DNA of 40,275 nt from a virus. Where the stretch lies: the IMG/VR virus record IMGVR_UViG_3300008262_000175, positions 1 through 40,275 of that record. One strand, written 5' to 3'. Position 1 is the first letter of the stretch. The number at the start of each line of letters is the position of its first letter. Positions 1 to 40,275 of this stretch are shown here, piece by piece. The notes under the pieces are model-generated. The model was not told where the DNA came from, did no database searches, and saw nothing but the letters and a program-made list of their open reading frames with translations. The position numbers and the translations under genes are program-made.

Positions 1-1
1 A

Positions 2-760
2 GGCAACATTACTGCATTGTCTGGTTACTACAACCCGGACGGGAAGCCAGCGATCATGCTCCAAGGATCTTCGACTGAGGGAGACATTGCGGTGCCGAAC
101 ACAACCGCGATGAGCTTCGGTAACTACAACACTTCAAACTTTGATTTTAACGAGCAGATGAGACTCGATACAAACGGGAATCTAGCCGTATATGACGGCT
201 ATATCAGTGCCGCTACAACCATAACTGCTGGCGGTGATATCTCTACTTCTGGGTCTCTAGTGTCAAACGGTGGAGATGTATTCATCGATGGAACTTCGAC
301 AGAGGACCCAACGCTAACGTTTAGAAACTCTGCAAACACAGTTCTTGGCACTATCTATCACGACGGTACAAACATGATTATAAATGATGCAACAGGAACT
401 AATATTCTTAGTGTTGGTCAAATTTCAGCAACGTCTATATCGACTAGCGGCGCGATAACAGCCACTGGTGCAGTCAACGGAAGCAACATTCCGACATTTG
501 TCAGGGCTGCATCGAGCGTAGTGAGCACTACAAGCGTTGCCGCGAATGCGTTCCAGGACTTCACGATAAGCTACACAAGCACTTCGACTGTCCCAGTTGC
601 CGTAGTAGCAAGCGTTTATCATAGCTCTAGCACAGAAAATGCCTGGCTTGCCACCATTTGGAGCGCAAGCGCGACAACAGCGGTTGTCAGGGTATACAAT
701 GTTGACGCTGCGTCCTCTACCTCATCGAGGCAGGTGTTTCTGATAGTCGCAGACGAATAA
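2..760 (+). CDS. Tail fibre-like protein, 5' end cut by window edge
   Basis: The reading frame is open to the left edge, so the true start lies upstream; the TTG at position 17 is unlikely to be the start. The visible 252 residues are rich in Ser, Thr, Gly, Asn and Ala with short beta-type repeats (for example GDISTSGSL and NGGDVFIDG) and almost no charged helices, as in phage fibre shafts. The last 75 residues, from about STTSVAANAFQDF, look like a separate globular beta tip. It heads a same-strand run of fibre-like genes, which supports a virion role. No catalytic motif is visible, and the exact fibre class cannot be named. Confidence 0.75.
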   Translation, partial: GNITALSGYYNPDGKPAIMLQGSSTEGDIAVPNTTAMSFGNYNTSNFDFNEQMRLDTNGNLAVYDGYISAATTITAGGDISTSGSLVSNGGDVFIDGTSTEDPTLTFRNSANTVLGTIYHDGTNMIINDATGTNILSVGQISATSISTSGAITATGAVNGSNIPTFVRAASSVVSTTSVAANAFQDFTISYTSTSTVPVAVVASVYHSSSTENAWLATIWSASATTAVVRVYNVDAASSTSSRQVFLIVADE

Positions 761-775
761 AAGAAAGTAGGTAAC

Positions 776-1006
776 ATGACAGTCAAGGATCTATCTAATT
801 ACAAGTATCTTGCAATTTACTCTGCTGACGGTGTAGTTGAGTCTATCATTGGTCTCCCAGCAGATCAGGTTGACGGCTATTCAACCGGAAACGAGATGCT
901 TTTTGAAGTGCTAGATTTCTATGAGCAGGCTAAGACGCTAGAGCTTGTAAAGGGTAAAATCTCTAGGCGTGTTGGCCCGAAGCAGTACGAAGTTCAGGAT
1001 AAGTAA
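776..1006 (+). CDS. Small hypothetical protein next to tail fibre
   Basis: 76 residues with an ATG start preceded by AAAGTAGGTAAC, a moderate ribosome site. The gene lies 15 bases after the fibre gene and reads the same way, so it is probably co-transcribed. The protein is mixed alpha/beta, contains the segment YKYLAIYSADGVVESI, and has a basic C-terminus. No cysteines, membrane segments or known motif are visible. It may be a fibre chaperone or a small structural protein by position only; the function is unknown. Confidence 0.7.
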   Translation: MTVKDLSNYKYLAIYSADGVVESIIGLPADQVDGYSTGNEMLFEVLDFYEQAKTLELVKGKISRRVGPKQYEVQDK

Positions 1007-1116
1007 GGGCCTGAGCCTAATAGCAGAACTCCAGCCCAGAGTCTAAACCCTAATCGTTGGTAGAATAGTCAACGGCAGGTTTACATTAGTCGGATGCGTG
1101 CGCACCGGCAGGACTT

Positions 1117-1881
1117 ATGGAGACCATAATGGGAACTCGTTTTAGGGTCAAGTCGCAACTAGAATCGGACTCTGAGGCCAAAAAGGGCATTCTCGATGAC
1201 TGCGGCCCATCATCTATGGCCGCGTGCGTGTCGTGGGCATTTAAGTACGCCCCTGGAAAGGATTTCTCTGCTGCCGATGGCGTCGCCGCAAAGGCAAAGG
1301 CAACGGGAAGGGTCGAGAAGCAGGGCGTATCCGACAACGGCTCGTCTCTTGGCGACCTGATTAAGACTGCTCGAGTCCTGGGCGCCGAGGCGCGCTGGGC
1401 CACGTCCTGGGAGGACATCCTTGCCGCCGCAAAGGCCGGGGCCGGTATCGGCATCTGGGTCGAGCAGCCAGCTGGATACCCGAAGGGGCTTGAAATTTCT
1501 GAGTGGCACGAAAAGTGGAAGCGTTGGTGGTGGGTCAAGCAGAAGCAGCCTAATCGAACGTACGGCCACATGACCGCCGCAGCGTGGGACGCGGAATTCG
1601 GATGGCAGTGGGCGTGCCCAACGCGAAGCGGAAAGGGCAAGGAGCAGTACGGCGTTCAGGTTGACGATGCAACAATTAAGGCCCTACTCGACTCCAAGCG
1701 CGTAAGCAAGAAGCATATTGCTCCACTTTGGAAGCATGCTATAATAATCACCGCTCCTAAGGGATGGGTTGCCCCAAGCACCCCAGCTCCAGTTGCGCCT
1801 CAGCCTGTGAGCCCACAGCCTGCTGCGCCAGCAAAAACAGTTCCCTGCCCCGCATGCGGCGGTACGGGCGTGAAGAAGTAA
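1117..1881 (+). CDS. Cysteine-peptidase-type lysin candidate with C-terminal zinc-knuckle-like motif
   Basis: 254 residues. The motif DDCGPSSMA places Cys29 in the context typical of C39/papain-like peptidases; His151 (YGHMTAA) and Asp158 are candidate partners. A Pro-Ala-rich linker (about residues 218-240) leads to a C-terminal CPACGGTG, half of a DnaJ-like zinc motif. The next gene encodes a holin-like protein, which supports a peptidoglycan-peptide hydrolase role (endolysin). ATG 1117 follows AGGACTT closely; ATG 1129 follows GGAG with better spacing, so the start could be four residues later. It could alternatively be a virion-associated peptidase. Confidence 0.65.
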   Translation: METIMGTRFRVKSQLESDSEAKKGILDDCGPSSMAACVSWAFKYAPGKDFSAADGVAAKAKATGRVEKQGVSDNGSSLGDLIKTARVLGAEARWATSWEDILAAAKAGAGIGIWVEQPAGYPKGLEISEWHEKWKRWWWVKQKQPNRTYGHMTAAAWDAEFGWQWACPTRSGKGKEQYGVQVDDATIKALLDSKRVSKKHIAPLWKHAIIITAPKGWVAPSTPAPVAPQPVSPQPAAPAKTVPCPACGGTGVKK

Positions 1882-1892
1882 CGGGGGAAAAA

Positions 1893-2294
1893 ATGAGCGC
1901 ACTAGGTTCAAAGCTTAAGTGGATTATGGACAATACAGGCGTGGACGAGGCACTTCTCGAGGCGTTCCGCGTTGGACTTGCCACTGGTATTGCAGTGATG
2001 CTTGCCACCGGCGCCCCAATCCTTGATATGACCAATGAAGACTTCCGCACGGTTGCTTCGGGTGCCATCGCGGCAACCCTGCAGGTAATCGTCCGAGCCC
2101 TCAACCCAGAGGACACGAAGTTTGGCGTCGGCAAGGCAAAGGCCGCAAAAGCTGAGGAGAAGGCCGCTCTTGCGGACACATCCCACATTGCCGGTTCAGC
2201 CATCGACACTGACGGCGACGGCATTGCAGACGAGCTTGCCGGTAGCCTTGCAAGCGAAGCGTTTGTCGACGAAGACGAGACAAAGGCAGCGTAG
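1893..2294 (+). CDS. Holin-like membrane protein
   Basis: 133 residues; the ATG follows a GGGGG-type ribosome site 11 bases after the lysin stop. Two hydrophobic segments (about residues 26-45 and 52-69) are separated by a short turn with Asp-Met-Thr-Asn-Glu-Asp, the layout of small actinophage/r1t-type holins. The N-terminus is basic/amphipathic. The C-terminal 60 residues are hydrophilic and Ala/Glu/Asp-rich and hold DTDGDGIADE, which resembles a calcium-binding DxDxDG loop. Position directly after the lysin supports a membrane-permeabilising role. The long acidic tail is unusual for a holin. Confidence 0.65.
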   Translation: MSALGSKLKWIMDNTGVDEALLEAFRVGLATGIAVMLATGAPILDMTNEDFRTVASGAIAATLQVIVRALNPEDTKFGVGKAKAAKAEEKAALADTSHIAGSAIDTDGDGIADELAGSLASEAFVDEDETKAA

Positions 2295-2297
2295 TAA

Positions 2298-2645
2298 ATG
2301 GCCGCTGGGGTTTACGACCTGGTAATTGAGCAGGGCGCTACCCTGAATACAACCTTTACCTGGAAGAACCCCAGCGGTACAGCCATCAACATCACCTCCT
2401 ACACGGCGAGGGCGATGTTCCGTCCGGACTACGGATCGGACCCGATTCTTTCGCTTAGCACCACGGATTCGACCATTGCGATCACAGGCGCGTCCGGGAT
2501 CGTGGCATTCAATGTGCCAGCGACGACTACGGCCTTCCTTTACGCCGGGACCGGGGTCTGGGACCTTGAGCTCGTTTCGCCCTCCGGAGTGGTCACAAGG
2601 CTCATTGGCGGCAATTACACCGTCTCGAATGAGGTAACCCGGTGA
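2298..2645 (+). CDS. Ig-like/beta-sandwich phage structural protein
   Basis: 115 residues beginning AAGVYDLVIEQGATLNTTFTW, a pattern I recognise from phage proteins of about this size in tail or baseplate regions. Alternating polar and hydrophobic strands predict a beta-sandwich. It overlaps the next gene by four bases (GTGA), so translation is probably coupled. No enzymatic motif is visible. The likely role is an adaptor or decoration protein; the precise one is unknown. Confidence 0.6.
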   Translation: MAAGVYDLVIEQGATLNTTFTWKNPSGTAINITSYTARAMFRPDYGSDPILSLSTTDSTIAITGASGIVAFNVPATTTAFLYAGTGVWDLELVSPSGVVTRLIGGNYTVSNEVTR

Positions 2646-2995
2646 GTGAAACAAACGTAACAATTGGCGTAGTAGAGAATACTATTGACATCACCCAGGG
2701 TCAAAACACAGTTGTCGTAAGCCAGGTAGAAAACACTATTAATGTTAGCGCCCCAGGGCCACAAGGCCCGGCTGGCCCCCAGGGGCCGTCAGGGAGCTCT
2801 TTTGCCACCTACACCCACACGCAGGCGTCAGCAGCGTCAACCTGGACGATTGTCCATAATCTCGGCTGTAGGCCGTCTGTGACCGTTGTAGATAGCGGTG
2901 GGAACGTTCAAATAGGGGAAATATTGTACGATTCGAACAACCAGGTTACGGTTACATTCGCAGCCGCCTTTGGCGGATATGCGTATCTAAACTGA
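2642..2995 (+). CDS. Short fibre protein with collagen-like segment and conserved tip domain
   Basis: 117 residues with a GTG start overlapping the previous stop. Residues 1-34 contain beta repeats (ENTIDITQ, ENTINVSA). A collagen-like GPQGPAGPQGP tract follows, then a C-terminal domain with the pattern TWTIVHNLG...V.VVDSGG...F.A.FGGYAYLN. The same type of C-terminal domain (ITITHNLNTRDITVEV) ends the protein at 3009-4766, so the two probably share a trimerisation or tip module. Likely a short tail fibre. Confidence 0.65.
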   Translation: MSETNVTIGVVENTIDITQGQNTVVVSQVENTINVSAPGPQGPAGPQGPSGSSFATYTHTQASAASTWTIVHNLGCRPSVTVVDSGGNVQIGEILYDSNNQVTVTFAAAFGGYAYLN

Positions 2996-3008
2996 GGAGC
3001 AACAGCCC

Positions 3009-4766
3009 GTGAAGGTCCTGACGAGTCTAACGCTTAGCAGCTATCTAGATCTGCAGAAGAATGAAATCCGTAACGGAGTCATCCAGGTCCTTGCGACCGC
3101 TCCGTCTTCGCCCGTAACCGGACAGATCTACTACAACTCTGACATTAATGACGGCCCAGTCGGCCTCATGGTCTACAGCGGTTCAGTGTGGGAGTCTGTC
3201 GGTTCAATCGACGGCCTTCAGGGAACTGCCCCGATCAACGTCAGCGTTTCTGGTGGTGTTGCCACGATCAGCATCAGTGCTGCATCCGCAGAGACCGCAG
3301 GCTCAATGTCCTCGGCGCACTACACGCTCGTCAATAACGCCACTGATAACAACACCGCCAACGCCATCGTTAAGCGAGACGCGGACGGCGACTTTGCGGC
3401 CCGAGACATCGATGCACGAATGGTCGTACTTTCAGGCACAACCACGAATGCAACCGATGCCGCAACCAAGGCATACGTCGACTCCGTCGCACAGGGCCTT
3501 GATGTCAAGCAGTCGGTGCATGTTGCCTCAACCGCAAATATCACCACGCTTAGCGGTCTGCTCACAATTGACGGACACACCGTTGAAGCCGGTCAGCGCG
3601 TCCTCGTAAAGAACCAGAGCACCGCCTCCCAGAACGGTATCTACGTTGCCGCAGAGAGCACCTGGTCACGGGCTGATGACTTTGACGGAACTCCTGCTGT
3701 AACGACTGGCGCATTTGCCTTCGTTGAGTACGGTACAGCAAATGGCTCGACCGGCTGGGTGCTCACAACCCAGGGTGCAATCACCATTGGCACAACGGCA
3801 CTTTCGTTCACGCAGTTCTCCGGTGGCGGAACATTCAGCGCTGGCGATGCGCTGTCGCTAACCGGAACAGAGTTCGATGTCAAGTTTGACAATAGCACTG
3901 TCGGTGTCAACGGAAGCAATCAGCTCGAAGTCAAGGACAACGGCATTACCTCCGCCAAGATGGCGACAGGTTCAGTCGAACTCGGCACTGATACCGTCAC
4001 CGGAACGCTTGCCGTTGGGAACGGCGGTACCGGAGCAGCGACTGCATCCGATAACTACGTATTCGCTGGCCCTGCATCAGGCGGTCCGTCAGCACCGTCG
4101 TTCCGCGCACTTGTTGCCGGAGACATTCCAAGCCATAGCACCGACAAGCTGACCAGCGGGACCCTTGGGGTTGCCCGTGGCGGTACGGGGGCATCGACGT
4201 TCACTGCTGGTATCGTTAAGTCCACCGGTAGCACGAATGCACTCACGACTGAAAGCACCGTCTCGCTCACGAGCGAGGTAAGTGGTACACTTCCTGTTGC
4301 AAACGGTGGTACCGGAGCGACAACGCTTACATCCAACGGCGTACTGCTTGGTAATGGAACAAGCGCCGTTGCAGCAACGAGCGCTGGCTCGGCTAACCAG
4401 GTACTGCGAGTCCCTGGTGTTGGTGGAGCACCAGCGTTTGGCGCGATTGACCTTTCGCAGAACGCTGCGGTCACCGGCGCACTTGCCATCGCAAACGGTG
4501 GTACTGGCCAGACGACAGCAGCTGCAGCACTTGCCGCCCTTGGTGGGACGCGCAAGTACGCAGCGCTTGTTGGAAATGGTTCCAACACGACGATTACGAT
4601 AACCCACAACCTGAACACAAGGGACATAACGGTTGAGGTTTACGAGGCTGCGAGCCCATATGAGAAGGTGTATCCGGATATCAAGCACGCAACTGTTGAT
4701 ACCGTTGACCTTGTCTTTGCTTCGGCACCAGCGGAAGACGCCTACAAGGTCGTTATAATCGGATAA
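3009..4766 (+). CDS. Large modular tail fibre
   Basis: 585 residues with a GTG start after GAGGAG. An N-terminal domain (about 1-70, with GQIYYNSD...VYSGSVWESVG) resembles that of the next gene. Residues 95-275 hold DAATKAYVDS and a RVLVKNQSTASQNGIYV module common in phage fibres. Four GGTG turns follow at about residues 339, 391, 433 and 497, each within a NGGTG- or RGGTG-type repeat. The last 70 residues are a beta tip with ITHNLNTRDITVEVYE. There are no cysteines. Probable host-binding fibre or its shaft. Confidence 0.8.
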   Translation: MKVLTSLTLSSYLDLQKNEIRNGVIQVLATAPSSPVTGQIYYNSDINDGPVGLMVYSGSVWESVGSIDGLQGTAPINVSVSGGVATISISAASAETAGSMSSAHYTLVNNATDNNTANAIVKRDADGDFAARDIDARMVVLSGTTTNATDAATKAYVDSVAQGLDVKQSVHVASTANITTLSGLLTIDGHTVEAGQRVLVKNQSTASQNGIYVAAESTWSRADDFDGTPAVTTGAFAFVEYGTANGSTGWVLTTQGAITIGTTALSFTQFSGGGTFSAGDALSLTGTEFDVKFDNSTVGVNGSNQLEVKDNGITSAKMATGSVELGTDTVTGTLAVGNGGTGAATASDNYVFAGPASGGPSAPSFRALVAGDIPSHSTDKLTSGTLGVARGGTGASTFTAGIVKSTGSTNALTTESTVSLTSEVSGTLPVANGGTGATTLTSNGVLLGNGTSAVAATSAGSANQVLRVPGVGGAPAFGAIDLSQNAAVTGALAIANGGTGQTTAAAALAALGGTRKYAALVGNGSNTTITITHNLNTRDITVEVYEAASPYEKVYPDIKHATVDTVDLVFASAPAEDAYKVVIIG

Positions 4767-4788
4767 ACTCCGACAAAGGAGGTAATCC

Positions 4789-5805
4789 GTGCCTAAGATT
4801 TTAAGCAAGATTAATCTGCCGCAGTACGCGGCCGCCCCAGGGTCCCCAGCCCAGGGTGATATGTACTACAACACGACAGACGATGCTGTCTACGTTTACG
4901 ACGGATCGCAGTGGCTTGACCTGTCTGCTGGCGGGGGCGGAACTGGCGACATTACTGCGGTAGTTGCCGGGACCGGACTCACCGGCGGCGCGACTTCAGG
5001 GTCGGCAACGCTCAATATCGATAATACTGTCGTTGCTACCCTTTCCGACTCCCAGACGTTGACGAATAAGACGCTTACTGACCCAAAGGTTGGTGGCACG
5101 ATTGTCATTGACAACAACGGGGCAACGCCGTTCAACCTAAGCAATGCAAGTGGAACAACGATTCAGGCAGTTAGTGTCGATGGCGCAGACACAAGAATTG
5201 TCCTTGATGCCCACGGTACTGGCGTCCATGGGGCGCTCACAATCAGGTCCAGTCGCGGGACTGCTGCCTCCCCTTCTGCCATACAGGCGGGAGACAAGAT
5301 TGGCGAGATGGGGGCTCGCGGATACGGCTTAACTGGTTTTTCCGGGGCATCGCTTGCCAGAATTGCAATGTACGCAAATGAGAACTGGACAGATTCAGAT
5401 CAGGGCACAAAGATCGTTATTGAAGTAGCTGGTAACGGCACCGTAGCCGCAGAGGAGCTAGCGACTTTTACCGGTGGCGGGTCTGGCGGAATAAACCTTC
5501 TTTCCGGAAGGGCCTTTAGGATTGACGGGAGCTCTGTTCTTAGTGCTACCACTTTGGGGAGCAGCGTGGTAAGCTCATCATTGACTTCGGTAGGAACAAT
5601 ATCTACCGGGACTTGGCAGGGAACAGCGATCGGTATTGCGTATGGCGGAACAGGCTCAACAACAGCACAGGGCGCCAGGACTGAAATTTTGCCGTCGCAA
5701 GCCTCTGCCAACAACAAATTTCTGCGATCAGACGGAACAGACGTATCGTGGCAAACAGCGTTAGTTTCTATCGCAAATGAAACAATTGATGGGGGGAATG
5801 CGTAA
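4789..5805 (+). CDS. Tail fibre protein with GGTG repeat
   Basis: 338 residues; the GTG start has a near-perfect AAAGGAGGT ribosome site. The N-terminal domain PGSPAQGDMYYNTTDDAVYV parallels the neighbouring fibre at 3009. A segment SDSQTLTNKTLTDPKV is a widespread fibre motif and recurs in the protein at 6525. One GGTG repeat (AYGGTGSTTAQGAR) sits near the C-terminus, followed by the type KFLRSDGTDVSWQ that usually ends fibre repeat regions. Its stop overlaps the next ATG by one base. Confidence 0.75.
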   Translation: MPKILSKINLPQYAAAPGSPAQGDMYYNTTDDAVYVYDGSQWLDLSAGGGGTGDITAVVAGTGLTGGATSGSATLNIDNTVVATLSDSQTLTNKTLTDPKVGGTIVIDNNGATPFNLSNASGTTIQAVSVDGADTRIVLDAHGTGVHGALTIRSSRGTAASPSAIQAGDKIGEMGARGYGLTGFSGASLARIAMYANENWTDSDQGTKIVIEVAGNGTVAAEELATFTGGGSGGINLLSGRAFRIDGSSVLSATTLGSSVVSSSLTSVGTISTGTWQGTAIGIAYGGTGSTTAQGARTEILPSQASANNKFLRSDGTDVSWQTALVSIANETIDGGNA

Positions 5806-6521
5806 TGCCTAAGATCACCTTCACTACAAGGTTTGACATTCAGCCAGAATACTATCCAAAGCCAGCAGCTTCGGCGGTACCCGATTGGCTTGTAAAGATG
5901 CATGCATACGGCGGATTTCACGGAATTGACGAAGGGGTTAAAACAACCATTGGCCACGCAGAGCCAAATTCAACGATTAAGCGGTGCGTGCCAGTACTTG
6001 ACGCCGCCACGGCCGGGTATGTTATCTACACGCATTCTGACATCTGGGTAGAAAAAGATAAAAATGAATCGGAGCAGACGTTCCAAACAAGGGGCCCACT
6101 TGGTGTCAGCTCTCATGATTACGGTCAGGCAAAGCTTCACCCATTGGGAAGAAAAAGCGTATCGTTTCCAAAGTTTAACAATCCCTGGATGATTAAGACC
6201 CCAAAAGGATACTCAGTTCTTTTTGTTCCACCAATGCACAATCCGAACGGCATATTCACCGCATTCCCGGCGGTTGTCGATACCGATTCGTATACCCAAG
6301 AGATAAATTTTCCGTTTATGCTAGACAACCCAGAATTTTCAGGAATGATACCCGCTGGAACCCCAATCGTCCAAGTAATTCCTTTCAAGCGAGAGCCGTG
6401 GGAAATGCAAATTGGAGGACAAAGAGAGATAGAAGAGGCAAATTCAGTCGGCAGGCGCCATGCCACTAAGATATTTAACATTTACCGTAGTTTATTCTGG
6501 TCGAGAAAGGAATTTAAATAA
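5805..6521 (+). CDS. Uncharacterised protein, paralogue of the 10141-10947 product (DUF6065-like)
   Basis: 238 residues with a GGGGGG site before the ATG. It shares an ordered set of motifs with the 268-residue protein at 10141: PxWxxKM near the N-terminus, CxPxLDxxTxGY/F, NPW/FxxxxPxGxS near the middle, VVDTD, GTPIxQVIPxKREPWE, and a C-terminal basic HRTK/RHATK segment. I recall such proteins as DUF6065, but this was not checked. No membrane segment or signal is visible. It interrupts a run of fibre genes, so a virion-linked role (for example fibre modification or assembly) is plausible. Confidence 0.7.
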   Translation: MPKITFTTRFDIQPEYYPKPAASAVPDWLVKMHAYGGFHGIDEGVKTTIGHAEPNSTIKRCVPVLDAATAGYVIYTHSDIWVEKDKNESEQTFQTRGPLGVSSHDYGQAKLHPLGRKSVSFPKFNNPWMIKTPKGYSVLFVPPMHNPNGIFTAFPAVVDTDSYTQEINFPFMLDNPEFSGMIPAGTPIVQVIPFKREPWEMQIGGQREIEEANSVGRRHATKIFNIYRSLFWSRKEFK

Positions 6522-6524
6522 TCT

Positions 6525-7904
6525 ATGCCAAACTTAATTAAGATTAGAAGGGACACAGCCGCAAATTGGTCGTCCGTAAATCCCGTTCTTGCCGAGGGGG
6601 AACTTGGGTTAGATCTTACAAATGACAAGATAAAAATTGGTGACGGGACTAGTACTTGGTCAGTTCTTGATTACGCATTTGATACCCCATCTGGGGTCAC
6701 AACAAAGGCAAACAATGCTCAGTCTGCCGCTGAATCTACTGCTGCCGGTGCCCTCACGACGCACGAAGGTGATACGTCTACCCATGGGGTTACAACCGTG
6801 GCTGGCCTCTCTGAGGCCCAAACCCTTACAAACAAGACAATTGACGGGAATAGCAACACGCTGACTGTTCTCAATAATCAAACAACAGCCGCCTCTGCGA
6901 ACACCGCCAGCGCGATTGTCGCTCGTGACGCCAATGGCGACTTCTCGGCAAACCTTGTAACGGTGGCAACGCCAACCTCGGCCAGCCATGCGGCGACAAA
7001 GGCATATGTTGACAATGTTACGGCCGGGGTAAACACGCACGCATCGGTGAAGCTGGCAACCACTGCCGCCTTGGGCGCAACCTACGCAGCCGGTTCTGCG
7101 GATCAAAGCCAAGGTACTGGCATTGGGGCAACGCTTACGGCCACATCAAACGGGGCACTAACTGTTGACTCCGTTTCAGCAGCCGTAGATGATCGCATCC
7201 TTGTAAAGGATCAGGCGACAACCACGCAGAACGGTATCTATACCGTAACTGCCATTGGTGACGGTAGCAATCCGTGGGTACTAACCCGTGCAAGTGACTT
7301 CGACAACTCGGTTGCTGGCGAGGTCTTCCCGGGAGACTTTACGTTCATCACTCATGGATCAACAAACGTTGGTCAGGGTTGGATTATGAACTCGGTCGGA
7401 ACTGCAACAACTCCAACTCGAGCAATCCGCATTGGAACCGACGCAATTGCTTGGACGCAGTTTACTGGTGTTGCAACGATCACGGTGAGCGCCCCTCTAG
7501 TTGAGTCTGGAAACAACATCTCAATCTCTGCGGCAACAACGTCGGCTGCTGGCTCAATGAGTGCAGCAGATAAGACAAAGATTGATGCCCTTGAGATGCC
7601 TATCTCATTCCACATTGCTGGAACCCTTACGGCTGGAGTCAAGCAGCCTAGGTTTATTTCCCCAGTCGCCTGCACCCTTGTGAATGCCCGGGCGTACGCT
7701 GGTGGAGGTTCTGGCGTGACATACCGACTGGTTAAGAACGGCTCAACAAACGGCAACACCAGCGCAACTGTAGGCAACGCGGTCGTTACCACTGCACTGT
7801 CGACGGTGACCTCGCTTGCTGTTGGCGACATTCTGCAAGTTGAAATCGTCAGTGCTGGAACTTCTGGGGCCGATCTCTCTGTCACCGTGGAGGCCACTTA
7901 CTAA
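6525..7904 (+). CDS. Tail fibre with Mtd-like N-terminal domain
   Basis: 459 residues. Residues 4-48 (IKIRRDTAANWSSVNPVLAEG..GLD.TNDKIKIGDGTSTW) match the major-tropism-determinant N-terminal domain seen in many receptor-binding proteins. SEAQTLTNKTIDGN and AATKAYVDN follow, then the DDRILVKDQATTTQNGIYT module shared with the fibre at 3009. The segment ISVSAPLVESGNNISIS..AGSMS also has a counterpart there. The C-terminal 100 residues form a separate beta tip. No reverse transcriptase or template repeat was seen nearby, so diversity generation is not implied. Confidence 0.8.
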   Translation: MPNLIKIRRDTAANWSSVNPVLAEGELGLDLTNDKIKIGDGTSTWSVLDYAFDTPSGVTTKANNAQSAAESTAAGALTTHEGDTSTHGVTTVAGLSEAQTLTNKTIDGNSNTLTVLNNQTTAASANTASAIVARDANGDFSANLVTVATPTSASHAATKAYVDNVTAGVNTHASVKLATTAALGATYAAGSADQSQGTGIGATLTATSNGALTVDSVSAAVDDRILVKDQATTTQNGIYTVTAIGDGSNPWVLTRASDFDNSVAGEVFPGDFTFITHGSTNVGQGWIMNSVGTATTPTRAIRIGTDAIAWTQFTGVATITVSAPLVESGNNISISAATTSAAGSMSAADKTKIDALEMPISFHIAGTLTAGVKQPRFISPVACTLVNARAYAGGGSGVTYRLVKNGSTNGNTSATVGNAVVTTALSTVTSLAVGDILQVEIVSAGTSGADLSVTVEATY

Positions 7905-9100
7905 TGCCAATTACGATTTCTGATACATTTACAAGAGCAGACACAACAAATGGAAGCCTTGGCTCAACCGAGACGGGAATGACCTTGGCGTGGCAAAACA
8001 CGACGTCTTGGAGAATTAGCACAAACCGTGCAACTAACGACGCATCTGGCTATGCTCCAGCGTGGGTAAATGTTTACCAGCCGTCTGCCACCATAAGCGT
8101 CCTTACGGGAAGCACTAACGGCCCAGGAGTCTCGTTTTGGGTAAAAGACTCGTCAAATTACTGGATAGCCTATATGTATTCATACAGATATCTAGACTCT
8201 GTCACCACCAACTGCTCAGCTCCGTGCACCGTATTTGAACAAAACTGTGTGTGCGGTGGATGTAATACAAACGCCGTTACCTACTCGCGTTCCACAAGTA
8301 CCGGAACCGGAAACGTCGTATCGCTTTCCTGCGCTGGCTGCTCGACTACAAGCTGTCCGACGGCCCCAACGTGCAACGCCGTAGTTTCAGGTGTTGACTA
8401 TGGAAATAGAGTAAGCTCTTGCGGCGGAACATGCTACGGAAGAACTATTGACAGCCAGGTCTGTGCCACAACAAACACCTGCGGGACCTTCTCAAGTAAC
8501 AGTACGTGCACGACATCGGCGTGCTCAACCAGCGGCCCATATTCAATTAAAAAGTGCGGAACCCGCTCATGCGGAGAAATTGGAACCACCTGTAATGGAA
8601 CTGGCTGCGGATTCAACTCAAGAACAAATCAGAACTGCCTTTACAGCTGCTCGAAAAGCGGTGGCGGAAACGTCAACGCAGCCAACAGCTGTGATGTAAC
8701 AAAGAACACTTGCCCCCCATGCGCAACCGGATCAACAAATAACTACCGACGGAGCTACGAATTTTACGTACAGAGGATTGTCGGTGGTAGCGCGTCAACC
8801 GTATATTCTAGTACCGTGTACGACTCAACGAGTGCCGGTCTTTCCCTCGCCGCGATCAAGGTGATCACTACAAATGGCAACTACCGGGCAATTGGCTACA
8901 GCGACACTGCTATGACATCCGTTGCTGTGGACACCGGGACCTCCGCATCGGGGGTCAGCGACTGGCAGAATGCGATTGGCCATGGTATGATTCGCCAAGA
9001 CATGGGGACAGCCCAGCCAAATCAGGGGTATAGTGCCGACAACTTCTCGTTGGAATACGAGCCGCTCGGTGGTGATAGCGTCGGTATTATCCAGGGGTAA
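7904..9100 (+). CDS. Fibre/lectin-like protein with 24-cysteine insertion
   Basis: 398 residues whose ATG overlaps the previous stop by one base. Residues 1-100 (DTFTRADTTNGSLG...GPGVSFWVKDSSNYWIAYMYSY) and 281-398 (YEFYVQRIVGG...AIKVITTNGNYRAIGYSD) read as the two halves of one concanavalin/LamG-like beta-sandwich. Between them, residues 104-273 hold 24 cysteines in Ser/Thr/Asn/Gly-rich sequence; the flanks have none. The even count and extracellular-type composition suggest 12 disulfides, though metal binding is possible. It is probably a virion tip or adhesin. The insertion is the main oddity. Confidence 0.7.
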   Translation: MPITISDTFTRADTTNGSLGSTETGMTLAWQNTTSWRISTNRATNDASGYAPAWVNVYQPSATISVLTGSTNGPGVSFWVKDSSNYWIAYMYSYRYLDSVTTNCSAPCTVFEQNCVCGGCNTNAVTYSRSTSTGTGNVVSLSCAGCSTTSCPTAPTCNAVVSGVDYGNRVSSCGGTCYGRTIDSQVCATTNTCGTFSSNSTCTTSACSTSGPYSIKKCGTRSCGEIGTTCNGTGCGFNSRTNQNCLYSCSKSGGGNVNAANSCDVTKNTCPPCATGSTNNYRRSYEFYVQRIVGGSASTVYSSTVYDSTSAGLSLAAIKVITTNGNYRAIGYSDTAMTSVAVDTGTSASGVSDWQNAIGHGMIRQDMGTAQPNQGYSADNFSLEYEPLGGDSVGIIQG

Positions 9101-9114
9101 TAGCAGGAGAGGGT

Positions 9115-9669
9115 ATGCCAAAAGTTTACGGATCAGGAAAGCCAAAGGTCGAAAAAAACGTCTGGGACAAGCTGCGAGAAGATAATTCCGGCACCCCCAC
9201 TGTTTATTTCTTTAGCTCTGAAAGCTGCCATTTCTGCGCCGCAGCATACCCCTACATTGAGTCCCTTGAAAAGAAGTACGAGCAATTTGGCGTCCAGGTT
9301 GTACAGATCGATGTGGATCAAAACTCAGAACTTCGAGACGCCGCCAACATTTCCCAGTGGCCCTACTACTGCTACGCAGAGGATGGCGTGATCGTTGGAG
9401 ACGCACTCGGGTGGGAAGATGCTTTCAAGAAGGGACTTGAAGAAAGACTCGGCCTAACAAAATCTTACCAGATTGAACCTGGATTGTCTAGTGAAAAAGA
9501 GCAGGATGGGGTGATCTCTGGATGCGGAGACTCTGTATCTCAGGCAGCAGAAATTGCCGCGGGCGTCCAGGACGCGATGGAGGAGCTTGAACAGCGACTA
9601 AAAGATCACATTGATCTTGCCGTTGGTCGAATTATACGATCAGTGAGTGGCGACCAGGAAGCGAAGTGA
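9115..9669 (+). CDS. Thioredoxin-like protein with CHFC active site and coiled-coil tail
   Basis: 184 residues with an AGGAGAGGGT ribosome site. A thioredoxin fold is indicated by VYFFSSESCHFCAAAYP (Cys38, Cys41), a VVQIDVDQN strand and a Trp-Pro cis-proline candidate at residue 83. The first 28 residues and the last 75 are extra; the C-terminus (about 135-175) is amphipathic and probably coiled coil. It sits 14 bases after the cysteine-rich fibre, which suggests a thiol or disulfide role for that protein, though this is inference. No signal peptide is seen, so action would be cytoplasmic. The GTG of the next gene overlaps its stop. Confidence 0.8.
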   Translation: MPKVYGSGKPKVEKNVWDKLREDNSGTPTVYFFSSESCHFCAAAYPYIESLEKKYEQFGVQVVQIDVDQNSELRDAANISQWPYYCYAEDGVIVGDALGWEDAFKKGLEERLGLTKSYQIEPGLSSEKEQDGVISGCGDSVSQAAEIAAGVQDAMEELEQRLKDHIDLAVGRIIRSVSGDQEAK

Positions 9670-10139
9670 AGCGTCAGCTCCCAATCGTAGATCGAGAAAA
9701 GAGATCATGCGGCACATGCACAAAGTGCTGTGAGGGCTGGCTAAGTGGATACATTCTTGGCGAGTACATGGAGCCCGGAATCCCCTGCCAATTTGCTCAG
9801 CCGGGAAAAGGATGCGCAATCTATGAGAATAGGCCAAAGGACCCGTGTGTAGGGTATAGCTGCCTGTGGCTAAAAGATACCAGCATCCCTGAATGGCTAA
9901 AACCAGAACTCGTCAACATGATTATTGACGAGGGAAGCATTAACGGGATACCTTATATTAGGGCCGTAGAGGCCGGTGCTACAATGAGTCCAAGTGTTTT
10001 GACATGGCTGATAAAATACGTCAAGGCTAATGGGAAAAACTTGTACTGGGAAGTCAGTGGTGGAAAACACTGGATTGGGACAAGGGAATTCCAGGCAGCA
10101 ATGGGCTCATCGTACGGGCCGCAAGTGATGGGAGGCTAG
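9666..10139 (+). CDS. YkgJ-like cysteine-cluster protein
   Basis: 157 residues with a GTG start overlapping the thioredoxin stop by four bases. CGTCTKCC (residues 15-22), Cys41, Cys50, then IYENRPKDPCVGYSC follow the CxxCxxCC...C...C.IYxxRP..C pattern of the YkgJ family, thought to bind zinc or an iron-sulfur cluster. The C-terminal half is not obviously conserved. Neighbouring cysteine-rich proteins suggest a metal or redox theme. Function in phages is unknown to me. Confidence 0.7.
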   Translation: MKRQLPIVDREKRSCGTCTKCCEGWLSGYILGEYMEPGIPCQFAQPGKGCAIYENRPKDPCVGYSCLWLKDTSIPEWLKPELVNMIIDEGSINGIPYIRAVEAGATMSPSVLTWLIKYVKANGKNLYWEVSGGKHWIGTREFQAAMGSSYGPQVMGG

Positions 10140-10140
10140 T

Positions 10141-10947
10141 ATGCTTAAAAAAATCTTGAAAATAATCAGATCAGCAGCGGTGACAAGGCACAAAGTTGTT
10201 TTTGTTCCCGAAGCTCCCGAGCTGGACGATACTGGCTACGAGCACCCCAAGCCAGCAAAAGAATATATCCCACATTGGTTTAAAAAAATGCCGCGGTCAA
10301 TATCCGGCAAGCCGTACTTGAATGAGGATATGGGTGAGCCAAATTACACCGCAAAAGCATGCACGCCACTGCTGGACTCATTTACCTCCGGTTTTATTCA
10401 GGAGCTTGTCTGCGACGTTGAAGTTGTTGCAAGGGACGGAGAAGAGCCCGGCTTTTATTGGCATAGGCAGCAACCTTGGAAGCCAGTGCGCGGGCAGAGA
10501 AATGAAGAGACCATGACCAGCTTCCCCGGCCCGGATGGGTTTCACCAAAACCCATTTTTGTGGCTCCAGCCTTTTGAGTTTGTTTTGCCCGACGGATGGT
10601 CTATCCTCATTACCCATCCCCTGAACAGGGAGGATCTGCCATTTAGGACGATGAGTGCCGTTGTTGACACAGACAGGATGCCCATGAGGTCAGAGATAGC
10701 ATTCTATATGAAGAAAGGTTTTTCCGGAACCATCAAGAAGGGGACGCCAATATTTCAAGTTATACCTATTAAAAGAGAAAAATGGGAGTCGGAAGTTGCT
10801 CCGTTCTCACAGAGCCACAGAACAAAGTTTGTCAACCTGGTTAGAAACGTCTGGGGTGGCGCATACAGAGACAAATTTTGGGTGAAAAAGGAATACGGGG
10901 CAGCAAAGTGCCCGTACCTTCACGGTGAGGTAGAAAATGACAGCTAA
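10141..10947 (+). CDS. Uncharacterised protein, paralogue of the 5805-6521 product (DUF6065-like)
   Basis: 268 residues with GGAGG five bases before the ATG. It shares the motif series of the 5805 protein (HWFKKM, CTPLLDSFTSGF, NPFLW, VVDTD, GTPIFQVIPIKREKWE, HRTKF). It adds about 15 basic N-terminal residues and a WHRQ/FPGPDGFHQ middle insertion. The C-terminus KCPYLHGE is extra. It lies in the cysteine/metal cassette and overlaps the next gene by 11 bases. The role is unknown. That two copies flank the last fibres suggests a fibre- or virion-associated task. Confidence 0.7.
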   Translation: MLKKILKIIRSAAVTRHKVVFVPEAPELDDTGYEHPKPAKEYIPHWFKKMPRSISGKPYLNEDMGEPNYTAKACTPLLDSFTSGFIQELVCDVEVVARDGEEPGFYWHRQQPWKPVRGQRNEETMTSFPGPDGFHQNPFLWLQPFEFVLPDGWSILITHPLNREDLPFRTMSAVVDTDRMPMRSEIAFYMKKGFSGTIKKGTPIFQVIPIKREKWESEVAPFSQSHRTKFVNLVRNVWGGAYRDKFWVKKEYGAAKCPYLHGEVENDS

Positions 10948-11155
10948 GCCATGGGATATGCTTAATCCCAACATTGGAAGGGTATCAGAAGAAGTGCTCG
11001 AGAAGCGTCTTTCGATATGCCAAACTTGTGAGCATTTTATTAAGCTCACAAGACAGTGCAAGAAGTGTGGGTGCTTTATGCGCTTAAAGGGGTCCTTGCC
11101 ACATGCTGAGTGCCCGGTGGGCAAGTGGGGTAAGGAAGAAGCAGTGAAGGAGTAG
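10937..11155 (+). CDS. Small zinc-ribbon protein
   Basis: 72 residues with GAGGTAGAAA before the ATG. CQTCEHF...CKKCGCFM...HAECP forms two CxxC knuckles plus a later Cys, and RLKGSLPHAECPVGKW is a pattern seen in small phage zinc proteins. It probably binds one zinc ion. It overlaps the upstream gene and is followed after three bases by another mini-gene. A DNA- or protein-binding adaptor role is possible but not shown. Confidence 0.7.
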   Translation: MTAKPWDMLNPNIGRVSEEVLEKRLSICQTCEHFIKLTRQCKKCGCFMRLKGSLPHAECPVGKWGKEEAVKE

Positions 11156-11158
11156 GAA

Positions 11159-11314
11159 ATGAGTTCAGATCAGGTAACAGCGCAGCAGCTGCTCGCAAAG
11201 ATTGGGGAGCTTGCTGTTCGGATTGACATCATGGCTAACGAAAACGAGATCCTCAAGTCCCAGGTCGAATCCCTCAAGGCAGAGCTGGAAAAGGCTAGGA
11301 CCAAGAAGGGTTGA
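11159..11314 (+). CDS. 51-residue coiled-coil mini-protein
   Basis: The ATG lies three bases after the zinc-ribbon stop, with GAAGGAGTAGGAA as ribosome site. The protein is almost entirely amphipathic helix: LLAKIGELAVRIDIMANENE and QVESLKAELEKA give heptad-like Leu/Ile spacing, followed by a Lys/Arg tail. It resembles small phage coiled-coil proteins that accompany structural genes. No further function can be assigned. It continues the operon into the FmdB-like gene. Confidence 0.65.
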   Translation: MSSDQVTAQQLLAKIGELAVRIDIMANENEILKSQVESLKAELEKARTKKG

Positions 11315-11320
11315 TTATCC

Positions 11321-11497
11321 TTGCCTACTTATGTGTACAAGTGCTCTAAATGCAAAAGGCAGATAGAGATCGTCCATAAGATGACCGATGATCGGCCATC
11401 GTCGCACGAGAAATGTGGTGGAGCGCTAACCCCGCGCATATCCGCCCCAACCGTAGTTTATAAAGGTCAGGGTTGGGCCAGGAAGTTGTCCTCCTAG
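11321..11497 (+). CDS. FmdB-type zinc ribbon mini-protein
   Basis: 58 residues with a TTG start directly after the previous mini-gene. [10 protein letters not shown] at the N-terminus, a later CGG, and [18 protein letters not shown] at the end match the FmdB/CxxC zinc-ribbon family, whose typical form is MPTYEYKC.. ..C..CGG..RR.ISAP...F.G.G. The second CxxC is reduced to one Cys (Cys32), so zinc binding may be incomplete. Its TAG stop overlaps the stop of the convergent gene in a CTAG palindrome. Confidence 0.7.
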
Positions 11498-13413
11498 TTT
11501 ATCGGAGGGCTACCTTCCTCAGGGGCTGGCTCTTCGGGCGGCGGCCCAGCCTCAGGAACATCCGGAGTCCAGGTTGCGTCATAGATTTCCACTATCCCTG
11601 CGCCACAGCAGGAGTCGATTGAATCAAGCCTGAAGGACACAGTGGAGCCAAGGTTCACGTGGGTCGTAAACGATCCGTAGACATCCTGCTCGTTACCTTG
11701 GAACAAGATTGTCCTAACTCCATCCACCACTATCGATGGCGTATCCCAGTATGCGTTATCCGTTGTCCAGTAGTGCCATGAGAACGTCAGCGTCCCGGCC
11801 TCCTCGGCAACAATCGAAACCTGTGCGTAATTAGGTCCGTACGGCGGGACCATGGTGTCTGGCCCGTAAAGAATCACACCAGTGGCCGTATTTACGCTGT
11901 AGCCATACATCGAGCTGCTCGACGTCCACTGCCCAGGGATTTCTATTGGTGGCTCCGGCGGAGGTGGCGGCGTCGGCGTTGGTTCTGGTGTTGGTTCTGG
12001 CGTTGGTTCTGGTGTTGGTTCTGGCGTTGGGGTTGGTGTGGGCTCTGGAGTTGGTGTGGGTGTCGGCTCAGGTGTTGGGGTTGGGGTTGGCGTTGGGGGT
12101 GGGGTTGGCGTTGGGGTTGGAGTTGGCGTCGGGGTTGGAGTTGGCGTTGGTTCTGGCGTCGGCTCAGGTGTTGGCTGTGGCGTTGGCTCTACAGTCGGCA
12201 GAGGGGACTGTGTTGGCTCAGGAGTAGGAAGAGGAGTGGGATCAGGAGATACGGAAGGAGATGGCGAAGGTACTGGCGTCGGCTCAGGCTCCTCAGGTAC
12301 TGGGGTTGGCTCAACGGTTGGCTCTGGTGATGGTCCTGGGTCGGTTGTTGGCTCTGGTGATGGGTCAATTGTCGGTTCCTCCGATGGGGTCGGTTCCGGA
12401 GTTGGGTCGACTACCTGCGTTACGGTCTCAACGATTACGGAGCTGACTTCGTCGATCACCTGCACGGTCGACTCAATAACTGTGCTCGTTACCTCTGTTA
12501 CGATCTCCACGCCCTGCGTGGCAGCTGAAAAGGTCTCTTCCTGGTTGACGGCTACGGTCACTGAGGCAGTGCTGACGGCAAGAGCTACGGATGCGGAGGC
12601 AACGGTCGCGGTTACGGCACTAACTACGCTCGAAATGGCACTACCCGCAGAAGATGCTCCAGATGCTGCCGCAGAAGCCCCCGCAGATGCCCCTCCGGCG
12701 GCCCCAGAGGCTCCGGAAGCCCCTCCCTGGGCCCCAGAGCCACCCTGACCATTTCCGCGCCCCAGAAGGGCGGAAATCGCCTTTTTTGCAAGGTTCTTGA
12801 AGAGCGCAGTGGCAGATCGCTTCTGGCGGATCTTCCTGTCGAATGCCTCCCTACGAACTGAGGCCGCAAGAGAGATAGTCGCCTTGGCGCCGAGGAATGC
12901 CATGATGGAAAGAGCAATAGATGCGCCGATTGCACCAGAGGCGACGGCTGCAGCAACTGAGGAAAACGCCGCGGCGGTAGCCATGAATGCGGTGACCAGG
13001 GCGGCCACCGACGTTGGCCAGAAAACAGCATCGTCAGCGGTCTTAGAAAGAAGGGAACGCACCTTCTCAATCCTTGTAACTTTTGATGCCGCAACAGCTC
13101 GCTCAAAAAGTCTTGCCGTGTCGACTCCAGGTATTTCCCTAAGCTTCTTTGGCGGGTATCGCTGCTCGAGCTTCTTCTTTGCGACCATCGCAACAACCGA
13201 ACCGAGCAAAACCGCCATAGTGATAATGCTGAATGCGTCACCGCCAACTGCCCCGCCAACGACGCCGACTGCAGACTGGACTCCCTGGACGGCAAGGGCG
13301 ATAGATATTGCTTTTGCGACTACTGAGCCGATAGACGGACGCTCCACCGGCTTATCGGGGAGTGCAACTTGAGACTCGGCCTCTCTGATCCTATTCAGTA
13401 GGTCGCCAGACAT
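11494..13413 (-). CDS. Membrane protein with Pro-Thr stalk and distal beta domain
   Basis: 639 residues. Hydrophobic stretches at about 30-55, 59-77, 132-156 and 158-182 suggest several membrane segments; a Gly/Ala/Ser-rich region (221-260) and another hydrophobic stretch (261-290) follow. Residues 336-490 are a Pro-Thr/Pro-Glu-Pro stalk. Residues 495-620 read as a beta-sandwich ([32 protein letters not shown]) like adhesin or carbohydrate-binding folds. The architecture fits an anchored domain projected from the membrane, possibly across a cell wall. It is the last gene of a minus island after the methylase-like gene. A virion role or host-surface (exclusion) role is possible. Confidence 0.65.
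11944..12408 (-). repeat. Pro-Thr-coding microsatellite-like tract
   Basis: Degenerate repeats of hexamer and 12-mer units encode PT, PEPT and PTPT in the stalk of the surrounding gene. On the plus strand the tract is rich in G and T (GGCGTTGGTTCT-type units). Such tracts change length by slippage, so stalk length could vary between relatives. Confidence 0.8.
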
Positions 13414-13414
13414 T

Positions 13415-14326
13415 TTAGCCCTTTAGGCCTTTGAAAAAATCGTCAACATCCTTCAGCTGCGATACGGAACCGGCATCAATCCCAAACCCAGACAATGTGT
13501 CAGTAATCTCATTCACTTTGCCAACCGCGTCCTCAACTGAAGAGGATGCCTCGTTTATTCGGCCAACTATATCCATCACTACAGAGGACGGATTTGAAAC
13601 GTCTTCTCCGTGCGACTCATCTGAGGAGAGGAGTTGCTCTGCGGAGAACAGGACGATGCTGCTCCTGGCGGTCATCTGGTCAGCTGCCTCGGCAAGCCTT
13701 GATGCCTGGAATGGCTTTGGCTTTCCGCTGACTGGGACAACAACGGCGTACTTACCAGTTGCCCACGCGCCAATCTTCTCGAGGTCCTCAACGGAGGCAA
13801 GAGACGCAGACCCAAGAATGATCGGTAGCTTGTCCTGCAGGTTGATTGCCCCGCGGGCGGCCTCTACCGTTCCGGCAAAGACGATTCCATCGTTTGGTCG
13901 TATGACAAGCTTGGTAATCGACCGCTCGAACGGGCCAATTCCAGGCATGATTCGTATTGCGATACCCTCGGCCCTGGCGGCCATGGCGACAAGCGCGGTC
14001 AGGTCGTGGTAGGGAGCAGACCCGGGAACGACAAGCGCAGCGGACCCATCCAGCTTTGCAGCCTTAACGACCGTTGCGGCGGAACGGACAATGAAGTCTT
14101 CGTTCTGCTCGCCATCACCCTGGCTGATGCGCACAAGGCGTGCTTGGTCCGGCTCGAGTTGCGCAAGCGCCTCGTCGGACACCCCGACGGCAACGATGCG
14201 ATCCACGCTCGACGCGGCCATTTTTGCCGCTACGGTGATGTCTCCGGTTCCCTCGCCAGCCCCAACGATTACGACAACTGGGACGGGCTTAATCTTCTTC
14301 TTTCGTCCAAAACCAAGAGGTGCCAT
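13415..14326 (-). CDS. Tetrapyrrole-methylase-like Rossmann protein
   Basis: 303 residues with a basic N-terminus ([10 protein letters not shown]), then [19 protein letters not shown] (residues 17-35), similar to the VGaGPGdpeLlT loop of SAM-dependent tetrapyrrole methylases and MazG N-domains. [13 protein letters not shown] (97-109) stands at the place of the GDP loop. [13 protein letters not shown] (122-134) resembles their VEVIPGIS motif. The key GPGD and GDP residues are altered, so SAM binding may be lost. The C-terminal 80 residues are Ser/Glu/Asp-rich. Start and stop abut both neighbours, giving a tight operon. The fold call is inference from a few motifs. Confidence 0.5.
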
Positions 14327-14506
14327 TTATTCCCCCCTGGAGCTGACAAGGTGGGCGAGCACAGGTAGGACGGCAGCAATTGCTGCAGCAAGGAGCGCCC
14401 TTCCAAAGTCGATATCAAGAGCAGTGGCCGCGCCAATCGCAATGATGGCAGCAGTTCCGGTCTGAAGGTAGACGCTGAGTAGATCGATGGCAGACTGTGA
14501 ACGCAT
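14327..14506 (-). CDS. Holin-like 59-residue membrane protein
   Basis: The ATG follows GGAGGACTT, an excellent ribosome site. The stop codon is immediately followed by the ATG of the methylase-like gene. Two Ala/Ile-rich hydrophobic segments (about residues 15-29 and 36-53) are joined by ALDIDFGR, the same two-helix plan as the holin candidate at 1893-2294. The tail is SSRGE. Likely a small membrane protein, perhaps a second holin or antiholin. Short Ala-rich membrane proteins are not specific, so the role is uncertain. Confidence 0.65.
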   Translation of the reverse strand: MRSQSAIDLLSVYLQTGTAAIIAIGAATALDIDFGRALLAAAIAAVLPVLAHLVSSRGE

Positions 14507-14616
14507 AAGTCCTCCTTATATACATCCTGCCGAACGCAATGCAAGTATCGCACAGCAGCAAATCTTTTAATACATTTATCCATCTGCTTGTAATGCGAAC
14601 GGTTCTATCCGTGAAC

Positions 14617-14650
14617 TTGTGTGGCAAGCTGTCGATATGCCTGATACAAT
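14617..14650 (+). promoter_or_regulatory. Extended -10 promoter candidate
   Basis: TGATACAAT (14642-14650) reads as TGn plus a TACAAT -10; no good -35 is present at 17 bases (TGGCAA). It lies in the divergent gap 14507-14688, 38 bases before the ATG of the 14689 gene. The rest of the gap shows no gene. Confidence 0.45.
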
Positions 14651-14688
14651 GTTGAAAGCCGAAATGGCTTTAGCAGAAGGAGAGCACA

Positions 14689-14928
14689 ATGACAGTGCAG
14701 GAAATGCTTGAGGAGATTCGGCAATCTTCTCCGCGTAAAGGCCCGGCTTGTAGCGTGGGCATCGTCTTGAGGTCCGTTAGCGGGGACCAGGCAAAAGCAC
14801 TTAATGCCGCCATGGCGGATATGGATATCCAGTCTGGCGCCATTGCGAAGTGGCTTGGCAAGCAGGGGTTCGACTGCAAGTCGCACACCATCGCACGCCA
14901 TCGCCGGAAAGAATGCAGGTGCGAATAA
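14689..14928 (+). CDS. Small putative DNA-binding protein
   Basis: 79 residues with AAGGAG before the ATG. The C-terminal half, with SGAIAKWLGKQGFDCKSHTIARHRRKECRC, looks like a helix-turn-helix: a helix starting SGAIAKWL, a turn, then SHTIARHRR as recognition helix. The last residues are basic and hold Cys-x-Cys. The stop overlaps the ATG of the phosphoesterase gene by one base (TAATG), so they are co-translated. It might be a terminase-small-subunit-like or regulatory protein; the evidence does not distinguish. Confidence 0.55.
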   Translation: MTVQEMLEEIRQSSPRKGPACSVGIVLRSVSGDQAKALNAAMADMDIQSGAIAKWLGKQGFDCKSHTIARHRRKECRCE

Positions 14929-16130
14929 TGAGCGACATACTTGATGAAATAAAATCTGTACAACGCGACATGGAAGAGACAAAGCGACCGCGTCGCCAGC
15001 ACCCGGAGGGCTGGGAGCCAGGGATCACATGGAATGGCAACGAGGGGACCGTCACAACCATGGGCGGGCCACTTGATCAGGCCGCAGATTGGTCGGCGGT
15101 TCTCAAGGTCTGGGGTCTTGACCCTGATCACTTTGAAGTAGTCGAGCCGATCCTATTCAACGTCTGGGGCAACCCGGAGGGCGTGCCTAATCGCCAGTGG
15201 AAGGGAAAGGTTGTGCGCAAGGGCGTTGAGCGCGGCGTCGACCTAAACGAGCTGATTGACGAGATTAAGAAGCACAAGCCAGGAAAGGTTTCAGCTTTTG
15301 CTGGCGACACTGCGCTTGTAGTGGGCATCTCGGACCTCCAAATCGGCAAGGGCGAAGGTGGCGGTTCTGCCGGTATCGTTAAGCGGTTCCTTGCTGGAAT
15401 CGACGAGGTCGAGGCTCGATGGAAAGAACTTGCAAAGTCTGGTCGAAAGCTTGACCGACTTGTTGTGCTCGGTCTTGGCGATCTTGTTGAGTCCTGCGAT
15501 GGACACTACGCAATGCAAACGTTCCAGAACGATCTTGACAGGCGGGAGCAGGTAAAGGTTGTTCGCCGCCTTATTGTGAAGGCGCTTACCTCATGGGCTA
15601 AGTTTGCCCCGAAGGTCATTGTTGCTGCGGTGCCTGGAAACCACGGAGAGAACCGCCGTGGCGGACAGGCGTATACAACGTTTGGCGACAATGACGATGT
15701 TGCTATTTTCGAGCAGGTCGCAGAAATCGTCTCCGCTAATCCAGAGGCGTACGGCCACGTCAGCTTTGTTCTGCCAAGCAATGAGTTGACGCTAACCCTG
15801 AACATCCACGGAAACATCCTTGGCATTGCACATGGGCATCAGGCTCGACGCAGCGGCGCTACGGCTTCTGCCAAGATTAAGTCTTGGCTCAAGGATCAGG
15901 CTTATGGAATGAGGAAGATCGGCGACTCGACGATCCTTGTTACCGGCCACTACCATCACCTCTCGGTTCTTACCGAGGGAGTGCGGACACACATCCAGGC
16001 CCCGTCACTCGACGGTGGCTCACAGTGGTTTACTGAAACTGCTGGTGTCCACTCGGCACCGGGACTCCTGACGTTCACTGTCAGCGAGTACGGCTGGGAC
16101 GATCTGAAGGTCTTGCGTTGCGTTAGCTGA
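14928..16130 (+). CDS. Metallophosphoesterase (SbcD/Mre11-like)
   Basis: 400 residues. Calcineurin-type motifs appear in order: DLQ (136-138, in place of DxH), GDLVE (184-188), GNHGE (237-241), AHGH (301-304) and GHYHH (340-344). The N-terminal 120 residues carry basic and Trp-rich segments and may bind DNA. Phage proteins of this type are usually annotated as Mre11-like nucleases or phosphoesterases. The DLQ replacement of the metal-binding His is notable. The longer frame upstream lacks a better start; the ATG overlapping the previous stop was chosen. Its end overlaps the convergent gp10-like gene by eight bases. Confidence 0.8.
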   Translation: MSDILDEIKSVQRDMEETKRPRRQHPEGWEPGITWNGNEGTVTTMGGPLDQAADWSAVLKVWGLDPDHFEVVEPILFNVWGNPEGVPNRQWKGKVVRKGVERGVDLNELIDEIKKHKPGKVSAFAGDTALVVGISDLQIGKGEGGGSAGIVKRFLAGIDEVEARWKELAKSGRKLDRLVVLGLGDLVESCDGHYAMQTFQNDLDRREQVKVVRRLIVKALTSWAKFAPKVIVAAVPGNHGENRRGGQAYTTFGDNDDVAIFEQVAEIVSANPEAYGHVSFVLPSNELTLTLNIHGNILGIAHGHQARRSGATASAKIKSWLKDQAYGMRKIGDSTILVTGHYHHLSVLTEGVRTHIQAPSLDGGSQWFTETAGVHSAPGLLTFTVSEYGWDDLKVLRCVS

Positions 16131-16563
16131 CGCCAGCCCTGCGAAGTGCGGCGCGGATTCTGGAGGGGAGTCCGCGCTTCACTTTGTTTAGCGCAGCAAG
16201 CCCAATCTTTTGGAAGGTAAAATCCATGAAGCCGTACTTGCGCTCGACCCTTGGGGCGTAGGTCAGCGTGGTTCCAAACTTTAGAGTTACCTTTCCCATT
16301 CGCCTTTGAATTCCACCAACGCTGCTTCTTCCATCGGTCGTAAGGCTCCTTTGAAGTCGTCCGGTCTTTACCGGGGTACCGCCACCAGGGGAGAAGTCAC
16401 CCTTTCTTCGCGTCCGCTCGAAGTCCTGGCGAAGGGCGAAGAAGATTTCATTGTCAATGACCTGCTCCATCATGAGCGAAAGCTCTGTGTTATGGCGCCT
16501 ACTCTTAACGCTATCTGCAAACTTGTCTAGAGATGCTGAGTTAATCTCGGCCCTAAATTCCAC
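16123..16563 (-). CDS. HK97 gp10-like tail completion protein
   Basis: 146 residues with a GTG start inside the end of the upstream gene (11-base overlap). The pattern PVKTGRLQRSLT followed by TLTYAPRVERKYGFM is the hallmark of HK97 gp10-like neck/tail proteins. Order after connector and head-closure genes supports this. It is the last gene of the head operon and converges on the phosphoesterase gene with overlapping stops. In HK97-type phages the major tail protein usually follows, but here the strand changes. Confidence 0.75.
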   Translation of the reverse strand: MEFRAEINSASLDKFADSVKSRRHNTELSLMMEQVIDNEIFFALRQDFERTRRKGDFSPGGGTPVKTGRLQRSLTTDGRSSVGGIQRRMGKVTLKFGTTLTYAPRVERKYGFMDFTFQKIGLAALNKVKRGLPSRIRAALRRAGVS

Positions 16564-16894
16564 GTCGTGCCACCCTGTACGCAGTAACTGTTACATGATG
16601 GGAAAAGATCGGCGCTGTGCGGACCTCGTGGACCCTGTGCTCGATGTTGTCAATAATGATCACATCCGAGACCCGCGGGAGCCTGTCCCCAACAAGCCAC
16701 GGAAGCTTTATCGTGTATTCGGTCTCCATTCGCGCACTGGTTGAGCCCTGCTCGAAGTCGACCTTATTCTCATCGAGGAAGCACGGCACGTTGGACCAAA
16801 CAAACACCTGATTCTTGGTTGGGCTACCGTCAGCTGCGTGCCCGGTGTTTGTCTCCCTGCGAAGGGTCGCCCTCAGGTTGTATGCAGGGATCAT
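16553..16894 (-). CDS. Head-closure (head-tail adaptor) protein
   Basis: 113 residues, ATG overlapping the connector stop by four bases. It starts NLRATLRRETNTG and has a beta-rich layout with LPWLVGDRLPRVSDVIIIDNIEHRV, typical of SPP1 gp16/HK97-type stopper proteins of about 110 residues. Gene order between connector and gp10-like supports it. It probably seals the capsid after packaging and docks the tail. Confidence 0.7.
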   Translation of the reverse strand: MIPAYNLRATLRRETNTGHAADGSPTKNQVFVWSNVPCFLDENKVDFEQGSTSARMETEYTIKLPWLVGDRLPRVSDVIIIDNIEHRVHEVRTAPIFSHHVTVTAYRVARRGI

Positions 16895-17811
16895 CGCAGC
16901 GTCGTGTTTCTATACCCCTCGAGTAGACCGATAGCCTGTGGGGGTATGCTTCCGCCATGAATCTCACGAACTGGGCGCGAGGTCCTGATACTGATGTCCC
17001 CAATGTCGGCACTTGCCACAGCAGCAAACCCCTGCTTTGCAAGGCTTGCAAGTCCGAGCGACTCAGTTGTGATAATCGCAGTCGCGTCCTTGATGTCGTC
17101 GGGCGGCGTAGCGAATCCATATGTGTAAGTAATCTCTGCAACAGGAACAATCAGGCCCATGTTAACAATTGCCGGGAACAGCGAGTAAGTTACTGAGGCA
17201 AGGGACGTAACTTCAACGTAGCCAGCCGTATAGTTAACGAAAAGATCTGTCAGCTGGAATGTCGCCTTCTGCCCGGTTGTTACCCAGACATCCATTCCCT
17301 GCACCGATACGACTGGTCGGTTATTTGGGTAGACTCGGCGTGTGTCCTGGCGATAATTGTGCTTCTCAGTTGCGCGCTGAAGTCCAAAGGTCTGACCGCA
17401 GAAGCCGTCAATTACCTTGCTAGCAATGCGGATGTGGCTCTCGATCTGGTCGTCGCTGACGGTGCTGCCATCCGGGTTCATCAGGGACGCCATCTCGTAA
17501 TCTTTGAACTCATCCACGGTGAGATACCCAAGATTCTTTCCTTGGATTGGGGACGCCTGCCACGAACCGTAGGTATTGCTCGTTGGGTTATATGATCGCC
17601 AGTTGTACCACTGGCCGGGGAACCCAGTGTCGTCCCGGTAGGTGTAGGCAGTAATTGATGCGTTCAGGGACAGGAGTGTCGGGAGCACTTCCCATGTGCC
17701 GCTAAGCGATGTCGCCTGGGCCGCAGTGTCTGCCCGTCCAAACTGAATGCGCGTGAAGCCCGACCCCACCAGGGTCGATGCGGTCGGAAGGGAGAGCTTT
17801 ATCTTGTTCAT
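16891..17811 (-). CDS. Head-tail connector with extra N-terminal domain
   Basis: 306 residues. From residue 96, YLTVDEFKDYEMASL...DDQIESHIRIASKVIDGFCG matches gp6/gp15-type connector adaptors (helical, normally about 100-200 residues). The N-terminal ~92 residues are a separate Trp/Tyr/Ser-rich beta domain (FTRIQFGRADT..GTWEVL...GQWYNWRSYNP) not usual in this family. No Shine-Dalgarno site is evident before the ATG; CACAAT lies six bases upstream of it, so internal leaderless transcription is conceivable. A hairpin separates it from the preceding gene. Confidence 0.75.
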   Translation of the reverse strand: MNKIKLSLPTASTLVGSGFTRIQFGRADTAAQATSLSGTWEVLPTLLSLNASITAYTYRDDTGFPGQWYNWRSYNPTSNTYGSWQASPIQGKNLGYLTVDEFKDYEMASLMNPDGSTVSDDQIESHIRIASKVIDGFCGQTFGLQRATEKHNYRQDTRRVYPNNRPVVSVQGMDVWVTTGQKATFQLTDLFVNYTAGYVEVTSLASVTYSLFPAIVNMGLIVPVAEITYTYGFATPPDDIKDATAIITTESLGLASLAKQGFAAVASADIGDISIRTSRPVREIHGGSIPPQAIGLLEGYRNTTLR

Positions 17812-17828
17812 GTGTCTATTGTGGCTGA

Positions 17829-17867
17829 CCGCCGTAGTTTATACCGATTTCTCGGCTTCTACGGCGG
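17829..17867 (-). other. Intergenic RNA hairpin with GAAA loop
   Basis: Perfect 9-bp outer arms (17829-17837 and 17859-17867) enclose an inner CCGA-GAAA-TCGG stem-loop (17844-17855, minus strand sense). It lies 8 bases after the 17876 gene stop and before the connector gene. No U-run follows, so it may be an RNA stability or processing element rather than a terminator. Confidence 0.6.
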
Positions 17868-17875
17868 CCCCCACG

Positions 17876-18235
17876 TTACAGCTTCTCGACGATTTCTGCG
17901 CCAGCGGCCTGGGCAGCCTCGAGCTCAGATCCCCTAACGGCAGCATGGCCGTCAACGAACCGGATAAAGACGCCATCCCCTATGTGCAGGGAGGTCGCTT
18001 CCGTGTACTTAACTCGCCATCGAGAATCTGGGTCGACGGTCTTCGCTGTTGCGATTGACGCCTTGACAAACTTCTCGACTTTCTTCTCTTCCTTTGGAGT
18101 TAGCACTGGCTCTTCGGCTGGTGCCTCCGGAACAAGAACCGCCTCGTCGAGAGAAACAAGAACTGCCTCTTCGACCGGGGCCTCCTCGATAACCGGCTCC
18201 GATACTAGCTTTACGTCGTTAACAATCTTTACCAT
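17876..18235 (-). CDS. Acidic head-region protein
   Basis: 119 residues with GAGGAG before the ATG. Residues 10-50 are Glu/Pro/Val-rich repeats (EEAPVEEAVLV, EAPAEEPVLT). A Lys-rich helix follows, and the C-terminal 60 residues form a compact domain (RWRVKYTEATSLHIGDGVFIRFVDGHAAV). It sits between capsid and connector, where decoration or head-accessory proteins often lie. No known family is recognised. Confidence 0.65.
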   Translation of the reverse strand: MVKIVNDVKLVSEPVIEEAPVEEAVLVSLDEAVLVPEAPAEEPVLTPKEEKKVEKFVKASIATAKTVDPDSRWRVKYTEATSLHIGDGVFIRFVDGHAAVRGSELEAAQAAGAEIVEKL

Positions 18236-18246
18236 ATTTTCTCCTC

Positions 18247-18290
18247 TAAAAGAATGGGGCGAGCGAGCCTAAGCCCACTCGCCCCATTCT
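18247..18290 (-). terminator. Terminator or attenuator between capsid and downstream head genes
   Basis: Perfect 13-bp arms (18251-18263 and 18278-18290, AGAATGGGGCGAG and its complement) with a 14-base loop. In the minus-strand transcript TTTT follows directly and then the ribosome site of the next gene. Partial termination here would raise capsid over connector transcripts. Confidence 0.75.
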
Positions 18291-18312
18291 CAGACCTTAG
18301 TCTCTATCTAGA

Positions 18313-19545
18313 TCAGACAGCGACGCGGATCTTGCCGTTGAACTGAGGAGCCTTAGCAGCCAAGCCGTACATCACAAACATGATATAGAGCCGGGTCAGC
18401 GCGCCACCCACACCAACAGGGATCTCAAGGGTCGTGATCGAGTCCGAACCGAGGTAAGGCATCGACCAGGTGTCCTCGTCGACGACATACATGTCGCGGA
18501 CGTTGACGCTAGAAACGGTGTACGAGCCGATCGAGTCGCCAGGAACGGCGAGGAGCGGAAGTGCACCAGCTGGGGTCACGACTGACCCGAAACCAAGACC
18601 AGCCGTCGCGCCCTCGCCGCCACCTGGGTAGCGGATAAGGTTCGTCAGCTCGTTCTGGTAAGCAGCAGCATCCGTAGGCGAAAGAATGATCGCCGATGGG
18701 TTGCCACCGTTGTTCAGGATCGAGGCAACGGTGTCGTTGATGGCAGCCGTGTACGTCGAAGTTCCCTTCGTCGTAATTGGGTTGCCAGCAGCAGCGGCCG
18801 AACCAAGAACCTTGCGAAGGCCGTCGAAGCCGTTCGCATCGTACGCGCCGAGCTCGACACCGGCAGTACCGGTCGAGGACGAAGCGTTACCCTGGAAGAG
18901 GGTCTTCTGGAGCTTGTGGGCAATTGCCGTCACGCCGCCCGAAAGCTCGGTGGCGAGGCCGTCAAACCCAGCACCACCCTGCGTGATCGCAAACTGCGAC
19001 TTGAGGGTGATACCACGGCGGGTCGCAAGGACCGCAACGTTCGTGGTCTGGCGGGCATAGGTGTTGGTGTCATCCGTCACCGTGCCAGCTTCAGTCATGA
19101 ACGCCGCATCGCCGTAAGCGGTCTGCTGATTGTAAGCGTGAACAAGTCCGTTGGCGCCTTCCTTGCGGATGCGGTCAAAGAACGGGAATCGCTTTACGAA
19201 CAGCGCGTAGAGCATTGGCTCGAGGTCCTGGCGGATAAGCGCAGCGCCGCCGCTAGCATCGAGCACCTTGGCAATGTTCGGGTTAGCAACCGCGAGGCGG
19301 TTGAGAACATCGTCACTGGCCTGTCGACCGGACTGCTTACCAGCCTGGACGTCAAGCATCTTCTTGACATCGTTCGAGTCCATCGAGACGAACTTCTCGC
19401 GCAGCTCGCGCTGTGCGACAAGGGCGCTCACGGAATCAAACGAGTCTGCCTGTGCGTCGTCCTTGCCGACAACACCTGCAGGGGCCGCATTAAGGCCCTC
19501 GAGTTCCTTCTCCAGGCCCTCGAGCTTCTCGCGAATCTCAGACAT
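18313..19545 (-). CDS. HK97-fold major capsid protein
   Basis: 410 residues. The N-terminal ~25 residues are coiled coil (EIREKLEGLEKELEGL), as in HK97 delta domains, followed by a charged linker to about 95. The core starts ALIRQDLEPMLYALFVKRFP and contains QQTAYGDAAFMTEAGTV (E-loop type), RRGITLKSQFA and a C-terminal LEIPVGVGGAL..YIMFVMYGLAAKAPQF. Its ATG follows the protease stop immediately, with GGAGAAG as ribosome site. It is preceded by protease/scaffold and followed by a hairpin terminator, the standard arrangement. Confidence 0.85.
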   Translation of the reverse strand: MSEIREKLEGLEKELEGLNAAPAGVVGKDDAQADSFDSVSALVAQRELREKFVSMDSNDVKKMLDVQAGKQSGRQASDDVLNRLAVANPNIAKVLDASGGAALIRQDLEPMLYALFVKRFPFFDRIRKEGANGLVHAYNQQTAYGDAAFMTEAGTVTDDTNTYARQTTNVAVLATRRGITLKSQFAITQGGAGFDGLATELSGGVTAIAHKLQKTLFQGNASSSTGTAGVELGAYDANGFDGLRKVLGSAAAAGNPITTKGTSTYTAAINDTVASILNNGGNPSAIILSPTDAAAYQNELTNLIRYPGGGEGATAGLGFGSVVTPAGALPLLAVPGDSIGSYTVSSVNVRDMYVVDEDTWSMPYLGSDSITTLEIPVGVGGALTRLYIMFVMYGLAAKAPQFNGKIRVAV

Positions 19546-21225
19546 TTATTTCTTCTCCAAAATAGCCTGAATATACGGGCTCAACCAAGGGGCATCAATC
19601 CCCTTCTTCGCCGGTACATCCGTAAGTATTGACTTTCGGCCAGCTGGTGACTTTAGAGCAAGCTCCAAAAGCTTCACCGCATGCTCGAGGTCCTTCTCAA
19701 GCTGCTCCTTCTCCTCCAAGAGTTCGGTCGCGGCGGTATTCTCCACCACTACCTCCTCTGCGGGAACGGAAGCAACAGCTTCTTCAGTAACCACGGCGAG
19801 ATCCGCCTCTTCAGCGGTCGTCTCGGTAGCCTCTACGTGATGGTCAAGGGACTTCGTCGTCTCATCAACGATTCCGGCCTCGACCGATTCGGCCGCGGGT
19901 GCAGCCTCCTCTTCGGCCGCTGGTGCAGCCTCATACTCTAGATAGGCCTGCACCCATCCAGCAGCATACTCAATGTACTTCGCTCGGTCGTCATTAGCCT
20001 CTTCAGACTTGACGGACTCGAGCTCGCTGACAACATTCTTAAGTCGTTCAGCGACCGGCATTGCCCCCTTCTCTTCGACAACGGGCTCAGGCGTTGCGGA
20101 CGCTGGAATTGGAAGCTCGCGCTCCTTACCGTCCGTGCCAGAGACAGTCACCGTGACGCGGGTTGCCTTTTCAAGCGTTTCGCTCACGTTTTCTACCTCA
20201 TCTCCTGCACTGGCGGCCTCTTCGGGAGCCGGTGCGATCTTTTCCTCTATGGACGGAACAGCAACTTGCTCCCCGCCTACAGCATCTGCTCCTGAAGCCG
20301 TGTACGACCCAACAGCTTCCTCAGCATCAGATTTAGTGGCGCTGCTTTCGACCTCGCCCTCGTCGTCGTCCTCTTCATCGTCCTCAGCCTCAGCGAGAGG
20401 CGCGATCTTTGAGAGGGTTGAGAACTTATGGCCAACAAGCGTCTCGGTTTCCGCCCAGCCGTCACCGGCCTCGCTATAGATTCGGATTAGTGCCGCCGGG
20501 TCTTCCGGAGTTGCATTTACACTGAAGTCCGAATCTGGAATGCCAAGAACTCCTTCGCGCATGATGTACTCGATTCTACCGCGAGCCGTTCCGCCGCTGG
20601 AATTCCAGCTGACGAAGTCACCCTCCTTGAGGGCGTCTGGCTCTGCCTTTTCTGTAATCTCAAGCTCACCAGCCTGATCGGCAGTGCGGAGGCTCTTGAG
20701 CGCATTCTGAAGATACGATCGCTGGTTTGCCGGAATGCCGACAATGCTTGATTCGAGAAGATTTACTTTCTCAATAACGTATGTATCAAGGCCGCTGGAG
20801 TCCTTCCGCTTGGAAACCTTCTCGACGCGAGCGCCGATAGACATTCCGAGCTTTACCCCTCTCTTAATGGCCTTGTACGCCTGCATTGCGGCAGGGTTCT
20901 CTTCTTCCGGGCAAACCTTGACATCGATATCAAGATCGTATACCTCAAGGCCAGTGTCGGCGTCAAGACGCTTGACAATCCTGGCGTCCGTAACAGAACC
21001 AAAGAGGTCCTCCGGAACGTTGTAATTGTGGTTGAGGAATACGGTCATGTTTTGCTTCGCCGTATCCGCCATGGACTTGATAGCGTCAAGAGTGATCTCA
21101 TCACCCTGTCGATCCCTAATCGTAGATGACGTGGTCCCGGAGACGTATAGATCTCCGTTATCGGACTCCCGTACCTTTAGGGCGTTGGTGTAAAGCTTGA
21201 AATCCAAGACAACCTCCCTGGGCAT
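19546..21225 (-). CDS. Prohead protease fused to Tudor-like domain and acidic scaffold
   Basis: 559 residues. Residues 1-175 are an S78-type prohead protease: NHNY with His66, MSIGA with Ser129, and LLESSIVGIPANQ. Residues 199-272 (KEGDFVSWNSSGGTARGRIEY...GHKFSTL) resemble the Hva1/TUDOR domain. Residues 275-500 are very acidic with Glu/Ala repeats, and the end is helical and basic, the profile of a scaffold. One polypeptide may thus provide protease and scaffold. The TTGACT/TACAAT promoter upstream leaves a leader of about 10 bases with AGGGG near the ATG. Confidence 0.8.
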   Translation of the reverse strand: MPREVVLDFKLYTNALKVRESDNGDLYVSGTTSSTIRDRQGDEITLDAIKSMADTAKQNMTVFLNHNYNVPEDLFGSVTDARIVKRLDADTGLEVYDLDIDVKVCPEEENPAAMQAYKAIKRGVKLGMSIGARVEKVSKRKDSSGLDTYVIEKVNLLESSIVGIPANQRSYLQNALKSLRTADQAGELEITEKAEPDALKEGDFVSWNSSGGTARGRIEYIMREGVLGIPDSDFSVNATPEDPAALIRIYSEAGDGWAETETLVGHKFSTLSKIAPLAEAEDDEEDDDEGEVESSATKSDAEEAVGSYTASGADAVGGEQVAVPSIEEKIAPAPEEAASAGDEVENVSETLEKATRVTVTVSGTDGKERELPIPASATPEPVVEEKGAMPVAERLKNVVSELESVKSEEANDDRAKYIEYAAGWVQAYLEYEAAPAAEEEAAPAAESVEAGIVDETTKSLDHHVEATETTAEEADLAVVTEEAVASVPAEEVVVENTAATELLEEKEQLEKDLEHAVKLLELALKSPAGRKSILTDVPAKKGIDAPWLSPYIQAILEKK

Positions 21226-21241
21226 AGCCCCTAGCCCTAGG

Positions 21242-21276
21242 ATTGTATGACTGTTCTATTGACTAGTCAACAGAAC
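21242..21276 (-). promoter_or_regulatory. Head-operon promoter with overlapping operator dyad
   Basis: Minus-strand -35 TTGACT (21265-21270), 17-base spacer, -10 TACAAT (21242-21247). A 24-bp dyad (21253-21276) with arms GTTCTxTTGACT has a single mismatched position per arm and covers the -35. A repressor bound here should block the promoter. Confidence 0.7.
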
Positions 21277-21327
21277 AATTTCTACGTGGTATTTAACCAC
21301 ATTTCTGCACAGTTTACACATATTAAG

Positions 21328-21360
21328 ACCCTATTAGTCACCTATTTTGACCATTAGGGT
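21328..21360 (+). promoter_or_regulatory. Second dyad in divergent control region
   Basis: 33-bp symmetrical arrangement: ACCCTA, 3 bases, GTCA, 7 bases, TGAC, 3 bases, TAGGGT. It lies 21 bases upstream of the plus-strand -10 at 21382. It is a candidate regulator site; a GTGGT-ATTTA-ACCAC inverted repeat (21286-21300) also lies nearby. Confidence 0.55.
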
Positions 21361-21381
21361 GGGTATTAGTCCTTTATACCG

Positions 21382-21393
21382 TATAATAATGCA
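21382..21393 (+). promoter_or_regulatory. Consensus -10 giving a leaderless transcript
   Basis: A perfect TATAAT (21382-21387) is followed by six bases and then the ATG at 21394, so transcription should begin at or next to the start codon. No Shine-Dalgarno sequence exists. The -35 region is weak. Confidence 0.6.
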
Positions 21394-21852
21394 ATGGATA
21401 CTGACAGCGAATTCGCCCTAGGGCCGGAGCCTGAGATAGTCGAGGTGTCGGCGGATGAGCCGTCTAAAAAGTGCCCAACGTGCCAGCAGCTCCAGGAAAC
21501 AGCCTCAGAGCTAAAGCGCGGGTACAAGGAGCTTGCCCGACTACAGAAGACTTTCGAGCCTCTTGTCAAGAGATATGAACTAATACAAAGGGCCCACCCT
21601 CGGTGTGCGCTTTGTTTCATCATGAGCGGTGAGCATCATATCGAGACCGTTCTGGTCCCGGAGCCCCTAGTCCCGAGGGCTAAGGGCCAGAAAAGATACG
21701 CAGTCTGCTCTGACTGCTATAAACTGCTCCACAGGCTTCGGAGGAGCGTACCTCAGCAGCGAGCCTATGCAAGGCACGTCTGGGAGCTCGATAAGGACGA
21801 AGATAATGAAATCGTCTTGCCAGGAGAGGACAACAACGAGGTAGAGGATTGA
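21394..21852 (+). CDS. Putative zinc-binding protein, first gene of portal/replication operon
   Basis: 152 residues with no ribosome site before the ATG; apparently leaderless. Three CxxC pairs: CPTC (27-30), CALC and CSDC, with HPRC and HH nearby, suggest one or two structural zinc sites. A helical middle (ELKRGYKELARLQKTF) may be coiled coil. The C-terminus is acidic. It overlaps the next gene by four bases. Family not recognised. Confidence 0.65.
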   Translation: MDTDSEFALGPEPEIVEVSADEPSKKCPTCQQLQETASELKRGYKELARLQKTFEPLVKRYELIQRAHPRCALCFIMSGEHHIETVLVPEPLVPRAKGQKRYAVCSDCYKLLHRLRRSVPQQRAYARHVWELDKDEDNEIVLPGEDNNEVED

Positions 21853-22073
21853 CACCTGACATAACATCGACTGTCGTGGTAGATTTTGCTGACGGGAGAT
21901 TTGCTGTTCCGAGATACTGGCAAAATTATCCGTGCATGAGAGCAATATCGTATGACGGTCCGGTTCGCAGGGTTGCGCTAACATTAGAGCAGACAAGAAA
22001 AACAATCTCTGGCGAAATGCAGGAAAAAACCATCTGGGGGGCCATCAGGTCCTCCATCAGAGGGAGAAAATAA
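21849..22073 (+). CDS. Small hypothetical protein before portal
   Basis: 74 residues with a TTG start overlapping the previous stop (TTGA); GAGGTAGAGG provides the ribosome site. The sequence starts TPDITSTVVVDFADGRFAVP (beta) and ends in a helix with a basic tail (SSIRGRK). Its stop is immediately followed by the GTG of the portal gene. Function unknown. Confidence 0.6.
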   Translation: MTPDITSTVVVDFADGRFAVPRYWQNYPCMRAISYDGPVRRVALTLEQTRKTISGEMQEKTIWGAIRSSIRGRK

Positions 22074-24350
22074 GTGGCCGAAGATCGATCGATACTCGAC
22101 CGTATCCTTGGTAGGGGCGGCAACGAGACTGTCAAGAACTTCCCGGACGAGATGCTGCCCAATTGGGACAATTCCCCATACACGCGCGGCGCATCACAGA
22201 TCGACAACAACGGGAAGCGTTCAGTAAAGCAGCTCCGCCGATGGGCGCGAGAGAATCCCTGGATTCGAGCCGCGATCAACCTTCGCCGCACGCAGGTCAG
22301 CCGAGCTCAGTGGGATATCGTCTCGCTTGATGGCGAGACCCCGGTAGACCACCTCACCGTAAAGCGTATCAAGTATCTGTTCCGCCACCCGAACACGCGA
22401 AGGGACTCCTTCCGCTCGTTTATTGAGCCAGTGATTGAAGATCTCTTGACTCTTGACATCGGCGCTATTGAGGTTGAGCCTACCGCAGGTGCCCGTCTTG
22501 GAATCCGACGCGATCCAATTGCTAACCTTTGGCCAATTGACGGCGGGTCTATCCGCTTCGATCCGTCGTGGGATGGGACTGACTCCGACAAGCCGCGCTA
22601 CTACCAGTACGACAGCTCCGGGAAGGTTGTTTCAAAGTATCTGAACGAGGAGCTTGTTGTTATCCAGGCGAACCCAATGACCTACTCGCCACTCGGCCTG
22701 TCTCCACTTGAGGTTCTCGCTTCGACCATTGACTCCGACATGGCTGCGGCCCAATACAACTCGCGGTCCGTGACTCAGGCGGCGCCTCCGGGGATACTCC
22801 ACCTCGGTGAGGGTATCCGCCCGGATCAGGTTGACGCATTTAAGTCTTACTGGGACGCTGAGATTGCTGGGCGCAGCCAGGTCGCCATTACAGGCGGCGG
22901 CAAGCAGATGCAGTGGATTCCACTTGCGCCGTCCAACCGAGACATGCAGTTCATGGAGTGGCAGATCTATCTGGCCCGCAAGATCTGCGCGGTCTTTGGT
23001 GTTCAGCCACAAGACATTGGCATCACGATGGACGTTAATCGGGCGAGCGCCGAGGTCGGCGCTGCATTCACCCAGGACGTTGGCATCACCCCGCTCCTGG
23101 ACCTTATTGCTGAGTACCTAACCCGAGAAATTGTCTGGCGCTACGACGAGAACCTTCGATTCACCTACACCGACCTTGGTCGGGCTTCGAAAGAGGTAAT
23201 CACGCCGTACTACCGAGCCGCTCTTGCCGGTATGCCTTGGCTTCGCCTGAACGACGCTCTCCGTGAGCGCGGCCAGGACGGAGTTGGTAAGATTGGTGAC
23301 GAGATCTGGCTACCAACCCCGCGCGGCTTCCTGCCCCTTTCGCTGTATGCGCGCGAACTTGGCATCGTCGATGGGGACGGGAACACCACTCCACCAGACA
23401 GCCCAGTTGGCGCACCAGAGGGTGGCGATGACGAGACCCAAGAGACACCTGCGCAACCAGCCGACGAGCCAACACCACCGGCAATCGCAATGCCAACAGA
23501 TAGCACGATGCCTGGCGAGGAAAAGGGTGCCGAGCAGAAGCTTCCGCCAAAGCCACCAGCACGGCGATCAAAGCCGAGCATGCCGCCAAAGCCACCAATG
23601 AAGAAGAATCATCCCGGTAAGCGATCGGCCGCTGTTCTTGTCGATCCAATCGGAACAATCATGACCCCAGGTTTTGAAATCCTTGAAGGCGGTTTCGACA
23701 TCATTGAGGACTTCGAGGAAGGTGAGGACGAAGGCGCTGAGATTTACATTATGACCAATGTTCAGAAGGAAGACCTCGGACCTATGATGAAGGCGCTTGA
23801 CGACAACCAGGTCGTAATCACGAACGTGTTCATTCTCCCAGTTGAGGACAACGCAGAGGCAAAGCTTGAGCTTATTGAGGAGCTCCATGAGGAGTTCGAG
23901 AAGATCTACGTCCTCGATGCCAATGAGGATGTCGATTACACAGCCGCAAAGGTAGTGATCCTTTCCGCCAAAGAGGACGCAGAGGAAGACGGCGAGGCCG
24001 AGACCGAGAAGTCAGATCGACCCATCAACCTCAAGGCACCACGAGCAGTAAAGGCTGAAGCTAAGCGAGGCCTGGACTGGCGCAAAGAGTTCGGTCGCGG
24101 CGGGATTGGCCCTGGTCAAACGACAGCGCGAATGCTGATCAATGACACCATGACGATTGCTCGTGCGCGAAAGATGCGAGCTTGGCACGCGCGCCACGCG
24201 GTCGATCGCAAGGGTCAGGGATATCGACCTGGTGAGGCTGGCTATCCGTCCGCTGGCAGGATTGCAAATGCGCTATGGGGCGGGGTTCCTGGGGAGCGAT
24301 GGGCTAATAAGGTCATGCGCCAGGTAGAGGCCCGCGAACGTAAGCGCTAA
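22074..24350 (+). CDS. Portal protein with long C-terminal extension
   Basis: 758 residues with a GTG start. Residues 1-430 match the HK97/PF04860-type portal: ENPWIRAAINLRRTQVSRAQWDI, PIDGGSIRF, LVVIQANPMTYSPLGLSPLEV, then AAPPGILHL and FGVQPQDIGITMDVNRASAEV. A Pro-rich linker (430-510) and an acidic alpha/beta segment (515-645) follow. The last 95 residues (RGLDWRKEFGRGG...ARHAVDRKGQGY...GYPSAGRIANALWGG...RWA) resemble a module found in other phage head proteins. Typical portals are 400-520 residues, so about 300 residues are extra. Confidence 0.85.
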   Translation: MAEDRSILDRILGRGGNETVKNFPDEMLPNWDNSPYTRGASQIDNNGKRSVKQLRRWARENPWIRAAINLRRTQVSRAQWDIVSLDGETPVDHLTVKRIKYLFRHPNTRRDSFRSFIEPVIEDLLTLDIGAIEVEPTAGARLGIRRDPIANLWPIDGGSIRFDPSWDGTDSDKPRYYQYDSSGKVVSKYLNEELVVIQANPMTYSPLGLSPLEVLASTIDSDMAAAQYNSRSVTQAAPPGILHLGEGIRPDQVDAFKSYWDAEIAGRSQVAITGGGKQMQWIPLAPSNRDMQFMEWQIYLARKICAVFGVQPQDIGITMDVNRASAEVGAAFTQDVGITPLLDLIAEYLTREIVWRYDENLRFTYTDLGRASKEVITPYYRAALAGMPWLRLNDALRERGQDGVGKIGDEIWLPTPRGFLPLSLYARELGIVDGDGNTTPPDSPVGAPEGGDDETQETPAQPADEPTPPAIAMPTDSTMPGEEKGAEQKLPPKPPARRSKPSMPPKPPMKKNHPGKRSAAVLVDPIGTIMTPGFEILEGGFDIIEDFEEGEDEGAEIYIMTNVQKEDLGPMMKALDDNQVVITNVFILPVEDNAEAKLELIEELHEEFEKIYVLDANEDVDYTAAKVVILSAKEDAEEDGEAETEKSDRPINLKAPRAVKAEAKRGLDWRKEFGRGGIGPGQTTARMLINDTMTIARARKMRAWHARHAVDRKGQGYRPGEAGYPSAGRIANALWGGVPGERWANKVMRQVEARERKR

Positions 24351-24505
24351 TGGCGGAGAAGCTCTACCACCAACAGCCGTGCTTCTGCATTCCGTGCCGT
24401 ATAATGAGATCCGAAAAGGCAAGCCCTAACAAGCAGGAGGCAGAGGATGGCGCACAAGGACCCCGTAACAGAAAGCCTAAGACTCGATCTCCTAAAAAGG
24501 GATAA
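24350..24505 (+). CDS. Hidden 51-residue basic Cys protein overlapping HNH gene
   Basis: The ATG overlaps the portal stop (TAATG), implying coupled translation. The frame encodes PCFCIPC in the N-terminal third and a Lys/Arg-rich C-terminus, and it overlaps the HNH start by 59 bases in another frame. The CxCxxC pattern may bind a metal. A TATAAT (24396-24401) lies inside. Supported only by coupling and composition. Confidence 0.4.
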   Translation: MAEKLYHQQPCFCIPCRIMRSEKASPNKQEAEDGAQGPRNRKPKTRSPKKG

Positions 24506-24749
24506 GGGCTGCGTCGGTCCATCGATCGGAATGACCGGAGAATGCGGGAGTCAATTTGGCCCTGGAAAAATCACACTAGAAGTTGACCATGTGTCAACGT
24601 CCGGCCTTGGCAAACGTGGACCATCGTCAAGGGCTAATTGCGTGATACTATGCGGTTTACACCATAGGGTGAAGACCGAATCCTCCAAGAAATGGAGAGC
24701 GGCCCTACGGGAGTATTTGATAGGCGTAGAAGGAGAGGCTTATGGCTGA
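24447..24749 (+). CDS. HNH-type nuclease
   Basis: 100 residues with AGGAGGCAGAGG before the ATG. LEVDHVS is the first HNH strand; ANCVILCGLHHRVKTESSKKW supplies the Asn and second His. Cys residues (GCVGPS, GECGS, LCGLHH) may hold structural zinc. HNH genes often lie near packaging genes and can assist terminase; here the portal is adjacent but no terminase is visible. It overlaps the following ATG by eight bases. Confidence 0.75.
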   Translation: MAHKDPVTESLRLDLLKRDKGCVGPSIGMTGECGSQFGPGKITLEVDHVSTSGLGKRGPSSRANCVILCGLHHRVKTESSKKWRAALREYLIGVEGEAYG

Positions 24750-24978
24750 CATGTTTGTCGCAAAACAGCTGTTCGGCAGCGATGTATGCGGACACCCTGA
24801 CTGCTTTAACCGGAAGGGCGCTGGCAATAAAATGGCCGCCGTCCAGAATCTCGGTCCAGTCATAAAGACACCGCATGGAGACACCCACACAAAGTGCTTC
24901 TTTAGGCACCTTGCAAGCAACGATGAGCGGGTTTCGGACGACCTCGTACCGGCCGCAGAGGAGCGTATCGATGAGTGA
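24742..24978 (+). CDS. Small Cys/His-containing hypothetical protein
   Basis: 78 residues with an AGGAGAGGC ribosome site. DVCGHPDCFNRKG and HTKCFFRHL could form a zinc site. It overlaps the HNH gene by eight bases and the next gene by eight. No family recognised. Confidence 0.6.
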   Translation: MADMFVAKQLFGSDVCGHPDCFNRKGAGNKMAAVQNLGPVIKTPHGDTHTKCFFRHLASNDERVSDDLVPAAEERIDE

Positions 24979-25231
24979 AAAGTTGAATCAGGACCAGATC
25001 TGCGTCGACTGCGGCGCAGCTACGTCCACAAAGAATACGCTTCGGTGCTGGCCGTGCAGCCGCGAGTACCTTTCCGGTATTCACGCTGCCCCATTCTGGG
25101 ACCGGGTCGCTAAAATTCGAGAGCTTTCCTCCGGGGGCAGGACGATTACGTCCATCGCGAAGGAACTTGGCATCAGCAGGAACCGTGTGTATCAACTGCT
25201 GGAAAGGGCCAAGAAGCGAGAGCCGAAGTGA
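24971..25231 (+). CDS. Zinc-knuckle plus helix-turn-helix regulator candidate
   Basis: 86 residues. The N-terminus ICVDCGA...CWPCSREYL forms a CxxC...CxxC knuckle. The C-terminus SGGRTITSIAKELGISRNRVYQLLERAKKRE is a resolvase/sigma-region-4-type helix-turn-helix. The ATG overlapping the previous stop by eight bases was preferred to an upstream in-frame ATG that would overlap further. A DNA-binding regulator within the early operon is likely; its target is unknown. Confidence 0.7.
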   Translation: MSEKLNQDQICVDCGAATSTKNTLRCWPCSREYLSGIHAAPFWDRVAKIRELSSGGRTITSIAKELGISRNRVYQLLERAKKREPK

Positions 25232-25491
25232 GTCGGCTAAGCGGCCCGGAGCACCAGGGGCGCCGCTTGCAGGAAAAGATCAGGTCTGATAAGGTCTGGG
25301 TAATGCTCAAGAAAACTGGGCTTAAGCGAGCGAAGATCGCCGAAATGCTTGGCGTGAGTCTTGGGTATTTGAATCAGGTACAATACGGACATAGTCCTAT
25401 GTCGAAGCCACTAAGGAGAAAACTATCGAGGCTTTTTAATATGACAGAGCAGGATTTGTTTGAAGATTGGGTAGATAAGGAGAGTAAGTAA
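25228..25491 (+). CDS. XRE/Cro-type DNA-binding protein
   Basis: 87 residues, GTG start overlapping the previous stop by four bases. LKRAKIAEMLGVSLGYLNQVQYGHSPMSKPLRRKLSRLFNM matches the lambda-repressor/XRE fold: helix 2 AKIAEMLG, recognition helix SLGYLNQV. Located just before recombination genes. A candidate to bind one of the dyads in this window, by inference only. Confidence 0.75.
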   Translation: MSRLSGPEHQGRRLQEKIRSDKVWVMLKKTGLKRAKIAEMLGVSLGYLNQVQYGHSPMSKPLRRKLSRLFNMTEQDLFEDWVDKESK

Positions 25492-26115
25492 ATGGCATAC
25501 GGAAACAACGCACCAGCAGGACGTGGAAGCTTCAAGCTCGATGACTACGTAGATGTAGCGGCGAGAATCAAGGCTTGGTACGAGGCTTATCCGGATGGTC
25601 GAATTGAGACCACCATGATGCACCTTGACGACAAGGGCGTCTCATTCCGAGCGCTAGCCTACCGAGGCATTAGCGAGAATGAGCAGCCAGCGGGAACTGG
25701 TCATAGCTTCCTTGCGATTCCAGGTAGCACCCCATACACTCGCGGTAGCGAGGTGGAGAACTGCGAGACATCCGCAGTCGGTCGGGCACTTGTCATGGCT
25801 GGCCTTCCGGCCAAGAAGGTAGCGTCATCCGAGGAGATCGCCTCTAAGGGTGGAGCGGCAAAGTCAGAGCCTAAGCCAGCGGCAAAGAAGCAGAGCGACG
25901 AGGCGATTGTCGCCGCAGCGCTTGAAATCTTTAACGACGAAGAAGACCCCGCGATCCTCGACTGGATTGCGTCGATAAACTCAGCGAGCAGCTCTGCGGA
26001 ACTCCTGGCCATCGGCAAGGATATCGCAAGCAGCAATCTCGCTGGCGAGCGTTTACAGGCTCTCCAGAAGGCTTATAAGGCCCGTAAGGATGCACTGGAC
26101 GCCGCAAATGGATGA
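25492..26115 (+). CDS. Erf/Rad52-like single-strand annealing protein
   Basis: 207 residues. The N-terminal 110 residues (DDYVDVAARIKAWYEAYPDGRIET, RALAYRG, TRGSEVENCETSAVGRALVMAGL) match a phage family annotated as Erf- or Rad52-like annealing proteins. An Ala/Lys linker and a helical C-terminus follow. The next gene is a nuclease of the PD-(D/E)XK type, a usual partner for phage recombination. It is adjacent to the XRE-type gene without a gap. Confidence 0.7.
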   Translation: MAYGNNAPAGRGSFKLDDYVDVAARIKAWYEAYPDGRIETTMMHLDDKGVSFRALAYRGISENEQPAGTGHSFLAIPGSTPYTRGSEVENCETSAVGRALVMAGLPAKKVASSEEIASKGGAAKSEPKPAAKKQSDEAIVAAALEIFNDEEDPAILDWIASINSASSSAELLAIGKDIASSNLAGERLQALQKAYKARKDALDAANG

Positions 26116-27043
26116 GCAGCCAGAGGTTCTAACAAACGACGTCAAGGCCGAGATCGTTGAGAGCGCAAAGAAGCATCTCAGCGAAACGCTAGAGGCGCAG
26201 GTCTCAAAGGGCTACTTCTCCATCTCGGAGCTACGAGCCTATTTGACGTGTCCGCTATATGGCTACTTCAGGTACGGCAAGAAGCTTTGGACGGAGTCGA
26301 CCGGCGCAGCCGCGCTGGTCGGATCTAGCGTCCACTTTGGACTTGCCAGGTGGTACAGCACTAAGAAGACGAGTCGAGAGCAGGCACTTGAATACACCCG
26401 ACGCTACTTTGCTGAGGAGTCTTCCAAGGTAAACTGGGAGAACGAAAAGATACGAGATCCACTTGGTGAAGCTGTCAAGAGCGAGGCCATGCTTATTGCT
26501 GCGCTTGATGAAGGCGACGATTGGGAGGCCGAGGCGGTCGAGCGGTCGATGTACGGCGAGATTAGGCACAGCAAGCTTGGGAATCTTCCGGTGAAGCTCA
26601 AGGGCGTTCCCGACCTCTACACAAAGAGCAACATTGTTATCGACCACAAAACCTCTTACCGGGCATGGGATAAGGGTAAGGAGCACAAGGATATGCAGGC
26701 TACTGCGTATGCTGGGCTTATCCGCGACAACTTTGGCAAGAACCCAGAGGTTCTTTTCAACATCATCACGCTGAACTCAAAGGGTCCAAACGTTGACCGG
26801 CGGTCAACTTACCGAAGTCAGGAGAACTTTGATCAGTTGTATATGATGGCTCGCGGAATTCTTGATATGATCGAGAAGAAAGCGTTCTTCCCAAACCCAG
26901 AAGCCTGGTTTCATGAGACATGTGAATTTAGGGGACTATGCGTAGACACCAACGGACAGAACGGCAATGCAATCCCAACGACCCGCAAGGAACTGCTACG
27001 GCTAGTGCCGAAGCTGGCGGCCAAGTCGGGACCGAAGTCATAG
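26108..27043 (+). CDS. PD-(D/E)XK nuclease (Cas4/RecB-like)
   Basis: 311 residues; the ATG overlaps the annealing-protein stop by eight bases. SELRAYLTCPLYGYFRY opens the fold; His77, GVPDLY (Asp169), VIDHKTS (Asp179, Lys181) and QATAYAG (Gln197, Tyr201) form the catalytic core. Cys48 and Cys272/Cys278 could be remnants of an iron-sulfur site, but a fourth ligand and the usual spacing are not evident. It likely resects DNA ends for the annealing protein. Confidence 0.8.
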   Translation: MDEQPEVLTNDVKAEIVESAKKHLSETLEAQVSKGYFSISELRAYLTCPLYGYFRYGKKLWTESTGAAALVGSSVHFGLARWYSTKKTSREQALEYTRRYFAEESSKVNWENEKIRDPLGEAVKSEAMLIAALDEGDDWEAEAVERSMYGEIRHSKLGNLPVKLKGVPDLYTKSNIVIDHKTSYRAWDKGKEHKDMQATAYAGLIRDNFGKNPEVLFNIITLNSKGPNVDRRSTYRSQENFDQLYMMARGILDMIEKKAFFPNPEAWFHETCEFRGLCVDTNGQNGNAIPTTRKELLRLVPKLAAKSGPKS

Positions 27044-27699
27044 CCGACCACATCCGCATCCACGTAAATCTTCCGCGGCACAAGAAGATGTCACGGTTGC
27101 CAGATGACGCTGCGCGATATGCCTGGGTCGTCTTGCTTTGCGCTGCCGCGGAGACCAACGGTCAGTTTGAGTCGGAAGAGCACGTCCAGATGCTTATTGG
27201 CAAGCAGTACATCAAGCACCTCCCTGCGTTTAGGCGTGCCGGTCTACTCGATGGCTTGCTGATTCACGACTGGGAAGAGTGGAACGACCTGCCGCAAGAG
27301 GAGCTCGAGGAGCGAAAGCGCAAGGCGGCAACCTATCGCAAGCGCGCTGAGACACTTGGCATTACCGCCGACGCCCCAGTTCGAACAATGCGCGAGTGGT
27401 ATGACTACGTGATCAACGGCCCAACAGACTCGGCCAAGATCGGTAGGCTCGGAGAGTACTGGCAGGCGATGATGGGAGTTTCAATGGATCGAGAGCAATA
27501 TATTAGGCTCGCCATGATCCTGAAGGCCTCTGACAAGCAGTATGGGCCGCTAATGGTGAAGATCGCGGACATCTCAATGAGACAGCTCAGCGGAGATGCG
27601 CTATCATACCTGCAGAAGGCTATGGCGGCCCCGAAGAACCGCGTGCGGTCTGCTGGGATTCGTGCTACAGTGAGCCGTGATCAGTATGTTGAGGAGTGA
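26938..27699 (+). CDS. Replisome organiser-like (DnaD-type) protein, start uncertain
   Basis: ADHIRIHVNLPRHKKMSRLPDDAARYAWVVLLC is the usual N-terminus of phage replisome-organiser proteins, followed by a winged-helix-like segment and a Lys/Arg helix. From ATG 26938 (with AGGGG upstream) the protein has 253 residues, but the first ~33 look non-homologous and overlap the nuclease gene by 106 bases. The conserved part begins right at the nuclease stop, where only ATA (27040) gives a four-base overlap. The next gene is the DnaC-like loader, which supports the assignment. Confidence 0.65.
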   Translation: MRRHQRTERQCNPNDPQGTATASAEAGGQVGTEVIADHIRIHVNLPRHKKMSRLPDDAARYAWVVLLCAAAETNGQFESEEHVQMLIGKQYIKHLPAFRRAGLLDGLLIHDWEEWNDLPQEELEERKRKAATYRKRAETLGITADAPVRTMREWYDYVINGPTDSAKIGRLGEYWQAMMGVSMDREQYIRLAMILKASDKQYGPLMVKIADISMRQLSGDALSYLQKAMAAPKNRVRSAGIRATVSRDQYVEE

Positions 27700-27700
27700 G

Positions 27701-28300
27701 ATGATTAGTCAAGAAGAGTTCGACCGGATGTTCAGGTACATCGGGATACCGCAGCGTTACGCTGGGTGCACCTTTGAGAACTACCAGCCGCGAGCAAATC
27801 CAGATAAGCCTATGGAGGCAGCGATTGAGTGGGCAGACGCCCCGCTGACCGACCGAGGACTGTTCTTGATGGGCGAGCCAGGCAGCGGGAAAACACACCT
27901 TATGGCTGCCGCACTTTCCAGGCGACTGTGGCGCGACGGAACTCCCGGTATGCGATTCGTCAATGTCCCGATGTTCCTGGACACAATCCGTGACGCCCAG
28001 AAGTACACTGACTCCCGAGCAGTGGACCTCTATCAGTTTTGCCGCGACGAGGCGTCCGTCGTGGTTCTTGACGACTTTGGTAAGGAGCGAGCTACCGATT
28101 GGGCGGCCGAGAGGCTGTACGTGCTTATCGAAAGCCGGTACGGTAAGATGCTCCCTACCTTGGTAACCAGCAACCGAACGCTGGATGAGTTGGAGGATGA
28201 TGGATATGGAGCAGCAGTCTCGCGACTTCAGCACACCTGCCGCGTCATCCGATCCAAGGCACCAGACTTCCGACCCGACCTCGGGCGAGCTGGTATTTGA
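27701..28300 (+). CDS. DnaC-like helicase loader ATPase
   Basis: 199 residues from the ATG placed 4 bases after AGGAG; earlier in-frame starts exist. Walker A GEPGSGKT (58-65), Walker B VVVLDDFG (120-127), and LVTSN (154-158) with Arg159 are typical of AAA+ DnaC/IstB proteins. The N-terminus has IGIPQRYAGCTFENY, as in loaders. Presumably delivers the DnaB-type helicase encoded at 29516 to the origin. It overlaps the RusA-like gene. Confidence 0.8.
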   Translation: MISQEEFDRMFRYIGIPQRYAGCTFENYQPRANPDKPMEAAIEWADAPLTDRGLFLMGEPGSGKTHLMAAALSRRLWRDGTPGMRFVNVPMFLDTIRDAQKYTDSRAVDLYQFCRDEASVVVLDDFGKERATDWAAERLYVLIESRYGKMLPTLVTSNRTLDELEDDGYGAAVSRLQHTCRVIRSKAPDFRPDLGRAGI

Positions 28301-28646
28301 GTTACTCGGCAGACCGCCGAGTTGGAATAAGGCGTTTAGGGTAAACCGGCGTCTTGGTAGCGTATATATGTCGAAGGAGGCTAAGGATTGGAAGACTTAT
28401 GTTGAATACGCTGTCCGCATCGCACAAAGCGAAAGCGGATGGCAACCCCGAGAGGGACTAATAGCCGTACACTTTTGGATCTATCTCAATAGGCCAATTG
28501 ACGCGGACAACATTCTCAAGCTAACGATGGACTCCATCGCCAAGGGGATTGGTGTCAACGACAGATGGTTCCTACCAAGGGTGATAGATCTTCAAACTAG
28601 ACACACTCAGGAACGCATAGACGTCCTGATACAAAACGAAGGGTAA
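28206..28646 (+). CDS. RusA-like Holliday junction resolvase
   Basis: 146 residues from the ATG nine bases after GGAGG, overlapping the loader gene by 95 bases. VFELLGRPPSWNKAFR opens the RusA fold; RPIDADNILKLTMDSIAKGIGVNDRWF supplies acidic residues Asp99, Asp101, Asp109 and Asp119. The first 27 residues are Ser/Pro/Thr-rich and may be an extension. It would cut branched intermediates before packaging. Confidence 0.8.
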   Translation: MEQQSRDFSTPAASSDPRHQTSDPTSGELVFELLGRPPSWNKAFRVNRRLGSVYMSKEAKDWKTYVEYAVRIAQSESGWQPREGLIAVHFWIYLNRPIDADNILKLTMDSIAKGIGVNDRWFLPRVIDLQTRHTQERIDVLIQNEG

Positions 28647-28652
28647 TAAATT

Positions 28653-29054
28653 ATGTTTAAGGGAACTTTGATCGGCCGAGTTGGCCAGGCACCAACACTC
28701 CGCACCACCAAGGGCGGACGAAACGTCACGAACTTCAACGTTGCACATCACGCTGGCAAGGACGACCAGGGCAACGACAAGACTGTGTGGGTTCCGGTAA
28801 CTGCATGGGACCAGCGCGCAGACTACGCATCGAACAGCATTCGCAAGGGCGACATGGTGTACATCGAGGGTGGTCTCGAAGTCTCCGATTGGACGGATAA
28901 GCAGGGCGAGCGTCACATCGACATTGCGGTGTCGGCACAGTTCCTGAAGATTCTTGCGCGAAGCAAGAACGACGGCCAGGCCCAGGGTGGGTACAGCCAG
29001 CAGCCGGGCAATGCTGCCCCTGCTGACGACAGCTTCGCTGACCTGCCATTCTAG
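28653..29054 (+). CDS. ssb: Single-stranded DNA-binding protein
   Basis: 133 residues. FKGTLIGRVGQAPTLRTTKGGRNVTNFNVAH and VWVPVTAWDQRADYA..IRKGDMVYIEGGLEVSDW are clear OB-fold SSB motifs. A Gly/Gln-rich linker leads to the tip DDSFADLPF, the acidic partner-binding peptide. It is somewhat shorter than bacterial SSBs. It is placed in the middle of the replication operon. No strong ribosome site is seen before the ATG. Confidence 0.9.
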   Translation: MFKGTLIGRVGQAPTLRTTKGGRNVTNFNVAHHAGKDDQGNDKTVWVPVTAWDQRADYASNSIRKGDMVYIEGGLEVSDWTDKQGERHIDIAVSAQFLKILARSKNDGQAQGGYSQQPGNAAPADDSFADLPF

Positions 29055-29057
29055 GTA

Positions 29058-29086
29058 TTGACAAACCATAGAAAAAGCCGGCAAAT
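29058..29086 (+). promoter_or_regulatory. Possible promoter after ssb
   Basis: TTGACA (29058-29063) is a perfect -35; at 17 bases the -10 is only GCAAAT. It precedes the structured RNA at 29103. A TATAGA also occurs at 29100-29105. Confidence 0.4.
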
Positions 29087-29102
29087 TTTTGGGCGGAACT
29101 AT

Positions 29103-29156
29103 AGACCCGCTGGTACGTACCCCATGCTGACGCATGGAGCACTTCCAGTCGGGTCT
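29103..29156 (+). ncRNA. Long structured hairpin between ssb and downstream gene
   Basis: Pairing blocks: AGACCCG (29103-29109) with CGGGTCT (29150-29156); CTGG (29110-29113) with CCAG (29145-29148), leaving one bulged base; CCATGC (29122-29127) with GCATGG (29132-29137), loop TGAC. Symmetric internal loops of about 8 and 7 bases separate the last two. No U-run follows. It may be a leader element for the 29194 gene or a small RNA. Confidence 0.6.
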
Positions 29157-29193
29157 TACCGCCAGCCCAGCAGCCAGGCAATAAAGGAGTAAT

Positions 29194-29514
29194 GTGAAAA
29201 AGCACGAAGCTAAGCGAAAGTGCAAAGTGATGTTCCAGCATGTCTGGACAGTTCTCGTCAGGATTGAACGTTCTCAGACTTCGGATGAAATCGAATCCAA
29301 GCTTGAGGACTGCATCCGTAGCGGTCACCGTGTTATTGAGCTCTCTCGTGGTGTGCAGGATATTGCGTACACTGCTAGGGTAGAGCAGGCGTATCAGTCC
29401 CTTACAGAACTAGCGCTTGCTTGGAGGGCAGAAGACTTGACACCACATCCTTCTGATACCGTAAAACAGCTATTGGTTGCCGCGACCCGTCGCTACCTCG
29501 CGATTGGTGGCTGA
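29194..29514 (+). CDS. Helical hypothetical protein before helicase
   Basis: 106 residues, GTG start after AAAGGAG (the ATG two bases earlier runs straight into a stop). Predominantly helical with basic N-terminus (KKHEAKRKCK). No known motif. It lies between the structured RNA and dnaB, with one base between its stop and the helicase ATG. Confidence 0.6.
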   Translation: MKKHEAKRKCKVMFQHVWTVLVRIERSQTSDEIESKLEDCIRSGHRVIELSRGVQDIAYTARVEQAYQSLTELALAWRAEDLTPHPSDTVKQLLVAATRRYLAIGG

Positions 29515-29515
29515 G

Positions 29516-30865
29516 ATGGAGGAGTGGAAGCCCGACACGACCAACTCCGACGCTGAGCGCTCTCTTGTCGGATCAATCCTGATCGATACCGGCGTGATGG
29601 CGCTGGTGAGCGACGTCGTCAAGCCTGAGGATTTCGAGGACGCCCTGTGCCGAGATGTCTACGCGGCCTGCCTCTCGATTTGGAATGAACACGGAAAGAT
29701 CGATACGGTCACCGTGCACGACAAGTTGAAGGCAATGGATGCGATGAGCAGCCCGAGCCTGGTCAACCTGATGGATCTGGCCCATTCGACCCCTACCTCG
29801 ATTCACGCCGACCAATATGCAAAAATCGTCAAGAAGTGGGCGCTGCTGCGTACCCTTCGCCGAACTGGTACGGAAATCGTCCGGCTGACCGGCACATCTG
29901 ACGATCCAGACGAAATCATCTCCCAGGCGACCTCTCTCCTCTCTGGCGTCTCCAATTCGAGCAATAACGGCGCGCTGAAGCGCTGGAGCGATTTGGCTGG
30001 CAGCGCATACGACGAGATTGAGGCAGCGGCCAACGGGGCAAAGCAGAACGGGATTAAGTCCGGACTTGGGGATTTGGACCGAACACTGGGCGGATTCCAC
30101 AAGTCAGACCTGATTATCCTGGCGGCTCGTCCGTCGGTTGGTAAGACGTCGCTTGCGCTCAACATCGCCGAGAATGCAGCAAAGCAGATGAAGACGGTGG
30201 CGTTCTTCTCACTCGAAATGAGCAGCTCGCAGCTCGTGCAGCGCATCGTGAGTGGTGACGCGGCGATTGACGCATCGCGCATTCGTACCGGGTCAATTAG
30301 CGAGAATGACTGGGCCTCACTAACGAACTCGTTCTCTCGCCTCAATACGATGCCGCTCTTTATCGACGACACATCGTCAATTGACATTGCGTCGATTCGC
30401 GCCCGATGCCAACGGCTTGCTGGAGAGCATGCAATTGACCTCGTGATTATCGATTACCTGCAGTTGATGGGTGGCGATCGACGAGAAAATCGCGTGCAAG
30501 AGGTTAGCGAAATTTCTCGCGGGCTGAAGTCAATTGCGCGAGACCTCGATGTCCCGGTTATCGCGCTGAGCCAGCTTTCACGCGCATCAGAGTCGCGGGA
30601 TACCAAGGAGCCTAGACTTTCAGACCTGCGCGAGAGCGGTAGCATAGAACAGGACGCCGATGTGGTTTTGATGCTCTGGCGGGAGAACGAGCGGACTGAG
30701 GAGTCCCGTTCGACCGACGGCGAAGTTGTAAACCTCAAAATCGCCAAGCACCGAAACGGTCCGACAGGGGAATATCCGCTCTGGTTCAAGAAGTCGCAAA
30801 CCCGATTTGTGGGCATGGTTAAGGAAAGCGTACAGTCGCCGGTCCAGCAAAGGCTGGTAGAATGA
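29516..30865 (+). CDS. dnaB: DnaB-type replicative helicase
   Basis: 449 residues. The N-terminal domain begins SDAERSLVGSILID, as in DnaB. Walker A ARPSVGKT (204-211), SLEMSSSQLVQRI, Walker B LVIIDYLQLM (309-318), ALSQLSR, LSDLRESGSIEQDADVV and KHRNGPTGE complete the RecA-like motor. The length equals the bacterial family. The chosen ATG lies one base after the previous stop, the same TGAGATG junction as before the loader gene. Hexameric helicase at the phage fork. Confidence 0.9.
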   Translation: MEEWKPDTTNSDAERSLVGSILIDTGVMALVSDVVKPEDFEDALCRDVYAACLSIWNEHGKIDTVTVHDKLKAMDAMSSPSLVNLMDLAHSTPTSIHADQYAKIVKKWALLRTLRRTGTEIVRLTGTSDDPDEIISQATSLLSGVSNSSNNGALKRWSDLAGSAYDEIEAAANGAKQNGIKSGLGDLDRTLGGFHKSDLIILAARPSVGKTSLALNIAENAAKQMKTVAFFSLEMSSSQLVQRIVSGDAAIDASRIRTGSISENDWASLTNSFSRLNTMPLFIDDTSSIDIASIRARCQRLAGEHAIDLVIIDYLQLMGGDRRENRVQEVSEISRGLKSIARDLDVPVIALSQLSRASESRDTKEPRLSDLRESGSIEQDADVVLMLWRENERTEESRSTDGEVVNLKIAKHRNGPTGEYPLWFKKSQTRFVGMVKESVQSPVQQRLVE

Positions 30866-30886
30866 CCGCCCAGAAAGGAGCTCAAA

Positions 30887-31210
30887 GTGGCAATCGTCAA
30901 CGTAACCGATGTGGAGTTCACGTCGGAAGTCCTCAACCACAACGGACCAGTCCTTATCGACTTTTGGGCTGGGTGGTGCAATCCGTGCAAACGACTGGCA
31001 CCGGAATTCGAGAAGCTCGCGGAAAAATTCTCCGGGACGATAAAGTTCGTAAAGGTTGACGTAGACCAGAGCCCAGTGGCAGCGAAGTCATGCAACGTCA
31101 TGTCCCTTCCAACGCTGGTGTTCTTTAATCCGGGCGCGACCCCAGTTGCGTCGTCAGGATTTGCCACAGCGGCAGACCTCGAAAAAAAGTTCAACCTTGG
31201 CGGCCGGTAA
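30887..31210 (+). CDS. Thioredoxin
   Basis: 107 residues, GTG start with AAAGGAG. The active site WAGWCNPCK (Cys31, Cys34), VKVDVDQ, and MSLPTLVFF with cis-Pro75 give a canonical thioredoxin with standard length. The Asn-Pro dipeptide replaces Gly-Pro, which should shift redox potential. It lies directly before a metallopeptidase-like gene. It could serve ribonucleotide reductase or a polymerase as in T7, but neither is encoded here. Confidence 0.85.
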   Translation: MAIVNVTDVEFTSEVLNHNGPVLIDFWAGWCNPCKRLAPEFEKLAEKFSGTIKFVKVDVDQSPVAAKSCNVMSLPTLVFFNPGATPVASSGFATAADLEKKFNLGGR

Positions 31211-31684
31211 ATGGCCTACTTCGCCTGGGAGGACGAACTACCGTTCAAACTGAGCTACCCAAAACGCGCTGAGCCAAAGCACGTCAAAATGTTCAAGAAG
31301 TCCCTCCAGGCAATCGGAGATATGGCGCGTCGTCATCGCATCAAAGTCACCGAGGTCAAGCTTCACGTCCACGACTTCCAGCAGCCCTACCACGCCCTGG
31401 GATACGCCGTCAGCGAGATTGCGGAGATTACCCTTTGCGGCTGGGATGTCGAGACCGGACTCCACGAGCTTGCGCACATCTGGTCCGGAGAGGCACACAC
31501 GACGCTCTGGGCGAAGCGCCTCCTCCAACTCCACCAGGAGTACTCGCCGCGAAAGGCAAAGAAGTGGGAAAAGTCCCTCTTCAAATCGTACCGCTCGGCC
31601 CGAAAAGTCATCCGAGAGCGAGATGCTGCGTTGCCCCGTAAAAAGAGTGTCAGACGCTGCCATGCGTGTGGTAAGCTCGACTAA
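31211..31684 (+). CDS. HExxH metallopeptidase-like protein (SprT/WLM-like)
   Basis: 157 residues beginning immediately after the thioredoxin stop. GLHELAHIWSGEAHTTLWAKRLL contains HELAH (85-89) and His96, as in SprT-type zinc peptidases, whose form is HELxHxxxxxxxxH. The C-terminus RRCHACGKLD has a CxxC. Such proteins cleave DNA-protein crosslinks in other systems; that function here is inference. Confidence 0.65.
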   Translation: MAYFAWEDELPFKLSYPKRAEPKHVKMFKKSLQAIGDMARRHRIKVTEVKLHVHDFQQPYHALGYAVSEIAEITLCGWDVETGLHELAHIWSGEAHTTLWAKRLLQLHQEYSPRKAKKWEKSLFKSYRSARKVIRERDAALPRKKSVRRCHACGKLD

Positions 31685-31696
31685 GAGGACATCAAC

Positions 31697-31891
31697 ATGG
31701 GAGAATCAAAATGGCAGGCGAGGGACAGGAAACTGCGGCGGCGGCGCAGCTCGATGGACAGCCACTACCAGAAGTGGTGGCACGCCCTGGATCAACTGAT
31801 CAAGCGCCGAAGTTCAGCGAGCAAGACTACGGACAGTACCGTAGGTGGCGCCGGGCATACGACGAACACTCGCGATACAAGCGACGAGTGA
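31697..31891 (+). CDS. Small basic protein overlapping next gene out of frame
   Basis: 64 residues. GAGG with an 8-base gap precedes the ATG. The first 25 residues (ESKWQARDRKLRRRRSSMDS) resemble short basic phage proteins; the rest is less convincing. It shares 181 bases with the following gene in a different frame. Possibly a true overlapping gene. Confidence 0.4.
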   Translation: MGESKWQARDRKLRRRRSSMDSHYQKWWHALDQLIKRRSSASKTTDSTVGGAGHTTNTRDTSDE

Positions 31892-32118
31892 ACAAGTGGT
31901 TGGAAGATAACCACAACTACCAGATTGCCGACTCCAGCGGATGGCTCGACGTAGCAGAGGCAGAGGGTCGATGCAACGCAGAGATCAACGGCGAAGAAGT
32001 GAAAATCTTCTGCGACCTTTGCGCATGGTTCCAGTTTGGCTACGGCAAGAAGTTCGACGTCACGCAGATACGCTCGATGTCGAGTCGCTATGATCGAGAG
32101 CGGAGGGCACGACGATGA
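31711..32118 (+). CDS. Hypothetical protein, helical and charged
   Basis: 135 residues with GGGAG seven bases before the ATG. The region after residue 35 (FSEQDYGQYRRWRRAYDEHSRYKRRV) is helical and basic, and the C-terminal half (WLDVAEAEGRCNAEI...FCDLCAWFQFGYGKKF) looks globular with a CxxC. The first 30 residues are low complexity. It overlaps the next gene by four bases. No family recognised. Confidence 0.6.
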   Translation: MAGEGQETAAAAQLDGQPLPEVVARPGSTDQAPKFSEQDYGQYRRWRRAYDEHSRYKRRVNKWLEDNHNYQIADSSGWLDVAEAEGRCNAEINGEEVKIFCDLCAWFQFGYGKKFDVTQIRSMSSRYDRERRARR

Positions 32119-32471
32119 AGATGGTGAACTCTGCACGAGCCCGCAAGGGCGCGGCGACGAGTGTCGCGATTTTGACGATTGCGTTCTTCACCCAAAGCCA
32201 GATCCTTGTGGGACTCATTGGCGGCGCGTTGCTGCTGGCGTTCCTCGGCGGGCCAAACCTCCTTACAATCCTCTATCGCCCGTCTGGTACGGCAGAGCAT
32301 CCGGCAAGTGGGATTCGCTTGGCGCAGCTCTTGGGGGCAGTCTTCGCGTTTGCAGGCCTGGCGCTTAATGCACCGATTTTGGTTGCGGTCCTTGCCGGGC
32401 TGCAGTTCATCCTCGCGGTTACGGGTATCTGCGTCGCGTGCAAGTTCTACGGGATTACCCGCTACCTATGA
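32115..32471 (+). CDS. Four-helix membrane protein (DUF4395-like)
   Basis: 118 residues. Hydrophobic segments at about 16-30, 32-50, 70-88 and 88-105 predict four membrane helices. The end TGICVACKFYG resembles the Cys-containing end of DUF4395 proteins, which often accompany thioredoxin-like genes; a thioredoxin is encoded 0.9 kb upstream. The family call is from memory. Coupled by overlap to genes on both sides. Confidence 0.6.
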   Translation: MKMVNSARARKGAATSVAILTIAFFTQSQILVGLIGGALLLAFLGGPNLLTILYRPSGTAEHPASGIRLAQLLGAVFAFAGLALNAPILVAVLAGLQFILAVTGICVACKFYGITRYL

Positions 32472-32617
32472 AGCGACCGCTTGACAAGATGGACCCTAAT
32501 CGGTACCGTTTTGTCGAGTTGTACGAGTTCAAGGATCAGAAGACCAAATACGACTTCCTCTTCGTCATTATCGGCTTCGGAATCATCGCGTTTTTGGCCT
32601 GGGTTTCCAGCCTTTAA
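32468..32617 (+). CDS. 49-residue single-helix membrane protein
   Basis: The ATG overlaps the previous stop by four bases (ATGA). Residues 1-28 are charged (MDPNRYRFVELYEFKDQ); residues 29-46 (YDFLFVIIGFGIIAFLAWV) form one membrane helix near the C-terminus, as in tail-anchored proteins. Last gene of the plus operon. Role unknown. Confidence 0.6.
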   Translation: MKRPLDKMDPNRYRFVELYEFKDQKTKYDFLFVIIGFGIIAFLAWVSSL

Positions 32618-32620
32618 AGC

Positions 32621-32652
32621 CCCGTAGAGGCACTTTTCCGGCCCGTAGAGGC
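32621..32652 (+). repeat. Direct repeat in convergent gap
   Basis: CCCGTAGAGGC occurs at 32621-32631 and 32642-32652 (period 21). Each copy can form a weak GCC/GGC hairpin, the first followed by ACTTTT. They sit between convergent stops at 32617 and 32658 and may act as a weak terminator. Confidence 0.45.
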
Positions 32653-32657
32653 CCGAT

Positions 32658-33266
32658 TCACCCCTTTGGGCTGTCTTGGTACCCCTTGAAGTTTCCCAAC
32701 GCCTGGAAATCACCAGTGTCCTGCCAACCCTCAACAACGTGGGGCCGCATATCTCCGTAGGCCTCGAGGACGTCAATCATCTCCGAGCTACGGAGTGACC
32801 GGATCGTTTCGTGGAGTTTTTCGGCATCATCGAACCGGTAGAGCCCGATGCAGACCTCCCCGGTCGCAGCCCCGCGAGTCCAGCGGACGGTGTTGTGGTA
32901 GTCCCAGACGCGACGAGAGGGAGCCTCGGCGACGCCAACCCACGACCCAGGGGCGCTCGGGATTTCAGGGAGCACCGTATCGCCATAAATGACCGTAATT
33001 GGACCCTGTACGCCCGTATCGACGAGATAGCGCTCCAACGCACGTGCTGGGCCACGGGTATCGTCTGTTTCGACGATGGGGCCACGCCATCCGCTCAGAT
33101 AGATCTTTTGAGCCTCTCCAGGGCGAACCACCACGCCAGCGAGCGACCCCTTGAGGGCGCGCATATGCCATTCCAGTACCGTCGTTCCGGCAGCCTGGAC
33201 GAGTAGCTTGGAGTAGCCGTTGAGGCGGGTGGATTTGCCAGCGGCAAGGATGACGACGTTATCCAT
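32658..33266 (-). CDS. Nucleotidyltransferase (sugar-phosphate type)
   Basis: 202 residues. VVILAAGKSTRLNGYSKLLV is a variant of the GxGxRxxPxxKxL signature of NTP transferases. ITVIYGDTVLPEI gives the metal-binding Asp, and VEGWQDTGDFQALGNF matches the later sugar-nucleotide motif. Its size fits the MobA/GlmU/RfbA-type core only. It overlaps the glycosyltransferase gene by eight bases, so it probably makes the activated sugar used by that enzyme. Confidence 0.75.
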   Translation of the reverse strand: MDNVVILAAGKSTRLNGYSKLLVQAAGTTVLEWHMRALKGSLAGVVVRPGEAQKIYLSGWRGPIVETDDTRGPARALERYLVDTGVQGPITVIYGDTVLPEIPSAPGSWVGVAEAPSRRVWDYHNTVRWTRGAATGEVCIGLYRFDDAEKLHETIRSLRSSEMIDVLEAYGDMRPHVVEGWQDTGDFQALGNFKGYQDSPKG

Positions 33267-33834
33267 TGATGATCCTCTTCACCTCTTCGTACCCCTCACG
33301 GTTGTGGCTCTCGTGGGTCCAGCCATCATCAATACGGTAGGTCCAGGTGACCTCTGGGACGCACTTGAACTTCGCCCCTGCACGGTACGCCTCAACCCAG
33401 AAGAGCCAGTCATAGCCGAAGACCTGCTTGAACATCCCAACCTTGTTGAAGACGCTCTTGCGGACCAAGGCGTTGTGGCTGACGTTGTTGTCCTTCAGGA
33501 GGCTCTCGGGGTCAAACGGCTTGTTGTACCAGCCGGTGTAATTCGCGCCATCCGCGTAGGAATAGATGATATCCACATCTGGACTAGCCTCCGCCATCAG
33601 GCGCTCCAGGTGATGGGGATGCAAGAGGTCGTCGTCGTCGAGGAGCTGCACCCACTCGGTCGAGACCCGGCGAATCAGAGAGTTCTTCGTCCACCACCCA
33701 CCGCGCTGGTGGAGATCGACCGAAATCAAGTGCTCAGCCGGAAGGAGCGTTTGGGCGCGCACCGACATAATCGCCTCGCCCAACAGGCGGGTCCGCATCG
33801 GTGTACTCGCCGTGACAACTGTTACATCGCTCAT
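33259..33834 (-). CDS. Family 2 glycosyltransferase
   Basis: 191 residues. VTVVTASTPMRTRLLGEAIMS opens a GT-A fold; WVQLLDDDDLLHPHHLE holds the DxD-type site, and FGYDWLFWVEAYRAG has the catalytic-site WE/D pattern. No membrane segment, so cytosolic action on a phage or host acceptor (protein, DNA or lipid) is likely. There is no ribosome site; the -10 lies six bases before the ATG. Confidence 0.8.
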   Translation of the reverse strand: MSDVTVVTASTPMRTRLLGEAIMSVRAQTLLPAEHLISVDLHQRGGWWTKNSLIRRVSTEWVQLLDDDDLLHPHHLERLMAEASPDVDIIYSYADGANYTGWYNKPFDPESLLKDNNVSHNALVRKSVFNKVGMFKQVFGYDWLFWVEAYRAGAKFKCVPEVTWTYRIDDGWTHESHNREGYEEVKRIING

Positions 33835-33840
33835 GTCAAG

Positions 33841-33868
33841 AGCATACCATACCGGGCCGGAGTGTCAA
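33841..33868 (-). promoter_or_regulatory. Leaderless promoter of glycosylation genes
   Basis: Minus-strand TTGACA (33863-33868), 16-base spacer, TATGCT (33841-33846), six bases, then ATG at 33834. Transcription should start at the ATG. The following stretch to about 34095 has no gene or clear structure apart from a GTCGAAC copy (34015-34021). Confidence 0.65.
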
Positions 33869-34098
33869 CGTTTCGAGATAAACCGAAAACCGCGGGCAGA
33901 CCAAAGTCCCATCATCAAAGCGCATAGCACAAGGTGGAGTGGAGCGTTGTGTGATGTGCGAGAAAAAAGATGCAGGGCCTAGTCTCCGGTTGGAGCTGGC
34001 CGTGGTGTGTAGAAGTTCGACTTAAAAGGGGTTTGGGGGGTTTTGTAGATAATTTTCCGTGACGGAACTAGAGTGGCTCTGCGCTCGTGTTGAACCGA

Positions 34099-34163
34099 AC
34101 ACCCGCCAGGGGTGTGCGATTCTCGCCAGGTAGCACAACACCCGCCGCGCTTGCGGCGGGTGT
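34099..34163 (-). terminator. Tandem hairpins after the 34189 gene
   Basis: Two hairpins downstream of the minus gene end at 34189. One has 11-bp perfect arms (34138-34148 and 34153-34163, ACACCCGCCGC) with a four-base loop. The other is ACACCC/GGGTGT at about 34099-34115. No U-run follows. Probable transcription end or mRNA-stabilising element. Confidence 0.55.
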
Positions 34164-34188
34164 GTGTTGCGCTTGCGCGCGTTGAGAG

Positions 34189-34518
34189 TTAGAACAACGG
34201 CGCGCCGCCGTCGCCGTCAATGAGAACCGCGTTGAGCAGCGCGAGTAGTTCCGCCTCTGCGCGGTTGACCAGGATTGAGGCGCACGCCTCTGCGTCGTCG
34301 TTGAGAACGAGAGCGCACACGCGGACTGCGAGAGCGTCAAGAGCCGCGCCGCTCTCGTCGTCGCAAGCGTAGCGCGCTGCGGATAGCGCGCCGTTCTCGC
34401 TGCGCGTCGCAACTGCTACCAGGATCGGCGAGTCCTGCACGAGTTCTGCGTTGATCGCGTGATCAACGAGGCTCTCAACGAGAGCCGTGTTGAGCGTGTA
34501 GTCCAGAGTTCCGTTCAT
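34189..34518 (-). CDS. Hypothetical protein of small-gene field
   Basis: 109 residues with GAGGAG before the ATG. Mostly helical, acidic, Ala-rich, with scattered cysteines (YACDDES, VCALVL, EACAS). No membrane segment or known motif. It has its own TTGCGT/TATTGT promoter without the A or B upstream boxes. Function unknown. Confidence 0.65.
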   Translation of the reverse strand: MNGTLDYTLNTALVESLVDHAINAELVQDSPILVAVATRSENGALSAARYACDDESGAALDALAVRVCALVLNDDAEACASILVNRAEAELLALLNAVLIDGDGGAPLF

Positions 34519-34575
34519 TGTTCCGTTCTCCTCTTAGCGGTTGAGGCGTGTGCCTCTTTCGTTCCCGCTACGAGA

Positions 34576-34604
34576 ACAATAGACGATGCTGCGCCAGAAC
34601 GCAA
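34576..34604 (-). promoter_or_regulatory. Promoter of the 34518 gene
   Basis: Minus-strand -35 TTGCGT (34599-34604), 17-base spacer, -10 TATTGT (34576-34581). Same -10 as the A-class promoters of the field. Confidence 0.65.
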
Positions 34605-34691
34605 CACCCCGTTGCGAGTTTTCACCCGAAAACGGGAAATGGCCGCGACGACCCGACGCCTGACCGTAACAATGTAACAAACCGGACTGTA

Positions 34692-34833
34692 ACAATCCAA
34701 ACGGTTAGACGATGTAGCCTTTGTCCCGGCAAGCCGCCATTTATGGGCGCGGCGAAGCCGCCACAATCCAAACGGTTAGACGATGTAGCCTTTGTCCCGG
34801 CAAGCCGCCATTTATGGGCGCGGCGAAGCCGCC
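34692..34833. repeat. Perfect 71-bp tandem duplication
   Basis: Two identical 71-bp units (34692-34762 and 34763-34833). Each contains ACGGTTAGACGATG, CCATTTATGG and a GCGGC-GAA-GCCGC hairpin. No gene lies here. The duplication looks recent because no substitutions separate the copies. Confidence 0.85.
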
Positions 34834-34841
34834 GCCTTTTT
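34817..34841 (+). terminator. Plus-strand intrinsic terminator candidate
   Basis: GGC plus GCGGC, loop GAA, GCCGC, one bulged C, GCC, then TTTTT. The stem forms the end of the second tandem unit; only this copy has the T-run. No clear plus-strand gene precedes it, so it may stop read-through or end an unseen RNA. Confidence 0.5.
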
Positions 34842-34865
34842 AGGGGCGACGGCTCCGTCGACTTG

Positions 34866-35171
34866 CTACCAGACGGTCGCTGGCTGCTTTACCTCTGACG
34901 AGTGTGTCCAGCGGTCGTCGCCTTCGACGAGCTCGCGGACTCGGGCAATCGCTTCCGCCTCGCTGCGAACCGCGAAGTGCTGGTCCGGGCAGTGCTTTCG
35001 GCTGACCCAGAAGCCGCGGTCGTCGCGCTCCTGATAGTGCCACGAGAAGAAAGCGGTGCCGTAGACGCTGACGGTTGCCGTGATGTACTCGCGGTACTCG
35101 GCGACTTCGGCGTCGACCTTGTTTCCCATCTTGTCCGTGAAGCGGTTGTAGTAGCCGTCGGTTCGGAACAT
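34866..35171 (-). CDS. Hypothetical protein under A-class promoter
   Basis: 101 residues from the ATG five bases after AGGAGG; an upstream in-frame start was rejected on this basis. FRTDGYYNRFTDKMGNKVDAEVAEYREYI is charged, then SVYGTAFFSWHYQERDDRGFWVSRK and HFAVRSEAEAIARVRELVEGD give an alpha/beta domain. No metal site or membrane helix. Probably an early accessory protein. Confidence 0.65.
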   Translation of the reverse strand: MFRTDGYYNRFTDKMGNKVDAEVAEYREYITATVSVYGTAFFSWHYQERDDRGFWVSRKHCPDQHFAVRSEAEAIARVRELVEGDDRWTHSSEVKQPATVW

Positions 35172-35230
35172 TTTGTCCTCCTGCTTTGAGGGAGCGGCGA
35201 CTTTTGCCACCGTTGACCCCCTCTACTAGT

Positions 35231-35296
35231 ACAATACTAAACGATCGTACCCTTGTCAACCCCTTTTCCCAAAATAGTAGGTTAAATTTTCTTAAC
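35231..35296 (-). promoter_or_regulatory. A-class promoter 1 with shifted box
   Basis: TTGACA (35254-35259), 17 bases, TATTGT (35231-35236). AGAGGGGG begins six bases later (35217-35224). The A box GTTAAGAAAATTTAAC (35281-35296) stands 21 bases upstream of the -35, 10 more than in the other A promoters. Confidence 0.8.
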
Positions 35297-35496
35297 ATTT
35301 CAACGGCTCGCGCCCGCCCGCCAGCCCGCCCGGCCGCAATGGACTAGGCTCGATTCCTGGCTGTGTGAGTTCTACTCATTCGCCACAAAAAAACACCCAA
35401 ACAAAAAACCCACCAAAACTCGCCCACAAAAACTTCCACAATTTATGGGGGCCTCGGGGCTCCGGAAACCGCGCAGATCTCGGAGTTAGACGCGCG
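35297..35496. other. Gene-free stretch with A/C-only tract
   Basis: No supported gene. 35384-35425 is almost wholly A and C on the plus strand (T/G on minus). CTCCGGAAAC (35460-35469) and ACTAGGCT copies recur in other gaps of this field. Confidence 0.6.
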
Positions 35497-35613
35497 CTAT
35501 CTCGGCATCCTCCGGCCACGACGGTACGCATTTATGGCTAGGCTCGAAGCTGCTGTAATGGCAGCTGCCGCCGCTATGGCGGTAAGCAGCAGCAGCGCCA
35601 TCATCGCTAGCAT
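35497..35613 (-). CDS. 38-residue membrane mini-protein
   Basis: The ATG overlaps the end of the previous gene by seven bases in another frame. Residues 1-28 are a single Ala/Leu-rich membrane helix (LAMMALLLLTAIAAAAAI), followed by a basic tail RRGRRMPR. The DNA also forms nested hairpins (CCGCCGCTATGGCGG). It pairs with the membrane mini-protein just upstream. A lysis-accessory or toxin-like function is conceivable but unproven. Confidence 0.5.
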   Translation of the reverse strand: MLAMMALLLLTAIAAAAAITAASSLAINAYRRGRRMPR

Positions 35614-35771
35614 CGTCCGTGCGAGCCGTTGCATCCAGCGATTGCCATAACGGCGATAGTCGCTATTGCGAATAGGATGATCAGCAGTCGCCGTAGTCGC
35701 GCCTGCTGCCGGTTCCAGGTCTCCGTCTCGCGAAGAATGATCTGCTCTCGGTAAGTGAGTAGCCGCTTCAT
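35607..35771 (-). CDS. 54-residue single-helix membrane protein
   Basis: The ATG overlaps the stop of the preceding gene by four bases (ATGA). A charged N-terminal half (REQIILRETETWNRQQARLRR) is followed by a membrane helix (LLIILFAIATIAVMAIA) and a short GCNGSHGRC tail. AIAGC resembles a lipobox but is in the wrong place for a signal peptide. Function unknown. Confidence 0.6.
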   Translation of the reverse strand: MKRLLTYREQIILRETETWNRQQARLRRLLIILFAIATIAVMAIAGCNGSHGRC

Positions 35772-35932
35772 TTTGCCTCCTTCTTGCCGAATTGGCTCAT
35801 CGTGTCTACGACTGTCCAGGCGATGCCTTGCTCGCGAACCGCCTCGAGCATCATCTGGCGCGCGTGCCAGAGGCTGCGCTTCTTGGCGGCTTCCTTGGCT
35901 TCGGTGCGAAGTTGCTTCTTGCTCTTGCTCAC
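35768..35932 (-). CDS. Small basic protein, paralogue of the 38550 gene product
   Basis: 54 residues, GTG start after AGAGAGGACAGACAAA. SKSKKQLRTEAKEAAKKRS aligns with SKSKRQQRTEAREAAKKRS of the 38550-38720 product, and the later ARQxxLE and WT positions also align. Highly basic helix first, then an amphipathic helix; it could bind nucleic acid. The first gene of an operon with two membrane mini-genes under A-class promoter 2. Confidence 0.65.
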   Translation of the reverse strand: MSKSKKQLRTEAKEAAKKRSLWHARQMMLEAVREQGIAWTVVDTMSQFGKKEAK

Positions 35933-35982
35933 TTTGTCTGTCCTCTCTGCTTCCGAGGAGGGCACCTCCCCCCTCTAGATAT

Positions 35983-36038
35983 ACAATACTACCCCTCTCG
36001 ACCGTTGTCAACCCCTTTGTAGGTTAAATTTTCTTAAC
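35983..36038 (-). promoter_or_regulatory. A-class promoter 2
   Basis: TTGACA (36006-36011), 17 bases, TATTGT (35983-35988), six bases, AGAGGGGG (35969-35976). A box 36023-36038, 11 bases upstream of the -35. Confidence 0.8.
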
Positions 36039-36202
36039 ATTTCGCGCGCTCCGGAAACGGCGCTGCTGGGCGATGATCAAAACGCTAGGGGCCCCGTCCA
36101 GCTCGGAGCCCCGGTTCGACGCGCTCTATAATTAGCGATTAGAACATATGTTCACATCTGGCTTAGGGGAAAGTTCGACGAGAGTCTACTACACCTTTCT
36201 CG

Positions 36203-36235
36203 TGTCAACCCCTTTGTAGGTTAAATTTTCTTAAC
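36203..36235 (-). promoter_or_regulatory. Chimeric or decayed promoter 3 without gene
   Basis: TTGACA (36203-36208) with A box (36220-36235) at the standard 11-base distance. The expected -10 is ACTCTC. GTCGAAC (36173-36179), the start-site motif of B-class promoters, follows. No gene follows before promoter 2. Confidence 0.65.
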
Positions 36236-36481
36236 ATTTCTCGCGCATGGCAGCTCTGGTTCTACGAAGCGCTCTCTATAATTAGACGACGGCGATGTAT
36301 ATAAGGGCGCTCAAAAAAAACATCGGCTGGCGCAAACCTGGATTCCGGCAAAACTTTTATTCCGGCAGCGGCCTGGATTCCTGGATGTAGAGCAGCTGGA
36401 AAATCACCAACTGAATTTATGGAGATGCCCCGAGCCAGGGCGGTCCTGACCCGGGGCGGTGTGAGGCGATGGACGCGCCTC
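36236..36481. other. Gene-free stretch with hairpin and repeats
   Basis: No supported gene. A 13-bp hairpin with two mismatches (36427-36457) lies 25 bases after the 36482 gene end. T8 on the minus strand (36313-36320) and CTCTATAATTAG (36274-36285, also at 36124-36135) lie further on. TTCCGGCAAAA-type repeats occur at about 36342-36368. Confidence 0.55.
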
Positions 36482-36850
36482 CTAGAAATCGTCCTCGTCG
36501 TTGTCCTCGTCGAATCCCATATCGATTTCGACCTTGACGACGCGACCGTCGCTGTTGTATGTGGCGTAGACTGGATAGACGCCGTCTCCGTATCCGCTGG
36601 AGAATGCGACTGCTAGACCGTGCATCATCGATCCCGCCGAGTCTTCGCCGAGAGTTACCGCGCAGGCTCCGTTATAGTTGAGCGGTACTTCGGCTGGGCT
36701 CCCTGCCTGGATGGCGTCGATCGTCGCCTGGTCGTAGTCGACCTCGAAGTCGCTCTTGATGTAGCATGGATCGACGATCATCAGCTGGCCGCTATCGACT
36801 CCGACCGAGCCGATTCGAACGGTTGTGTTTCGTGGTCCGTCTTTTGCCAT
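36482..36850 (-). CDS. DUF4241-like phage protein
   Basis: 122 residues with AGGAGG before the ATG. VGVDSGQLMIVDPCYIKSDF and GLAVAFSSGYGDGVYPVYATYNSDGRVVKVEIDMG are the recognisable motifs of a family often annotated DUF4241. The C-terminus is acidic (DEDNDEDDF). Its biochemical role is unknown. It stands alone under B-class promoter 4. Confidence 0.7.
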   Translation of the reverse strand: MAKDGPRNTTVRIGSVGVDSGQLMIVDPCYIKSDFEVDYDQATIDAIQAGSPAEVPLNYNGACAVTLGEDSAGSMMHGLAVAFSSGYGDGVYPVYATYNSDGRVVKVEIDMGFDEDNDEDDF

Positions 36851-36912
36851 TTCTTTGTCCTCCTACTACTACGGTTTGTGTCGCCTGGGACCGCCCCAAG
36901 TTCGACGATATA

Positions 36913-36974
36913 CTTATACTACAGACGCGAACCGTTGTCAACCCTTTTCTTAAAATGTCTCACCTGGCGCAACA
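36913..36974 (-). promoter_or_regulatory. B-class promoter 4
   Basis: TTGACA (36936-36941), 17 bases, TATAAG (36913-36918), six bases, GTCGAAC (36900-36906). The B box, with GTTGCGCCAGGTGAGAC as its core, spans 36952-36974, 10 bases upstream of the -35. Confidence 0.8.
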
Positions 36975-37025
36975 GCCTATTTCTCCCTCTATAGACTAGG
37001 CTAAGCTCCGGAAACGCTAGGGACC

Positions 37026-37214
37026 CTAACGCCGAGTCGGTGCGAAGCTCCGGTCGCCCCTCTTCGCTGTCGCATGCGGCTCGCAGAGAGCGACTTTTCC
37101 GCGGATGAAGCGGCCGCCCCGGAACGGGGTGAGGATCGTGAGACGGCGCTGGGCGGGGGCGCCGCAGAAGCGCCCTCCGCCTGGCTGCCAGTCGACGATG
37201 GCTCGGCAGTTCAC
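37026..37214 (-). CDS. Small Cys/His protein, last in operon
   Basis: 62 residues, GTG start overlapping the previous stop (GTGA) without its own ribosome site, so it depends on coupling. Cys3, FCGAPA and ALCEPH could make a C-C-C-H zinc site. Arg-rich. It ends in TAGGGACCCTAA-containing DNA. Moderately supported. Confidence 0.5.
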   Translation of the reverse strand: MNCRAIVDWQPGGGRFCGAPAQRRLTILTPFRGGRFIRGKVALCEPHATAKRGDRSFAPTRR

Positions 37215-37423
37215 GCTACCGTGCCTGCTTGTCGGTTCTTGATGCCGAAGTCCGTGAGGACTTGGCTCGCGTCATAGCCCGAGAACATCGCGTCGATCTG
37301 GACCATCGCCTCGAAGGTCCCGCATTCCGAGCAGACTTTCGTCTTGTTGTCGAAGCGCGACAGCGCTGCTCGTGGCTCCTCGAACTTGTCTCCGCATCCT
37401 GGGCACTCGATCGGCTTGCTCAC
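37211..37423 (-). CDS. Zinc-finger mini-protein
   Basis: 70 residues, GTG start with AAGGAGG. CPGCGDKF and CSECGTF form a CxxC...CxxC ribbon; the rest is helical (MVQIDAMFSGYDASQVLTDF). The GTGA overlap with the upstream gene was used to choose the start. Probably binds zinc; target unknown. Confidence 0.65.
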   Translation of the reverse strand: MSKPIECPGCGDKFEEPRAALSRFDNKTKVCSECGTFEAMVQIDAMFSGYDASQVLTDFGIKNRQAGTVA

Positions 37424-37701
37424 TTTCCCTCCTTGATCGCCTGCGCGACCTTTAGCGCGATTGTCGTGAAGTCCTGGGCTGCGACGAGCTCGACTGGGAA
37501 TCCAGCGGTAGCCTCGGAAGCCGAGTGATAGCCGCTGTCGCTGCCGAGCGTCCAGAGCGTTCCGCCGAAGTTTCCGTCGGTGTCCCGCTGGAGCGCGACC
37601 CACTGGATCGGGTTGATGTCGACCCGGGTCCAGCCCTGTTCGTTGAGCTCCTCGATGTGCTTGTTCTGCTCGTCGATAGCCTGCTCTTTCATCATGTTCA
37701 T
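37420..37701 (-). CDS. Hypothetical protein of four-gene operon
   Basis: 93 residues with AAAGGAG before the ATG. Helical N-terminus (EQAIDEQNKHIEELNEQGW), central beta segment with QWVALQRDTDGNFGGTLWTLG, and helical end. No motif recognised. Second gene behind B-class promoter 5. Confidence 0.65.
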   Translation of the reverse strand: MNMMKEQAIDEQNKHIEELNEQGWTRVDINPIQWVALQRDTDGNFGGTLWTLGSDSGYHSASEATAGFPVELVAAQDFTTIALKVAQAIKEGK

Positions 37702-37721
37702 GGTTCGACTCCTTTCAGCCG

Positions 37722-38000
37722 TTAGGCTACTTGCTTCTTGATTGCCTTTACCGTGGCTCGTGCGCTGTTGATGATTCCGCGAATCCCGATCGCGTCCTCG
37801 CCGTAGAATTCGCTCGCGTAATAGCGGGCGTCCGAGAGGAGTTCGCTGATCGCTTCTGGCGTCATCGAGAGCCAGATGTATCTGCTGTTCTCCTTGATCT
37901 CGATCGTCTGCCTATCGGGCGCGAACTGCGACTCGCACTCTCGGTATGCGTGATCGTTCCAGAATAGCGCTGGGACTCTGATCGTCTTTCGATCGCTCAT
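37722..38000 (-). CDS. Hypothetical protein, first gene of operon
   Basis: 92 residues with AAAGGAGGACAGG before the ATG. VPALFWNDHAYRECES begins a mixed fold; MTPEAISELLSDARYYASEFYG is helical; C-terminus Lys-rich. Family not recognised. Driven by B-class promoter 5. Confidence 0.65.
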   Translation of the reverse strand: MSDRKTIRVPALFWNDHAYRECESQFAPDRQTIEIKENSRYIWLSMTPEAISELLSDARYYASEFYGEDAIGIRGIINSARATVKAIKKQVA

Positions 38001-38064
38001 CCTGTCCTCCTTTGTATCCTGCTGTCGACTCGCATCTCGGGGACCGCCCCCGTTCGACTATTCT

Positions 38065-38127
38065 AAAATACCATCCGCTTTCACCGTTGTCAACCCCTTT
38101 GTCAAAATGTCTCACCTGGCGCAACAG
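38065..38127 (-). promoter_or_regulatory. B-class promoter 5
   Basis: TTGACA (38088-38093), 17 bases, TATTTT (38065-38070), six bases, GTCGAAC (38052-38058). B box 38104-38127, 10 bases upstream of the -35. Confidence 0.8.
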
Positions 38128-38173
38128 CAGCTCCTGGTCCGTTAAGACGCGGGAGCCGCCGTTCCGCCGAGTG

Positions 38174-38536
38174 CTAGTAGATGTACGCCCGGTCGTACTC
38201 GATGGCCGCGGCATATTGGTCGCAGTCATCGCATGCTGGGCAGCCGTGTCCTCGCGTATCCTCCCAGTCGCTGTTCGCGCGGCAGGCTGGCTTCATCTCC
38301 TTGCAGACCTCGCACTCTGTCAGCCAGGTGTCCTGGACGACGACGGCGAGCAGCTGCTCGAGTGTGTTCTTGTCGAGCGTGATGAAGTGGCCTTTGTCGC
38401 AGTCGATCGGGAGATCGAAGCAGGCGGTCCTGCGAAGGATGTCCGCGCAGAAGTCGCGCTTGTCGGCGCTCTGGGCTTTGTCCATGTAGATCTCGCGGAT
38501 TCGGTCGACCGAGTGGTGGCTGAGTTTGATCTTCAT
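38174..38536 (-). CDS. Cys-rich hypothetical protein
   Basis: 120 residues with AGGAGG before the ATG. The N-terminal 70 residues are helical. The C-terminal half has CEVCKEMKPAC and CPACDDC, a likely zinc site. Second gene after the basic mini-protein under A-class promoter 6. No family recognised. Confidence 0.65.
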   Translation of the reverse strand: MKIKLSHHSVDRIREIYMDKAQSADKRDFCADILRRTACFDLPIDCDKGHFITLDKNTLEQLLAVVVQDTWLTECEVCKEMKPACRANSDWEDTRGHGCPACDDCDQYAAAIEYDRAYIY

Positions 38537-38549
38537 GATTGCCTCCTCT

Positions 38550-38720
38550 CTACTTCTTGATTGCCTTGCGGAGAGCCGTCTGGCTAATCCGCTCATCGAG
38601 TGTCCAGACGACGCCGTTCTCGGCGACCATCTCGAGCAGGTTCTGTCGCGCTGTCCATACCGAGCGCTTCTTCGCTGCCTCGCGAGCCTCAGTGCGCTGC
38701 TGTCGCTTGCTCTTGCTCAC
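38550..38720 (-). CDS. Small basic protein, paralogue of the 35768 gene product
   Basis: 56 residues, GTG start after AGGAGGACAGGACA. SKSKRQQRTEAREAAKKRS matches the 35768 product almost residue by residue; both then have ARQ, LLE/MLE, and a WT near residue 39. The C-terminus diverges (LRKAIKK). Both copies are first genes behind A-class promoters, so gene and promoter were probably duplicated together. Confidence 0.65.
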   Translation of the reverse strand: MSKSKRQQRTEAREAAKKRSVWTARQNLLEMVAENGVVWTLDERISQTALRKAIKK

Positions 38721-38764
38721 TGTCCTGTCCTCCTGCTTGTGAGGGGAACTCCCCCTCTATGTAT

Positions 38765-38820
38765 ACAATACCTGACCGCTCGACCGTTGTCAACCCCTTT
38801 GTAGGTTAAATTTTCTTAAC
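38765..38820 (-). promoter_or_regulatory. A-class promoter 6
   Basis: TTGACA (38788-38793), 17 bases, TATTGT (38765-38770), six bases, AGAGGGGG (38751-38758). A box 38805-38820, 11 bases upstream of the -35. Confidence 0.8.
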
Positions 38821-38878
38821 ATTTCGCGATCTCCTGGGAAGAGAGCGAGCTGTGTGGCCGCGCTCTCCTCCCGGGTCC

Positions 38879-39121
38879 TCAGGCGAGCCCTTGGTCGACG
38901 AGGTCGTTGTGTGCCGCCTCATCTGCGGTGTACTCGGCTTCAGCTCGGGCGCCGAAGTCGAGAGCCTTCTTGAAGGCGTTCTTGAACTGTGGCTCGAGAT
39001 TGAACGCAGCCGCGGTTCGCGCGAGCTGGAGCCAGGTGAGTGCGATCGATGCGTTCTGCTCCGAGGCCTCGTTCTGCTTGTACTCCTTGAGCATCGCTTC
39101 GAGATTGTCCATGTAGCTCAT
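38879..39121 (-). CDS. Helical hypothetical protein
   Basis: 80 residues from the ATG six bases after AGGAGG. Nearly all helix (LEAMLKEYKQNEASEQNASIALTWLQLA, FKNAFKKALDFGARAEAEY). Upstream in-frame starts pass through the promoter and were rejected. Function unknown. Confidence 0.65.
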   Translation of the reverse strand: MSYMDNLEAMLKEYKQNEASEQNASIALTWLQLARTAAAFNLEPQFKNAFKKALDFGARAEAEYTADEAAHNDLVDQGLA

Positions 39122-39178
39122 CGCGTGCCTCCTTTGTCTGTGTCGCGGGTTGCTCACTGCTTCCCGTTCGACGCTATA

Positions 39179-39241
39179 AAAGTACTCCCATTTCGACCCG
39201 CTGTCAACCCCTAGCGCAAAATGTCTCACCTGGCGCAACAG
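39179..39241 (-). promoter_or_regulatory. B-class promoter 7
   Basis: TTGACA (39202-39207), 17 bases, TACTTT (39179-39184), six bases, GTCGAAC (39166-39172). B box 39218-39241, 10 bases upstream of the -35. Confidence 0.8.
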
Positions 39242-39400
39242 GCTGTATGTGGACTAGGCTGCGCTTCCGGCAAATCTTCCGGCAAAAGAGAGAGCCGCCG
39301 CCGAAGGCGAGTCTGGACTCTCGCGATCGACGACGGCTTGATGGCGCTCGAGGGAGGTACTCTCGAGCGATAGTTGATGCGAGCTATTATAGGGCGCCCC

Positions 39401-39435
39401 AAAAAAAACTCGCGCCCGGACACAACTCGATCCGG
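39401..39435 (-). terminator. Terminator candidate of the 39450 gene
   Basis: CCGGA/TCCGG stem (39431-39435 with 39416-39420 on the minus strand), seven bases, then T8 (39401-39408). It starts 15 bases after the gene end. The gap 39242-39400 shows only TTCCGGCAAA repeats and no gene. Confidence 0.45.
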
Positions 39436-39449
39436 CCCACAAATGGATC

Positions 39450-40082
39450 TTACGACCAGTGGCCGGGGTCAAACTCCTCGACCTCGTGTTCTAGACCTTG
39501 GTTCGCAAGGTTTTCCTTCAGGCATTCGACCGCTCGATCGTGCACAAGTTTCGGGTTGCCGACGTAGCCTCCGCAGGCATCAATCAGCTCCCAGCCAGAC
39601 TTTCCGCATGACTCGCAGTGCTCGAACTGGTCAATCGCATAACTATAGACCTCGCCCCTGAAGAGCGCGTCAATGATCTTGACCTCCTCGAACATGACTG
39701 CCTTGGCGCAGCTAATGCTGGCATCCGACAGATCGCCGTACTGATTCTCGACGTCTTCCTTGAGAACGCCGACGAATCCGCAGCATCCGCTATCCCACGG
39801 GTCGTTGAACGGGCGCACGCTTACGCGCACTCCGCTGTGGTCAAGCATGTAGAGCGGGACCCAGAAGGCGAACGGCGTCTCATCGAAGTCGTCTTGGCCT
39901 GTGTCCTCGTTCTTGAACGGCTTGACATCCTGCGGGCAACCGCGATCTGCCGCTCCGTCTGTGACGATGAACTTCGTGATGCGGCTAGGCAAGTGGTCAT
40001 CGATCGTCAGAAACGAGTCGTCATAATAAATCCGAGCCCTGATCTTGCCTTCTACCTGAGCTGCTGTCCAAAGTGCTTCCAT
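39450..40082 (-). CDS. Hypothetical protein with Cys cluster
   Basis: 210 residues with AAGGAGGT before the ATG. RARIYYDDSFLTIDDHLPSRITKFIVTD opens a beta-rich domain; PFAFWVPLYMLDHSGVRVSVRPFNDPWDSGCCGFVGV and YAIDQFEHCESCGKSGWELIDACGGY are notable. HCESCG may bind zinc. I recall similar uncharacterised phage proteins but cannot name a family. Largest product of the field, under promoter 8. Confidence 0.7.
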   Translation of the reverse strand: MEALWTAAQVEGKIRARIYYDDSFLTIDDHLPSRITKFIVTDGAADRGCPQDVKPFKNEDTGQDDFDETPFAFWVPLYMLDHSGVRVSVRPFNDPWDSGCCGFVGVLKEDVENQYGDLSDASISCAKAVMFEEVKIIDALFRGEVYSYAIDQFEHCESCGKSGWELIDACGGYVGNPKLVHDRAVECLKENLANQGLEHEVEEFDPGHWS

Positions 40083-40101
40083 GTGCTACCTCCTTCTCTA
40101 A

Positions 40102-40139
40102 ATCGGTAGGGACCCTAAAAGTCCAGGGACCCTACCGAT
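40102..40139 (-). promoter_or_regulatory. Start-site dyad of the 40082 gene
   Basis: 10-bp perfect arms (40102-40111 and 40130-40139), an A-A mismatch, then 4 more paired bases. Each arm contains TAGGGACCCT-like sequence. It covers the predicted transcription start, so it is either an operator or a 5' hairpin. Confidence 0.6.
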
Positions 40140-40191
40140 ACACTACTAAATCTGCTGACCTGTGTCAACAGCCGTCTCACCTGGCGCAACA
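40140..40191 (-). promoter_or_regulatory. B-class promoter 8 with shifted box
   Basis: TTGACA (40163-40168), 17 bases, TAGTGT (40140-40145). B-box core (40174-40191) is 10 bases closer to the -35 than in promoters 4, 5 and 7. No GTCGAAC follows; the dyad at 40102 does. Confidence 0.7.
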
Positions 40192-40274
40192 CGCGACTTG
40201 CGACCGCGATTGCTCCTGCGCGGAACTCCATACTTCCGTAGCAGGTTGTTCAGGTAGTTTGACTGGACGCCGAC
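40146..40274 (-). CDS. C-terminal end of an unknown gene, cut by window edge
   Basis: An open frame enters from the right edge and stops at 40146. The visible 42 residues (including VQSNYLNNLLRKYGVPRRSN and RGRKSRVAPGE) look like a DNA-binding end: helix, turn, basic tail. The B box and -35 of promoter 8 lie inside this coding end. The start is beyond the window. Confidence 0.5.
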   Translation of the reverse strand, partial: VGVQSNYLNNLLRKYGVPRRSNRGRKSRVAPGETAVDTGQQI

Positions 40275-40275
40275 T

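Follow-up and report, generated by a model that had tools for sequence, protein, structure and literature searches.

A conserved divergent promoter region, predicted to give one leadered and one leaderless transcript, in a family of uncultured tailed phages

We consider a 168-bp region (positions 21226-21393) at which two long operons of an uncultured tailed phage meet back to back, and the question it raises is whether it works as a switch or simply as a pair of promoters. The window, i.e., the whole stretch of DNA analysed here, is a 40,275-bp IMG/VR virus record. Leftward, on the minus strand, runs the head operon, with the S78 prohead protease as its first gene (19546-21207), the SU10-type major capsid protein (18313-19545) and connector proteins. 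Rightward, on the plus strand, the operon begins with a zinc-ribbon-like protein, gp1 (21394-21852), and continues with the portal protein (22074-24350), two candidate regulators (a zinc-ribbon and HTH protein at 24875-25231 and an XRE/PbsX-type HTH protein at 25228-25491), an exonuclease, a replication initiator, a helicase loader, SSB and DnaB. The intergenic stretch is AT-rich (37.5% GC versus 55%). The preliminary description saw here a control region of divergent promoters, flanked by the head and the portal/replication operons, with two dyads that made it look like an early/late or repressor-controlled switch. The divergent promoter region is indeed present and conserved across the phage family; it is an ordinary pair of back-to-back promoters, one predicted to make a leadered transcript and the other a leaderless one. 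Divergent promoter regions with one leaderless transcript are of a known kind, and it is the regulators that we infer.

None of the cultured phages exceeds 30% capsid identity to the phage of the window, a DNA search of phages gave no match, and the terminase (PF03354) was not found in 15 records. The gp1 protein is conserved among the relatives with its Cys and His residues invariant; no Pfam family scored above the cut-off, and a fold search gave no significant match, its weak, non-significant ones including HNH nucleases. The sole capsid match in genome scans (L114) lies on a MAG contig labelled Anaerolinea, with 58% identity and 71% GC. Its gp1-portal and protease-capsid genes are colinear on one strand, and therefore the divergent layout reflects a rearrangement. 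Anaerolinea was considered as the host and set aside, 58% identity of one MAG being too weak to name one.

On the rightward side, the -10 box TATAAT (21382-21387, plus strand) that the preliminary description assigned to this operon is in place, with no recognisable -35, and six bases separate it from the gp1 ATG at 21394. There is no Shine-Dalgarno before this start. All of the 16 lineages compared have the pattern TAnnnT at 6-7 bases upstream of the start codon (0.98 expected), as do 56 of the 57 distinct sequences that 142 loci have between the two genes, the lone exception being L125 with AATAAT; the gp1 start in some lineages was picked with the -10 pattern in mind, and most lineages have a single in-frame candidate. 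This recurrence makes it almost certain that the predicted gp1-portal mRNA is leaderless. The presence of TAnnnT about 12 bases before the start is a published mark of leaderless bacterial genes (PMC3160421), and gp1 resembles these "TA-led" genes in carrying the motif at that distance and in having no Shine-Dalgarno. It differs from them in being a phage gene, in the family-wide occurrence of the layout, and in having a divergent partner that keeps its Shine-Dalgarno. Elsewhere in the window, a second predicted leaderless promoter, TTGACA-N16-TATGCT-N6-ATG, is located at 33834 on the minus strand before a glycosyltransferase-like gene.

On the leftward side, the head promoter reported earlier is also found, a sigma-70-type TTGACT-N17-TACAAT running from 21270 to 21242 on the minus strand, with the -35 box at 21265-21270 and the -10 box at 21242-21247. 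Taken by itself, in the window only, this string is not beyond chance. Among the lineages, TTGAC-N17-nAnnnT is present at the head promoter in 10 of 16, where shuffles give 0.17; these ten share the N17 spacing and nAnnnT, and TTGAC is found in most lineages having the promoter. The protease, and with it the head operon, likely starts at TTG 21207 (21207-21209, minus strand) and not at the listed ATG 21225, because a 1-base indel places this ATG out of frame in the close relatives L004 and L083, and because the Shine-Dalgarno AGGGAGG (21213-21219, minus strand), five bases upstream of the TTG, is conserved, all relatives aligning CCTCC (as read on the plus strand) at the protease start. Of the two divergent genes, only the protease has a conserved Shine-Dalgarno. 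It is conservation that shows both of the predicted promoters and the leaderless layout. The annotation of the phage family would be corrected to a leaderless gp1-portal message and to a protease beginning with TTG 21207, and conserved promoter coordinates become available for an uncultured group that has no cultured relatives.

The next question is whether the DNA between the two promoters contains sites for regulators. Dyad 1, TGTTCTATTGACTAGTCAACAGAACA (21252-21277), is a perfect-centre palindrome covering the -35 and the spacer of the leftward promoter, from about -42 to -17. Its presence and position over the -35 agree with the preliminary description, and its length does not: it has 26 bp instead of 24, with 12 of 13 pairs and no loop. 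Dinucleotide-preserving shuffling of the 168-bp region gave a score as high as that of dyad 1 in 0.75% of 400 trials (P ~0.0075), and shuffling of the local 100 bp did so in none of 150. From its placement over the -35, it is plausible as a repressor site, i.e., a candidate operator. Only weak (10/12) matches to its half-site occur elsewhere in the window. By the preliminary description's own criterion, a lack of dyad conservation in relatives would refute its reading, and neither dyad is found outside near-identical contigs, in which gp1 is about 98-100% identical. A general excess of inverted repeats is seen in one of 31 lineages, which is the window's own clade.

The second dyad, described earlier as a 33-bp site, is there as a string (dyad 2, 21328-21360, 11 of 13 pairs around a loop of 7) and fares poorly as a site. 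Its score is equalled by 11-15% of shuffles (P 0.11-0.15), which is within chance, and in close relatives with 5 changes over 145 bases, three of the changes fall in its right arm and lower the pairing from 11/13 to 8/13. Dyad 2 is probably not a real inverted-repeat site. With only 5 changes in 145, the zero changes in the 26 bp of dyad 1 are expected by chance.

The DNA of dyad 2 makes better sense as a set of three direct repeats of 11 bp, CATATTAAGAC, CCTATTAGTCA and CCTATTTTGAC (21319-21351, plus strand), a candidate activator array at -75 to -43 from the gp1 start. The repeats start at 21319, 21330 and 21341 with the hexamers CATATT, CCTATT and CCTATT, and the three substitutions in the dyad 2 arm leave these hexamers intact. 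The array has a P of 0.0017 for periods 10-11 and of 0.016 for hexamers at any period of 7-25, and it is not significant (P 0.27) when the full 11-bp unit is scored at any period. The triple hexamer repeat at 21319-21346 is the only one in all 40 kb that combines a period of 10 or 11 with 16/18 or more matches. Of 31 lineages, 7 have helical-turn arrays (P <= 0.01; 0.3 expected); these seven are spread over three clades, one of which accounts for five; most lineages have no array, and its sequence and position differ between clades.

Such arrays are familiar from another setting. OmpR-family activators read direct repeats with an 11-bp period, and the PhoP of M. tuberculosis recognises direct repeats of 7 bp that are spaced by 4 bp (PMC4832192); the Pho boxes of cyanophages (PMC10976474) are direct-repeat boxes of the PhoB/PhoP, OmpR-family kind. 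Like these boxes, the repeats of the window are head-to-tail with an 11-bp period and lie upstream of a -10 that lacks a good -35. Unlike them, CATATT/CCTATT fits no known Pho-box consensus, as compared by eye with the consensus sequences. In the intergenic regions of four lineages (L040, L045, L053 and L057), direct repeats of TTTACC with an 11-bp period overlie the leftward promoter, with 18/18 matches in L057, and CTTAAC-like repeats precede the rightward -10; both sets resemble Pho boxes.

Combining these observations, we consider it probable that the locus is a constitutive-looking divergent promoter region giving a leadered head mRNA and a leaderless gp1 mRNA, with dyad 1 and the repeats as presumed regulatory sites. 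The leftward promoter would start transcription near 21235 and yield a leader of about 28 bases, and the head mRNA would be translated from TTG 21207 via Shine-Dalgarno pairing to give the protease, capsid and connector proteins. The rightward TATAAT, lacking a -35, would give an mRNA beginning at or next to the gp1 ATG and carrying gp1, portal and replication genes. Dyad 1 may be an operator specific to the lineage, where a bound repressor would block RNA polymerase from using the head promoter until late, and the rightward promoter may be helped by a protein bound to the repeats at 21319-21351. For both sites, a regulatory role is what we infer from the sequence.

Alternatively, both promoters are unregulated, dyad 1 and the repeats are due to chance or otherwise non-regulatory, and the timing comes from a phage-modified polymerase, gene order and terminators. 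The broad conservation is limited to the promoter boxes and neither the dyads nor the repeats are universal, as would suit this alternative, but dyad 1 and the repeats, with the P values given above, fall within the same 168 bp, and some help for the rightward promoter is likely because it lacks a -35. We regard it as unlikely that the two promoters are unregulated.

A further alternative is a lysogeny or early/late switch, in which dyads 1 and 2 would be bound by the XRE and HTH proteins to choose between the two operons. The promoters are divergent, a palindrome covers a -35, and the two HTH proteins are encoded downstream of the rightward promoter, XRE in 23 of 29 and HTH in 17 of 29 related records. 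However, the portal, a virion protein, shares the rightward operon with the exonuclease, helicase loader, SSB and DnaB, and therefore early and late genes are not divided between the two arms. Nor is a lysogeny-type repressor switch sustained: no tyrosine or serine recombinase (PF00589, PF00239) was found in the window and 14 related records of up to 91 kb, with positive controls, although the records may be fragments. Dyad 2 is within chance, and the XRE helix YLNQVQYG and the recognition helix of the HTH protein are unchanged in lineages without the dyads. The XRE (25228) and HTH (24875) proteins are thus disfavoured as readers of either dyad, dyad 1 included; the XRE gene itself sits downstream in the rightward operon and not at the divergent region. 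The lambda-type immunity region, with its divergent PR/PRM promoters and leaderless cI mRNA, is among the closest known systems. The window is similar in its divergent promoters, one of them leaderless, and in the palindrome over a -35; it differs in that the region contains no repressor gene and no integrase was found, in that the leaderless gene encodes a zinc protein and precedes the portal, and in its single palindrome where lambda has repeated operators. A switch of this sort seems to us quite improbable.

Sister lineages offer a different view of the same spot. The intergenic regions of L013, L064, L011, L018, L062 and L189 contain the canonical bacterial parS core (GTTTCACGTGAAAC or GTTCCACGTGAAAC), that of L189 being assigned by a 14-bp core match. 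The core stands shortly before the leaderless promoter, some 45-60 bases from gp1, and it is kept while its flanks differ. The window itself has no parS (TGTTTCACGTGAAACA-like palindrome) at 13/16 or better. A ParB of the phage family was considered as an explanation, and no link was found, weak ParB_N-like proteins occurring in lineages with and without parS. A parS followed by a leaderless box occurs in at least 120 stretches of viral contigs, and the combination is not specific to the phage family. The occurrence of parS and of direct-repeat variants here in relatives hints at host regulators. We entertain, as a very doubtful idea, that this divergent spot has been repeatedly rewired to different regulators across the family, with the private palindrome and 11-bp repeats in the window's clade, parS beside the leaderless promoter in its sister clades, and arrays of the Pho-box-like TTTACC/CTTAAC type in a further one. 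If true, the phages would have the same pair of promoters answer to different regulators of the host, including the chromosome-segregation protein ParB.

That the AT-rich region is a replication origin with iterons is hardly credible: it has 11-bp repeats and adjoins the replication operon, but the GC skew does not clearly turn at 21.3 kb, iterons tend to be longer and more similar to one another, promoters are expected to be low in GC, and the promoters on both flanks are conserved.

Across the window, inverted repeats are strongest at 18251-18290, 34138-34163 and 40102-40139, the first two having the look of terminator hairpins. In three lineages (L028, L055 and L059) the intergenic region extends to 600-890 bases and contains an extra open stretch resembling an inserted gene.
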